Origin: Geobacteraceae bacterium
GTDB taxonomy: Bacteria > Desulfobacterota > Desulfuromonadia > Geobacterales > Pseudopelobacteraceae
Direction of reading: 5' to 3'
NCBI GenBank assembly: GCA_025355325.1
Contig: JANXZX010000232.1
Span: 1 to 50,011, forward strand
Length of the DNA stretch: 50,011 bases
This document shows positions 1 through 50,011 of this stretch, in pieces (positions within the stretch are counted from its first letter, which is position 1; the number at the start of each line of letters is the position of its first letter). Under the pieces are notes generated by a model, which was given only the letters and a program-made list of their open reading frames with translations, made no database searches and was not told where the DNA came from. A program made the position numbers and the translations under genes.

Positions 1-243
1 GCCCCCCAGCAGAATCTCTTCTCCCAGTCGTTGCGCCGTTTCTTTGTTGACATCAAATATGTCGGCATTAAAACACTGGTGATCGGCGGCGGCAACACGG
101 CGGCTGACGTGATCATCAATATCCTCAAAACCAAACGCGAAGCCGGTGATACCAATCCGGTCTACTGGGCACATAAAGCCGAAACATTTGATGTCAACAA
201 AGAAACGGCGCAACGACTGGGAGAAGAGATTCTGCTGGGGGGC
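1..243. repeat. 58-bp perfect inverted repeat at the window edge (arms 1-58 and 186-243)
   Basis: Bases 1-58 are the exact reverse complement of 186-243; the match stops at base 59. The right arm is in frame inside the oxidoreductase gene and reads as normal protein. The left arm replaces the expected upstream coding sequence. An exact copy inside a coding region at the very end of the sequence is best explained as a fold-back chimera or contig-end assembly artefact. Confidence 0.85.
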
Positions 244-690
244 AATATCAGACTATTGCCCGGCTCAATGCCGCGTATCGGTGAAGTCGATGCCGAGGGA
301 GTGGACCGCCTGGTTATCCGCATCAATATATTCGAACAGGCCGACGGCATTGACCTCTACCATGCCCTCAGCTTCCCGATGCAGAATGTCATCGCCTGTA
401 TCGGCTCACAAGGCCCGGTGCCAATCTTTGACAAACTGAATATTCAGTCGATTGCCTGCACGTCGGGTGTCTGCAAGATTGCAAAAGAGGGTGATAGGCT
501 GGTACTGCTTTCATCCGAATTCGAATCAACCAGAAAGGGCGTGTATGTTATCGGCGGAGCCATTTCGCCTTCTTATATGAAGATCAATGAAGGCTCTATT
601 TCTGAGGAAAAACATCCGAACCTGATTTACACCGCCATCAATGATGCGTATCACGTAGTTGAGGCCATTCGGGCAAGACTTGCCAAGTAA
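1..690 (+). CDS. NAD(P)/FAD-dependent oxidoreductase, C-terminal part (5' partial)
   Basis: The frame is open from base 1, so the start lies outside the window. The visible protein has a Rossmann dinucleotide-binding motif, LVIGGGNTAADV, and a late YVIGGA segment like the second FAD-contact motif of the pyridine nucleotide-disulphide oxidoreductase/thioredoxin reductase superfamily. It is therefore the NAD(P)-binding half plus the return to the FAD domain of a flavoprotein reductase. No CxxC redox motif is visible in this part. The first 58 bases are an inverted copy of 186-243, so the residues before about KYVGIK are probably not native. The gene is followed by a 127-bp gap holding a promoter for the next gene. 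The exact substrate cannot be told. Confidence 0.75.
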   Translation, partial: APQQNLFSQSLRRFFVDIKYVGIKTLVIGGGNTAADVIINILKTKREAGDTNPVYWAHKAETFDVNKETAQRLGEEILLGGNIRLLPGSMPRIGEVDAEGVDRLVIRINIFEQADGIDLYHALSFPMQNVIACIGSQGPVPIFDKLNIQSIACTSGVCKIAKEGDRLVLLSSEFESTRKGVYVIGGAISPSYMKINEGSISEEKHPNLIYTAINDAYHVVEAIRARLAK

Positions 691-729
691 TGCCCACGAT
701 GTCCTGTCTCATTTATTATTCAGGTTGCC

Positions 730-758
730 TTGATTTTCATCCACTCTGTAGCTATATT
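730..758 (+). promoter_or_regulatory. sigma70-type promoter for the Tim44-like gene
   Basis: TTGATT (730-735) and TATATT (753-758) are separated by 17 bp, about 60 bp upstream of the ATG at 818. It lies in the gap after the upstream oxidoreductase, so the Tim44-like gene can be transcribed on its own. Confidence 0.5.
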
Positions 759-817
759 CAAAAAATCGCTGAGTGATTCTAATCGCAGCAATTACCGTAC
801 ACAAGGAGTTGCAAAAT

Positions 818-1768
818 ATGAAGAAGCATGCTCTCAGGTTTATTACATTGTTGGCCGCAGTTATGCTTGTTTCAGTAACCGTATTGGAATTTGATGCTCA
901 TGCCAGAGCGGGCGGCGGAAGCCGTTCTATGGGAAGCGCCGGTTCACGCAGTTACTCCCGTCCGGCAAGTCCGAGTTATCAACCCCCGCCCCGCCCTCAA
1001 CAGGCAGCGCCCGCTCCCGGCTACCAGCCACCGGCCTCCGGCGGATTTTTGAGAAGTATGGCAGGCGGCATGGTTGGCGGTATGCTTGGCGGTATGCTGT
1101 TCCGAAGCATGGGTTTCGGCGGCATGGGTGGCGGCATAGGTGGCGGCGGTATCGGTCTGTTTGAGATATTATTGCTCGCAGGCATCGGCTACCTCATCTA
1201 CCGCTACGTCAAGAAAAACAGGGAAGCAAATTCTGCAAATACGTTCGAGCCTGAAATATACCGTGGGGGAACAGTAACTCCGATTTCCCAGGGCTATCAG
1301 CAGAGCGCATTGCCGGAAGCACAGGACGTAGGCACCGGCCTTGCTCATATTCAGCAGTTTGACGCGCGCTTTGATGAAGACCGCTATAAAGATCTGGTTA
1401 TGGATAATTTTTTCAAAATCCAGGGAGCATGGATGAATCGCAATCTTTCACCGGTACTGGAAATTTTGACCGACGAGATGCGGCGTACATTTCAAATTGA
1501 CATCGACAAATTAATCAGCGACAAAAAGGTCAACCGGCTTGAAAATATCGCCGTTCGAAACGTTGATATCGTTGAAGCGTGGCAGGAATCTGGACAGGAC
1601 TATATCAATACCCTGATTTACGCCAACCTGCTTGACTATACTACGGATGAAAGCGGAACCCTGCTGTCCGGCAGCAAGAGTGACCCGGTCAAGTTCGAGG
1701 AGTATTGGACTTTTACCCGTCCGGTCGGCAATAACCCCTGGAAACTGACGGCGATTGATCAAAAATAG
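818..1768 (+). CDS. Tim44-like domain protein, membrane-anchored
   Basis: A 316-residue protein starting at the ATG preceded by AAGGAG (803-808). The N-terminus has a signal or anchor segment (about 8-27), followed by an Arg/Ser/Pro-rich stretch and a Gly/Met-rich stretch (about 82-112, GGM repeats). A transmembrane segment follows at about 111-131, and then the C-terminal Tim44-like domain (about 170-316). The final domain has the family features: a short helix with FDxxxF-like spacing, then a cystatin-like fold ending in a W-rich strand (EEYWTFTRP...NPWKLTAI). Bacterial homologues are inner-membrane proteins of unclear role. The low-complexity Gly/Met region is typical of the family. It stands alone between a promoter and a strong terminator. 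Confidence 0.8.
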   Translation: MKKHALRFITLLAAVMLVSVTVLEFDAHARAGGGSRSMGSAGSRSYSRPASPSYQPPPRPQQAAPAPGYQPPASGGFLRSMAGGMVGGMLGGMLFRSMGFGGMGGGIGGGGIGLFEILLLAGIGYLIYRYVKKNREANSANTFEPEIYRGGTVTPISQGYQQSALPEAQDVGTGLAHIQQFDARFDEDRYKDLVMDNFFKIQGAWMNRNLSPVLEILTDEMRRTFQIDIDKLISDKKVNRLENIAVRNVDIVEAWQESGQDYINTLIYANLLDYTTDESGTLLSGSKSDPVKFEEYWTFTRPVGNNPWKLTAIDQK

Positions 1769-1788
1769 ATGATCAGCCCCCTCTCCCC

Positions 1789-1826
1789 TACCCCTTCCTT
1801 GCTAAAAAGGAAGGGGTATTTTTCTT
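1789..1826 (+). terminator. Rho-independent terminator after the Tim44-like gene
   Basis: A perfect 12-bp stem (1789-1800 with 1807-1818), a 6-nt loop and a T-rich tail (TTTTTCTT). It separates the Tim44-like gene from recB. Confidence 0.9.
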
Positions 1827-1858
1827 CTCACTACACATCATGGTGACATGAAACATTC

Positions 1859-4800
1859 ATGAATCCTCTCAATCTCTCAACCATCAATATCTCTGGTCTT
1901 AATCTGATCGAAGCCAGTGCCGGTACCGGTAAAACCTGGACAATAGCCGCACTCTACATTCTGCTGCTGCTTGAAAAGGAACTGCGCCCGGAACAGATTC
2001 TTGTCGTGACGTATACCAAGGCCGCTACAGCCGAATTGCGCGAGAGAATCAGACGCCGGATTGTCACTACTCTTGATCTGTACTCCAGCGGCCGACCGCC
2101 TGCCGATGACGAGCTTGAGCGGCTTCTTATGACTGGTCGCCGACAGGATGGTGAGCGGGCGAAAAAACTGCTTACCCGGGCGCTTTATTCATTTGATGAT
2201 GCCGCCATCTTTACCATTCACGGCTTTTGTCAACGCGCTCTATTGGAGAACACCTTTGAAAGCGGCTCGCTGTTCGGCAGCGACATGCTCAGCGATCAGA
2301 GCGCAATTATCAAACAGGTGTGTGACGATTTCTGGCGCACACACATACTGTCACAACCGGATGATTTTATTGAGTACCTCGTCGCAGAAGGCTATACCCC
2401 CGATAAACTTGCCAAGCCGTTTGAAGGGAATTTCCAGAATCCTGACCTGATCATCATTCCCCGGGTCGAGGAATTCCCGCTTGCACCGTTGATTGCGGAG
2501 CGCGACCGGCTCTATTCCCAGGCCTGCAGTCTCTGGATCAGTGATCGCAGTGTCATTATCGAACAAATTGAACGGGCCCGCCTCAACCAGCAAAGCTATA
2601 AACCTTTGCAGATCCAAACAGCTTCAGATTTTTTTGACCGCTGGGCAGCTGCCGGAAATGCGGCTTCGCCCAATGAGAAACTTGATTTTTTTTCGCTGGT
2701 GAAGATCGCGGCTAAAACAACCAAAGCATCACCTTCCACACCCGATCACCCCTTTTTCTCCCTTTGCCAGCAGCTGTCTGACGTTATCAATTCACTTGAC
2801 CAGGCGTTTCGGAACCGCATTATTGCCTGTCGGCATGAGTTCAAGCAGTGGCTTGAACTCGAATTATCACAACGAAAAAAACAGCTTAATCAACGTGCAT
2901 TCGATGACTTACTCCTTGATCTTCATGTAGCGCTTGAAGCAAAAAACGGGGCAGTTCTTGCCGAAAAATTACGGCAGCGCTACACAGCAGCCATGATAGA
3001 TGAATTTCAGGACACTGATCCTCTCCAATGGAACATCTTCAGACGAATAGCAAATGAACAGGAGTATCCCCTGTTTCTGATTGGCGACCCGAAACAGGCT
3101 ATTTACAGCTTTCGTGGAGCAGATGTTTTTGCCTATCTGAATGCAGGCAGTCACGTCATTCCGGAAAATATGCACACCCTGGGAACCAACTTCCGTTCGG
3201 ATGCCGCACTGGTGAATGCAATTTCCGCACTATTTTCCGGCAGTGCCGACCCGTTTATGTGCCGGGATATTCCGTTCCATCCGGTTAACTCAGGCCGGTC
3301 CGGGAATGACCGGCTATTGCTTGACGGAGCACCGGACGCACAGCCGCTCAAGATTTGGGTTTACCGCCGCAGCGACGAAGCAAAACCGGAACTGAAACCG
3401 GCCGCTTCCGGCAATATCGTACAAGCGGTCGCCGGAGAAATCGCCCGTCTGCTGACACCGGGGCATGCCGCCATTTCATCGTCGGAGCGGACACGTCCAC
3501 TGAAACCGGGCAATATTGCCGTATTGGTAAAAGCGCACAAACAGGCGGAACTGGTTCAGGAAGCGCTTTCGATGCTTGGCATACCATCGGTGCAGCAGGG
3601 CAGCTCAACAATATTTGAAGCTCCGGAGGCGCTCGATCTTCTGCGTATCATGCGGGCTGCTGCTGAGCCCCATCGTGAGTCGCTGATCCGTGAAGCTCTG
3701 CTGACATCAAGTATGGGCATAAGCGCCCGACAGATTTCACAATATGTGGAGAGCTCCGGGGAGGATCCGGAATGGGAATCATGGCTGCTCAGGTTCCGAA
3801 ATCTGCACACGGCGGCAGCGTCCGGAGGTGTGGTTGCTCTCGTGTCGCGCCTGCTCGGGAACTGCGGGGTCCGGGAGCGTACCCTGTCGCGCATCGGAGG
3901 CGAGCGGTGCCTTACCAACCTTTTGCACTGTGGAGAACTGCTGCACCAGGCTGAACGTGAACAAGGGAAAAGTCTGTCCGGTCTGATAACCTGGCTTGAA
4001 CGGAAAATCGCTTCTCCGGGGAAAGATGATTCGGCCTTGCTCCGTCTTGAAACCGACGAGAATGCGGTTACTATCTCAACCGTTCACGCCAGTAAAGGCC
4101 TGCAATACCCGATTGTATTCATACCTTTTGCATGGGATGTCTCATCAATAAAAAACGACCGGACACTCTTCCACAATGACGAAGGCAAATTGGTGCTGGA
4201 TCTTTCCGGGCAACAGGAAAACCTGCAACGGGCGGCGGCTGAACGGAAAGCTGAGGCCGTACGCCTGCTGTATGTGGCATTAACCAGGGCTGAATTCCGC
4301 TGTTATACGGTCTGGGGCGGAATCAACAATGCGTCGGACTCACCGCTGTTTCCCCTATTGCAGGGCAGCCCGGCCATTGATGGCAGGATTTTTTCGACGC
4401 TCGATGACCCGGCTATTCTTGAGCGGGTGAAACTGGTATCAGGCACCAGTGCCACCGGTATCAGCGCCCAATTAATTCCATCGCCGACCTCCGCCCCCGG
4501 CTACCGGAATACCGACTGCCGTGAAACTTCCCCCTATACCTGCCGAACGCTTGGCCGCCCGCTCCGGGACGACTGGCACGTTGCCAGCTTTAGTGGCATG
4601 ACTGCCGGTACAGGCCACGGAACCGAACCTCATGATCATGATACGATACCGGCGGAAACGACAGCCGGGCCTGCGGCGCCGGAAACGACTATAGAGGGTG
4701 GATCAATATTTGACTTCCCGCGCGGAGCAAAAGCGGGGACCTGTCTTCATGAAATCTTTGAACTGCTTGATTTTTCCCAATTAGATAACAACGCAATTAC

Positions 4801-5434
4801 CGCCACGGTTCGATCTTCACTGGTCGGCAACGGTTTTCAAGAACAGTGGCTTCCTGCCGTCGGCCGCATGGTGGCGGATGTTTCCACCTCTCCGCTTATA
4901 CCTGATCTTCCCGACTTCAGCCTGTCCCGCTTGAAAAAAGGGGAGTGGCAGACTGAGATGGAATTTTATCTTCCAATCAGACAACTCTCGCCGACCACCT
5001 TGCAGTCGCTCTTTGACGGGATTCTTGATAAGGATTTATTCGCAGATTATTTTGAAGTACTGAACCGGTTATCGTTCCGGCAAAGTCGCGGCATGTTGCA
5101 GGGGTTCATCGATCTGGTTTTTACGCACAACGGACGTTTCTATATTCTGGACTGGAAATCAAACCACCTCGGCATGAACATATCCGACTATAATCACGAG
5201 AAGATGCATGAATCGATGAGCCAAAGCGCCTATATTCTGCAATATCACCTCTACACGCTGGCATTGGATCGACTGTTGAAGGTTCGGCTGCCCGGCTACA
5301 GCTACGAGGAACATTTCGGAGGGGCGATATATCTGTATCTGCGAGGCGTTTCACCAGGTTCTGCAACACATGGAATCTACGTTGGCCGGCCGCTTCCGGA
5401 ATTTTTGCAGCGGGCCGCTGAAATATTGAACTGA
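1859..5434 (+). CDS. recB: Exodeoxyribonuclease V beta subunit (RecB helicase-nuclease)
   Basis: At 1191 residues the length matches RecB (about 1180). The helicase motifs are in order: Walker A ASAGTGKT (19-26), Walker B/motif II DEFQDTD (381-387), motif III IGDPKQAIYSFRGAD, motif IV TNFRS, motif V STVHASKG and motif VI LLYVALTRAE. The C-terminal RecB nuclease domain begins near residue 960 (GTCLHEIFE) and carries GFIDLVF and LDWKSN, the metal-binding D and D-x-K residues (about 1084-1100). RecB acts in RecBCD to resect double-strand breaks from 3' to 5'. The ribosome-binding site is weak. Neither recC nor recD is adjacent: upstream is an unrelated gene behind a terminator and downstream is a convergent gene 3 bp away. 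AddA was considered, but the segment order and the HEIF...DWKSN nuclease region fit RecB better. Confidence 0.9.
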   Translation: MNPLNLSTINISGLNLIEASAGTGKTWTIAALYILLLLEKELRPEQILVVTYTKAATAELRERIRRRIVTTLDLYSSGRPPADDELERLLMTGRRQDGERAKKLLTRALYSFDDAAIFTIHGFCQRALLENTFESGSLFGSDMLSDQSAIIKQVCDDFWRTHILSQPDDFIEYLVAEGYTPDKLAKPFEGNFQNPDLIIIPRVEEFPLAPLIAERDRLYSQACSLWISDRSVIIEQIERARLNQQSYKPLQIQTASDFFDRWAAAGNAASPNEKLDFFSLVKIAAKTTKASPSTPDHPFFSLCQQLSDVINSLDQAFRNRIIACRHEFKQWLELELSQRKKQLNQRAFDDLLLDLHVALEAKNGAVLAEKLRQRYTAAMIDEFQDTDPLQWNIFRRIANEQEYPLFLIGDPKQAIYSFRGADVFAYLNAGSHVIPENMHTLGTNFRSDAALVNAISALFSGSADPFMCRDIPFHPVNSGRSGNDRLLLDGAPDAQPLKIWVYRRSDEAKPELKPAASGNIVQAVAGEIARLLTPGHAAISSSERTRPLKPGNIAVLVKAHKQAELVQEALSMLGIPSVQQGSSTIFEAPEALDLLRIMRAAAEPHRESLIREALLTSSMGISARQISQYVESSGEDPEWESWLLRFRNLHTAAASGGVVALVSRLLGNCGVRERTLSRIGGERCLTNLLHCGELLHQAEREQGKSLSGLITWLERKIASPGKDDSALLRLETDENAVTISTVHASKGLQYPIVFIPFAWDVSSIKNDRTLFHNDEGKLVLDLSGQQENLQRAAAERKAEAVRLLYVALTRAEFRCYTVWGGINNASDSPLFPLLQGSPAIDGRIFSTLDDPAILERVKLVSGTSATGISAQLIPSPTSAPGYRNTDCRETSPYTCRTLGRPLRDDWHVASFSGMTAGTGHGTEPHDHDTIPAETTAGPAAPETTIEGGSIFDFPRGAKAGTCLHEIFELLDFSQLDNNAITATVRSSLVGNGFQEQWLPAVGRMVADVSTSPLIPDLPDFSLSRLKKGEWQTEMEFYLPIRQLSPTTLQSLFDGILDKDLFADYFEVLNRLSFRQSRGMLQGFIDLVFTHNGRFYILDWKSNHLGMNISDYNHEKMHESMSQSAYILQYHLYTLALDRLLKVRLPGYSYEEHFGGAIYLYLRGVSPGSATHGIYVGRPLPEFLQRAAEILN

Positions 5435-5437
5435 TTT

Positions 5438-6544
5438 TTATGGCAATTTCAACTGATCCCTATACTTTTTAATACTATTTTCAAAAGTCCTCTCAATTTC
5501 ACCCTTGGGATTTTCTACAGAATACTGCCGATAATAATTAAACAGCAGAACCATCACTATCAGAAAAAACAAAGCTAACAACATCAATCGACCGGATATT
5601 TTACTGATTCCTAAATCTTCTGATTCATCCGCTTGCTCCGCATCTTCGGCCCCCGAACGGAACAGATACTGCTCGCGCATCTGGCGGATTCTTTTTAGTT
5701 GAATGGTGGAAAGATAATTTACAATAGCATCCCGGTCCCGTTCATCAATGCAGACAAACTGCACACCGGTATTGAAGTATTCGTAATCGCTTCCTGCCGC
5801 ATAATTTCTATTGGCAAAAACAACCTTGCCGACAATATCCACCACCCGCTGTGGTGATGGCACCAACACTTGAAGCAGTACATACTCACCATATTCAAAA
5901 CCCTGATGCGTTATGACTCGCAGTCCGCCCCCGCTGATATTGGCAGCCAAAGGTATTACGGAATCCCAGGAGAGCTGTTCATCGTTCTCGGCAGTATCCT
6001 GATCAGAAGTCGTTTCATCGCCCGGTATTTGAGAGGATTCCTGACTATGATAATGAGGTAGTACGGCTCCTGCGGGCGGCAGTTCAAAAGCCCAGCTCCG
6101 TTCCACATTATCTGTTTCAAGCAGTTGACGGTGGATCCGGCGTTCATCCCACTGTTTATGGAGACGATCAACATTTTGCTCATGACTGACAAAATATTTG
6201 ATCGGCAGAAATGCATCGATCCGATAAAATTCACGCAGCTCATCAGAGACAATCTCACCAATCAGCCGCAGCAGCAATTCCCTGTCATACCCTTCTGAAA
6301 CAATAATGGCTCTACAGCAGTAGCCGCTATTATCGCTGCCTCCCCGAATTTCGAGAATCTGCCCGTAATGCAGGAAGACATTCGCCGGCAGAATATCCCG
6401 CGATAGCTGCAGCGCAACGAGATCCTCTTTAATTTCATGAATGACCGCCCAATCCTTGAAAACCTCGGCATTTGGCAGCGGAATGCCTACCTCTACCTTG
6501 ATTCCGACCGGAAAATAGCGTGCATATTGTTCTAGATCACTCAT
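5438..6544 (-). CDS. PilZ-domain protein with C-terminal membrane anchor
   Basis: A 368-residue protein. Residues about 10-120 resemble the YcgR-like N-terminal beta domain. The PilZ domain follows, with REFYRIDAFLPI as the first motif and NISGGGLRV (an [D/N]xSxxG motif) as the second. These are the residues that bind cyclic di-GMP, so binding is likely, although the first motif is not the canonical RxxxR. A single hydrophobic segment near residues 319-336 leaves a short charged tail, giving a tail-anchored topology with the PilZ domain in the cytoplasm. It is the last gene of the rsmD-coaD-DUF1858 run (36-bp gap) and converges on recB. The output partner is unknown. Confidence 0.8.
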   Translation of the reverse strand: MSDLEQYARYFPVGIKVEVGIPLPNAEVFKDWAVIHEIKEDLVALQLSRDILPANVFLHYGQILEIRGGSDNSGYCCRAIIVSEGYDRELLLRLIGEIVSDELREFYRIDAFLPIKYFVSHEQNVDRLHKQWDERRIHRQLLETDNVERSWAFELPPAGAVLPHYHSQESSQIPGDETTSDQDTAENDEQLSWDSVIPLAANISGGGLRVITHQGFEYGEYVLLQVLVPSPQRVVDIVGKVVFANRNYAAGSDYEYFNTGVQFVCIDERDRDAIVNYLSTIQLKRIRQMREQYLFRSGAEDAEQADESEDLGISKISGRLMLLALFFLIVMVLLFNYYRQYSVENPKGEIERTFENSIKKYRDQLKLP

Positions 6545-6580
6545 AAAACGAGGCTCCGAAATTGGGAACGGGACAACAGG

Positions 6581-6775
6581 TCATTTTTTAACGACGTCAT
6601 TAAGGGAAGCCAGCAACTGGTCAATAGCAACTTTGTGAACTCCGGCACCATGCCCCAGGGTTTCAAGGTCGGCTATCTGACATTCATAGCAATCAAGGTT
6701 GTATTGCCTGAATACCGGCAGGGTTTCAGGATGCTGTGCGATGATATCGGCAATTATCATTTCCTGGGTAATCAT
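6581..6775 (-). CDS. DUF1858 domain protein (CxxC disulphide mini-protein)
   Basis: 64 residues, essentially one DUF1858 domain. The opening TQEMIIADIIAQHPE and the CYEC pair at about 29-32 match the family, also called the hybrid-cluster-protein-associated redox disulphide domain, where the two cysteines are thought to be redox active. The gene lies 26 bp after coaD and 36 bp before the PilZ gene, in the same direction, so co-transcription is likely. The redox role is inferred from the family. Confidence 0.8.
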   Translation of the reverse strand: MITQEMIIADIIAQHPETLPVFRQYNLDCYECQIADLETLGHGAGVHKVAIDQLLASLNDVVKK

Positions 6776-6801
6776 GATGCACCTCGCATTAAAAACGAAA
6801 T

Positions 6802-7287
6802 TTATGATAAACCGTATTTCTGCCGTAACGCTGTTTTCACTTCCGGTGGTACAAATTTGTCAATATTTCCGTTTAGAGAACAGACTTCCTTGACAATAGA
6901 GGAAGAAAGGTAGCCGTACTGAAGAGATGTCATCATGAAAAGCGTTTCAATCTCCCGGCCAATACTGCTGTTCATCTGAGCTATCTGAAATTCATATTCA
7001 AAATCTGAAATTGCCCTGAGCCCCCGAATAATGACGTGAGCGCCCCGGGAAGAGACATAATCTATCAGAAGTCCGCTGAAAGTATCAACGGAAACACGCT
7101 CCTCGTCTTTTACCACTTCCTCTATCAGCTTAACCCGCTCATCAGTGTCAAACAAGGCATTTTTTTGCGAATTTCTGGCAACTGCAACAATTATTTCATC
7201 AAAAATAGTCAACCCTCGCCTGATAATATCCAGATGACCATAGGTAATCGGATCAAATGAGCCGGGGTAAACGGCAATTTTTTTCAT
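6802..7287 (-). CDS. coaD: Phosphopantetheine adenylyltransferase
   Basis: 161 residues, the usual CoaD length. It transfers AMP to 4'-phosphopantetheine to give dephospho-CoA, the fourth step of coenzyme A synthesis. The nucleotidyltransferase signature is present: GSFDPITYGH near the N-terminus (T/HxGH motif), RGLRAISDFEYE in the middle and SSSIVKEV near the C-terminus. Its ATG overlaps the rsmD stop codon by 4 bp (ATGA), so the two are translationally coupled. The rsmD-coaD pairing is common in bacteria. Confidence 0.97.
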   Translation of the reverse strand: MKKIAVYPGSFDPITYGHLDIIRRGLTIFDEIIVAVARNSQKNALFDTDERVKLIEEVVKDEERVSVDTFSGLLIDYVSSRGAHVIIRGLRAISDFEYEFQIAQMNSSIGREIETLFMMTSLQYGYLSSSIVKEVCSLNGNIDKFVPPEVKTALRQKYGLS

Positions 7288-7847
7288 TCATCCTCCCATA
7301 AAAACAATTCCAGAGCGGTATCCCCATAAACACGCCGTTCAAACCGCTTCAGGTGTCCAAACGTTTCAGGTAATGGTTTTCGTACCGAACACTCAGCAAC
7401 AACGAGACATCCACTTGATAACAAGCCGGGGGAACCGAGTACTCCAAGTACCTGCGGATATAAACCAGAATCATATGGAGGGTCAAAAAATACCAGATCA
7501 TAGGCCTGTCCGCGTCCGGCAATAACGTTAAGCGCCCGTAGAGCATCCATATTCATAATTTCTGACTTGTCGCCAAAACAGGTAGCAAGGATATTTTTGT
7601 CGAGTATTTTTTTCAGAGACGGATTGCTTTCAATAAAACAGCACGACCGTGCGCCCCGACTGAGAGCTTCGATACCAAGGCTACCGGTTCCGGCACAGAT
7701 GTCAAGAACACGGACAAACTCAAAATTGATGCGACTGGTCAGAATACTGAAAAGCGCCTCTTTCACCCGGTCTGAAGTGGGTCGAGTCATCAAACCGGAA
7801 GGTGCTGCCAGTTTTTTACCGCGACAGGTACCTGATATAACCCGCAT
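7284..7847 (-). CDS. rsmD: 16S rRNA (guanine(966)-N2)-methyltransferase RsmD
   Basis: 187 residues. The N-terminal MRVISGTCRGKKL is characteristic of RsmD. The SAM-binding motif I is DICAGTGSLGIEALSRGA and the catalytic motif IV is FDPPY, as in N2-guanine methyltransferases. The enzyme modifies G966 of 16S rRNA during 30S assembly. It is the first gene of the rsmD-coaD-DUF1858-PilZ run. The start is ATG with a weak GAG-type ribosome-binding site. Upstream lies a 95-bp spacer and then the mini-RHS island. Confidence 0.95.
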   Translation of the reverse strand: MRVISGTCRGKKLAAPSGLMTRPTSDRVKEALFSILTSRINFEFVRVLDICAGTGSLGIEALSRGARSCCFIESNPSLKKILDKNILATCFGDKSEIMNMDALRALNVIAGRGQAYDLVFFDPPYDSGLYPQVLGVLGSPGLLSSGCLVVAECSVRKPLPETFGHLKRFERRVYGDTALELFLWEDE

Positions 7848-7942
7848 AAAGCAACTCTCATCGTAGATTTCAAGCGAAGCTAGCGTAATTAGCGAGATTG
7901 GTCAAGTGTGAAGACGAAAGAGGGTGTACTATATTAACATTA

Positions 7943-8713
7943 CTACTTATCAAAAACTTTATGTGACTCATAAATAATCGCTAAACGTAACATCAGACCA
8001 ACTATCCCCTGAGTTCCTGCTAAATTATATATTGCATTTTCTACTCTATTATCTCTTGTTTCTTCTGCTGTTGCCGTAGTTGTGGTTGTGGTAGTAGGGA
8101 TATTTGTAACTGGTATCCCACCCGGGTCATCATAATCATAATCATAGTCATCAGGATTAAATATTGGTCGTTGATATGGACCAGGAAAGGGATATCTTGC
8201 TGAATCTAATCCATTTAAAGTAAGAGTATTATTCCACTTTTCCGCTGTATTAATGATTCCTTGTTCATACTGTAATATATTTTCCAAATACGTCGCCATT
8301 ATTTTATCGGCATGTTCCATTTTCAAAAGCAAAGTTTTCATCTTTTTTTCAGTTGCAGCAGTTTTCTTACAGGCATGAAAGAGGGCCTGGTATTTATCGT
8401 AACACCTCTTATATTTGTCAGACCATTTCTTCAATTCATCCTCAAACACATGCCCACTCGGATCGGTATACCTGAGCGGGTTGTTGACCACATAACTGTA
8501 CGATGCCAACGCCTGTGGGTTATACGCATCCGGAATGACTGAATCGGGTGATATGAAGCGGCCCAGCGACGGATCGTAATAGCGGGCCCAGGCATGGGTC
8601 GTCATAGCCGAAAAGGCCAGGACAAGGGCAATGAGCAGGAAACAGCACTGTAGCTTTGGAAAATAATCTTCAGGACGGCGTTTGGGTGGTGGCAGGATAT
8701 TCCGGGAGATCAT
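7943..8713 (-). CDS. Mini-RHS cassette 1: signal peptide, RHS tip motif, variable C-terminal domain
   Basis: 256 residues with AAGGAG before the ATG. Residues 1-44 form a long basic n-region, a hydrophobic core (CCFLLIALVLAFSA) and an AWA cleavage site. The mature protein would start at RYYDPSLGRFISPD, the closing motif of the RHS/YD-repeat core, and the conserved part ends at YTDPSGH (residue 87). The rest is unlike known domains by eye: a Lys-rich helical region with two Cys (about 88-150), an Asp/Tyr patch (DDYDYDYDD), a run of Thr near 205-215, and a hydrophobic C-terminal helix. Standard RHS proteins have many YD repeats before this motif; here there are none. No immunity gene is visible next to it. 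Function unknown; a secreted or surface protein is inferred. Confidence 0.75.
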   Translation of the reverse strand: MISRNILPPPKRRPEDYFPKLQCCFLLIALVLAFSAMTTHAWARYYDPSLGRFISPDSVIPDAYNPQALASYSYVVNNPLRYTDPSGHVFEDELKKWSDKYKRCYDKYQALFHACKKTAATEKKMKTLLLKMEHADKIMATYLENILQYEQGIINTAEKWNNTLTLNGLDSARYPFPGPYQRPIFNPDDYDYDYDDPGGIPVTNIPTTTTTTTATAEETRDNRVENAIYNLAGTQGIVGLMLRLAIIYESHKVFDK

Positions 8714-8734
8714 GGTCGGTTCTCCTTGTGCAAA
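8451..8734 (-). repeat. Conserved cassette 5' block, copy 1
   Basis: A 284-bp block covering the ribosome-binding site and the first 87 codons of cassette 1. It aligns without gaps to 9504-9787 and 11166-11449; in each copy the ATG is 262 bp from the other end. Sequence similarity stops abruptly just after the DPSGH codons. Confidence 0.85.
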
Positions 8735-8755
8735 TGTGGTTTAGTTGCCAGCTTG

Positions 8756-8866
8756 ATGCGTGATTACGGTAGTGAAGATGTTGATAGTTTACTGTTTATT
8801 CATACCTGTGCATCGCCTGAGGATGTCCGGGATTTTGCCACGCTGGAGTCGTTGTTTCTGTCGTAG
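8756..8866 (+). pseudogene. Possible gene remnant between cassettes 1 and 2
   Basis: An open stretch of 36 codons ending in TAG, with residues such as GSEDVDSLLFIHTCASPEDV. The frame is also open back to about 8726, into the conserved cassette leader. The composition is acidic and protein-like and GC is higher than in the flanks, but there is no ribosome-binding site. It may be the 3' end of a gene cut off by the cassette insertion. The family was not recognised. Confidence 0.25.
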
Positions 8867-8902
8867 TTGCTGCCGGGTGATTAGTAAGGCAGGATTATAA
8901 AA

Positions 8903-9766
8903 CTATCTACATCCACCGCCATGCATAAGTTGATTCGTAGCAAAGAATATTGCTATCTGTAGAGCAAATTCTGCAAGTAGTGCCGTAGGATCAGGAGCAA
9001 TATATTGCACCGGTATTTGCTGATTATTCATAGCTCCTAAATCCTGATGAAGCAAAGCCGTAAACTCCAACTGATCCGCATACGTTAAAGTCGGCGTAGC
9101 CGTAGTAGTTGTTGTAGTCGCCCCATTGGGTATATTTGGACGAATAGTGAGAAAATTTGCCATTAAACTTGGATTGTCTGATAATTTGCTTATGCCAGAA
9201 GATCGCATCTCTTTAAGGTTGTTATTGACAATAATTTCACCATCAAGACGGTTAAACCCTTTTATTATACCATTTAAATCTGTCTCATGGTTAATCGGAA
9301 ATGGTATGTCTTCTTTAAATGCTGTAGCATATCTGCTAGTCATAGAACTACATGATTTATTTAGATATGTTAAAATTCTAACTATACGCACTGCATTCAA
9401 ATTCCAATAAAGATAATCAATATTTAATCCGGGAATATAACCATTTGTGAGCGCTTTTTCTAATTCACAATATGCCCTACATAAAGCTATGTCATACGGC
9501 CCATGCCCGCTCGGGTCCGTATACCTGAGCGGATTGTTGCCAACATAGCTGTAAGAGGCCAGAGCCTGCGGATTATACGCATCCGGAATGACGGAATCTG
9601 GCGATATGAAGCGACCCAGTGCCGGACCGTAATAGCGGGCCCAGGCGCTGGTCGTCACTGCCGAAAAGGCCAGGACAAGGGCAATGAACAGGAAACAGCA
9701 GCGTAGCTTTGGAAAGACATCTTCAGGACGGCGTTTGGGCGGGGGCAGGTTGTTCCGGGAGATCAT
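8903..9766 (-). CDS. Mini-RHS cassette 2: signal peptide, RHS tip motif, variable C-terminal domain
   Basis: 287 residues with AAGGAGAA before the ATG. The first 87 residues are nearly the same as in cassette 1: basic n-region, hydrophobic core, cleavage after SAWA, RYYGPALGRFISPD and NNPLRYTDPSGH. The remaining 200 residues share no obvious similarity with cassettes 1 or 3. They include a region with four Cys (about 95-140), a Thr run (TTTTTT) and a hydrophobic segment near the C-terminus (EFALQIAIFF) followed by a Gly/Cys/Arg end. The 5' third is moderately GC-rich and the 3' part is strongly AT-rich, which suggests different origins. A secreted protein of unknown function; no partner gene is seen. 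Confidence 0.75.
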   Translation of the reverse strand: MISRNNLPPPKRRPEDVFPKLRCCFLFIALVLAFSAVTTSAWARYYGPALGRFISPDSVIPDAYNPQALASYSYVGNNPLRYTDPSGHGPYDIALCRAYCELEKALTNGYIPGLNIDYLYWNLNAVRIVRILTYLNKSCSSMTSRYATAFKEDIPFPINHETDLNGIIKGFNRLDGEIIVNNNLKEMRSSGISKLSDNPSLMANFLTIRPNIPNGATTTTTTATPTLTYADQLEFTALLHQDLGAMNNQQIPVQYIAPDPTALLAEFALQIAIFFATNQLMHGGGCR

Positions 9767-9787
9767 GGGTGGTTCTCCTTTTGTAAA
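9504..9787 (-). repeat. Conserved cassette 5' block, copy 2
   Basis: Same block as 8451-8734 and of the same length, closest to copy 1. It runs from the ribosome-binding site to the DPSGH codons of cassette 2. Confidence 0.85.
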
Positions 9788-9821
9788 TTGTGGTAGACGG
9801 TGTTTTTGTTATTACGGAGGC

Positions 9822-9912
9822 AATTAAACATGTCAATCGTAGGGGCGCACTGCTGTGCGCCCGATCCTGGCGTATGCAATACGCCCCTACAGTTTGGTTG
9901 TTGTGTTTAATT
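9822..9912. repeat. Nested palindromic repeat element
   Basis: The outer arms AATTAAACA (9822-9830) and TGTTTAATT (9904-9912) enclose a core bounded by GTAGGGGCG (9839-9847) and CGCCCCTAC (9882-9890). Inside are two hairpins: GCGCAC/GTGCGC (9845-9860) and GGCGTAT/ATACGCC (9869-9885). The structure resembles dispersed non-coding palindromes or miniature elements. Only this copy is in the window. Confidence 0.55.
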
Positions 9913-10021
9913 ACTGTCCAATTAACCAGGGGCAGGCAGACTTTTTAATTTTCAAAGCTGCCTGCCCCGTTATCTGCTTCAGATGATTCTGTTATGGACG
10001 AAGAGCTGACACTTCATATCT

Positions 10022-10108
10022 TCACTCTCTACGTCCACACAACAAGGTGAATGCACCACTTGGATCCCTACGTGGGATTCTCAAATGCATAAAGCTCATG
10101 GTTTTCAT
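10022..10108 (-). CDS. Possible 28-residue small ORF with strong ribosome-binding site
   Basis: The ATG is preceded at 7 bp by GGAGG, the best ribosome-binding site in this spacer. The peptide has a basic middle (HLRIPRRDPSG) and one Cys. It lies 77 bp downstream of the 43-bp GTATAC block and upstream of cassette 2 in the same direction. It could be a leader peptide, a small protein or the start of a lost cassette. No family was recognised. Confidence 0.3.
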   Translation of the reverse strand: MKTMSFMHLRIPRRDPSGAFTLLCGRRE

Positions 10109-10184
10109 TTTCTCTCCTCCGCTGTTATTTGGCTGGTGGCAGGTTGTACCGGTTGATCAAGCCTGAATCGACACATGAAACAGA

Positions 10185-10227
10185 GTATACAAGCTATTGT
10201 TAATTGTAAAGTACATATTATATACAA
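10185..10227 (-). promoter_or_regulatory. 43-bp GTATAC block, copy A
   Basis: Shares 33 of 43 positions, without gaps, with 11568-11610. Both have GTATACA at one end, TATACAA at the other and TAATTGTAAAG in the middle. Read on the minus strand it gives TTTACA, 15 bp, then TATACT, a plausible though tightly spaced promoter aimed at the small ORF and cassettes 2 and 1. It could also be an operator for a shared regulator. Confidence 0.45.
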
Positions 10228-10410
10228 CCTATATTGCAAGGTCTCTGTTTTGTTTAAAAAATATATATACATATTATATTATGTATATCAGTATTTTACT
10301 GCAACAGTAACGCCATATTTAAATCTATATCAAACCGGGCCTGCCTTTGATTAATTAGTATTTTATTATTATAGCAATATATTGTATCTATAGAACTACA
10401 TACACTAATA

Positions 10411-10500
10411 TCTACACGGATCAAAGACAATATCAAGGTGGCGAGGATCGAGGCGGGGGTAAAGAGACTGAAGGAGATGGCTGGGGTGAGTCGTTGGTGA
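10411..10500 (+). pseudogene. Possible 3' gene remnant
   Basis: An open, GC-rich end of a reading frame (RIKDNIKVARIEAGVKRLKE..., stop TGA at 10498-10500) directly after AT-rich DNA and without a start codon. The amphipathic Lys/Arg/Glu pattern reads as a real C-terminal helix. It is immediately followed by the arm of an inverted repeat (10500-10510 with 10541-10551). Family not identified. Confidence 0.25.
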
Positions 10501-10551
10501 CGTTGTTGATTAGTTGATTAACTCGGCACTTAGTTGACAAATCAACAACGT
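10500..10551. repeat. Inverted repeat ACGTTGTTGAT / ATCAACAACGT
   Basis: Perfect 11-bp arms at 10500-10510 and 10541-10551 with a 30-nt loop. It sits between a gene remnant and the end of cassette 3, with no T-tract, so it is unlikely to be a terminator. It may mark the end of a mobile element. Confidence 0.45.
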
Positions 10552-10603
10552 TACCTCAGAGACCCACTCTAAAATTCAATTCCAAAGAAATACTTTAAAG
10601 CGA

Positions 10604-11428
10604 TCACCTACGCTGGTGGTGACAATTCGGAACTTGGCGCACTGCCCAGTGAATCAAGATTGGGGTAAATGTATTGATACCAAAATTTGTAACTCTATTT
10701 CTTAAGCCATCAGCCTGTGTAGTAGTAGCCGCTGTGGTTGTAGCAGTTGGAAGAGGCGGAAAAACCGTAGGAGCCGCAATAGTTGCAGCTGGTGCTGCCG
10801 TTGTTGTTGCAGTTGGAAGAGGCGGAAAAACTGTAGGAGCCGCAATAGTTACTGCCGGTGCTGCCGTTGTTGTTGCAGCCATTAATTGTCCATTACCAGG
10901 AATATGCTCTTCGTCATGCACGTAATAGAAATGCGCCAAATCCTGCTCGTTAATATTATTTTGTCCATTTTCCAAGAGACGATTTGCGTCGATGAAATAT
11001 TGCAAATTATTATGTGCATTATACATATTTCTTTCAGCCACAAATAATGCATTTTCACTTATAATATCACAAAATCTAATATCTATTTTTGCACTTACTC
11101 TACAATAAGCTCTTTCAGCCATATTATATTTTTTTCTCCACATTTCAATTTCTTTCTCAAACATATGCCCACTCGGATCAGAATAATTAAGGGGGCTGTT
11201 CACGACATAGCTGTAAGATGCCATCGCCTGCGGATTATATACATCCGGAATGACGGAATCGGGTGAAATGAAGCGTCCCAACGCCGGATCGTAATAGCGG
11301 GCCCAGGCATGGGTCGTCATACCCGAAAAGGCCAGGATAAGGACAATGAGCAGAAAACAGTATTTTGTTTTTAACGAGATAAATAAAATACTTTTTTTGG
11401 TGGGAGGCTGGTTGTTGTTGGAGATCAT
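10604..11428 (-). CDS. Mini-RHS cassette 3: signal peptide, RHS tip motif, repeat-bearing C-terminal domain
   Basis: 274 residues with AAGGAG before the ATG. The same layout as cassettes 1 and 2: hydrophobic core (CCFLLI-like), THAWA cleavage site, RYYDPALGRFISPD and YSDPSGH at residue 87. Residues 10-25 differ from the other two. The region after DPSGH begins MFEKEIEMWRKKY, which matches VFEDELKKWSDKY of cassette 1, so these two tips are related. A Thr/Ala/Pro-rich linker follows with two tandem 22-residue repeats (APTVFPPLPTATTTAAP core). The end (LRNRVTNFGIN...WAVRQ) again resembles the end of cassette 1. Function unknown. Confidence 0.75.
   Translation of the reverse strand: MISNNNQPPTKKSILFISLKTKYCFLLIVLILAFSGMTTHAWARYYDPALGRFISPDSVIPDVYNPQAMASYSYVVNSPLNYSDPSGHMFEKEIEMWRKKYNMAERAYCRVSAKIDIRFCDIISENALFVAERNMYNAHNNLQYFIDANRLLENGQNNINEQDLAHFYYVHDEEHIPGNGQLMAATTTAAPAVTIAAPTVFPPLPTATTTAAPAATIAAPTVFPPLPTATTTAATTTQADGLRNRVTNFGINTFTPILIHWAVRQVPNCHHQRR
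10743..10874 (-). repeat. Two tandem 66-bp repeats in cassette 3
   Basis: Units 10743-10808 and 10809-10874 differ at only a few positions and encode two 22-residue Thr/Ala/Pro-rich units; a partial third begins at 10875. The length is a multiple of three, so copy number can change without breaking the frame. Confidence 0.9.
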
Positions 11429-11449
11429 GGTGGGTTCTCCTTCTGCAAG
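11166..11449 (-). repeat. Conserved cassette 5' block, copy 3
   Basis: Same boundaries and length as copies 1 and 2 but more diverged, mainly in codons 10-25. The upstream part including the ribosome-binding site is still conserved. Confidence 0.75.
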
Positions 11450-11794
11450 TGGGATGGGTGGTTCTTCTTAGTTATCAGGCTATCATTCCGAACATAAAGA
11501 CTTTTTTTAAGAAGCTGATCTTCTTTAAAAACGGTGATATTATAATGTAATAATTTTAAAGCATATCGTATACATGTGTATATTAATTGTAAAGAACAAA
11601 TCGTATACAATATATTCTGTAAAGTATTATTAAACTAAACTTTATTATCTTGCACAACATTCTTCCGTCATGTTCAAAATGCACCGCTTATTAAACATGT
11701 CGTTTCATAGGATTACCTACAGATTTAAATTGCCCATTCCGGGCATTATCTGTATCTTTGGCAACTGAATTAATGATCATATCCAGAGGGTGCC
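11429..11794. other. Divergent intergenic region, cassette 3 / OMP gene
   Basis: 366 bp between the divergent starts of cassette 3 (-) and the beta-barrel gene (+). It is AT-rich and holds copy B of the 43-bp GTATAC block (11568-11610). No gene is seen. Confidence 0.7.
11568..11610 (-). promoter_or_regulatory. 43-bp GTATAC block, copy B
   Basis: 33 of 43 positions match 10185-10227. It lies 140-182 bp upstream of the cassette 3 start. Minus-strand TTTACA, 15 bp, then TATACG could serve as a promoter. The conserved ends suggest protein binding. Confidence 0.45.
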
Positions 11795-12457
11795 ATGTAC
11801 AAAACAGTTGTGCTTTGTTCGATGCTGACCATGCTTGTTTTCACGTCCTCATCAGCTATTGCTGAAGGAATATTTCCATACGTCGGTATTTACGGCGGTG
11901 TCCCCCTCACGTCGATCAACAAAATATCCGACTCAAGTGGCACGATAAAAACGGAATTTGATCCGGGGTATATGGGTGGACTGGCTGCCGGCGCCATTTT
12001 TGAAACAAACGGTGGCTGGAATATTGAACGAATCCGGGCAGAAGCTGAAGTCGGCTATAGAACAAATAATGTAGTGCGTGGAAAAAACCTGCAGGGTAAA
12101 AACGTAGACTTGAACGGTAAGGTTTCGCTGAAAAATTACATGGTAAATGGCTATCTGGATAATACCAGCATATTATCAACCGGCCACCCGGTGCTTTTGT
12201 TTTTAACCGCCGGCGCCGGTATCGCCACGGCGACCATTGATTCTATCTCGTATAATAATAAAAATATCATATCGTCATCTTATGCCACCCAATTTGCCTA
12301 CCAGGGCGGGATTGGTATCGGATACGAACTCACCAGGAACATTACTGTGGACGCTGCCTATAAATATATGGCCACCACCGCATTTGAATTTGGGAATATA
12401 AAAGCGGAGTATGGCTGTCACAGTATTCAATTTGGAGCTCAATATATATTCAGGTAA
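11795..12457 (+). CDS. Outer-membrane beta-barrel protein
   Basis: 220 residues starting at the ATG after AGAGGG. Signal peptide about 1-23 (cleavage after SSAIA). The mature part has alternating hydrophobic strands typical of an 8-stranded OmpW/OmpA/porin-like barrel: YVGIYGGVPL, GYMGGLAAGAIF, AEAEVGYRTN, LLFLTAGAGIAT, FAYQGGIGIGYEL, NITVDAAYKYM and a last strand IQFGAQYIF. The final strand ends in F followed by R instead of a terminal aromatic. The ligand is unknown. It is divergent from mini-RHS cassette 3 and followed by a terminator, so it forms a single-gene unit. Confidence 0.8.
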   Translation: MYKTVVLCSMLTMLVFTSSSAIAEGIFPYVGIYGGVPLTSINKISDSSGTIKTEFDPGYMGGLAAGAIFETNGGWNIERIRAEAEVGYRTNNVVRGKNLQGKNVDLNGKVSLKNYMVNGYLDNTSILSTGHPVLLFLTAGAGIATATIDSISYNNKNIISSSYATQFAYQGGIGIGYELTRNITVDAAYKYMATTAFEFGNIKAEYGCHSIQFGAQYIFR

Positions 12458-12487
12458 AGCCGGGATGACTATCAGGTGAAACTTCAT

Positions 12488-12524
12488 AAAACAGGGACCG
12501 GCGTTACGTTGGCCCCTGTTTTTA
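12488..12524 (+). terminator. Rho-independent terminator after the OMP gene
   Basis: Stem ACAGGG...CCCTGT extended by partly wobble-paired CCGGCG/CGTTGG, with an A-rich left flank and TTTTTAT on the right. Confidence 0.75.
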
Positions 12525-12641
12525 TGTAAATTAATACATTTGCTTGATACAAGTAGACGCACGCTCTGCTATGATATATTAAAGACATGGTTGCGGTAGC
12601 CGTATTTGCGGGTAAGTACTCCACACTCACAAGGAGTTGAA

Positions 12642-13655
12642 ATGGAATCTCTCACTCAGTTCAAGGCACTGGTAGTAGATAAGACCACTGACAAGCAGCT
12701 TTTGCGTAGTATCCGGGAGCGAAGTGTTGACGATCTGCCACCAGGGGATCTGCTGGTGAGGGTGCACTACTCATCTCTCAATTTCAAGGATGCCCTGTCG
12801 GCGACCGGGCACCCCGGCGTGACACGTCAATTCCCGCACACTCCCGGCATCGATGCCGCCGGCGAGGTGGTCACTTGCGAGAACGGCAGCTTTGTCCAAG
12901 GAGAAAAAGTCATCGTTACCGGATACGATTTAGGCATGGAGACCGACGGCGGCTGGGGAGAATATATCCGCATCTCTTCTGACTGGGCAGTAAGGCTTCC
13001 GGAGGGTCTCACCTTGCAGGAAAGTATGACCATCGGAACCGCCGGTTTTACAGCGGCTTTGTCAGTGCTGAAGCTGGAACAGGCCGGGGTTAAACCGTCA
13101 GACGGCGATATTCTGGTGACCGGGGCCACCGGTGGAGTCGGCAGCATCGCCGTATCCATCCTGAGCCAGGCCGGATACCGGGTTGTTGCCGCCACCGGCA
13201 AGAGCTGCGACGAGACTTTCCTGCAAAACCTCGGAGCAACGGAGGTTATCACACGCGAAGATGTTACTGCGGGATCTGATCGCCCAATGATGAAAGAGCG
13301 CTGGGCCGGTGTTGTGGATGTAGTCGGGGGCGAAACCCTGGCCGCAGCGATCAAGTCAACCCGCTATGGGGGCGCAGTTACCTGCTGCGGTCTGGTCGGA
13401 TCAACCGACCTTGTCATGAATGTCTTTCCCTTCATTCTGCGCGGAGTAAGCCTGATCGGTATTGATTCGGTCAACTGTCCGACAGACACCCGCCGGAACG
13501 TCTGGAAAAGGCTTGCCGGTGAGTGGCGACCGAAGCATTTGTCAGAGCTGGTTACCGAAGTCCCCCTGGAAGGACTGGAAGAGAAGATTCAGTCTATCCT
13601 GCACGGTGAAATCCGGGGCCGAGTCATCGTGAAACTACCTGCTGCATTTTTATAG
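12642..13655 (+). CDS. acuI: YhdH/AcuI-family NADPH-dependent acrylyl-CoA reductase / quinone oxidoreductase
   Basis: 337 residues from the ATG after AAGGAG (12631-12636). It belongs to the medium-chain dehydrogenase/reductase superfamily without zinc ligands. The N-terminal GroES-like domain has YSSLNFKDALSATGHPG, and the cofactor domain has TGATGGVGSIAVSILSQAGY. The FKDAL and PGIDAAGEV segments are typical of the YhdH/AcuI family, which reduces acrylyl-CoA to propionyl-CoA with NADPH. The substrate here is inferred from the family. It begins a same-strand run with an AEC transporter, a QueG-like protein and an Old Yellow Enzyme, which hints at metabolism of unsaturated or electrophilic carbonyls. 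Confidence 0.85.
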   Translation: MESLTQFKALVVDKTTDKQLLRSIRERSVDDLPPGDLLVRVHYSSLNFKDALSATGHPGVTRQFPHTPGIDAAGEVVTCENGSFVQGEKVIVTGYDLGMETDGGWGEYIRISSDWAVRLPEGLTLQESMTIGTAGFTAALSVLKLEQAGVKPSDGDILVTGATGGVGSIAVSILSQAGYRVVAATGKSCDETFLQNLGATEVITREDVTAGSDRPMMKERWAGVVDVVGGETLAAAIKSTRYGGAVTCCGLVGSTDLVMNVFPFILRGVSLIGIDSVNCPTDTRRNVWKRLAGEWRPKHLSELVTEVPLEGLEEKIQSILHGEIRGRVIVKLPAAFL

Positions 13656-13688
13656 CGGTATCCGTCATTATCACGGGAATCAAAACGC

Positions 13689-14594
13689 ATGGCTAACATA
13701 ATACTTTTGGCTGTTTGCCTCCTGGCAGGCTTCGGCCTCAAAAGGACCGGGCGATTCCCCGTGGCAACCCCACCGGTTCTAAACAGTTTTATTATCCACG
13801 TTTCACTGCCGGCTCTGGCGATTCTGCATATCCACAACTTGAAACTGGATACGTCTCTAGTACTGACAGCATCCATGGCCTGGCTGTTGTTCGGTTGCTC
13901 CTGGGTACTTTTCGGCTTTGCCGGCAAACTGTTCAAACTTGACAGAAAGACCACCGGAGCCCTGATCGTGGTGGCAGGACTCGGCAATACATCCTTTGTC
14001 GGTTTACCGATGATAGAGGCTTATTTCGGCAAGGAGTACCTGGGCATCGGTATCATAGCCGACCAGCTTGGTTCTTTCATGGTACTCTCAACCCTGGGTA
14101 TTTTCGTCGCGACCTACTATTCTTCCGGCACATCATCTCCCCGACAGATGGCTCGAAAAGTACTGATGTTTCCGCCATTTCAGGCGCTGATGCTCGCCCT
14201 TGCCCTCAGAGCGATTCCATTTCCGAACTGGACAACTACCATACTGGAAAAACTTGGCAGCACTCTCACCCCTCTTGCCCTTTTTTCGGTCGGTTTCCAA
14301 CTGCAGATAGGTGGCATGAAAGCGATTGCCAAGCCGTTACTGGCGGGCCTGTCCTACAAACTTCTGCTGGGACCGGCACTTATCTATCTGCTGTATTGTG
14401 TTCTGCTGGGTGCCAACGGTACGGTCATACAGGTCACCATCTTCGAAGCAGCCATGGCCCCAATGATAACTGCGGGCATCATCGCCATCGATCACGATTT
14501 GAGGCCGCAACTGGTCGGAATGCTGGTTGGAATTGGTATTCCGTTTTCTTTTGCAACGCTCCACATATGGCATATGTTTTTGACAGGTATGTAA
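13689..14594 (+). CDS. AEC (auxin efflux carrier) family permease
   Basis: 301 residues with about ten hydrophobic segments in two halves, the length and pattern of bacterial AEC transporters. Recognisable parts are NSFIIHVSLPALAILHI in the first half, the GLGNTSFVGLPMIEAYFG segment in the middle and EAAMAPMITAGIIA in the second half. The family exports or exchanges organic anions such as malate or malonate; the substrate here is unknown. It lies 33 bp after the reductase gene and 46 bp before the next, so the genes are probably co-transcribed. Confidence 0.88.
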   Translation: MANIILLAVCLLAGFGLKRTGRFPVATPPVLNSFIIHVSLPALAILHIHNLKLDTSLVLTASMAWLLFGCSWVLFGFAGKLFKLDRKTTGALIVVAGLGNTSFVGLPMIEAYFGKEYLGIGIIADQLGSFMVLSTLGIFVATYYSSGTSSPRQMARKVLMFPPFQALMLALALRAIPFPNWTTTILEKLGSTLTPLALFSVGFQLQIGGMKAIAKPLLAGLSYKLLLGPALIYLLYCVLLGANGTVIQVTIFEAAMAPMITAGIIAIDHDLRPQLVGMLVGIGIPFSFATLHIWHMFLTGM

Positions 14595-14640
14595 TCCGCA
14601 TGATTTCACATGTGCGATAAACATCGGGCAGGAGTTTATT

Positions 14641-15462
14641 ATGACTGATTCGATCCATGACATGATCCGGGAATTTATCCTCGAATCCCCCGACAACCGA
14701 TTCCCCGACAGCTCTGAACCGTACTTCGACGCCCCGCTGATTGGAGTCGCTGCTGCTGACGACCCGCTCTTCACAGAATGCAAAATTATCATCGGCGATT
14801 TCCACCAGACGCCGACTGAGATTCTTGCCGGTGCAACATCGGTCATTTCCTGGGTTCTCCCCGTCACTTCCCCTACCCGCATCAGCAACCGGCAGGAGAA
14901 CAAGTGGCCTTCCCGGAAATGGTCGCTGACCCGCAATAATGGCGAGAACTTCAACTCAATACTTCGTCGTCACGTGGTCACCTGGGTAGAGGAACGCGGC
15001 TTCAGGGCCGTAGCTCCGCAATTGTCATCAAAATGGCGCCAACTTGACGATCCGCTTGTCGGGGTCGCTTCCACCTGGTCGGAACGCCATGCAGCCTATG
15101 CCGCCGGACTCGGCACCTTCAGCCTGAATGACGCACTCATTACCGAACGAGGGATTGCTCACCGACTGGGAAGCGTCATCACCGACATGATCCTTCAGAC
15201 GACTCCGCGAACCGCGCCTGACTACAGGCATAACTGTCTGTACTACCGAGAAGGAAGCTGTGGCGCCTGCATCGGTCGCTGTCCCGTCGAAGCGCTGTCC
15301 TGGTCGGGGCATGACAAGACAAAGTGCCGCGCCTACGTTTATGATGCCGTACCTGAAGCGGTAGGTAAAATCTACGGAGTTTCCCAGACCGGCTGCGGTC
15401 TCTGCCAGACGCGGGTACCTTGCGAGGCGATGGTACCACCGGGAAAAAACAGGAACCTGTAA
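14641..15462 (+). CDS. Epoxyqueuosine reductase-like 4Fe-4S double-cluster protein
   Basis: 273 residues with AGGAG before the ATG. The C-terminal third holds two cluster-binding motifs: CGACIGRCP followed by a later single Cys (KCRAY), and CGLCQTRVPC. This matches the 4Fe-4S double-cluster binding domain of QueG. The N-terminal part (about 20-190) resembles the cobalamin-binding/catalytic region (GVASTWSERHAAYAAGLGTFSLNDALITERG). It is shorter than full QueG (about 350-380) and lacks the C-terminal HEAT-like part, so it is more likely one of the short anaerobe homologues than the queuosine enzyme itself. It lies 23 bp before the Old Yellow Enzyme gene. Confidence 0.8.
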   Translation: MTDSIHDMIREFILESPDNRFPDSSEPYFDAPLIGVAAADDPLFTECKIIIGDFHQTPTEILAGATSVISWVLPVTSPTRISNRQENKWPSRKWSLTRNNGENFNSILRRHVVTWVEERGFRAVAPQLSSKWRQLDDPLVGVASTWSERHAAYAAGLGTFSLNDALITERGIAHRLGSVITDMILQTTPRTAPDYRHNCLYYREGSCGACIGRCPVEALSWSGHDKTKCRAYVYDAVPEAVGKIYGVSQTGCGLCQTRVPCEAMVPPGKNRNL

Positions 15463-15485
15463 TCTATGGATAAGGAGAAAACAGC

Positions 15486-16583
15486 ATGACACATCTCTTT
15501 GAACCACTTACCCTACGCGGCATAACCCTTAAGAACCGGATTGCCGTATCTCCCATGTGCCAGTATTCAAGCGTGGATGGCTTTGCCAATGACTGGCATC
15601 TGGTCCACTATGGCAGTCGTGCGGCCGGCGGAGCCGGTTTGGTACTCACCGAAGCCGCTGCGGTAACTCCACAGGGGCGCATCAGTCCGCTGGACCTCGG
15701 TATTTGGAGTGACGATCACGTAGAATTTCTGGCGCGAATTACCCACTTTATCAATCAGCGGGGAAGCGTAGCCGGAATTCAACTGGCCCATGCCGGTCGC
15801 AAGGCAAGTTCGCCGCCACCGTGGGAAAATAGATCCGTCACCCTGACCGAAGCGGAAGGTGGCTGGCCGATTGTGGCCCCGAGCAGCATACCCTTTGATG
15901 ATGGCTGCATCGTACCGGCAGAACTGGGCGAAGATGGGATCAGGGATATATCAAAGGCATTTGTGGAGGCAGCCCGGCGCTCCTTGCTGGCCGGTTTCGG
16001 GATTGTCGAAATTCATGCAGCCCACGGCTATCTGCTGCACCAGTTTCTCTCTCCGCTCAGTAACCGGCGAACAGATCAGTATGGAGGGAGTTTCGAAAAC
16101 CGTACCCGTCTGCTTAAAGAAATCGTGATTGCCGTCAGAGCTATCTGGCCCGAAAATCTGCCGCTTCTGGTACGGATATCGGCTACCGATTGGGTTGAAG
16201 GGGGGTGGAATATTGCTCAGTCTCTCGAACTGGTGCGTCAGCTTCTGCCGTTGGGAGTAGACCTAATCGATTGTTCTTCGGGCGGCAGCGACCCGCACGC
16301 CCGGATACCGCTCGGTGCAGGCTATCAAACCGGCTTTGCCGAGCAGATTCGCCGGGAGACCGGTGGCAAGAGCGGCGCAGTAGGTATGATTACATCACCG
16401 GTGCAGGCTGATCACATCATTCGCTCCGGCCAGGCAGACCTGGTACTACTGGCCCGGGAACTGCTCCGCGATCCGTATTGGCCGCTGCGGGCCGCGCGGG
16501 AACTTGGCCAAACAACACCGTGGCCTGCCCAGTATGTCCGGTCAGCTCCGGCGAATACGCCGGCATACCTGCCGGAAAAATAA
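15486..16583 (+). CDS. namA: Old Yellow Enzyme, NADPH dehydrogenase (YqjM/NamA type)
   Basis: 365 residues with AAGGAG before the ATG. An FMN TIM-barrel ene-reductase. The early SPMCQYSS motif holds the modulating Cys of the YqjM subgroup, QLAHAGRKAS binds FMN, and EIHAAHGYLLHQFLSP carries the His pair that binds substrate. The later part has LVRISATDWVEGGW and a phosphate-binding region near the end (MITSP...LVLLARELLRDPYWP). It reduces activated C=C bonds with NAD(P)H. It is the last gene of the acuI-AEC-QueG-like-OYE run and converges on the CxxC mini-protein gene 10 bp away. The natural substrate is unknown. Confidence 0.9.
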   Translation: MTHLFEPLTLRGITLKNRIAVSPMCQYSSVDGFANDWHLVHYGSRAAGGAGLVLTEAAAVTPQGRISPLDLGIWSDDHVEFLARITHFINQRGSVAGIQLAHAGRKASSPPPWENRSVTLTEAEGGWPIVAPSSIPFDDGCIVPAELGEDGIRDISKAFVEAARRSLLAGFGIVEIHAAHGYLLHQFLSPLSNRRTDQYGGSFENRTRLLKEIVIAVRAIWPENLPLLVRISATDWVEGGWNIAQSLELVRQLLPLGVDLIDCSSGGSDPHARIPLGAGYQTGFAEQIRRETGGKSGAVGMITSPVQADHIIRSGQADLVLLARELLRDPYWPLRAARELGQTTPWPAQYVRSAPANTPAYLPEK

Positions 16584-16593
16584 TTATTTGCGG

Positions 16594-16791
16594 TTAAGCT
16601 CTCGGTTCATGGGCCTTTTTGCCGTGAACGCGCTCATACGCCCGGCAAAAGGGGCAGATATCAACTTCTATGGTCTTGACGAATGTAAAGGCAAGCCCTT
16701 TCTGGCGATAACTGGCGTAACGACATGCCGGACATAATTCGCACACACGGGCCAGGGAACGATCCAATGAGGTGATTTCCTGACCGCTCAT
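16594..16791 (-). CDS. Small CxxC / CxxC putative zinc-binding protein
   Basis: 65 residues with CELCPAC near residue 17 and CPFC near residue 46, the spacing of a small zinc ribbon or a redox-active metal site. Its ATG overlaps the stop of the flavin reductase gene by 4 bp (ATGA), so they are translationally coupled. No named family was recognised; a rubredoxin-like role feeding electrons to or from the flavoprotein is possible but unproven. Confidence 0.65.
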   Translation of the reverse strand: MSGQEITSLDRSLARVCELCPACRYASYRQKGLAFTFVKTIEVDICPFCRAYERVHGKKAHEPRA

Positions 16792-17360
16792 GGCATGAGA
16801 CCTTTCCCTACAGAGAATGCACCGCCCAACAAGGGGCCGACACCGTGGTACCCCTTGTGGGAGGTGTCATAGATGAGCGGTTTGATCTTCATAATATCAA
16901 GATAACCATCTTCTCCGCAGACATCCGTGTCAGCTTTTACATCGATAATTTCCCCAATGAACTGAGTATGCAGGCCAATCTCGTTGGTGTGCAGCAACCG
17001 GCACTCCAGCACAACCGGAAATTCCGCCGCATAGGGGGCATCAACCAGATCACTCCTGACATGAGTCAGACCGGAAACGGCAAACTTGTCACCATCACGC
17101 CCGGAAGCAATGCCGCAGTAATCAGCTTCGATCATTTTGCCCTCACAGGCAATGCCAACGGTGAACGCCTTACGCTCAACGATGCAGCCGTAGGAGTAGG
17201 TCGCCTTGCGCAGAGATATGGCAACACATGGCGGCTGGGAGCAGCAAATACCTCCCCAGGCGGCGTTCATCAGATTGGGCTTGCCGGACCGGTCGTACGT
17301 CCCGACCATCAGGACCGGAGTGGGAAAAAGTAATGTTTTGGCTCCAACAGATTTTTTCAT
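16788..17360 (-). CDS. Flavin reductase / flavoredoxin family protein
   Basis: 190 residues. The N-terminal LFPTPVLMVGTYDRSGKPNLMNAAWGG is typical of the FMN-binding split barrel of flavoredoxins and flavin reductases from anaerobes. The middle CVAISLRKATYSYGCIVERKAFTVGIA binds the flavin phosphate in homologues. It binds FMN and moves electrons from NAD(P)H or ferredoxin; the exact partner is unknown. It overlaps the downstream CxxC mini-protein by 4 bp and follows the yaiI-like gene by 19 bp, so it sits in a redox-flavoured operon with wrbA. Confidence 0.88.
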   Translation of the reverse strand: MKKSVGAKTLLFPTPVLMVGTYDRSGKPNLMNAAWGGICCSQPPCVAISLRKATYSYGCIVERKAFTVGIACEGKMIEADYCGIASGRDGDKFAVSGLTHVRSDLVDAPYAAEFPVVLECRLLHTNEIGLHTQFIGEIIDVKADTDVCGEDGYLDIMKIKPLIYDTSHKGYHGVGPLLGGAFSVGKGLMP

Positions 17361-17379
17361 TTCATTATCCTCTTGAAGG

Positions 17380-17844
17380 TCATTTTAGCCGATCTCCACG
17401 TATCATTCTGGTTACTATCCGATCTAGTGATGATGCGAAACGCTGTCGGTCAGTCAGACTGAATGCTGACGGTCCGCCCTGAACGAGGCCGCCCTGGCGT
17501 AATTCCATCATCAGATCCCTCATCGCGAGGATCTCACCCACGTTCTCTTCCGTGTAAAGCTCTCCTCTCGGATCGATGGCTATGCCGCCATTGGCAACGA
17601 TCCTGGCAGCCAGCGGGATGTCGGCGGTTACAACCAGATCCTCAGCCGCAGCATGCTCAGCAATGTAGTCATCGGCAATATCTGGACCCTCTGCAACAAC
17701 GATGGATTCCACAAGAGTGGTGTTGTGTTTGGCGAGGGTCTTGTTGGCAATAAGGTACACATGGATATTCAGCCGCTCAGATGCCTTGAACACTATTTCC
17801 TTGATGACGCGAGGACATGCGTCAGCATCAATCCAGATTTTCAT
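17380..17844 (-). CDS. UPF0178/DUF188 family protein YaiI
   Basis: 154 residues, the normal family length. The opening [17 protein letters not shown] and the middle [22 protein letters not shown] are the hallmarks of the YaiI/YqxD family, with a PIN-like fold and conserved Asp residues (D6, D8 and the TADIPL Asp). The family function has not been established. It lies 62 bp downstream of wrbA on the same strand. Confidence 0.9.
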
Positions 17845-17906
17845 TACATAATCTCCGCTTTGAGTAGTATTGCCACGGTAAACGCTATAACAAACGACTG
17901 GTAATC

Positions 17907-18518
17907 CTACCCTTTAAGTTTCAATCCGATACCGGCCACATGCGCGCCCTGGAAACGGGCGCCGGCCAGTTCGTTATCACTCGGCATCCGCTCACCCTGC
18001 CCACCGGTGATGGTCGAGGCACCATATGGAGATCCTCCGGTAATTTCCGTAATTCCCATTTGTCCGGCAAAGGCGTAGGGCAAGCCGACTATCACCATAC
18101 CATGGTGCAACAGGGAGGTGTGAAAGTTAAGAATGGTCGATTCCTGGCCGCCGTGCTGTGTTGCCGAACTGGCAAAAACGCTGCCGACCTTGCCGACTAA
18201 AGCGCCTTTCATCCAGAGACCACCGGTTGCATCCAGAAACTGGCGCATCTGTCCGCACATGTTGCCGAAGCGGGTCGGTGTGCCGAAAATAATGGCATCA
18301 GCATCGGCCAGATCATCGACCGTAACAACCGGGATATGTGCCATACCCTTCTGAGCGTCAAGCGCCCCCATCATACCAAGTACCTCGGGGGACAATGTTT
18401 CGGGAACCCGCTTGATAACGGCTTCACATCCGGGCACCTGCCTAACTCCTTCCGCAACCGCTTCCGCCATTTTGTAAATATGACCATACATACTGTAAAA
18501 TACGACAAGAACTTTCAT
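17907..18518 (-). CDS. wrbA: NAD(P)H:quinone oxidoreductase WrbA
   Basis: 203 residues, the WrbA length. The flavodoxin-like FMN phosphate loop is [17 protein letters not shown]. The WrbA signatures [21 protein letters not shown] and [10 protein letters not shown] are present, and the end has [12 protein letters not shown]. WrbA forms tetramers and reduces quinones by two electrons, protecting against redox cycling. AGGAGA precedes the ATG. It is the first gene of a four-gene minus-strand group. Confidence 0.95.
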
Positions 18519-18774
18519 AATATTCTCCTTTTCGAGTGGTCAATGCTTATACAAAAGAATACCAAAATATTCCTGTTTATCCAGTCAACATTGACAAATC
18601 AGAATGTGATAAATCTCCCGCCGGATATCCTACGACTCCATATCATCCATAACCTGCCCCATTCAAGGTAAATCAGAACTCAACCTAACCGTTCTATGGG
18701 GCCTTCCTTGCAACGGCACGAACTTTGCGGTACAAATCAAAGTGTATCTCGATAACAGCATCACGGAGGTAGTC

Positions 18775-20460
18775 ATGCGTTTAATGATATTGATGTTTAT
18801 TTTAGTAAGCATTCTCGTATCTGCCGAAACCGCCCAGGCAGGCGCTATTGGACCGGCCAGAATTCGCCTGATTGAGGGTGACATTTCCTTCCAAACCCCC
18901 GACGTTGCCGATTGGCTGCCGGCCTCGGTCAACACACCGCTTGACGAAGGCGATGCTGTCTGGTGCCCCGAAGGTAGCCGGGTTGAAATCCAGCTGCCCG
19001 ACGGCTCACTGGTTCGTCTTGACGGTGACTCGCTCATGGATGTGCTGGCGATTGAAGAAGGCTTCGTTCACCTGCACCTGGCCCGTGGCAGGATGTTTCT
19101 CCGTACCGCTGCCTCCAGCAAAGATCAGGGTTTGCAGATCGACGCCGACGATACTACGGTGCTGCCGACAGGACGTACCCGGCTGAGGCTTGACATGCTT
19201 GCCAACAGTGAAGAAGATGTCTCGATTTTCAAAGGATCTGCCTACGTGGAGGGCAACGGCAACCGGACCAAAGTACGGTCAGGTGAGCTTCTTTCCCTTG
19301 AAGACGGGCACAGCGAACTTCTGCCACTCAACCCGCCCGACGCATGGGAACGCTGGAACAGCGACCGTGATCGTGACCTTGCAAAAAATGTCCGTACGGA
19401 ATCCCACCTTCCGGATGAACTCGCGGCTTACTCATACGAACTCGATGCAAACGGCTCATGGGTCAACGTTCCGGAGTATGGCATGGTCTGGCGACCAACT
19501 GTGGTATATTCGGATGATTGGGCTCCTTACCGCAGCGGGCGCTGGATATGGAAAGGTGACGACTATGTCTGGGTTTCGTATGATTCCTGGGGATGGGCGC
19601 CCTACCATTACGGGCGCTGGGTTGTCATAACCGGCAGGGGCTGGTGCTGGGTTCCGCCGTCCCGTGGGGATATTTACTGGGGCCCGGGTTATGTGGGATG
19701 GTACCGAACCGGTGAAAATATCGGCTGGACACCGCTTGCCCCCGGCGAAACGTATTACGGGCGCCGCAATTACGGTCGCAACAGTGTCACCATCACTAAC
19801 GAGAACGTAAGAATTACCAACATCCGCTATCGTAACGAACGAGCTCCGGGTGGCGTTACGATAACATCTCACAACGATTTTCTAAAGGGCAGGACTGTCC
19901 CTCAACACCTTGTCGGAGCAACCACACCCCCCACGATCTCCGCCGTCGCTGGAAGTCCGCACATTAAACCTCTTCCTGAAACACGGATGCCGATTATCAA
20001 AAACACACCGATACGAAATGCCGCCCCCAGAACGGAGCGTCAAGACTCGCGCAGGTTGCAAACACGTTTTCCGCGCGTATCCCCTGTAGTTCCTGCATCT
20101 GGTGCTCCAAAATCATCTCCACCGGTTAAATCGATCCCACCCCCGGTGACTCCTTCTGCGCTGCCGGAAAAAAAGATGCCGAATCCGGTTACCCAACCGG
20201 TGATTCGCAGTACGCCACCACAATCAGTTCAACCATCAAGTCCGGCTCCCGTGACGACACCTCGTCCCCAGGAGCCTTCCAAAGAGAAGCCGCATGATCG
20301 CCAGACAAGCGAGTCAGCAACCAAACCGGGCATTGGAACGCAGGCAGAGCGACCTGTCAGCCAATCGCCTCGTGGAAACACAGAACAAAAATCCATTTCA
20401 CCTTCGGAGAGAAAGTCGTGGAGAGTCACGACACCTGGAAGATATAAGGATGAACGCTGA
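18775..20460 (+). CDS. FecR-domain and DUF6600 secreted protein
   Basis: 561 residues from the ATG after GGAGGT. Signal peptide about 1-22 (cleavage after TAQA). Residues about 25-190 form a FecR-type domain (WLPASVNTPLDEGDAVW, RVEIQLPDGSLVRLDGDS). A Trp/Tyr-rich DUF6600 region follows (about 225-350), with repeated GRWIW, YVWVSYDSWGWAPYHYGRW and GPGYVGWY units. The final 180 residues are Pro/Ser/Thr-rich and probably disordered. The protein is exported and could sit at the cell surface or in the periplasm; no FecI-type sigma factor or TonB receptor is nearby, so classic FecR signalling is unlikely. A long hairpin follows. Confidence 0.8.
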   Translation: MRLMILMFILVSILVSAETAQAGAIGPARIRLIEGDISFQTPDVADWLPASVNTPLDEGDAVWCPEGSRVEIQLPDGSLVRLDGDSLMDVLAIEEGFVHLHLARGRMFLRTAASSKDQGLQIDADDTTVLPTGRTRLRLDMLANSEEDVSIFKGSAYVEGNGNRTKVRSGELLSLEDGHSELLPLNPPDAWERWNSDRDRDLAKNVRTESHLPDELAAYSYELDANGSWVNVPEYGMVWRPTVVYSDDWAPYRSGRWIWKGDDYVWVSYDSWGWAPYHYGRWVVITGRGWCWVPPSRGDIYWGPGYVGWYRTGENIGWTPLAPGETYYGRRNYGRNSVTITNENVRITNIRYRNERAPGGVTITSHNDFLKGRTVPQHLVGATTPPTISAVAGSPHIKPLPETRMPIIKNTPIRNAAPRTERQDSRRLQTRFPRVSPVVPASGAPKSSPPVKSIPPPVTPSALPEKKMPNPVTQPVIRSTPPQSVQPSSPAPVTTPRPQEPSKEKPHDRQTSESATKPGIGTQAERPVSQSPRGNTEQKSISPSERKSWRVTTPGRYKDER

Positions 20461-20474
20461 CAGACATTATGTCT

Positions 20475-20524
20475 ATTTAAACAGAACTGCCCCGCAGCAA
20501 GCTATGGGGCAGTTCTGTTTAAAT
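20475..20524. terminator. Bidirectional terminator between convergent genes
   Basis: Perfect 19-bp arms (20475-20493 and 20506-20524) with a 12-nt loop, starting ATTTAAACAGAACTG. A/T-rich on both flanks, placed between the convergent FecR/DUF6600 gene and the HAMP sensor gene. Confidence 0.75.
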
Positions 20525-20579
20525 TTGGAATTCTTCTCAAAAGAAGCGTTCTGGATCAAGGCCCGGTCAGACTAATTAA

Positions 20580-21470
20580 TCACCTCCGGGACAGACGATC
20601 CATTGCAGATTTCATACTTATCCGCAATCGCTCCAGTATCTCTGCAAGATCGCCAATTTCATCGTGCGAAGTAGCTTCAATTACCTGTTCAACGTCTCCA
20701 TCAGCCATTTTTGCGGCAATTTCAGTAAGCACTGTCAAAGGTTTAAGAATTGTTTTAACCGTAAACATAATTGCAACAACGGAGATGAGAAGAATCATTA
20801 TCATAATTCCGGAAAGTTGTACTAAAAGCTCATCCTTCGCGTCCTGAAGTGAGGTAATGGAAAGACCAACCCTGAAGTTGCCCCATTGTTTGCCTTTTAC
20901 CATGATTGGCGTGGATATATCCCACATGGTTTCACCTGTATCTCTTTTATACACCTGGACAAAACCTTCCTGACTATTCCTGGCAGCAGCAAGGCCAACC
21001 GGATCGCTAAATATTCTTTTTGTTCTGTTGCCGACTTTATCTTTTTCCTTGTCACCGGTGATAGGTTGCTGGAATTTAGAGTTATGAGTTGGAAGATAAC
21101 CATTCTTATCAACGGCGATCGCAAAAATTATATTTGTATTTTTCAGCATTTCATCCTGAAAATTCAATATAGCTTTATCCAGATATGAATCATATTTGGT
21201 ATGATATTTCGGTGGGTCAAAATTTGGAATTATTGAATATTCAGTATCAAAGGCGTCTTTTACCGGAAAGACTCCATTATCAATAGCCTCATCAATTATC
21301 CTGCCGATAGCCTTAGCCCCAACAGCGGAGACATATTTTCCCTGCTCCTTGTATTTATTGTCCAAGCTGGCGTACTGTTTATTGACCAGAAGAATAGCAC
21401 CAGACGCAATAACGACAAACAGAACAATATTTACAAAAACCGCCACTTTGACGCTAATTTTTCTGAACAT
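20580..21470 (-). CDS. HAMP-domain membrane sensor without an output domain
   Basis: 296 residues. TM1 at about 9-28, periplasmic sensor domain about 30-215, TM2 about 216-237, HAMP about 239-290, then the protein ends. The sensor domain carries a block known from chemoreceptors: KNGYLPTHNSKF, QPITGD, NRTKRIFSD, GLAAARN, then RDTGETMWD and WGNFRVG. Normal chemoreceptors continue with a long methyl-accepting coiled coil; here only about 6 residues follow the HAMP. It may signal through a separate partner, for example the Roadblock protein encoded in the same operon. It lies 59 bp after the secreted sensor gene. Confidence 0.8.
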   Translation of the reverse strand: MFRKISVKVAVFVNIVLFVVIASGAILLVNKQYASLDNKYKEQGKYVSAVGAKAIGRIIDEAIDNGVFPVKDAFDTEYSIIPNFDPPKYHTKYDSYLDKAILNFQDEMLKNTNIIFAIAVDKNGYLPTHNSKFQQPITGDKEKDKVGNRTKRIFSDPVGLAAARNSQEGFVQVYKRDTGETMWDISTPIMVKGKQWGNFRVGLSITSLQDAKDELLVQLSGIMIMILLISVVAIMFTVKTILKPLTVLTEIAAKMADGDVEQVIEATSHDEIGDLAEILERLRISMKSAMDRLSRR

Positions 21471-21529
21471 AAATCCCCCTTAAGACAGCGATTTAAACTC
21501 CGATTAATTGTTAAACATGATTTGGAACA

Positions 21530-22135
21530 TCATTTTGAAAAACCAACTCGCACACAACCCCAATGCTGGCCACGTGCATAGATCGGCACCGACAAGTCGT
21601 GAATCATCTCGCCGGTATCTCGCGCATATTCCTGTAGCAGGTACTGGGAGGTATTTCTGGCTGCTGCCAAACCTGCCCGGTCATTAAATATTATTTTAGT
21701 CCTGTTCTTTACAGCATCAATTTCTTTGACCCCGGTTAAAGGTTGCGTAAATTTGCTGTTGTGAACCGGAGCGTACCCATTAACATCGGTTATGATAAAG
21801 TATATAAATTTTTGATTTTTCTTTAGAAAACCATCCAGCAGGCTCTGAATATTTGCGTCAAGTAATTTGTCATATTGCGTTTGGTATTTCTGTGGAAAAG
21901 TATTTGGAATGGGAATGTAGAAGGTATCAAACAACTGACCACTTGAAATTTTCCCGGATTTCAGAAGAAGCTCAAAACGACTGACAACTTCATCGCGACA
22001 CTGACCCGCTAAAACAAAAGCCTGCTTATCAACTCCCTTAAGTACTGTCTCGGCATAAACCGGCGCTATGGGTGAAAGCAGCAATACTGTCAGGAGACTT
22101 ACATAAACTAATTTAATCATATTTTTGGGCTTCAT
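21530..22135 (-). CDS. Secreted stand-alone sensor domain related to the downstream HAMP sensor
   Basis: 201 residues; the ATG at 22135 is used because GAGGT lies 5 bp upstream, while the earlier ATG overlaps that site. Signal peptide about 1-28 (cleavage after PVYA). The mature part matches the periplasmic domain of the next gene: VNGYAPVHNSKFTQPLTG, NRTKIIFND, GLAAARN, RDTGEMIHDLSVPI and WGCVRVGF. It has no transmembrane segment or HAMP. It could be a soluble ligand carrier or a competitor for the membrane sensor. No CxxCH haem site is present. Confidence 0.75.
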   Translation of the reverse strand: MKPKNMIKLVYVSLLTVLLLSPIAPVYAETVLKGVDKQAFVLAGQCRDEVVSRFELLLKSGKISSGQLFDTFYIPIPNTFPQKYQTQYDKLLDANIQSLLDGFLKKNQKFIYFIITDVNGYAPVHNSKFTQPLTGVKEIDAVKNRTKIIFNDRAGLAAARNTSQYLLQEYARDTGEMIHDLSVPIYARGQHWGCVRVGFSK

Positions 22136-22174
22136 TTTGCACCTCATTCTTCGTTTCCGGACATTTGTGAATGT

Positions 22175-22876
22175 CTATAAAAAATGTGCAACTCTTTGTC
22201 TATATTCAGCTCCCTTTTTAGGGTCATCAATCTCTTTGAGTACGATATCAATTAATTGCGGGAATGCAGCTTTGTCAGGTTGATTACTTTGCAACCATTT
22301 TTCCACACACTCAAAGAAAACTATTTTTGCAATCGGCCCAAGATTCTTAGCGAGGGCTACTTGCATACCTTGAAGTTGTTTCGACAAACTTCCTTTATCA
22401 ATAAGGTCACGAACTTCTACTGTTCTCAATGTCCGGGACGTATTGTCTGACTCAACAGGCCGTGATGAAGCAACCGTTAAAACCGGGGCAGCGAGTGAAG
22501 ATGTTGTTACAGGTGCATCTAATGACGTTGGACTGCATGAATTAAATAGTTTTTCCAGTTTCTTTATTGCGACATACAGTGAAATGGCCAGGAGTTGGAG
22601 ATTAATAGTTCTTTCGCACAGCAACACCAGACAGCCGCCCTTGACGGGCCTTACCAGAACACGTCCGTTCTCGTAGCGAAAATCAATCATCGTAACACCG
22701 CCAGTCATCTCCTCCAGACCTGCTATATTATCGGACAGAGATGCTACTACGGCTTGAATCATGCTCACATCAAAAATTGGCGGAAAATCATGGGCCATCA
22801 AATTCCCTTGATTATCGCAAACAAGCCCTCCAACAAATCCGGCTACACCATTAACCTGCTTTAGAACCTCTTCCAT
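22175..22876 (-). CDS. Roadblock/LC7 domain protein
   Basis: 233 residues from the ATG after AAAGGTGG; a GTG 12 bp upstream has no ribosome-binding site. Residues about 1-105 are a Roadblock/LC7 domain (VNGVAGFVGGLVCDNQGNLMA, GGCLVLLCERTINLQLLAISL), which in bacteria often acts as a partner or activator of MglA-type small GTPases. A Ser/Thr-rich linker follows, then a helical C-terminal domain (about 165-233, IAKIVFFECVEKW) that appears with Roadblock domains in related proteins. No GTPase gene is nearby. First gene of an operon with two sensor genes (40- and 59-bp gaps), so a signalling role is likely. Confidence 0.78.
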   Translation of the reverse strand: MEEVLKQVNGVAGFVGGLVCDNQGNLMAHDFPPIFDVSMIQAVVASLSDNIAGLEEMTGGVTMIDFRYENGRVLVRPVKGGCLVLLCERTINLQLLAISLYVAIKKLEKLFNSCSPTSLDAPVTTSSLAAPVLTVASSRPVESDNTSRTLRTVEVRDLIDKGSLSKQLQGMQVALAKNLGPIAKIVFFECVEKWLQSNQPDKAAFPQLIDIVLKEIDDPKKGAEYRQRVAHFL

Positions 22877-23669
22877 AATGTCGCCCACCTTTAAACTGTT
22901 TGTGTAAAATCGATGACACGTTTATTGAACATGGCCATGATAATGTGTTTTTCATGACATCGAGACCAATTTTACAGTGAACTTATTTAATTAACAACTA
23001 AACATTTGCATATAATTATAATTCTACAGTTATTCATATATAACAATGTTTTCACTCTAATGTCAATAATATATATTTATGATATATTCATTACAAGTAT
23101 TAGCAACATACAAGTGTATTCCCACCCCTTCCTGAAGACGGTGATTGTTTTAATTCACCAACATTCTTTCTAATATATATTTTTGCTGACACAGCCAGTC
23201 TTCAACGATCCGGGCATAATGCTGTTATCGGCTATTACTTTGACTTGACGATTGAGTATAATCTGATGGAATCTGCATGCTACCAATGCCGATGACGCCG
23301 TCTGATACAACTGCATTCGAAGGATACGTCCGGTTTAATTAAAATTGGCAAGAGTGTAAACAGTGCCTCAGCTTTGTTAATCAGGCATATTTTTTCGGAT
23401 TATAATATTGTTTTAATGGGAATATTATGAACTTAAATAGCGATCAGGAAGAGCTTGTATAATTATTTATGAAACAAAAAAATTCTTATTGGTACATTGT
23501 ATATAAAGTAGTTCTTATAATTGAGACGTGTGTATAAGCAATGAACCGACCGATTGCGAGAGGAGAGGTTTTATTCTCAACTTCGTACACGTCACAGCGC
23601 AGAAGCAAGAATCCCTCACCAGAGGTAGGGGATTACCTAAAAGAATATAGTTATATCAATTTACAGAAA
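22877..23669. other. 793-bp gene-poor AT-rich region
   Basis: Upstream of the Roadblock gene and downstream of rsmA. The AT-rich half (22980-23110) probably holds the promoter of the Roadblock operon, but no clear -35/-10 pair was found. A 21-codon coding-like tail on the minus strand (about 23150-23216, ARIVEDWLCQQKY...) may be a gene remnant. Near the rsmA end are inverted repeats (GACGTGT 23525-23531 with ACACGTC 23587-23593; GCAAT 23538-23542 with ATTGC 23553-23557; 23610-23634), which could be a small structured RNA or a terminator. No complete gene is supported. Confidence 0.6.
23610..23634 (-). terminator. Possible hairpin terminator after rsmA
   Basis: Arms AATCCCTCACC and GGTAGGGGATT pair with one mismatch and one wobble, 36 bp after the rsmA stop. 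The following minus-strand sequence is T-containing but has no clean T-run, so termination is uncertain. Confidence 0.3.
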
Positions 23670-24488
23670 TTAAGCAGCCACCTTCTCCGTCACCCACCGC
23701 GACAGCACCGCAAACTCTTCCAGAGAAAGTGTTTCCCCCCGCCTGCGGCCGTCAATAGCGCATGCTTCCAGCAGCTCACCACAATCAATCTGTTTGGCGA
23801 ATTCTGCCGATTTCAGGCAGTTTATCAGCGTTTTGCGGCGCATTGAAAAAGCGCTTTTCACAACGCTTCTGAACACATCCTCATTACCAACGTCGGCTCG
23901 CGCTTCGGAAAGGGGGATAAAGGTAAGTACCGCCGAATCGACTTTCGGGCTGGGATGAAAAGAACCGGGATGCACGACAAAAGCGCGCCTGATATCAAAC
24001 CACAGGCCTAGAAGCACGGTGGTCACGCCATAAGCTGAACAGTCAGGGGGCGCGGCCAATCGGTCACCGACCTCCTTTTGCAGCATCAGGGTCATACGGG
24101 CCAGCCTGTGGTGAACAGCGTACAGACGGAATAGAACTTCGGTCGAAATATTGTAAGGAAGATTGGCAACCACATTCCATTTTTGAGCTGTCTCGGAAAG
24201 GATCGCTTCAAGATCAACTTTCAGCACATCGCCGTCAATGACCGAGACACGCTGATTTTCCTTTTGCTGATCCTGATGCCAGGCGGCCAGCGCATGGTCG
24301 AATTCTATCAGTACAAGTCGCCCGGCCCGCTCGGCTAGATGCACTGTCAAGGCGCCCCGCCCCGGTCCGATCTCAAGCACCGGCTGATCAGGCTGGATAT
24401 GGGCGGTCTGAATGATTCTATCGATGATATTGCCGTCTACGAGAAAGTTCTGTCCAAGTGATTTGAGGGGTCGGCGGGTGGCGCTCAT
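23670..24488 (-). CDS. rsmA: 16S rRNA dimethyladenosine transferase RsmA (KsgA)
   Basis: 272 residues. It dimethylates A1518 and A1519 in helix 45 of 16S rRNA. The N-terminal LKSLGQNFLVDGNIIDRI, SAM-binding EIGPGRGALT and catalytic NLPYNIS motif are all present. The C-terminal domain carries FRSVVKSAFSMRRKTLINCL. Its ATG overlaps the tsaD stop by 4 bp, so translation is coupled. It is the last gene of a five-gene minus-strand run. Confidence 0.97.
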   Translation of the reverse strand: MSATRRPLKSLGQNFLVDGNIIDRIIQTAHIQPDQPVLEIGPGRGALTVHLAERAGRLVLIEFDHALAAWHQDQQKENQRVSVIDGDVLKVDLEAILSETAQKWNVVANLPYNISTEVLFRLYAVHHRLARMTLMLQKEVGDRLAAPPDCSAYGVTTVLLGLWFDIRRAFVVHPGSFHPSPKVDSAVLTFIPLSEARADVGNEDVFRSVVKSAFSMRRKTLINCLKSAEFAKQIDCGELLEACAIDGRRRGETLSLEEFAVLSRWVTEKVAA

Positions 24489-25507
24489 GTCATTGATTCC
24501 TTAATAGTGTCCATATTCCAGGTTGCAGTTACATCCAGCGTTTGCGGTGAAACAAAACCATGTGACAGGTAATAATCCCCCGGGACCGCCAGCATTGCGG
24601 CATTATCGCCGCACAACGATGGGTGCGGGATTGACAGTTCAACGCCGAGTTGTGTGCAGAGAGTAGTCATTCTGTTGCGCAGGCCGCTGTTACAGGCGAC
24701 CCCTCCTGCGACGACCAGGCGAGATGTTCCGGTTTGGCGAATTGCTGCTTCCGTTTTTGCCGCGAGAACATGGCAGACCGCCTCCTGAAAAGAGGCACAC
24801 AGATCATTGGCGGCCTGCCCCGGAATGGTAACAGGATTTTTCATGACGTGTTGCAGCACCGCTGTTTTCAGGCCGCTGAAACTGAAGTTGAGCGATCCGT
24901 CATGCAGCAGCGGCCTCGGAAAACGAATCGCAGCGGGATCACCGCTTTGGGCCATCCGGTCGATCAATGCCCCACCGGGATACGGCATACCCATTATTTT
25001 GGCCGATTTGTCATAGGCCTCTCCGGCAGCATCGTCAATGGTCCTGCCGAGCGTCGTATAACGGCCAAACCCCTCTACATGGTACAGATGCGTGTGCCCC
25101 CCGGAGACTACCAGCGCCAGAAAAGGGAACGCTACCGGTTGTTCCAGAAATGGTGCAAACAGATGCCCTTCTATGTGGTGAACGCCGACAAACGGTATGT
25201 TTCGCGCCACTGCGATTGCCTTGGCTGCCGAAAAACCGACCAGAAGCGCCCCGGATAATCCGGGCCCACGGGTAACCGCGACCCCTTCAAGCGCATCTAT
25301 ACCGATCCCGGCATCATGAAGCGCCTGGCTGACAACCGGCGCAATCGATTCCAGATGCTTTCGGGAAGCGATTTCCGGAACTACACCGCCGTATGCTGCA
25401 TGGATGGCAATCTGGGAGGAAATAACGGAAGAGAGTATGGTACGGCCGCCCTGTACAACTGCGGCGGCCGTTTCATCACAGGATGTTTCAATGGAAAGAA
25501 GGAGCAT
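24485..25507 (-). CDS. tsaD: tRNA N6-adenosine threonylcarbamoyltransferase TsaD
   Basis: 340 residues, the standard length. An ASKHA-fold enzyme that, with TsaB/TsaE, transfers the threonylcarbamoyl group to A37 of ANN-decoding tRNAs. The opening SIETSCDETAAAVV, metal-binding GVHHIEGHLF, VSGGHTHLY and GEAYDKSAKIMG motifs are diagnostic. It lies 11 bp after the PIN-PhoH gene and overlaps rsmA by 4 bp. Confidence 0.97.
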   Translation of the reverse strand: MLLLSIETSCDETAAAVVQGGRTILSSVISSQIAIHAAYGGVVPEIASRKHLESIAPVVSQALHDAGIGIDALEGVAVTRGPGLSGALLVGFSAAKAIAVARNIPFVGVHHIEGHLFAPFLEQPVAFPFLALVVSGGHTHLYHVEGFGRYTTLGRTIDDAAGEAYDKSAKIMGMPYPGGALIDRMAQSGDPAAIRFPRPLLHDGSLNFSFSGLKTAVLQHVMKNPVTIPGQAANDLCASFQEAVCHVLAAKTEAAIRQTGTSRLVVAGGVACNSGLRNRMTTLCTQLGVELSIPHPSLCGDNAAMLAVPGDYYLSHGFVSPQTLDVTATWNMDTIKESMT

Positions 25508-25518
25508 TCAATAACAAC

Positions 25519-26835
25519 CTAAAGTAGATTTGCTGCCAGTTCGGCCAGCTCGGAGCGCTCACCTTTGGTCAGCGTTACGTGTGCGGCAATCCGCTGCCCT
25601 TTGAATTTTTCAACAAGGTAGGTAAGACCGTTGCTGGAAGAATCAACGTACGGGTTATCGATCTGGTACGGGTCGCCGGTCAGAATGATTTTGGTCCCCT
25701 CACCTACCCTGGTTACAATCGTCTTGATTTCATGCGGCGTCAGGTTCTGGGCTTCATCGACGATCAGATATTGATTCGGAATCGAACGACCACGGATATA
25801 GGTCAGCGGCTCGATATCGAGAAGCCCCATAGCCATCAGCTCCTTGTATCCCTTGCTGTGACGTTTTTCGGACTCATGTCCGGAAATCAGCAATTCGACA
25901 TTGTCGAAGATCGGCTGCATCCAGGGAGTCAACTTTTCTTCGATATCCCCCGGCAGGAAACCAAGGTCTTTGCCCATCGGAAATACCGGACGTGAAACCA
26001 GCAGTCGGTTGTAGACGTTTTCCTCGGCAGTCTTATGAAGGCCGGCGGCAATCGCCAGCAGCGTTTTACCGGTTCCGGCCTTACCTACCAGCGTCACCAG
26101 CTTTACAGAGTCATCCATCAGAACATCAAGCGCAAACGACTGTTCCCTGTTGCGGGGAAACAGGCTCCAGATCCCCTCCTTGGGCACTTTGCGGACAGGG
26201 ACAATTCGTGCGTTGGCGGGATCATTACGGCAGATAGCCGAATGGTTCGGGTTGCTGCTATCTACAATGGTCAAAAACTCGTTAGGAGTCATTTCAACCG
26301 GAGCTTCAAGCCATCCCTGACCATAAAACCGGTCAACCGCTTCTGCGGAAACCTCGATGGTTCTGGTTCCGGAGTATAAATCCTGGATATCAACCTTATC
26401 AGACTCGTAATCTTCGGCAATCAATCCAATGGCATCAGCCTTGATGCGCAGATTGGAGTCTTTTGTGACAAATATGGTGACCGAGTCAGGGAAACGGTCA
26501 TGAATATCCTGAGCAACGGCAATTATTCGGTTATCGCCATTGTCCACCCGCAAATCAACGGGCAGATTCTTGAAATATTTTTCCGCAAACATTTCAACCC
26601 GTAATGTCCCTCCACCAGGCGTGGTGACACCCGACGCCAGTGATCCCTTTTCACGCATCGCGTCCAGAATCCGCGAAACCATACGGGCATTTCGCCCAGT
26701 TTCATTCATATCTTTTTTGAAGCGATCAACCTCTTCTATGACGGTGATCGGAATAATGATGTTGTTGTCCTGAAATTTGAAAACCGATTGAGGATCGTGG
26801 AGTAATACGTTGGTATCGAGAATGAAGTTCTTCAT
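25519..26835 (-). CDS. PIN-domain PhoH family ATPase (PhoH2 type)
   Basis: 438 residues from the ATG after AAAGGA; an upstream in-frame extension has no ribosome-binding site. The N-terminal PIN domain (about 1-140) opens FILDTNVLLHDP and has later acidic residues (VTKDSNLRIKAD). The C-terminal PhoH ATPase (about 235-438) has Walker A LVGKAGTGKTLLA, Walker B YLIVDEAQNLTP and the TGDPYQIDNPY motif. PhoH2 proteins act as RNA helicase-nucleases in studied species. It is placed upstream of tsaD-rsmA, which fits an RNA-related operon. Confidence 0.92.
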   Translation of the reverse strand: MKNFILDTNVLLHDPQSVFKFQDNNIIIPITVIEEVDRFKKDMNETGRNARMVSRILDAMREKGSLASGVTTPGGGTLRVEMFAEKYFKNLPVDLRVDNGDNRIIAVAQDIHDRFPDSVTIFVTKDSNLRIKADAIGLIAEDYESDKVDIQDLYSGTRTIEVSAEAVDRFYGQGWLEAPVEMTPNEFLTIVDSSNPNHSAICRNDPANARIVPVRKVPKEGIWSLFPRNREQSFALDVLMDDSVKLVTLVGKAGTGKTLLAIAAGLHKTAEENVYNRLLVSRPVFPMGKDLGFLPGDIEEKLTPWMQPIFDNVELLISGHESEKRHSKGYKELMAMGLLDIEPLTYIRGRSIPNQYLIVDEAQNLTPHEIKTIVTRVGEGTKIILTGDPYQIDNPYVDSSSNGLTYLVEKFKGQRIAAHVTLTKGERSELAELAANLL

Positions 26836-26904
26836 GGGTTCCTTTCTGAGAGTACGAGATAACGGCAGAGTGCCGGAGTTGAACACAATATGTCAAAAGT
26901 AAGG

Positions 26905-28056
26905 CTATGCAGAGTCCCGGATTTTGCCGATACATTGTACAACGGCATCAGAAAAGAAAGCAATCTCTTCGCTGGTCGTTGACCAGCCGGGGCTTAAACG
27001 CACCGTACCACCGGGCTGTGTCCCAAGCGTTCGGTGAGCAAGCGGGGCACAATGCAGGCCGGCGCGCACGGCAATATCGAAAGAATGGTCAAGCTCCGCA
27101 GCCAGCAGCGCCGAATCAACACCGCACACGGTAAAAGAGAGCGCTGAGCAGCGGTGTGACGGATCCGACGGGCCGTAGACGGTCACAGCGGGAATAATTC
27201 TCAGTGCCTGTTCCGCCTGAATGAGCAGAGCCTGTTCGTGCTGATGAATGGTTGAAAGCCCCCGCTCACATATAAATTCTATACCGGCCTGCAATCCTGC
27301 GATACCGAGCAGATTATGGGTTCCGGCTTCAAAACCGTCCGGCATGACCAGTGGCTGCTCCTCGGAAGTTGAGTTTGTACCGGTGCCCCCCTGAACAACC
27401 GGTTTGAGCGGTACATGCGGCGCCGCATACAGAAACCCGGTTCCACCCGGTCCCAGCAGCCCTTTATGGCCGGGAACCGCCAAAAGATCGATTCCACTGT
27501 TTTTGATATCGACAGGTAAGTGCCCGGCGGACTGCGCCGCATCAACCAGAAAAAGCGCTCCGACGCTCCGGCAGAGTTCCGCCAGCCGGATTATCGGCTG
27601 AATAGCCCCGCACACGTTGGAGACATGACTTACGGCAATCATTCGGGTATTCTTCCGTACGGCATCACGAACATCATCAACAGAGACAATGCCGTCAGGA
27701 CCTGCCGACACGACTGACAGCTCGACACCCTTGTTTCTTAGTGCGTAGAGCGGCCGCATCATGGAATTGTGTTCCATTGATGTAGTGATTACATGATCAC
27801 CGGCAGTCAGAATTCCCTGCAATGCCAGATTGAGGGCTCCGGTGGCATTCTGGGTGAATATGACCCGGGAAGAATCGGCAATGGAAAAAAAATCGGCAAC
27901 GGTCTCACGCGCCTGAAACAGGATACGGCTGGCCTCCAGAGAGCGGCGATAGCCGCCCCGTCCGGGTGAGGCTCCCACTTCACGCATGGCGTGAAGAACA
28001 GCTTCATACACTTTCTCAGGTTTGGGAAACGAAGTAGCAGCGTTATCGAGATACAC
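26905..28056 (-). CDS. Cysteine desulfurase family protein (class V aminotransferase, EGC005 type)
   Basis: 383 residues with a GTG start; AAGGA lies 8 bp upstream. PLP enzyme related to NifS/IscS/SufS. The N-terminus YLDNAATSFPKP, the His-rich TTSMEHNSMMRP loop, the PLP lysine in AVPGHKGLLGPGG, and the catalytic Cys in GLHCAPLAHRTLGT are visible. The family mobilises sulfur from cysteine as an enzyme persulfide. No IscU or SufU scaffold gene is near, so the acceptor is unknown. It lies 31 bp after the beta-helix gene. Confidence 0.9.
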   Translation of the reverse strand: MYLDNAATSFPKPEKVYEAVLHAMREVGASPGRGGYRRSLEASRILFQARETVADFFSIADSSRVIFTQNATGALNLALQGILTAGDHVITTSMEHNSMMRPLYALRNKGVELSVVSAGPDGIVSVDDVRDAVRKNTRMIAVSHVSNVCGAIQPIIRLAELCRSVGALFLVDAAQSAGHLPVDIKNSGIDLLAVPGHKGLLGPGGTGFLYAAPHVPLKPVVQGGTGTNSTSEEQPLVMPDGFEAGTHNLLGIAGLQAGIEFICERGLSTIHQHEQALLIQAEQALRIIPAVTVYGPSDPSHRCSALSFTVCGVDSALLAAELDHSFDIAVRAGLHCAPLAHRTLGTQPGGTVRLSPGWSTTSEEIAFFSDAVVQCIGKIRDSA

Positions 28057-28087
28057 TCATCTATTCCTTTAGTTAACAAGGTTACTT

Positions 28088-29170
28088 TCAGGGTTGGAGC
28101 ACTAACAGGGGAGCTTCTCTCAACCAGGGGGAAACCTGGACCTCACCGATATTTTTATCACGCGATGAATCGTGGATTTTTTGTCCAATCAACAATTTAT
28201 CCGTAGTCCCCCACCAGTTCAGTCGGGCGCTGACATTCTCACTCCCGGTGTTAACAATGTTAAAGCCGTCATTTGAGGTAAATATATTATTCTGGAGAAG
28301 TACTCGACCATCTTCAGTACGAAGTGCTTCCTGTTTATTTTCGGCAAACAGGCACCGCTGAACTTTAATTGGTGAATCGATAAGATGTAATGCGGTCTTA
28401 TCGTTACGCTGAAACCGGGATTGAGAAATCTGCCCTTCACTCTTCCGGATTCGTGCTCCAAGGGTATTTTCAGAAATATCTCCATCAGTAATCCTGATCC
28501 GGCATTCATCGGCATCAAGCCCGGTGTTCCGAATCTTCGTAATCTTCGACGAAGTCAGTATAACGGCAGATTTACGCAGCAGACATCCCTGTTGACAGGC
28601 AGAAACCGACATATCCTTGGCTTCAAATTCACTGTTATATATCCGGACAGCAGCCTCTGAATCCGAAATATCACATCCCGTTATCTGTACTACACTGTCA
28701 TTTGACAGCAAGGCAGTCCGGGCCCGCGTGATTGAAACCGATTTCAGGGTGATCGAAGAAAATCGGAGGTCTATTCCGGTATCTACATTTTCAATGCGGC
28801 ACTGTTCGAGCAGGTTCCGCTTTTCAGTCGTGAGAAGAACAACCCCCCCCCAAGTCCCGCGTACCGATCCTGACTGCTCGGTTGTCAACAGGATTGGTCG
28901 CTCGGATGTTCCTGCGGCATGGATGCGCCCCTGAACTACCATATTCGGCAACTGGCCGGCGGCAGTTGCGGCAAAACGGACCACCGTGCCAGGTTCGATA
29001 CGCAGGGTTGCCTGAGGAGCAATTACCACGAACTTCTTTACCAGTACCGAACCACGCCACGTCACATCTTCGGTCAGCACTGCTCCGTCATATACCCATG
29101 CAGCCTGTTCGGCAGCCAGGGAGATATTCGCAATAAAGAAAATGATATAGACTGTGAAAAGCGTTTTCAC
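28088..29170 (-). CDS. Secreted right-handed parallel beta-helix protein
   Basis: 360 residues with a GTG start and AAGGAG 7 bp upstream. Signal peptide about 1-19 (ISLAA). The body consists of repeated short beta-strand rungs with conserved I-x-x-x/N-x-x-F spacing (CRIENVDTGIDLR, GCDISDSEAAVRI, NTGLDADECRIRITDG, SENTLGARIR, CLFAENKQEALRT, NNIFTSND), as in periplasmic copper-binding or pectate-lyase-like beta-helices. It ends with an NWWGTTD motif often seen after such repeats. The ligand or enzyme activity is unknown. First gene of the minus-strand run leading to rsmA. Confidence 0.75.
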   Translation of the reverse strand: MKTLFTVYIIFFIANISLAAEQAAWVYDGAVLTEDVTWRGSVLVKKFVVIAPQATLRIEPGTVVRFAATAAGQLPNMVVQGRIHAAGTSERPILLTTEQSGSVRGTWGGVVLLTTEKRNLLEQCRIENVDTGIDLRFSSITLKSVSITRARTALLSNDSVVQITGCDISDSEAAVRIYNSEFEAKDMSVSACQQGCLLRKSAVILTSSKITKIRNTGLDADECRIRITDGDISENTLGARIRKSEGQISQSRFQRNDKTALHLIDSPIKVQRCLFAENKQEALRTEDGRVLLQNNIFTSNDGFNIVNTGSENVSARLNWWGTTDKLLIGQKIHDSSRDKNIGEVQVSPWLREAPLLVLQP

Positions 29171-29325
29171 TCGGTAACTCCTTGCAAATAATGCAAAACC
29201 ATTATCATGATTCAGCTAAACTGTAAATTCAATGTTATATTTTAATTAGTTAAAATCTAATCAACGCACCGGCTTTTAACTTTTCAAGTCCTTTCAGGGT
29301 GTTATATTTTTATATCATAAAATTG

Positions 29326-29354
29326 TTGACAGCACATACATGTTGTGGTTTATT
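29326..29354 (+). promoter_or_regulatory. Promoter of nrdJ
   Basis: TTGACA (29326-29331), 17 bp, TTTATT (29349-29354). The -35 is perfect and the -10 matches 4 of 6. The spacer carries the first NrdR-like box. A 102-bp leader follows before the ATG. Confidence 0.55.
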
Positions 29355-29380
29355 TCAGCACCTGCCACAAAATATAGTAT
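29332..29380 (+). promoter_or_regulatory. Pair of NrdR-like boxes upstream of nrdJ
   Basis: Box 2 (29365-29380, CCACAAAATATAGTAT) matches about 13 of 16 positions of the NrdR consensus ACACWATATATWGTGT. Box 1 (29332-29347, GCACATACATGTTGTG) is weaker but has the CAC...GTG dyad. Their starts are 33 bp apart, about three helical turns, the spacing NrdR pairs show. The position over the promoter fits repression when dATP is high. Confidence 0.55.
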
Positions 29381-29455
29381 TTCAATTGGCTTTTGCCACG
29401 TAATAATACGTTTATTAAAATTGTTATTTTACTCATAATTACAAGGAGTTTCGTT

Positions 29456-31696
29456 ATGAAAAAAAGTTCCGTGTCTGACGCCATCCCCGGATTGACAAAA
29501 AATGCCGCCACCGTACTGGAAAAACGCTACCTGCGCAGAGATGAAACCGGAAAGGTTCTTGAGACGCCGTCGGACATGTTTCGACGTGTCGCAGATACCA
29601 TAGCGGCTGCCGATAAGAAATTTGATAAAAAAGCCGACGTATCAGCCCTGTCGGACACTTTTTATCGTATGATGACCAACTTTGATTTCCTCCCCAATTC
29701 GCCGACCCTGATGAACGCCGGACGTCCCCTCGGCCAGCTTTCGGCATGCTTTGTCCTGCCGGTCGGCGACTCTATGGAAGAGATCTTTGACGCCGTTAAA
29801 TACACCGCACTGATTCACAAATCGGGCGGCGGCACCGGCTTTTCGTTTTCCCGGCTCAGACCAGCCAACGATGTCGTCAGCACCACCACCGGCATATCGA
29901 GCGGCCCTCTTTCATTTATGCGCGTGTTTGATGTCGCCACTGAAACCATAAAACAGGGCGGTACGAGACGCGGTGCAAACATGGCTATTTTACGGGTCGA
30001 TCATCCGAGCGTCATGGATTTCATCATGTGCAAGGCCGACCAGAAGCAGTTTAACAATTTCAATATCTCAGTCGGACTTACCGAAAAATTCATGGAGGCG
30101 GTCGAGCGGGATGAAGAATATAATCTTGTCAACCCCCGCGACAAAAAGGTCTGCGGCAGCTTGAACGCCCGCAAGGTATTCCAGCGTATCGTTAAACAAG
30201 CCTGGGAAAATGGCGAACCGGGAATTGTCTTCCTTGACCGCCTCAATCGCGATAACCCGACTCCACTGGTCGGCGAAATCGAATCAACCAACCCCTGCGG
30301 CGAACAGCCTCTCCTGCCGTATGAATCGTGCAATCTCGGCTCTATCAATCTAGGCACGTTTATCAAAGACGGCACGGTTGACTGGAAAAGACTTAAGGAG
30401 GTCATCCACAACGCCGTTCACTTCCTTGATAATGTTATCGAAGCCAACAACTATCCGCTACAGCAGATTCACGACATGACTCACGCCAATCGCAAAATTG
30501 GTCTTGGCGTCATGGGTTGGGCCGACATGCTGATCCTTCTGGGAATCCCCTACTGTTCCGACGAAGCGGTCAAGCTCGGTAAAAAAGTGATGAAATACAT
30601 CAATGACGAAGGACATCAGGCTTCTCAGGAACTGGGCAAAAAGCGGGGATCGTTTCCCAACTTCAAAGGCTCAATTTTTGACAAGAAAGGTGCCGCCCCA
30701 CAACGAAATGCAACGGTCACAACTATCGCTCCGACCGGGACGATCTCCATCATTGCCAACTCATCCTCCGGCGTTGAACCGCTCTTCGCCGTTTCCTACG
30801 TCCGCACTGTCATGGACAAGAATGTTCTGATTGAAGTCAACCCGATATTCGAGAGGATTGCCAAGGAGCGCGGCTTCTATTCGGAATCCCTCATGCAGAA
30901 GATTGCCGAGCATGGCAGCGTTCAGGATATTCCTGAAATTCCTGTCGATATCCGTAACGTGTTTGTTACTTCCCACGAAATAACTCCTGAATACCATATT
31001 CAGATGCAGTCAGCCTTCCAGCTCTACACTGACAATGCCGTTTCGAAAACGGTAAACTTTTCTAACACCGCCACTATTGAGGATGTTGAAAAAGTGTACA
31101 TGCTTGCCTACGAAACCGGCTGCAAAGGGGTCACTATTTACCGGGACGGTTCCAGAGACGAACAGGTGCTTACAACCGGCAAAAAAGAAGAACAGGCAGC
31201 GTCCGTTGCCGCCACTCCGGTAGAAGATGAGAAAAAAGCGGTCAAGCGGGAGCGCCCGAAAGCGCTTAAAGGAGCCACTCATCAGATGCAGACCGGCTGT
31301 GGTCCGCTCTATATCACAATCAATGAAGATAAAAACGGCTTGTTTGAGCTCTTCACAACGATGGGCAAGGCCGGTGGATGCGCCGCCTCACAGAGTGAAG
31401 CTATCGGCCGCATGGTATCACTCGCCTGGCGGAGCGGAATTCAGGCGCGCCAGGTTGTGAAGCAGCTTCAGGGAATTTCCTGTCACTGCCCGTCAGGATT
31501 CGGTGACAATCGCGTTCTTTCCTGCGCCGATGCAGTTGCAAAAGCAATCCAGAACCATCTTATTGACAACGGTTTTGATATCGACAGCGAGACTGTCCGT
31601 CACGAACGTGGAGCATGCCCGGAGTGTGGCGGTATCGTGGAACATGAGGGTGGTTGTTCCGTCTGCCACGTCTGCGGATATTCTGAATGCGCGTAA
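29456..31696 (+). CDS. nrdJ: Adenosylcobalamin-dependent (class II) ribonucleoside-diphosphate reductase
   Basis: 746 residues from the ATG after AAGGAG; the upstream in-frame extension lacks a ribosome-binding site. It reduces ribonucleotides to deoxyribonucleotides using a B12-generated radical, without oxygen. Seen: N-terminal region with NFDFLPNSPTLMNAG, IHKSGGGTGFSFSRLRP and TRRGANMAILRVDHP; the active-site NPCGEQPLLPYESCNLGSIN with the Asn-Cys-Glu set; the PTGTISIIA loop; and the Cys-rich tail HEGGCSVCHVCGYSEC, which re-reduces the active site. A single-gene unit with its own promoter and likely NrdR control. tRNA-Asp follows with a separate promoter. Confidence 0.97.
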   Translation: MKKSSVSDAIPGLTKNAATVLEKRYLRRDETGKVLETPSDMFRRVADTIAAADKKFDKKADVSALSDTFYRMMTNFDFLPNSPTLMNAGRPLGQLSACFVLPVGDSMEEIFDAVKYTALIHKSGGGTGFSFSRLRPANDVVSTTTGISSGPLSFMRVFDVATETIKQGGTRRGANMAILRVDHPSVMDFIMCKADQKQFNNFNISVGLTEKFMEAVERDEEYNLVNPRDKKVCGSLNARKVFQRIVKQAWENGEPGIVFLDRLNRDNPTPLVGEIESTNPCGEQPLLPYESCNLGSINLGTFIKDGTVDWKRLKEVIHNAVHFLDNVIEANNYPLQQIHDMTHANRKIGLGVMGWADMLILLGIPYCSDEAVKLGKKVMKYINDEGHQASQELGKKRGSFPNFKGSIFDKKGAAPQRNATVTTIAPTGTISIIANSSSGVEPLFAVSYVRTVMDKNVLIEVNPIFERIAKERGFYSESLMQKIAEHGSVQDIPEIPVDIRNVFVTSHEITPEYHIQMQSAFQLYTDNAVSKTVNFSNTATIEDVEKVYMLAYETGCKGVTIYRDGSRDEQVLTTGKKEEQAASVAATPVEDEKKAVKRERPKALKGATHQMQTGCGPLYITINEDKNGLFELFTTMGKAGGCAASQSEAIGRMVSLAWRSGIQARQVVKQLQGISCHCPSGFGDNRVLSCADAVAKAIQNHLIDNGFDIDSETVRHERGACPECGGIVEHEGGCSVCHVCGYSECA

Positions 31697-31723
31697 ACTA
31701 TTCCATTTTCTCAAACGTAGTGC

Positions 31724-31753
31724 TTGACAATAAGGCGGATTCTGTGGCATAAG
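31724..31753 (+). promoter_or_regulatory. Promoter of tRNA-Asp
   Basis: TTGACA (31724-31729), 18 bp, CATAAG (31748-31753), 28 bp before the mature tRNA start. Confidence 0.5.
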
Positions 31754-31780
31754 TGCGAAGTTAAACTGACTACTTGATTT

Positions 31781-31857
31781 GGGGTTGTAGCTCAGTTGGT
31801 TAGAGTGCCAGCCTGTCACGCTGGAAGTCGCGGGTTCGAGCCCCGTCAACCCCGCCA
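31781..31857 (+). tRNA. tRNA-Asp (GTC)
   Basis: A complete 77-nt cloverleaf with encoded CCA. Acceptor stem GGGGTTG (31781-31787) with CAACCCC (31847-31853), discriminator G, CCA at 31855-31857. The anticodon stem CCAGC/GCTGG flanks the loop with GTC at 31815-31817, which reads Asp codons. The T-loop GTTCGAG is present. A terminator follows at once. Confidence 0.98.
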
Positions 31858-31863
31858 TAAAAC

Positions 31864-31897
31864 AAAAAAAAGGTGCCTGAAAAGGCACCTTTTTTTT
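31864..31897. terminator. Bidirectional Rho-independent terminator
   Basis: AGGTGCC (31871-31877), loop TGAAAA, GGCACCT (31884-31890), flanked by 7 A and 7 T. It ends the tRNA transcript on the plus strand and, because of the A-run, also the DUF4384 gene on the minus strand. Confidence 0.95.
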
Positions 31898-31927
31898 GTT
31901 TTATGTTCCAACCATCGGGGCAAATAA

Positions 31928-32794
31928 CTATCTGTTTGCTAAAGCTCTGGTAATGGTACTTACTGAAGCCTCAGCAAATTCTGCCACCATTTTTCCGGGT
32001 TCTTTCTTGACAAACGGAACGCAACGGGTTGCGTGAGAAATGTCCGACCGGTCGCTTGCTATTGAAAAGAAATCTCCGGCAGGCTTTATGTCAAGAGATC
32101 CCAAAGGTGATGTGCTCGCATAGACAGTAACATTTTCAAAACCAAAAGGCGTTGATACTTCCAGATTGTATCGATCATCGCGGGAAGGTATTTCGTATAC
32201 GACTCCGCCTTTAAAAAAACTTTCTTCTCTCACACTGTTTGGCAAGAGCTGTAGTAAAGAACTATCAGCTTGTTTGTAGACCACATTTGCATAAAAAGGC
32301 TTGTTTGCCTTTATGAATATTCTCATGCGATCACCCTGGATGTACACATTCTTGTTCATCCATATCTTTATTGCAAGCGGGCAGGACGGATCGTTTTCCA
32401 ACAGATCCCTATTCAAATTTTTCCTAACAATCACCTTCTCATCCGGAACAACTTCGACCTTCAGCTTCACCCGATAGCAGTTACTGGAACCCTGCCCCTT
32501 ATACCACTCATCCATCAGCTCCTGAAGCACCTTAACCTGTGCATTGTTATAAGCGGTAAGAAGGTCGCCCACCAGCATAGTGTTCTTTAATCCAAGTCCA
32601 GACTGTATGTAGGAAACAACAGCTTTGACAGCTTTGCTCTTGGCATCAGTCAGTGCTGCCACTTCGGTATCATTTGGCAGCGAGCCCTCGCCCATACAGG
32701 CAAAACCCTCACTCTCGGTAATAATTGACTGCCCGGCATGGAGAGTTGTAGGCATTAAGCAGGTCAAAGCAAGTAACACAAAAAGTTGTTTCAT
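31928..32794 (-). CDS. Secreted DUF4384 domain protein
   Basis: 288 residues. Signal peptide about 1-20 (TTLHA). A middle helical region (about 40-105) resembles LPP20-like lipoproteins. The DUF4384 domain (about 135-235) shows LAIKIWMNKNVYIQGDRM, IKANKPFYANVVYKQADS and LLPNS...GGVVYEIPSRDDRYNLEVSTPFG, a carbohydrate-binding-like beta fold often joined or next to caspase-like proteins. The role is unknown. It lies 56 bp after the metacaspase-FGE gene and probably works with it outside the cytoplasm. Confidence 0.8.
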   Translation of the reverse strand: MKQLFVLLALTCLMPTTLHAGQSIITESEGFACMGEGSLPNDTEVAALTDAKSKAVKAVVSYIQSGLGLKNTMLVGDLLTAYNNAQVKVLQELMDEWYKGQGSSNCYRVKLKVEVVPDEKVIVRKNLNRDLLENDPSCPLAIKIWMNKNVYIQGDRMRIFIKANKPFYANVVYKQADSSLLQLLPNSVREESFFKGGVVYEIPSRDDRYNLEVSTPFGFENVTVYASTSPLGSLDIKPAGDFFSIASDRSDISHATRCVPFVKKEPGKMVAEFAEASVSTITRALANR

Positions 32795-32850
32795 TGCGAA
32801 GCCTCCATAATGGTAGGTAAATATATTGCATTTTATATATAATATTTTAT

Positions 32851-34464
32851 CTATTCTTTAATTATAATCCGCGATAAAGGAAGAGCAAGACGGAAACCAA
32901 GGTTAATACTCCGATCATCTGGAGAAATTCTGAAACGATAAGACGTCCGTACAAACTTTTTGGCACTGCTCCAGCTGCCCCCGCGAAGGACACGGTAGGT
33001 GCCGCTTGAAGGACCTTCCGGATTGTTCAGAGAACTCTTGCCATAGTACTCTTTTTCGTACCAGTCGTTCACCCACTCCCATACATTGCCACTCATATCA
33101 TAGATGTCAAGACCATTCGCCTGTTTCTGCCCAACAGAATGAGTCTTTGACAGGCTGTTGCCGTTGAACCAGGCGACAGCGTCCCCATTGTCACCGCCGC
33201 TGAATTTTTCTCTTTTGCCGCCGCTTCGAGCGGCATACTCCCATTCAGACTCGGTAGGAAGTCGAAACATGACCCCTGCCAGGCTATTGAGCCGACCGAT
33301 AAATTCCTGTGCTTCGTTCCAGCTAACCTCCTCTACCGGGCAAACATCGCAACTGCTGCTGTTGTTTGGAAGAATGGTGTTCATTACCTTTTGCCACTGT
33401 TCCCGGGTAACTTCATATTTACCGATAAAATAGTCGCTGACGCAGACCTCATGAACCGGTTTTTCATCATTTTCGCCCCCACCAAAAACATCACCCATCT
33501 GAAAACAGCCGCCAGGAACACGCACAAATTCCATGCCGGTGTTGGGCTCCTGAAAATGAGATTGCCCCGATATCGCCACAGCCGACAAAGGCTTGGCTTT
33601 AACAGGCTTGGCAGGCTCAGTATTGATTACTTTGGGTGGCTGGATAAAATAGAATTCTCCTTCCACGTTTGATACGATCAAAGGATTCTGTTTATACTTC
33701 GACTTCTCCTGCACAGCCGCTAGAGTACGATCAAATATCTGATCAAGGGTAATGCCGGGTATTTCCAGCAGTCTGACCAACTCGGCCGTATAAATACTGT
33801 TCCTGCCATCACCATCGTCGGCCGTCCTGCCTGGAGCTGTCGCATAGGCAACGAGCGTGTCATTCGGCACTTCCATACTAGCCAAACCCAGCCTGGTTGT
33901 GCGAAAGGAGCGAATAAACGGATTGTCGCGGCAGGCATCAAGAATAACAATGTTAACCTCGCTTCGTGCCTGTTCCATTCTGGCAAGCACCATCCCGACG
34001 TCCACTGCCTTGAGACGCACCTCATTCTCATACTCAATCTGGGCATCCACCGGAATAAGATAGTTTACTCCGTTAACCTGCATGCCGTGCCCGGCATAAT
34101 AAAACAAGCCGATTCCGCCACCCATCAACTTATTGCCGAAATTTTCAATACACTTCGTCATCTCCGAGTAGCCAAGGTTGGTCACCTCCTCGACCTCAAA
34201 ACCGAGACGACGAAGGGCAGCGGCCATAATGCGGGAATCATTGGTTGGATTATCCAATGGAGTGGCCCTGTAACTGCTGTTGCCTATGACCAAGGCAACC
34301 CGCCTTAGATTCTCGTGTCTTTTTTCGGCAATGACCAGACCGCGGTCCTCGGATTCCATACCAGTATATTTTTTTATATTTTTTGGCGCGGAATGACCAT
34401 ACAAAGGAAAGATCAGTATCCAGAGTATCATTAAAAAAGTGCACACCAAGGGGGTATTACGCAT
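32851..34464 (-). CDS. Secreted metacaspase (peptidase C14) fused to a formylglycine-generating-enzyme-like domain
   Basis: 537 residues from the ATG after AGGAA; the upstream TTG is less likely. Hydrophobic signal/anchor about 5-25. The caspase domain (about 50-265) has RVALVIGNSSY at its start, catalytic His in YYAGHG and catalytic Cys in ILDACRDNPF, so the dyad is intact. A linker follows, then a C-type-lectin-like FGE/sulfatase-modifying domain (about 310-530: FVRVPGGCFQMGD, EVTREQWQ, FRLPTESEWEYAAR, GNVWEWVNDW, RVLRGGSW). The FGE active-site cysteines expected after RGGSW are Ser and Val here, so formylglycine synthesis is unlikely; a binding role is inferred. Upstream neighbour is a sigma54 regulator (46-bp gap). 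Confidence 0.88.
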   Translation of the reverse strand: MRNTPLVCTFLMILWILIFPLYGHSAPKNIKKYTGMESEDRGLVIAEKRHENLRRVALVIGNSSYRATPLDNPTNDSRIMAAALRRLGFEVEEVTNLGYSEMTKCIENFGNKLMGGGIGLFYYAGHGMQVNGVNYLIPVDAQIEYENEVRLKAVDVGMVLARMEQARSEVNIVILDACRDNPFIRSFRTTRLGLASMEVPNDTLVAYATAPGRTADDGDGRNSIYTAELVRLLEIPGITLDQIFDRTLAAVQEKSKYKQNPLIVSNVEGEFYFIQPPKVINTEPAKPVKAKPLSAVAISGQSHFQEPNTGMEFVRVPGGCFQMGDVFGGGENDEKPVHEVCVSDYFIGKYEVTREQWQKVMNTILPNNSSSCDVCPVEEVSWNEAQEFIGRLNSLAGVMFRLPTESEWEYAARSGGKREKFSGGDNGDAVAWFNGNSLSKTHSVGQKQANGLDIYDMSGNVWEWVNDWYEKEYYGKSSLNNPEGPSSGTYRVLRGGSWSSAKKFVRTSYRFRISPDDRSINLGFRLALPLSRIIIKE

Positions 34465-34510
34465 ATTTCCTGCCCGCAATTATTCCGGAATTATCACTTC
34501 CCGGTCCTTG

Positions 34511-35890
34511 TCATTCTTCTATTTTCAGTCTTCTTATTTTTTCAACCAGTGTTGTCCGATTAATTCCCAATAGAGCAGCTGCCCTGGCTTTTATTCCACC
34601 GGCAGCTTCCAAAGCCTGAAAAATCAGAGAGTGCTCTATTTCCGAGATTGTTGCAACCAAATCGATGCCACCGCTCTGCATTTTGACACAAAATGTTTCA
34701 CCATCCAATTGTTCTCCCAATATTTTAACCGGCACATCATCAAGTGTTATGACATTCGCATCCGTCAAAGCTATCATTCTCTCGATAAGATTCTCAAGTT
34801 CACGCACATTGCCTGGCCAGGAATACCTTTCCAATGCCTCAAGCGCCTGTTTGCTGATAGTGCATGGTTGACGCCCCATCAGACGGCACTGCTTCTCCAG
34901 AAAAAACGCCGTCAGGTACATGATGTCCTGTTGCCGTTCACGCAGGGGCGGAAGATGAAGAGGAATTACGTTTAGTCTATAGTACAGATCTTCCCGAAAC
35001 ACTCCCCGTTTCACCATTTCTTCAAGATCTGAGTTTGTTGCAGAAATGACTCTGACATGGAGTTTCACCGGTTTATTGGAGCCAACTCTCTCCACCTCAT
35101 GCTCTTGCAGTACCCGCAGCAATTTTGCCTGCAAGTGAAGAGGCAAGGTACCAATTTCATCGAGAAAAATTGTGCCGTGATTGGCGGCCTCGAATTTACC
35201 CGGTTTATCCTTGATCGCCCCGGTAAATGCACCACGGACATGACCAAACAACTCGCTTTCCAGAAGCAGCTCCGGAATGGCGCTACAGTTTACCGCAATA
35301 AAAGGGCGCTCTTTACGAACTCCATTATAGTGCAGCGCTCGGGCAACAAGCTCTTTACCGGTCCCCGATTCACCGCTGATAAGAACGGTGGAATCCGTTT
35401 TTACAATTCGGGTCATGCGTTCAAACACAAGGGTCATTGCCGGGGAACTGCCGATAATATTATTAAACTCAAAACGCCCCTGAAGTTGCCTGCGAAGATA
35501 GATATTTTCAGATAGCAGCTTCTGTTTTTCCAGAGCCTTTGAAACAACAATTTTAAGCTCATCAAAATCAATCGGCTTTGTTATATAATCGAAAGCCCCC
35601 TCTTTCATGGCGCGCACAGCGGTCTGAGCTGACGCATGGCCTGTTACGACAATAACCTCGGTAGCGGGAGATATTTTTTGTACCTCCTGCAAAATATCCA
35701 GCCCGCTTTTGTCGGGAAGAAACAGATCAGACACTATGACCTGAAACTGTTCGTGGTCAATCAGATCCAAAGCAATTTCACCGGTTGCAGCAGACGTAAC
35801 CTCATATCCGACCGAGCGCAGCAACATGGAGAGAGCTTCGCGGCCGGAGTCGTCATCATCAATTACGAGGATTTTTATCACATCATCCAT
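34511..35890 (-). CDS. Sigma54-dependent response regulator, NtrC family
   Basis: 459 residues. Receiver domain (about 1-120) with VIDDDDS, phospho-Asp in VSDLFLPD and Lys in ITKPID. Central AAA+ domain (about 145-370): Walker A GESGTGKE, sigma54-contact GAFTGA intact, Walker B GTIFLDEIG, and the SATNSDLEE/NVIPLHLPPLRER segments. C-terminal Fis-type HTH (about 410-455) ends AAALLGINRTTLVEKIRRL. Activates sigma54 promoters when phosphorylated. No histidine kinase is adjacent. No clear -24/-12 promoter is seen directly before the metacaspase or DUF4384 genes. Lies 19 bp after bioA. Confidence 0.93.
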   Translation of the reverse strand: MDDVIKILVIDDDDSGREALSMLLRSVGYEVTSAATGEIALDLIDHEQFQVIVSDLFLPDKSGLDILQEVQKISPATEVIVVTGHASAQTAVRAMKEGAFDYITKPIDFDELKIVVSKALEKQKLLSENIYLRRQLQGRFEFNNIIGSSPAMTLVFERMTRIVKTDSTVLISGESGTGKELVARALHYNGVRKERPFIAVNCSAIPELLLESELFGHVRGAFTGAIKDKPGKFEAANHGTIFLDEIGTLPLHLQAKLLRVLQEHEVERVGSNKPVKLHVRVISATNSDLEEMVKRGVFREDLYYRLNVIPLHLPPLRERQQDIMYLTAFFLEKQCRLMGRQPCTISKQALEALERYSWPGNVRELENLIERMIALTDANVITLDDVPVKILGEQLDGETFCVKMQSGGIDLVATISEIEHSLIFQALEAAGGIKARAAALLGINRTTLVEKIRRLKIEE

Positions 35891-35909
35891 CAGAACCTCA
35901 AACCATCAA

Positions 35910-37274
35910 TCATTCTGTGACAACTCGTATTGATTCATACAGGACATCCATAAGTATATCCAGCTCGTTGTTTGATATAACCAGTGGCGGAAAAATGACA
36001 ATGGTATTACCCAAAGGACGGGAGAATACCCCCCGTTTACGAGCTTCCAGACAAACCCTGATGCCGATTTTCTGTTCCCACGGGTACGGTTCGCCGGTTT
36101 CCTTATTTTCAACTAGCTCGATCCCTGCAGCCAAACCGCTCTGGCGGACATCGCCAACATGCGCCAGTGATTTAAAACCGTCAAGTCGCCGTTCAAGCCA
36201 TGCTATTTTTGGCTGTAGCTTTGCCAGCAGATTGTCTTGTTTGAAAAGTTGCAGACTTTTCAAGGCAACGGCACAGGCCAACGGATTCCCGGTAAACGTA
36301 TGACCATGAAAAAAAGTTTTCAACTCCGAATAGGAACCTAAAAATGCCGAGTAAACCTTATTGCCGGTCACCGTTGCCGCCAAGGGCAGGTAACCTGCGG
36401 CTATTCCCTTGGAAATTGCCATAATATCGGGCACCACGCCCTCCTGCTGACAGGCAAACATTGTGCCGGTCCTGCCGAAACCGGTGGCAACTTCATCCGT
36501 AATCATCAGAATATCAAAACGGTCGCACAGTTCTCTCACCCGTTTCAGGAATCCGGCAGGCTGAACAATCATCCCTCCGGCACCCTGAACGAGCGGTTCA
36601 ATTACAAGCCCGGCAACAAAACCGGTGTTGTTCACCATCAGCTCTTCCAAAGAGTTGATACACTCCATATTGCAAGAAGACCTGCTGCACCCCAGCTCAC
36701 AACGGTAGCAGTACGGTGCCGGAACCTGTAATGTGTCAAACATGAGCGGCTTGAAGGTCGAATGATAAATATCGATCCCGCCGACACTGACGGCGCCGAG
36801 TGTATCTCCATGATAGGCATGCCTGAATGTTATGAATCTGCTCCGTTCCGGTCTTCCGGAATGAACCTGATATTGATAGGCCATTTTAACCGCAACTTCC
36901 ATAGCGGTTGAGCCGTTATCCGAATAAAAAAAACGGTCCAGCCCAACAGGCGTTATTTCAGCCAGTCGCGCCGCAAGAATGATGCTCTGTTCACTGGCAA
37001 GCCCCAACAGTGTCGAATGTTCAAGGCGATCTACCTGTTCCTTCAGCGCGTCGTTCAATTCTTTGCGACAGTGACCGTGAACGTTCGTCCACATGGAGGC
37101 TACGCCGTCGAGATAGCGGTTGCCGTCCGTATCAATCAGCCAGCACCCTTCCCCCATCACGATTATGATCTGCTCGTCACGTTCCCATTCCTGCATCTGG
37201 GTAAACGGGTGCCAGACGTGGCGTTTGTCCCATTGTCGTAATTGTTCGGTCGTTATGACTTTTGAATCGGGCAT
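35910..37274 (-). CDS. bioA: Adenosylmethionine-8-amino-7-oxononanoate aminotransferase
   Basis: 454 residues. PLP class III aminotransferase using S-adenosylmethionine as amino donor to make 7,8-diaminopelargonate, the third-last step of biotin synthesis. Seen: HVWHPFTQMQEWERDE at the N-terminus (BioA-specific), FFYSDNGSTAMEVAVKM, RHAYHGDTLGAVSVGG, metal-free PLP site ITDEVATGFGRTG and the PLP lysine in MAISKGIAAGYLPLAA. No other biotin gene is adjacent. A terminator separates it from glyA upstream, so it has its own transcript. Confidence 0.95.
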   Translation of the reverse strand: MPDSKVITTEQLRQWDKRHVWHPFTQMQEWERDEQIIIVMGEGCWLIDTDGNRYLDGVASMWTNVHGHCRKELNDALKEQVDRLEHSTLLGLASEQSIILAARLAEITPVGLDRFFYSDNGSTAMEVAVKMAYQYQVHSGRPERSRFITFRHAYHGDTLGAVSVGGIDIYHSTFKPLMFDTLQVPAPYCYRCELGCSRSSCNMECINSLEELMVNNTGFVAGLVIEPLVQGAGGMIVQPAGFLKRVRELCDRFDILMITDEVATGFGRTGTMFACQQEGVVPDIMAISKGIAAGYLPLAATVTGNKVYSAFLGSYSELKTFFHGHTFTGNPLACAVALKSLQLFKQDNLLAKLQPKIAWLERRLDGFKSLAHVGDVRQSGLAAGIELVENKETGEPYPWEQKIGIRVCLEARKRGVFSRPLGNTIVIFPPLVISNNELDILMDVLYESIRVVTE

Positions 37275-37304
37275 TTTGTAATTCCTTAGAAATATCGCAC
37301 ATAT

Positions 37305-37342
37305 AAAAAAGACCCGCCAGAACCTGTCCAGTGGGTCTTTTT
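37305..37342 (-). terminator. Terminator after glyA
   Basis: Minus-strand arms AAAAAGACCC and GGGTCTTTTT, 17-nt loop, T-run at the end. It lies 20 bp after the glyA stop and before bioA. Confidence 0.85.
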
Positions 37343-37362
37343 ACAACATTAACTCATAACGA

Positions 37363-38610
37363 TTAGGCCAGCCTGTTGGCGTAAAGCGGGAATCTTTTCA
37401 TCATGGTGTTAACCTGACATTTTATCGCTTCCAGCTTCTCGTCATCACCGATATGCGCCACAGCGTCGGCAACATAGCCGGCGACCTGATCCATGTCGGC
37501 CTCTTTAAGCCCGTGTGATGTACAGGCGGGCGTACCGATCCGGATACCGGACGTAACAAACGGCGAACGGGTCTCAAACGGCACGGTATTTTTGTTAACC
37601 GTAATGCCGGCTTTGTCCAGTGCCTGCTCTGCGGCCTTCCCGGTTATTTCGGTGCCGGAGAAGTTAACCAGCATAAGATGGTTGTCGGTACCGCCGCTTG
37701 TCAGTTTGAAACCGCGCTTCACCAGCGCTTCTGAAAGGGCCTTGGCATTCTTGACAATCTGCTGCTGATATACCGCAAATTCGGGCTGTAGCGCTTCTTT
37801 GAACGCAACCGCTTTGGCTGCGATGACATGCATGAGCGGCCCACCCTGAATTCCGGGAAAGATTTGCGAATTTACCGTTTTGGCAAACTCTTCCCGACAC
37901 AGGATCATGCCACCACGAGGACCTCGCAACGTTTTATGCGTTGTTGTAGTGACAAACTCGGCATACGGAATCGGACTCGGATGAACACCGGCAGCAACCA
38001 GACCGGCAATATGCGCCATATCAACCATGACCAAAGCGCCTACTTTATCGGCTATTGCCCGAAATGCCGAAAAATCGAGGGTTCGAGGATAAGCGCTCGC
38101 ACCAACTACAATCATTTTTGGCTTATGCTCCACTGCAAGACGCTCAACTTCTGAATAATCAATTGTTTCGGTCTCAGGAGAAACTCCATAGGGCACGATA
38201 TTAAAGAAACGGCCTGAAAAATTAACCGGACTGCCATGGGTGAGGTGCCCGCCGTGGGAGAGATTCATACCGAGAACCGTATCGCCCGGCTTGCACGCTG
38301 CGTAGTAAACCGCCATGTTTGCCTGAGATCCTGAATGCGGCTGTACATTCGCATGTTCAGCGCCAAACAGTTCCTTAGCTCGATCGATAGCAAGCTGCTC
38401 AACGACATCTACATGCTCACATCCGCCATAATAGCGCTTTCCAGGATATCCCTCAGCATACTTGTTGGTCATTATCGAACCTTGTGCTTCCATAACCGCT
38501 TCCGAAACGAAGTTTTCAGATGCAATAAGCTCCAGGTTATACTCCTGACGTTCCGTTTCGTGTCGAATGGCTTCAGCAACTTGAGGATCAAATTGGGAAA
38601 GGACAGACAT
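37363..38610 (-). CDS. glyA: Serine hydroxymethyltransferase
   Basis: 415 residues from the ATG after AAGGAG; an upstream in-frame extension lacks a ribosome-binding site. Converts serine and tetrahydrofolate to glycine and methylene-tetrahydrofolate. The PLP lysine is in [15 protein letters not shown]. Also visible: [37 protein letters not shown] and [11 protein letters not shown]. It follows rpiB at the end of the fab cluster, an order common in Desulfuromonadia, but a hairpin sits between them. Confidence 0.98.
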
Positions 38611-38649
38611 GGTTTCTCCTTGTGAAAATTCTTTTATAAAATGATAAGT

Positions 38650-38689
38650 TGTAAACAAGAAACGGGACACATGCCATAGCAGGTCCCGT
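38650..38689 (-). terminator. Probable terminator between rpiB and glyA
   Basis: Arms ACGGGAC (38662-38668) and GTCCCGT (38683-38689), 14-nt loop; on the minus strand a T-rich TTCTTGTTT follows. Termination may be partial. Confidence 0.65.
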
Positions 38690-38767
38690 GTTACCGGTAA
38701 AAAATGTATATTTCCTTCAGCTTGACAGAGAGGACATTGCGTAGATTACCGCTACATAGTGTATTTT

Positions 38768-39211
38768 CTATGAATATTTCTTTTCAAGAGCGGTAATCTT
38801 ATCGAGTCGCAACTGGTGGCGCCCCCCCTCGAAAGTTGCGTCGAGCCAGGCACCAACGAGATCACAGGCTTTCGCTTCGTCAAGAACGCGGCCGCCAAGA
38901 ACCAGCACATTAGCATTATTATGTTCTTTTGCCATGCGGGCCATAAAGACATCCGTAACCAGGGCAGCGCGAATTCCGGGAATCTTGTTGGCAGCAATTG
39001 ACATCCCGATTCCGGTACCGCAAATCAGAATCCCAAGATCCGCTTCACCAGCAATAACCGTTTCAGCAACTTTCTGGCCAAAGTCAGGATAGTCTACCGA
39101 CGCGTCACCGTTAGTTCCTGCATCGGTCACATCAAACCCTCTGCGCTTCAGATAACTGTCAAGAGCTGTTTTGAGCGTTAATCCACCATGGTCGCTTCCG
39201 ATAATAATCAT
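38768..39211 (-). CDS. rpiB: Ribose 5-phosphate isomerase B
   Basis: 147 residues. Interconverts ribose 5-phosphate and ribulose 5-phosphate. The N-terminal IIIGSDHGGLTLK, DYPDFG, CGTGIGMSIAANK (catalytic Cys) and EHNNANVLVLGGR motifs identify the RpiB/LacAB family. It lies 15 bp after fabF on the same strand. Confidence 0.97.
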   Translation of the reverse strand: MIIIGSDHGGLTLKTALDSYLKRRGFDVTDAGTNGDASVDYPDFGQKVAETVIAGEADLGILICGTGIGMSIAANKIPGIRAALVTDVFMARMAKEHNNANVLVLGGRVLDEAKACDLVGAWLDATFEGGRHQLRLDKITALEKKYS

Positions 39212-39226
39212 GTATTCCGTCCCCGC

Positions 39227-40459
39227 CTACAGCTTTTTAAAGAGAAGCGTCGCATTTGTGCCGCCAAAGCCAAAATTATTACTCATGGTATATTCAAGTT
39301 TTGCTTCGCGGGCAGTATGAGGAACATAGTCAAGATCACATTCCGGATCAGGTTCGGTGCAATTGATTGTCGGTGGCACAACGCCCTTATCCATCGCCAT
39401 AAGGGTATACACCGCTTCAACGCCCCCGGCAGCACCGAGAAGGTGCCCAGTCATGGATTTGGTGGAGGAAACCATCATTTTCCTGGCGTGGTCGCCAAAA
39501 ATACTCTTGATCGCCATGGTTTCGTACACATCGCCAATTGGAGTTGATGTGCCATGCGCATTGATGTAGGAAACCTGCTCGGGAGCAACGCCGGCGTTCT
39601 TGAGAGCCATCTTCATTGCCCGCGCTCCGCCTTCGCCACCCGGTGCAGGGGCGGTCAGGTGATACGCGTCACCGGTCAAGCCATACCCAACGATCTCGGC
39701 ATAAATCTTGGCTCCCCGTGCTTTTGCACTTTCATACTCCTCAAGAATAATAATCCCGGCACCTTCACCCATGACAAAACCATCGCGATTTTTGTCAAAC
39801 GGACGAGATGCAGTTGTCGGATCGTCATTTCTTTCGGATAAGGCTTTCATGGCAGCAAAACCGCCAATCCCAAGCGGCGTGACGACCGACTCGGTTCCGC
39901 CGGCGATCATGGCATCGGCATCGCCGCGCTTGATGATGTGATAGGCGTCACCGATGGAATGGGTGCTGGTGGCACATGCAGAAACAGAAGAAACATTTGG
40001 TCCCTTGGCTCCATATTTAATGGAAATATGACCGGGAGCAAGGTTAATAATCAGCATGGGAATAAAGAACGGAGATATTTTTTTCGGGCCGCTTTCGGCC
40101 AGAATCGTATGATATTTTTCTATAGTCGGCAAGCCACCGAGACCGGCTCCAACAAGGACCCCGACCCGTTCAGCATTTTTTTCGTTGATGACAAGTCCGG
40201 AGTCTTCCATAGCATAATGAGCTGCAGCCAAAGCATACTGGATAAAAAGATCCATTTTTTTGATCTCTTTTTTGTCAATATGCTCTTCCGCAATAAAATC
40301 AGGGACCTCACCGGCAATTTTAACCGGCATATCGCTCGCATCAAAACGGGTGATCAAGCCGATGCCGGATTTTCCTGAGGTAAGCGCATCCCAGTTTTTG
40401 ATATTTCCACATCCAAGTGGTGAAACAGCTCCAACTCCGGTAACGACAACTCTTCTCAT
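39227..40459 (-). CDS. fabF: 3-oxoacyl-ACP synthase II (FabF)
   Basis: 410 residues. Elongating condensing enzyme of type II fatty-acid synthesis. The Cys-His-His triad is visible: [15 protein letters not shown] (Cys), [11 protein letters not shown] (His) and [13 protein letters not shown] (Lys/His). N-terminus [15 protein letters not shown] is typical. Preceded by an intrinsic terminator that may limit its transcription relative to acpP. Confidence 0.98.
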
Positions 40460-40494
40460 ATTATTTACTCCATATAACGGTGGCTTCGGTTATG

Positions 40495-40526
40495 ACAAAA
40501 TAAAAGAGAGGGGCCTGACGCCCCTC
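40495..40526 (-). terminator. Intrinsic terminator/attenuator between acpP and fabF
   Basis: Minus-strand stem GAGGGGC/GCCCCTC (40520-40526 with 40508-40514), 5-nt loop, followed by TCTTTTATTTT. It lies inside the 81-bp acpP-fabF gap. Confidence 0.8.
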
Positions 40527-40540
40527 CCCCGTTACAAATT

Positions 40541-40774
40541 TCAACTGTGCTCGGTGATGTATTCGATGGCGTCATTCACCGTCTGGATTTTTTCAGCATC
40601 TTCATCAGGAATTTCGATGTCGAATTCTTCTTCGAGTGCCATAACCAGTTCAACAGTGTCAAGAGAATCGGCACCAAGATCGTCCATGAAAGAAGATTCT
40701 GTCAAAACTTGTGACTCTTCAACTCCAAGCTGCTCTGCTACAATTTCTTTAACCCGCTTTGCGATATCAGACAT
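40541..40774 (-). CDS. acpP: Acyl carrier protein
   Basis: 77 residues, highly acidic. The phosphopantetheine-bearing Ser is in [19 protein letters not shown]. It carries growing acyl chains for all Fab enzymes here. A strong GGAGG lies before the ATG, and a promoter and a downstream terminator surround it, which fits the high level this protein needs. Confidence 0.98.
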
Positions 40775-40830
40775 TTTTCACCTCCGTGTGATTTTAAACC
40801 TTTGCAGGTTTCGTGTATAAAGCTTGTGAT

Positions 40831-40859
40831 TTATTAAGCATGAAATCTTTAAATGTCAA
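40831..40859 (-). promoter_or_regulatory. Internal promoter before acpP
   Basis: Minus-strand TTGACA (40854-40859), 17 bp, TAATAA (40831-40836) in the 142-bp fabG-acpP gap. The -35 is perfect, the -10 weak. Confidence 0.5.
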
Positions 40860-40916
40860 TCGATATTTTACCGGTAATTGGCGATAATCGCCCGATAAAC
40901 GGTATACGGCACGATG

Positions 40917-41654
40917 TTACATGTACATGCCGCCGTTGACCGATAAAACATGACCGGTGATGTATCCGGATGATTCTGAAGCCAGAAAAACAACCGCATT
41001 GGCAATATCGTCAGAACTTCCCAGACGCTCAAGAGGTATCTGGGCAGTCAACTCTGCACGAACCTTATCAGAGAGTGCATCCGTCATTGCGGTCGCGATA
41101 AAACCGGGTGCAACGGCATTGACAGTGATACTCCGTTTTGCCATCTCCCGGGCATTCGACTTGGTAAGTCCGATCAGGCCAGCTTTACTTGCACAGTAAT
41201 TGGCTTGCCCGGCATTGCCCATCTGACCGACAACAGAAGCAATGTTGATAATGCGACCATAGCGCTGCTTGCTCATAACTTTAAAGACTGCACGGGTACA
41301 GAGAAATGCTCCTTTGAGATTGACGCTAAGGACGGCATCCCAATCTTCATCCTTCATGCGCATCAACAAGCCATCACGGGTAATGCCGGCGTTGTTGACC
41401 AGAATATCCACACGCCCGAAAGCCTCAGTAGCCGCATCGATCATGTGTTCAACGTCTGCAGACACGGTTACGTTGCCGACCACAGCCAGCGCCTTGCCTC
41501 CGGCTGCCTGCAACTCGGCCACCACCGCATCGGTAGATGCCTGATCCATATCTACAGCCACGATTGTGGCGCCCTGGGCTGCCAGAGCCAGCGCAATACT
41601 TCTGCCGATTCCGCGTGATGCCCCCGTAATTACCGCAACTTTATCCTTAGGCAT
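40917..41654 (-). CDS. fabG: 3-oxoacyl-ACP reductase (FabG)
   Basis: 245 residues, classical short-chain dehydrogenase. NADPH-binding TGASRGIGRSIALAL, NNAGITRDGLLMRM, and the catalytic Ser-Tyr-Lys (IASVVGQ...YCASKAG). Reduces beta-ketoacyl-ACP. The end GHVLSVNGGMYM is typical of FabG. 38 bp after fabZ, in operon. Confidence 0.97.
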   Translation of the reverse strand: MPKDKVAVITGASRGIGRSIALALAAQGATIVAVDMDQASTDAVVAELQAAGGKALAVVGNVTVSADVEHMIDAATEAFGRVDILVNNAGITRDGLLMRMKDEDWDAVLSVNLKGAFLCTRAVFKVMSKQRYGRIINIASVVGQMGNAGQANYCASKAGLIGLTKSNAREMAKRSITVNAVAPGFIATAMTDALSDKVRAELTAQIPLERLGSSDDIANAVVFLASESSGYITGHVLSVNGGMYM

Positions 41655-41692
41655 GATTAACCCCTTTCGTAAAAAAGATTTATAACGACTCG

Positions 41693-42130
41693 CTAACTCG
41701 CCTTGTCAGCAAATGTAGCCTTCAAATCAGCCTCTGTGACCAGTTTTCCATCAACGAAGGCTTTGGCTTGAAACATCCAGATGCCGCGTTTGCATCCGGT
41801 CACCAGAACTTCAAAACGAAGCTGATCTCCCGGCATGACCGGCTTGCGGAAACGCGCATTGTCAATGCCGGTAAAATATGTGACCTTCGAACGGATACTT
41901 TCATCGGAAGAATAGGCCAGAATAGCAGCTATCTGGGCCATCGCCTCGATAACCAGAACACCCGGCATAACCGGATGTCCCGGAAAATGCCCTGGGAAAA
42001 ATGGCTCATTAATGCTGACATTTTTAATACCGACAATGCTCTTTCCAACCTCAATTTCAAGGATTCTATCGACCATTAAAAATGGAAAACGATGTGGGAG
42101 AATTTTCATTATTTCATTAATGTCGAGCAT
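41693..42130 (-). CDS. fabZ: 3-hydroxyacyl-ACP dehydratase (FabZ)
   Basis: 145 residues, hot-dog fold. [13 protein letters not shown] and the catalytic His/Glu in [21 protein letters not shown] are diagnostic. It removes water from 3-hydroxyacyl-ACP. The place between fabD and fabG differs from the more usual lpxD-fabZ-lpxA setting, so a second copy may exist elsewhere in the genome. Confidence 0.96.
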
Positions 42131-42175
42131 GGTGATTCCCCTTTGAAAATAAAGTTACCGTCAAAACAGTTGCCA

Positions 42176-43102
42176 TCAAGACATCAGCATCTTTAACGAA
42201 GCAACATCCTCGACGTTGGAAGTGGTCGTCTCTTTGGCAATGCGTTTTACCAAACCGGACAAAACCTTGCCAGGACCAACCTCGATAAACCTGTTGACTC
42301 CCAAAGCCGCCAGATTGGCAACTAATTGCTCCCATAATACCGGAGAACAGACCTGGGCAACCAACAGCGGCTTCACCCGTTCCTTATCGCTGTTCGGAGC
42401 AGCATCCACATTTGCAACGACCGGCATGCTCATCTCGTGTATCGTGACAGCGTTCAATACCGCTTCAAGGCGATCAGCAGCCGGCTTCATCAATGCACAA
42501 TGGAAGGGGGCACTGACCGGCAGCAACATGGCCTTTCTAAAACCGCGAGCCTTGGCAATTTCAATAGCGCGGCCAACAGCGCCGACCGACCCGGCAATGA
42601 CAATCTGACCAGGCGAATTATAATTGGCAGGCGAAACCACTTCGCCTTCGGCAGCTTCACGACAAATTTCCTCAAGCAGCTCGCTCTCTATACTGAGCAT
42701 AGCTGCCATCGTTCCGGTACCGACCGGCACCGCATCCTGCATAAACGTTCCACGGGCGCGCACCGTTCTGATGGCATCAGAAAACGAGAGTGCCCCTGAA
42801 CAAACCAGCGCAGAAAACTCACCCAGTGAATGACCGGCCACATAATCGGCTTTCAGCCCTGTTTCCTCTTCAACAACCCTCAATGTCGCAATACTCACAG
42901 CCAGAATCGCAGGCTGAGTGTTGGCGGTAAGCTTAAGATCCTCATTGCTGCCGGCAAAGCAGAGTTCCGACAGTTTGAAACCAATGGCATCATCAGCTTC
43001 CTCAAAAACACGTCGCGCAACAGTAAACGTTTCTGCGAGTTCCTTTCCCATACCTGAGTACTGGGAACCTTGACCGGGAAAAATAAAAGCAGTTTTTGAC
43101 AT
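42176..43102 (-). CDS. fabD: Malonyl-CoA:ACP transacylase (FabD)
   Basis: 308 residues. FIFPGQGSQYSGMG at the N-terminus, catalytic Ser in VAGHSLGEFSALV and catalytic His in VSAPFHCALM. Loads malonyl groups onto ACP. Lies between fabH (39-bp gap) and fabZ (45-bp gap) in the operon. Confidence 0.98.
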   Translation of the reverse strand: MSKTAFIFPGQGSQYSGMGKELAETFTVARRVFEEADDAIGFKLSELCFAGSNEDLKLTANTQPAILAVSIATLRVVEEETGLKADYVAGHSLGEFSALVCSGALSFSDAIRTVRARGTFMQDAVPVGTGTMAAMLSIESELLEEICREAAEGEVVSPANYNSPGQIVIAGSVGAVGRAIEIAKARGFRKAMLLPVSAPFHCALMKPAADRLEAVLNAVTIHEMSMPVVANVDAAPNSDKERVKPLLVAQVCSPVLWEQLVANLAALGVNRFIEVGPGKVLSGLVKRIAKETTTSNVEDVASLKMLMS

Positions 43103-43141
43103 ATCGAAACCCTTATCTAATTTGGTTGGAGTATATCGTTT

Positions 43142-44122
43142 CTACCACTCAATAAGAGCGGAACCGTAGGTAAAGCCGCCTCCAAAAGCAACCAGTAACG
43201 CTTTGTCACCGGCTTTAAGTCTCCCCTGAAGGTTTGCTTCATCAAGAGCAATCGGAATTGATGCTGAAGAGGTATTGCCATAAAGCTCAAGATTGGTAAA
43301 CATCCGATCAGAACTGACGCCAAGCCGTTTTGCCGTTGCATCTATTATGCGGCGGTTAGCCTGATGAGGAATTAACAGTGAAATATCGTCCGGAGATAAA
43401 CTGTTGGTTTCCAGAGCCTTGACAGCAGCTTCCTCCATGGAACGAACCGCATGCTTGAACACATCATTCCCTTCCATAGTGATATACAACAGTTTCTTAT
43501 CGAACGTGCGGGGATCTGAAGCCGGATTTCGGCTACCACTGCCGGGCTGATAGAGAAGATTCCAGAAGGAACCGTTACTGAATGTATGAGTAGAAAGGAG
43601 CGAGTGACCACCATCGGAGGCTTCAAGAACAACTGCACCCGCACCGTCACCGAAGAGAACACAGGTGTTGCGATCCTGCCAATCCACGATACGGGATAAT
43701 GTTTCGGAACCTATAACGAGTATCTTTCGGGCGGCTCCGGAACGAAGGTATTTTTCTGCAACCGATAAACCGTAAATAAATCCGGAGCAGGCTGCTGAAA
43801 GGTCAAAGGCGGTCGCATTGGTAGCGCCAAGGATATCTTGAACGATGCAAGCGGTAGAAGGAAAAGGGAAATCAGGGGTGACAGTACTCAGTATTATAAG
43901 ATCTATTTCATCAGGCTGGACACCTGCCATTGCCATGGCACGACGGGCGGCTTCGGCGGCGAAAGTGGAAGTATATTCGCCTTCGGCAGCGATACGACGC
44001 TCTTTTATTCCCGTCCTGCTCGTAATCCAATCATCACTGGTATCAACCAACTGTTCAAGATCAGCATTGGTAAGAATTTTTCCGGGTAAAGAAGAACCGG
44101 TTCCGGTAATTCTAACATTCAC
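43142..44122 (-). CDS. fabH: 3-oxoacyl-ACP synthase III (FabH)
   Basis: 326 residues. Starts fatty-acid synthesis by condensing acyl-CoA with malonyl-ACP. The Cys-His-Asn triad is in DLSAACSGFIYGL, IPHQANRRIIDATA and NTSSASIP. The N-terminus has ITGTGSSLPGKILTN and DDWITSRTGIKER, typical of FabH. 13 bp after plsX. Confidence 0.97.
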   Translation of the reverse strand: MNVRITGTGSSLPGKILTNADLEQLVDTSDDWITSRTGIKERRIAAEGEYTSTFAAEAARRAMAMAGVQPDEIDLIILSTVTPDFPFPSTACIVQDILGATNATAFDLSAACSGFIYGLSVAEKYLRSGAARKILVIGSETLSRIVDWQDRNTCVLFGDGAGAVVLEASDGGHSLLSTHTFSNGSFWNLLYQPGSGSRNPASDPRTFDKKLLYITMEGNDVFKHAVRSMEEAAVKALETNSLSPDDISLLIPHQANRRIIDATAKRLGVSSDRMFTNLELYGNTSSASIPIALDEANLQGRLKAGDKALLVAFGGGFTYGSALIEW

Positions 44123-44135
44123 GATTGAATCTCCA

Positions 44136-45173
44136 TTACTCTACAGAAGTGGGAGGCAGGTTGTCTGTTTGTATTGAGACCAAAGCGTTTTCTGATAATT
44201 TTTCTGCAACGTGCTCTGAGACGCCGCCTTTTGCGTATTCATGAGCAAAGCGAATTGCGTTTTTGATCGCCTTTACGTTGGAACCGCCATGACAGATCAT
44301 GCCAACTCCATTTATGCCGAGAAGAGGAGCACCGCCGTATTCTGCATAGTCAACAATCTTCTTGAAGCGGCCAAAAGCGCCACGCACAAACAGATAGCCG
44401 ATTTTAGAGACCCAACTCTTGACGATCTCTCTTTTCAGCATTTTGCTGGCAGCGTCAGCCAATCCTTCGGATAGTTTAAGTACAATATTTCCAACAAAAC
44501 CATCGCAAACGACTACGTCAACCGCTCCGGCAAAAATATCCCGACCTTCAATATACCCGCAATAATTAAGGGAGGTTTTTCTCAGGATGCCGTTTGTTTC
44601 CCTGGTTAACTCATTCCCTTTGGAATCCTCTTCGCCGTTAGACAGCAGGCCGACTTTGGGAGAGGGCACCCCCATGGCATAGCGGGCATAAACCTCACCC
44701 ATGATGGCGAATTGGACGAGATGAATCGGCTTGCAATCTACATTGCCGCCAATATCCAGAACCAGCGTCTGACCTTTAAGGGTGGGGAAAAGTTGAGCAA
44801 TAGCAGGACGTTCAATCCCTTCAATGCGCTTGAGGACAAACATGCCGGATGCCATGGTCGCACCCGAGTTTCCGGCACTTACCGCTGCGCACGCCTTGCC
44901 GTCTTTCACAAGGTCAAACGCCCGGCGTACCGATGAATCGCGCTTTTTCCGCACTGCGTCTGAAGCGGAATCGTGCATGCCGACAACTTCACTCGCATGA
45001 AAAATATCGATATAAAGCCCATCGACCTTGTGTTTAGCAAGTTCGGCTTCCAAACGGACTCTATCACCAACGAGCGTTACTGAAAGACCAAACTCACGAC
45101 ACGCAGCAACAGCACCTTCAACTTCAATAACAGGTGCGTTATCACCGCCCATTGCGTCAACGGCAACCCTCAT
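44136..45173 (-). CDS. plsX: Phosphate acyltransferase PlsX
   Basis: 345 residues from the ATG that gives the usual [14 protein letters not shown] start; a GTG 18 bp upstream is also possible and neither has a strong ribosome-binding site. Converts acyl-ACP to acyl-phosphate for phospholipid synthesis. Further family motifs: [11 protein letters not shown] and [14 protein letters not shown]. It follows rpmF closely, the classic rpmF-plsX-fabH order. Confidence 0.96.
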
Positions 45174-45203
45174 CTGTTGCAAAAGTGACACGAAGTCAGT
45201 TCT

Positions 45204-45392
45204 CTATGCTTGTGCTGAAGAAAGGTCGATAACCTCTTTACCTTTGTACGTTCCGCACGAAGGACAGGCGCGATGCGGCAGTTTGGCAGCTTTGCATTGA
45301 GGGCAGACAGACAATGACGGAGTGGTCAGGAAGTCGTGGGCCCTTCTCATATTCTTGCGTGATTTCGAGGTCTTTTTCTTGGGTACAGCCAT
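45204..45392 (-). CDS. rpmF: Ribosomal protein L32
   Basis: 62 residues. The basic [21 protein letters not shown]-terminus and the zinc ribbon CPQC...CPSC (about 30-46) show L32 of the Zn-binding type. GGAGA precedes the ATG. Operon position between yceD and plsX is conserved in many bacteria. Confidence 0.98.
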
Positions 45393-45437
45393 GGTGTTTC
45401 TCCTTTTTCTGGTGGTACACGTTCACGTGCCACCGTT

Positions 45438-45992
45438 CTATTTTCTGGTAACTACAAAATCCTTCAGCGAATTAAACGCAAGGCTTACGGGTTCTTTACT
45501 GCATGAACAACCGGAGGTGTTCAAGTCAATGCCACACTCATGACAGAGTCCCTTGCAGGAATCACTACAGAGCGGCTTGAGCGGGACTTCCATTGCAATC
45601 TGCTCTTCAATTTCGTGGGTCAAATCAATTTCGTCACCAGAAAATGAGGAAGAAAGCAGATCGATTTCGCCGAGTTCGAGCTCTTCTTCAACCGAAGCCG
45701 TTACAGCAGTCTCTTTGCGAAAAAAAATCGTGAAGTTGGTGTCAATAAACGATGAATAATCTGCGAGACATCGAGAGCAGGAAAGCTCCAAAGGCACGGA
45801 CACTCTTCCGACTACCCGAATATTCTCGTATTCACGGGTTACCGTCACGTCCCCTTCAACTCTCCCGGCAAAGCAGCAGCTCTTATCATTCTGCATGCCA
45901 GACAAGAGAGGAAATGTCTCAACAGGCTCATCAATATGGAGTGCGACGGGTACATCTTTAATGTGGTCTACAACTATTTTCACAGGTACCAT
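45438..45992 (-). CDS. yceD: YceD/DUF177 family protein
   Basis: 184 residues. The central LELSCSRCLADY and the C-terminal cysteine cluster (LCSDSCKGLCHECGIDLN) are typical of YceD, which lies before rpmF in most bacteria and has been linked with 23S rRNA accumulation. First gene of the lipid operon, 36 bp downstream of its promoter. Confidence 0.92.
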   Translation of the reverse strand: MVPVKIVVDHIKDVPVALHIDEPVETFPLLSGMQNDKSCCFAGRVEGDVTVTREYENIRVVGRVSVPLELSCSRCLADYSSFIDTNFTIFFRKETAVTASVEEELELGEIDLLSSSFSGDEIDLTHEIEEQIAMEVPLKPLCSDSCKGLCHECGIDLNTSGCSCSKEPVSLAFNSLKDFVVTRK

Positions 45993-46027
45993 CCATAGAC
46001 CAGAGCAATCATAATTTAAAGCAAGTC

Positions 46028-46055
46028 AGTATAGAGAATATGCCTAAATTGTCAA
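46028..46055 (-). promoter_or_regulatory. Promoter of the yceD-rpmF-plsX-fab operon
   Basis: Minus-strand TTGACA (46050-46055), 16 bp, TATACT (46028-46033); both hexamers are near consensus. It overlaps the last codons of malQ. Confidence 0.75.
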
Positions 46056-47557
46056 GACATTTGCTGACACTTCGAATTACACCTGCCATAACATTCCACC
46101 GTTTCCCGAATGCGACCGGCAAAATCCTGATCAACCATGTCCCAGCTAAACCGCCATCCCCAATTACCGAAAGCGGTGCCGGGGATGTTCATGCGCGCTT
46201 CACTTCCAAGATTCAGCAGGTCCTGAAAGGGAATAATCGCCGTGTTGGAAACCGACATGAGCACCATGCGAAGAAGGCATTCAACGGTGTCTTTGCCACT
46301 GCATCCGGCATACGTATTAATTCGGCTGCGCTGACTATCCGAAAGCGAAGCAAACCAGCCTGCGGTCGTATCGTTGTCATGGGTGCCGGTATAAACTACG
46401 GAATTCTTCTGATAATTGTGCGGCAAATATGAATTTGATGGTCCAGAATCAAAGGCAAACTGCACGATTTTCATTCCGGGGAAATCGTAGCGATCACGCA
46501 ATGCGACGACTTCCGGCGTAATTATTCCCAGATCCTCCGCAATAATCGGCATTGTGCCAAGAGCGGCAACAAGGGTATCAAAAAGGGATATTCCGGGTGC
46601 CTTGACCCAGGTGCCATGTATTGCTGTTTTTTCTTTGACCGGTACATGCCAGGCTGCTTCAAAGCCTCTGAAATGATCAACACGAATAATGTCAAACAGG
46701 TTAAGCAATGACTGAAATCGCTCAATCCACCATGCATACCCCTGACGTCCCAACATTTCCCAATCATACAGGGGATTGCCCCACAACTGTCCTGTTGCAC
46801 TGAAATAATCAGGCGGCACTCCGGCAACAACTGTCGGCTTTCCTTTCGCATCAAGAAGAAACAGCTCTCGATGACTCCATACATCCGCTGAATTGTAGCC
46901 GACAAAAATCGGGATATCGCCAATAATCGCAATACCCTTGCCGGTGGCATACGTTCGTAATTCGCGCCACTGCCTGAAAAACTGCCATTGAATATACTTC
47001 TGTATGCCAATCTCGGGACCAAGTTCAACAGACGCTTTCTCATACTTCTCCGGCGTCAGAAGAGCAAACCCGGGCGGCCATTTATCCCAGGAACGCCCCT
47101 TGTACCGGCCTCTGAGTGCCATAAAAAGAGCATAGTAATGAAGCCAGGGGGTCGTATTGCAAAAATTCCAGAACTCCTGTTTTCCTGCAACATCATCGTT
47201 CGCCAGAAAAGTAATAGCGGCGGTACGCAATAGCTCCATTTTCATTTCAGAAACAGCTTCAAAATCGACACAAGCATCATTCAGACTGTTTTTGAAGTTT
47301 ATTACTGGAAGATCTCCATCAACAGAAATCCGGTCAAGATCAATCAGAAGCGGGTTTCCCGCAAACGCAGAAAAAGCCGAATAAGGGGAATTGCCACACG
47401 CTGGCGGCGTGAGCGGAAGTACCTGCCAATACGACATCCCCATGTCGGCGAGCAAATCCACAAAACGGCGGGCTTCTTTACCCAGCGTACCGATACCTTC
47501 CGGGCCGGGCAATGATGTGGGATGCAACAAAACACCGCAACCACGCTTGTTCAGCAT
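46052..47557 (-). CDS. malQ: 4-alpha-glucanotransferase (amylomaltase)
   Basis: 501 residues, GH77 length. Transfers glucan segments between maltodextrins. Seen: N-terminal GCGVLLHPTSLPGPEGIGTLG, SYWQVLPLTPP, catalytic nucleophile Asp in IIRVDHFRGFEAAW, general acid Glu in IIAEDLGIITPEV and the transition-state Asp in GTHDNDTT. Probably acts in glycogen turnover; no glycogen gene is adjacent. 56 bp after the Ppx/GppA gene. Confidence 0.96.
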   Translation of the reverse strand: MLNKRGCGVLLHPTSLPGPEGIGTLGKEARRFVDLLADMGMSYWQVLPLTPPACGNSPYSAFSAFAGNPLLIDLDRISVDGDLPVINFKNSLNDACVDFEAVSEMKMELLRTAAITFLANDDVAGKQEFWNFCNTTPWLHYYALFMALRGRYKGRSWDKWPPGFALLTPEKYEKASVELGPEIGIQKYIQWQFFRQWRELRTYATGKGIAIIGDIPIFVGYNSADVWSHRELFLLDAKGKPTVVAGVPPDYFSATGQLWGNPLYDWEMLGRQGYAWWIERFQSLLNLFDIIRVDHFRGFEAAWHVPVKEKTAIHGTWVKAPGISLFDTLVAALGTMPIIAEDLGIITPEVVALRDRYDFPGMKIVQFAFDSGPSNSYLPHNYQKNSVVYTGTHDNDTTAGWFASLSDSQRSRINTYAGCSGKDTVECLLRMVLMSVSNTAIIPFQDLLNLGSEARMNIPGTAFGNWGWRFSWDMVDQDFAGRIRETVECYGRCNSKCQQMS

Positions 47558-47613
47558 CTTGAACTCCGATAAACAAAAGAATGAGAAACTGACACTATGC
47601 TAAGACCGCAACT

Positions 47614-48531
47614 TCAGGCCAATTCGCCGCCGGAAAGCGCCAATCCTTCCAGCAGACCGAAATCACTCACCTTCAACCGCTCTAAACCAAACCTGTCCAT
47701 CACAGAAGTAATAATTACAAGGCCGGCAATAATCAAATCTTCCCGGCCTTTTTCAAGACCCTTAACCGACAACAGTTCCCTGGGTGTCAGCGGTGAGAGG
47801 CGCTGAAATATTTCGTTAATATCACTTCTGGCCACGGTGAAATTATTAACCTTCCGATAGTCGTAATCAACCATCTCCAGCTTGATGGCGGCAATGGTTG
47901 TCGCGGTACCGGCGGTCCCAACCAGTTCGAAAGCACCCGACACATCAACTCCGGCAATGGACAGGTCTTCCTCAAGTTGATCAACCACCGTCTGAACACG
48001 CTCAGTCATTTCAATAATCGAACGGAAACCTTCCGTAAGACGGACAACCCCGATCGGCATACTTTTGATAAATACGGGAGTGCCATGAACCGAAACGGTA
48101 AACTCGGTGCTCCCTCCCCCTACATCAAGTACCACAAGCTTATCTTGCGGATAATCCAGCGCAGACAGAACCCCTTTGAGGGTCAAACGAGCTTCTTCGT
48201 CGCCATCAATCACGACCAGGTTAATGCCGGTTCGTCGTAAGACCTCTTCAACAAACAGACAGCCATTGACGGCGTCCCGCACCGCACTGGTTGCGGAGGC
48301 ACGAACTGCTTTCACTCCGAATGTTGCTATGACTTCCGAAAATCGCTGCAGACAGGCTAGACCACGCTCCCAGGCTTCTGCCGACAACCCACACTCATCG
48401 GTAAAACCACCTCCGAGTCGCACTATTTCGCGTTCGACGCGGATCGGAATTATTCCTGCCGGCACTCGTTCGGCAATAAGCAAACGAGCGGTATTTGTCC
48501 CGAAGTCAATGGCGGCACAATAATCATTCAT
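47614..48531 (-). CDS. Exopolyphosphatase / guanosine pentaphosphatase (Ppx/GppA)
   Basis: 305 residues from the ATG after AAGGAT; the TTG two codons earlier is less likely. ASKHA fold: phosphate loop AIDFGTNTARLLIAE, VRASATSAVRDAVNG, and LDVGGGSTEFTV. It is the short form (catalytic core only, about 300 residues), so it may hydrolyse polyphosphate or pppGpp; the two cannot be told apart by eye. Confidence 0.92.
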   Translation of the reverse strand: MNDYCAAIDFGTNTARLLIAERVPAGIIPIRVEREIVRLGGGFTDECGLSAEAWERGLACLQRFSEVIATFGVKAVRASATSAVRDAVNGCLFVEEVLRRTGINLVVIDGDEEARLTLKGVLSALDYPQDKLVVLDVGGGSTEFTVSVHGTPVFIKSMPIGVVRLTEGFRSIIEMTERVQTVVDQLEEDLSIAGVDVSGAFELVGTAGTATTIAAIKLEMVDYDYRKVNNFTVARSDINEIFQRLSPLTPRELLSVKGLEKGREDLIIAGLVIITSVMDRFGLERLKVSDFGLLEGLALSGGELA

Positions 48532-48805
48532 TCGCAATATCCTTGATTTAATATATGTTGAATCATTTAACAGGTTTGAATTGAAAAGAAAAGGCCGGAG
48601 GAAAAATGTGAAGCCTGGCTGCGAAAGGTCAGCTGATTAGTAACGCTATGAAGAAAAAAAATTTCAAAACATGCCGGGACCACAAGCATCGTCACCATGA
48701 TCTATCGGTAGTCAGCAGGTAACATGACATAAACCAACACATCATAACTGTCGATCAGTTATTAAAAGCAGCTGTTCGGTTCAGGTAATAACAAGCAAAC
48801 GGGGG
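48532..48805. other. Intergenic region upstream of ppx
   Basis: About 270 bp between the IHF/HU gene and the Ppx/GppA gene. It holds a small perfect hairpin ATAACTG/CAGTTAT (48744-48750 and 48756-48762) and no gene. The hairpin has no T-run. Confidence 0.5.
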
Positions 48806-49081
48806 TTATCCGAGAACCATTTCCTTCAATTCCTTGCCGACTTTGAAGAAAGGCAATTTTTTTGGGCTCACCTTAATTGGTTCACCTGTTTTGGGATTTC
48901 GGCCGGTATATGTTCCGTACTCTTTAATAATAAAACTACCCAGGCCACGAATTTCAATTCGATCACCCTGTATCATCGCCTCGCCCATGGAAGAGAAAAT
49001 AAGATTAACAAGCTCTTCCGCCTTCTTGACTGGCAAATCCTTTTTCACGGCCAATTGCTCAATAAGCTCTGACTTATTCAT
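48806..49081 (-). CDS. IHF/HU family DNA-binding protein (IHF beta-like)
   Basis: 91 residues from the ATG after GGAGGGG; an upstream extension lacks a site. Opening MNKSELIEQLA, the RIEIRGLGSF strand and the DNA-arm GRNPKTGEPIKVSPKKLPFFKVGKELKE fit IHF beta/HU. It bends DNA in nucleoid structure and at sigma54 promoters. It could be IHF beta or an HU-like paralogue; the RGLGSF pattern favours IHF beta. Confidence 0.92.
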   Translation of the reverse strand: MNKSELIEQLAVKKDLPVKKAEELVNLIFSSMGEAMIQGDRIEIRGLGSFIIKEYGTYTGRNPKTGEPIKVSPKKLPFFKVGKELKEMVLG

Positions 49082-49134
49082 TGTCCCCTCCATAATCGTA
49101 GTCTTAGCGACTGGATATATTACAATTGACTACC

Positions 49135-50011
49135 TTAATGACAGGATTTATTCAAGTATTTTTTAAAAATCACGGCGGCATCACTCTGGCGACCAGTTTC
49201 CATAAGAATTACATACAGTTTTTCGGCAGCAGTGCGCGCATACGGCGTATGCAACAACTCGACATACTGGTTCACGGCACCTTCATGATCCCCGGTCGCC
49301 TCACATATATCGGCACGCAGCAACAGCGCCTGTTCGGGCAATATATTTTCTGCAACCATCGTTTCGATTGTGTCCAGCGCATCCTGGAAACTATTACTCT
49401 CTCGCAGCACAAGTGCCAGATTGAACCAGGCAAGCGAGTTGGAGCTATTCAGCTGAACCGCAGTGCGAAGATGCTGTTCTGCCTCACGATCATTTCCAAG
49501 CCGGTGCAGCACTTTCCCCTTTTCATACCAGTAGATATCTTGCGGCAGGGTGGCGACGCAATGTTCAAAGCCCGCTAACGCCTCGTGATGGTGGTCCCGG
49601 CTGGCAGCGATGTACGCCTCTGCAAAATCTTCTCCTAATTCTGTATAGCGCTGATACTGATCGGCAGGTAATTGCTGGATAAGTAGTTCGTAATATTCCA
49701 TAAGCGGCAAGGAGTCGTCCGAAGGCGCGCTGTCGGCACAGCCGCTGCTGGAAGAGCCTGCGCATGATCCACATGACGAGGCGGTGGAGACGGCGATCTG
49801 CTCGTCATGATCACTGCCGGGGTGCGAGAAATTGAGGAGCATCAACTCCGCCTTTTCCCGTAGGGCCGGGTCATTCGTCAGTGTTTTTACGAGTTCAAGA
49901 TGGTCAATTGCCTTGCCGGAATCCCCGCGGGAATGCGCACATTCGGCTTCATGAAGATTGCGCTCGGCAAGTTTGCGATTGGCCGTATCGATCCGTTCTG
50001 AAAAGACGGGT
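49135..50011 (-). CDS. TPR-repeat protein, 5' partial at the window edge
   Basis: The frame is open from 49845 to the window end, so the start is outside; about 291 residues are visible. N-terminal visible part HEAECAHSRGDSGKAIDHLE is TPR-like, as are the later units (AIAASRDHHHEALAGFEHCV, YEKGKVLHRLGNDREAEQHL, AWFNLALVLRESNSFQDALD, LLRADICEATGDHEGAVNQY). An unusual Ser/Cys-rich segment (SSCGSCAGSSSSGCADS) splits the repeats. Function unknown; TPRs bind proteins. Confidence 0.8.
   Translation of the reverse strand, partial: PVFSERIDTANRKLAERNLHEAECAHSRGDSGKAIDHLELVKTLTNDPALREKAELMLLNFSHPGSDHDEQIAVSTASSCGSCAGSSSSGCADSAPSDDSLPLMEYYELLIQQLPADQYQRYTELGEDFAEAYIAASRDHHHEALAGFEHCVATLPQDIYWYEKGKVLHRLGNDREAEQHLRTAVQLNSSNSLAWFNLALVLRESNSFQDALDTIETMVAENILPEQALLLRADICEATGDHEGAVNQYVELLHTPYARTAAEKLYVILMETGRQSDAAVIFKKYLNKSCH

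What the first reader, a model, noticed from the sequence alone, without database searches (positions are those of the whole stretch)
7943..11428. Array of three secreted mini-RHS cassettes with swapped C-termini
Three same-strand genes share 87 residues: a Sec signal peptide fused directly to the final RHS core motif (RYYDPxLGRFISPD...DPSGH), with no YD repeats before it. After DPSGH each has its own C-terminal region. Known RHS proteins put this motif at the end of a very long cage and orphan tips usually lack their own export signal. Here each tip has its own ribosome-binding site, signal peptide and AWA cleavage site placed just before the motif. This may be a compact, independently exported variable-protein family not described as a system.
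Basis: partly seen in the sequence, partly recalled or inferred. Interest (0 to 1): 0.75.

Follow-up and report, generated by a model that had tools for sequence, protein, structure and literature searches.

The report
Cage-less secreted RHS-tip protein trio
Three neighbouring bacterial genes make short, probably exported proteins that keep only the last, self-cleaving piece of a large toxin-packaging protein and carry different tails; they look like an extreme form of a known class of secreted, mix-and-match toxins, but without the usual protector genes.

Summary
Three minus-strand ORFs (7943-8713, 8903-9766, 10604-11428) share a ribosome-binding site, a Sec-type signal peptide ending AWA and, directly after it, the 45-residue RHS core tip, without YD repeats. 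They are genuine coding genes: the mature tip is under strong purifying selection, and no C-terminal region stays open in 20,000 shuffles. A fourth start is a relic. The interpretation needs correcting. The C-termini are not cleanly swapped: genes 1 and 3 share their first ~25 residues after the tip, and all three have a Thr/Ala-rich run near the C-terminus (0 of 38 other window ORFs). Short self-exported RHS proteins are not unique: 12 genes in 9 of 141 genomes of the order, one in this genome, have signal peptide + one YD hairpin + tip + variable C-terminus, and 10 of 12 have a close downstream immunity-like ORF (e.g. ribonuclease/barstar). The trio is the only case found with the signal peptide directly on the tip; 0 of 3 has an immunity ORF. 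Best reading: a diverging family of Sec-exported proteins derived from a secreted RHS protein, autoprotease residues intact. Export and function are inferred, not shown. New variant of a known kind.

The parts
7943..8713 (-). Gene 1, 256 aa: signal peptide + RHS tip + C-terminal region
8903..9766 (-). Gene 2, 287 aa: signal peptide + RHS tip + C-terminal region
10604..11428 (-). Gene 3, 274 aa: signal peptide + RHS tip + C-terminal region
8585..8713 (-). Gene 1 putative signal peptide (residues 1-43)
   Evidence: hydropathy; AWA read by eye
9638..9766 (-). Gene 2 putative signal peptide (residues 1-43)
   Evidence: hydropathy; AWA read by eye
11300..11428 (-). Gene 3 putative signal peptide (residues 1-43)
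   Evidence: hydropathy; AWA read by eye
8450..8584 (-). Gene 1 RHS tip (residues 44-88) with R44, D57, D84 at the autoprotease positions
9503..9637 (-). Gene 2 RHS tip
11165..11299 (-). Gene 3 RHS tip
7943..8449 (-). Gene 1 C-terminal region, 168 aa; begins VFEDELKKWSDKY, homologous to gene 3
8903..9502 (-). Gene 2 C-terminal region, 199 aa; no clear relative
10604..11164 (-). Gene 3 C-terminal region, 186 aa; begins MFEKEIEMWRKKY
8066..8095 (-). Gene 1 Thr/Ala-rich run
9095..9121 (-). Gene 2 Thr/Ala-rich run
10718..10879 (-). Gene 3 Thr/Ala/Pro-rich stretch with a 66-nt tandem duplication
   Evidence: (D3)
10128..10161 (-). Relic of a fourth gene start (TTG, then I-N-R-Y-N-L-P-P-A-K-stop)
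   Evidence: D2; frame read by eye
10185..10242 (-). Upstream sequence of the relic, 72% like 11568-11625 upstream of gene 3
   Evidence: D4
11568..11625 (-). Upstream copy of that repeat before gene 3
   Evidence: D4

Best explanation
A tandem family of Sec-exported 'cage-less' RHS proteins, so far seen in one species, derived from a secreted RHS protein by loss of all YD sequence. Shown: one 88-residue unit (signal-peptide-like leader fused to the RHS tip) exists in three copies plus a relic start; the tip is conserved by selection; the rest differs strongly, although genes 1 and 3 keep a common start and all three a Thr/Ala-rich run near the C-terminus. Inferred: the protein leaves the cytoplasm by Sec and the signal peptide is cut after AWA; the tip, which keeps the RHS autoprotease residues, serves as a leader or a docking and processing piece; the variable C-terminal part is the working part, exposed or released outside the inner membrane in contact with other cells (toxin-like or surface-exposed). 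The toxin step is the weakest link, because no immunity gene and no known toxin domain is present.
For: Shared unit and tip model match. Mature-tip dN and dS by NG86: 0.030 and 0.888, 0.071 and 0.685, 0.082 and 0.934. Coding C-termini. GC3 0.56-0.65 in the signal-tip unit versus 0.26-0.27 in the three C-termini; AT-rich variable ends are usual in RHS toxins (general knowledge). R44/D57/D84 in 3 of 3, and R-(12 residues)-D plus the final D in 12 of 12 hairpin-type mini-RHS genes, matching R2103/D2116/D2140 of a bacterial teneurin-like protein (PMC13018210, passages). The tip aligns, weakly, to the end of the 1152-aa chain 8h8a of a solved Rhs protein (E 0.019 with gene 1, 0.0087 with the three-row profile) and to YenC2 (9c4k E 0.0026 with gene 2; the 690-aa chain 4igl E 0.15-0.42). 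Architecture-level relatives have toxin and immunity content: NlpC/P60 (own genome), Ntox33, Ribonuclease + Barstar, Imm40. Genes 1/3 C-terminal start: 0 of 100,000 shuffles. Thr/Ala runs in 3 of 3 trio genes, 0 of 38 other window ORFs.
Against: No downstream immunity-like ORF for any of the 3 genes, whereas 10 of 12 hairpin-type mini-RHS genes have one. No Pfam domain at threshold in the three proteins (Imm30 to gene 1 at E 0.055, 14 bits, is below its cut-off of 27). The trio's tips are closer to tips of longer RHS proteins (up to 72-74%) than to those of the hairpin-type mini-RHS toxins (38.6-45.6%), so descent from the latter is not supported; likeness to them is in architecture. No credible relative of the C-termini in 97 other genomes. 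No second genome with the unit, so selection on the C-termini cannot be tested. The tails behind the Thr/Ala run show no significant mutual similarity. Structure models uninformative (mean pLDDT 41.7 and 35.8). Whether the tip can fold or cut without the cage is unknown.
Confidence: 0.5

Rival explanations
1. Diversifying surface or extracellular proteins without toxin activity: the tip is a leftover leader, and the variable part is an adhesin- or antigen-like exposed domain with a Thr-rich stalk.
For: No immunity gene, Thr/Ala-rich runs, genes 1 and 3 diverging from a common start rather than swapped, cysteine pairs in the mature part (C104/C115 in gene 1, C109/C120 in gene 3), an adjacent outer-membrane barrel gene 11795-12457.
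Against: RHS tips elsewhere in the order precede toxin domains with immunity genes; no adhesin domain found.
Confidence: 0.27
2. Decaying remnants of a secreted RHS toxin locus: a truncated gene was duplicated and is being lost.
For: A fourth copy is already a relic; immunity genes are absent; the unit is found in one genome only; neutral drift of the gene 1/2 and 2/3 C-termini cannot be excluded at the high dS estimate (38 and 40 of 100 simulations at or below the observed score).
Against: Mature-tip dN/dS far below 1 in all three pairs; all three C-terminal ORFs open, 0 of 20,000 shuffles each; RBS kept in all three.
Confidence: 0.14
3. Dissociated ('displaced') tips: silent donor cassettes for recombination onto a full-length rhs gene, as in Enterobacteriaceae.
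For: Tandem tip-plus-variable-end units with AT-rich ends.
Against: Displaced tips are described as downstream of core sequences and likely silent for want of a proper start (PMC2935791, passages); here 3 of 3 have RBS, ATG and a signal-peptide-like leader, and the full-length RHS hit of this genome lies on another contig with a tip 43% identical.
Confidence: 0.05
4. In-trans cargo: the tip plugs into the cage of a separate RHS protein exported by the same cell, bringing alternative C-termini.
For: The tip corresponds to the cage-closing end of solved RHS proteins (weak alignments); the genome has a full-length RHS protein with a signal peptide (C204); a Yersinia entomophaga ABC toxin can package components from distinct loci (PMC11067744, title and abstract start in the listing), though as far as the listing shows those carry an RHS shell.
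Against: The C204 protein has its own, distant tip (43% identity).
Confidence: 0.04

Closest known systems
RHS/YD-repeat polymorphic toxins (T6SS Rhs, TcC, WapA, teneurin-like)
   Same: The RHS core tip with conserved R, D and PxxxxDPxG, followed by a variable C-terminal region (168-199 aa here).
   Different: No YD repeats and no cage; a signal peptide sits directly on the tip; H instead of W/L/F after DPxG; no immunity gene.
Secreted mini-RHS toxins of the same order (signal peptide + one HTDPAGTP/KPFGEE hairpin + tip + C-terminus, about 290 aa; grouped here)
   Same: Short, own signal peptide, RHS tip with the same R/D/D residues, variable C-terminus, in two genomes two genes within about 2 kb.
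   Different: They keep one YD hairpin and have a longer tip (38.6-45.6% identical); 3 of 11 scanned carry a toxin-type Pfam domain and one more DUF5675; 10 of 12 have a close downstream immunity-like ORF. The trio has none of these.
MafB toxins of Neisseria (PMC4287609, passages)
   Same: Signal peptide + conserved domain + variable C-terminus, exported in a signal-peptide-dependent way.
   Different: Conserved domain is DUF1020, not RHS; MafI immunity genes present.
SitA lipoprotein toxins of Myxococcus (PMC5562445, passages)
   Same: Exported polymorphic proteins, several cassettes per genome, with a predicted outer-membrane barrel partner (SitB).
   Different: Lipobox signal, not RHS; SitI immunity present; the barrel gene here is divergent and no linkage was shown.
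Displaced rhs tips (PMC2935791, passages)
   Same: Tandem units of RHS 3' core plus different ends.
   Different: Displaced tips lack proper starts and follow core sequences of an rhs gene.

Membership tests
RHS protein family | RHS repeat-associated core motif (TIGR03696) above cut-off | tested here: met
   48.3, 46.5, 46.4 bits against a cut-off of 32.5
RHS protein family | YD repeats forming a cage | tested here: not met
   no RHS/YD domain; the tip follows the signal peptide directly
RHS protein family | Autoprotease residues (R, D, D) and PxxxxDPxG | tested here: met
   3 of 3; the residue after DPxG is H, not W/L/F; activity not tested
Polymorphic toxin system | Conserved N-terminal part with different C-terminal parts | tested here: inconclusive
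   C-termini differ, but genes 1 and 3 are homologous at the start and all share a Thr/Ala run; divergence and exchange not separated
Polymorphic toxin system | Cognate immunity gene directly downstream | tested here: not met
   0 of 3; the downstream gaps of 95, 189 and 837 bp hold no ORF of 60 aa or more
Polymorphic toxin system | Known toxin domain | tested here: not met
   none in Pfam or NCBIfam; no toxin chain among PDB matches outside the tip
Secreted mini-RHS toxins (hairpin type) | Signal peptide | tested here: inconclusive
   hydropathy and AWA; no predictor or assay
Secreted mini-RHS toxins (hairpin type) | One YD hairpin before the tip | tested here: not met
   absent in the trio, present in 12 of 12 by the pattern used to collect them
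Displaced (orphan) rhs tips | No proper translation start; located after an rhs core gene | tested here: not met
MafB | DUF1020 domain | tested here: not met
SitA | Lipoprotein signal (lipobox) and SitI immunity | tested here: not met
   no lipobox at the end of the signal peptide (read by eye); for immunity

The most novel reading that the evidence does not exclude
The RHS tip works without its cage: a 45-residue autoprotease leader that, after Sec export, cuts itself off and releases a variable C-terminal domain, making a minimal export-and-release module for fast-diverging extracellular proteins.
Probability: 0.12. Interest if true: 0.75.

Novelty: new variant of a known kind. Interest (0 to 1): 0.42.

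Why it matters
RHS autocleavage is understood only at the end of a large cage. A natural set of genes that keeps just the tip, under strong selection and with all the autoprotease residues, makes it directly testable whether the tip has a job of its own (folding, cutting, docking, recombination anchor). The comparison also brings out a compact RHS toxin-immunity family (about 290 aa, with its own signal peptide) in this order that should be far easier to handle than full-length RHS proteins.

Tried and rejected
Displaced silent tips: disfavoured (starts, RBS, signal-peptide-like leaders; no other RHS hit on the contig). Chance ORFs: rejected. Cleanly swapped C-termini: not upheld for genes 1 and 3; for gene 2, exchange and neutral drift could not be told apart at the high dS value. 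Descent from the hairpin-type mini-RHS toxins: not supported by tip identity. Immunity hidden in the gaps: ORFs of 20 aa or more were listed on both strands (gap plus 60 bp either side), nothing convincing. The outer-membrane barrel gene 11795-12457 as partner: relatives in 22 of 39 genus genomes, the own included; not found upstream of rsmD in any of 29 relatives' loci (up to 1.5 kb; two loci held only about 0.6 and 1.0 kb there), so no linkage shown. Signal peptide inherited from a full-length RHS gene: by eye, the N-termini of four full-length relatives (L179, L180, L181, L183) and of the C204 protein do not resemble it; a fifth (L182) had no readable start. Structure prediction: mean pLDDT 41.7 (three-row alignment) and 35.8 (single sequence), so no fold search was run. 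PDB hits of gene 3 to antibody chains cover its Thr/Ala-rich part and are taken as low-complexity matches. Viral contigs: no relative. Plasmids: 170 records match, in the rows listed over the tip only; none covers 80% of the query.

Paper searches for a short RHS protein with a signal peptide directly on the tip. None of the titles and abstract starts listed shows one, but the lists were capped, the library is partial, and of eight papers opened I saw passages only (PMC3482391, PMC4612132, PMC8765631, PMC13018210, PMC4287609, PMC2935791, PMC8636562, PMC5562445). Names used without a call behind them: WapA, and the usual AT-richness of RHS ends.
Full report
OBSERVATION. In reading direction the order is gene 3, gene 2, gene 1, then rsmD and coaD (gene names recalled from the products). 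Residues 1-88 are 90% and 73% identical to gene 1. At DNA level the repeat is 287 nt, 86% and 79% identical, and includes 22 nt before the ATG with the ribosome-binding site. TIGR03696 (RHS core) matches all three above cut-off, but only with its end; no YD or RHS repeat domain is present. The hydrophobic stretch within residues 21-39 is followed by TT(H/S)AWA and then RYY; cleavage after AWA is my reading, as no signal-peptide predictor was on hand. A fourth start at 10128-10161 (TTG-I-N-R-Y-N-L-P-P-A-K-stop) is a relic, with upstream sequence 72% like that of gene 3.

ARE THEY GENES? Yes. By NG86, dN and dS over the mature tip are 0.030 and 0.888 (genes 1-2), 0.071 and 0.685 (1-3), 0.082 and 0.934 (2-3); over the whole 88 codons dN is 0.06, 0.19 and 0.22 with dS 0.49-0.59. 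The C-terminal regions have 35-40% GC, and yet none of 20,000 dinucleotide shuffles of each is free of in-frame stops; GC by codon position differs (p 0.012, 5e-4, 1.7e-5). GC3 is 0.56-0.65 in the signal-tip unit and 0.26-0.27 in the three C-termini, a sharp mosaic.

ARE THE C-TERMINI SWAPPED? Only partly. The first 13 residues after H88 of genes 1 and 3 (VFEDELKKWSDKY / MFEKEIEMWRKKY) score higher than all of 100,000 shuffles; local alignment of the first 30 residues gives 3-8 of 5,000, depending on gap cost. Both have two cysteines 11 apart in this part. Gene 2 against gene 3 is weak: 62-105 of 5,000 over the first 30 residues, 282-433 over 45, 887-1,060 over 60; gene 1 against gene 2 shows nothing. 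All three have a run of Thr/Ala ending 37-63 residues from the C-terminus; among the 41 non-overlapping ORFs of 150 aa or more in the window, 3 of 3 trio genes and 0 of 38 others have such a run (seven or more T/A with at least four T). The tails behind the run are not significantly alike (110-519 of 1,000 shuffles, local). Simulated neutral drift would leave visible DNA similarity at the low dS estimates, but not reliably at the high ones (38, 40 and 2 of 100 simulations at or below the observed score for pairs 1-2, 2-3 and 1-3). So common descent with fast divergence is shown for genes 1 and 3; gene 2 may be diverged or exchanged.

HOW SPECIAL IS SIGNAL PEPTIDE PLUS TIP? In the own genome only these three match the whole unit; two other RHS hits lie on other contigs (E<=1). 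The sets searched overlap and include the own genome: 98 relatives (E<=1e-3), 141 genomes of the order (E<=1e-6), 277 of the class (E<=1e-10) and 395 drawn from the phylum (E<=1e-9). In these, no match outside the own genome starts before query position 39. In genome contigs (80 of 131 confirmed loci kept, found by exact peptide patterns, so favouring close tips), four matches reach further forward (L045, L096, L105, L106), but what precedes them is RHS sequence inside long frames, not a signal peptide. Among 155 distinct tip-bearing ORFs in 132 fetched loci, 21 have fewer than 70 residues before the tip; none has a credible signal peptide there (one, L080, passes a crude hydropathy level, but the alignment there starts inside the motif), and 10 were cut by a locus end. 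Of 27 further phylum loci none shows it; one (L230) is cut 11 residues before the tip.

THE WIDER FAMILY. The searches brought out a better-populated relative in architecture: signal peptide + one YD hairpin (HTDPAGTP ... KPFGE) + tip + variable C-terminus, about 290 aa. There are 12 such genes in 9 of 141 genomes of the order, plus one weaker match of a different make in a tenth (sequences). I scanned 11 of the 12 against Pfam: all have the RHS domain PF03527; three have a toxin-type domain (NlpC/P60 in the own genome's C99 gene, Ntox33, a barnase-type Ribonuclease), one has DUF5675, seven have no C-terminal family. In 10 of 12 an ORF of 117-187 aa starts between 19 bp before and 95 bp after the stop; the exceptions are the own-genome gene and L176. 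I scanned seven of these ten ORFs: Barstar lies behind the ribonuclease, DUF4279 behind Ntox33, Imm40 behind L169; four matched no family. Several of the unmatched ones start with signal-peptide- or membrane-like stretches by eye. Single-hairpin forms with a signal-like start also occur in Dyella (L111) and a betaproteobacterial MAG (L114) (by eye). So short, self-exported RHS toxins are a real kind. The trio resembles them in build, but its tips are nearer to those of longer RHS proteins (up to 72-74%) than to theirs (38.6-45.6%), so a separate loss of the YD part from a longer RHS gene is more likely than descent from the hairpin type.

WHAT THE TRIO LACKS. None of the three has an immunity-like ORF: the downstream gaps are 95, 189 and 837 bp, and the ORFs of 20 aa or more there are all under 60 aa and without support. 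No known toxin domain is found. In 98 genomes (own included) the C-termini find nothing credible: best other matches E 0.024 (gene 1), 0.007 (gene 2) and 0.001 (gene 3, whose 38-genome tally is weak matches mostly in its Thr/Ala-rich part, many with stops inside).

MECHANISM. Known RHS proteins cut themselves after PxxxxDPxG(W/L/F) with two aspartates, D1324/D1346 in RhsA (PMC8765631, passages), and a helper arginine, R2103 with D2116/D2140 in a bacterial teneurin-like protein (PMC13018210, passages). The trio keeps R44, D57 (13 later, as in the latter) and D84 in 3 of 3, and the 12 hairpin-type genes keep R, D and the final D too. The tip aligns, weakly, to the end of the 1152-aa chain 8h8a (a Rhs-family protein) and of YenC2 (E 0.001-0.42 over the chains). 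Retention under selection argues that the tip does something. My preferred reading is an exported protein whose tip is leader and processing or docking piece and whose C-terminal part acts outside the inner membrane. Export, cleavage and activity are inferred, not shown. How the protein would cross the outer membrane is unknown; for MafB that step was also unidentified in the 2015 paper (PMC4287609, passages). In a T6SS Rhs protein the cut pieces stay together until delivery (PMC8636562, passages), so cutting alone need not mean release.

SURROUNDINGS. rsmD-coaD is conserved in 29 of 29 relatives' loci examined (30 loci were fetched, one of them the window; 36 of 39 genus genomes, own included, have rsmD), but none of the 29 shows the trio, the barrel gene or the oxidoreductase-like gene 12606-13655 upstream of rsmD (up to 1.5 kb looked at): the array sits in a variable spot.

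VERDICT. Real, coding, selected in its tip, and unusual in the complete absence of YD sequence. It is best filed as a new variant of secreted RHS-type variable proteins, not a new system; membership in the polymorphic toxins fails on immunity and known toxin domain, while 'works like a secreted mini-RHS effector or exposed protein' remains the leading guess at about even odds.

Noticed in passing
L005, L168-L178 (own genome C99 and eight other genomes of the order): Compact RHS toxin family (signal peptide, one YD hairpin, tip, variable end, about 290 aa); 10 of 12 with a close downstream immunity-like ORF, including ribonuclease/barstar and Ntox33/DUF4279 pairs.
   Followed up: partly
window 10022-10242: Relic of a fourth gene start (10128-10161) with its upstream region; next to it a 28-aa ORF MKTMSFMHLRIPRRDPSGAF... 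(10108-10022) with a good ribosome-binding site and an RDPSG string of unknown meaning.
   Followed up: partly
window 9808-9914: Stretch with a hairpin-like GTAGGGGCG...CGCCCCTAC, 94% identical to own-genome C2:95186-95292, perhaps a small mobile repeat.
   Followed up: no
window 11795-12457: Outer-membrane beta-barrel gene (PF13505) divergent from gene 3; relatives in 22 of 39 genus genomes (own included), best 53%. SitA toxins have a predicted barrel partner (PMC5562445, passages), so linkage is worth a look.
   Followed up: partly
L184 2976-7465 (own genome C204): Full-length RHS protein with a signal-peptide-like start (1347 aa), overlapped by a 151-aa ORF with a signal-like start: possible toxin-immunity pair.
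   Followed up: no
L039 (MAG labelled Altiarchaeales archaeon): Several short RHS tip ORFs in a contig binned as archaeal; may be a binning error.
   Followed up: no
window 7943-8449, 8903-9502, 10604-11164: All three C-termini have nearly the same GC3 (0.26-0.27) although their sequences differ, against 0.56-0.65 for the signal-tip unit.
   Followed up: partly
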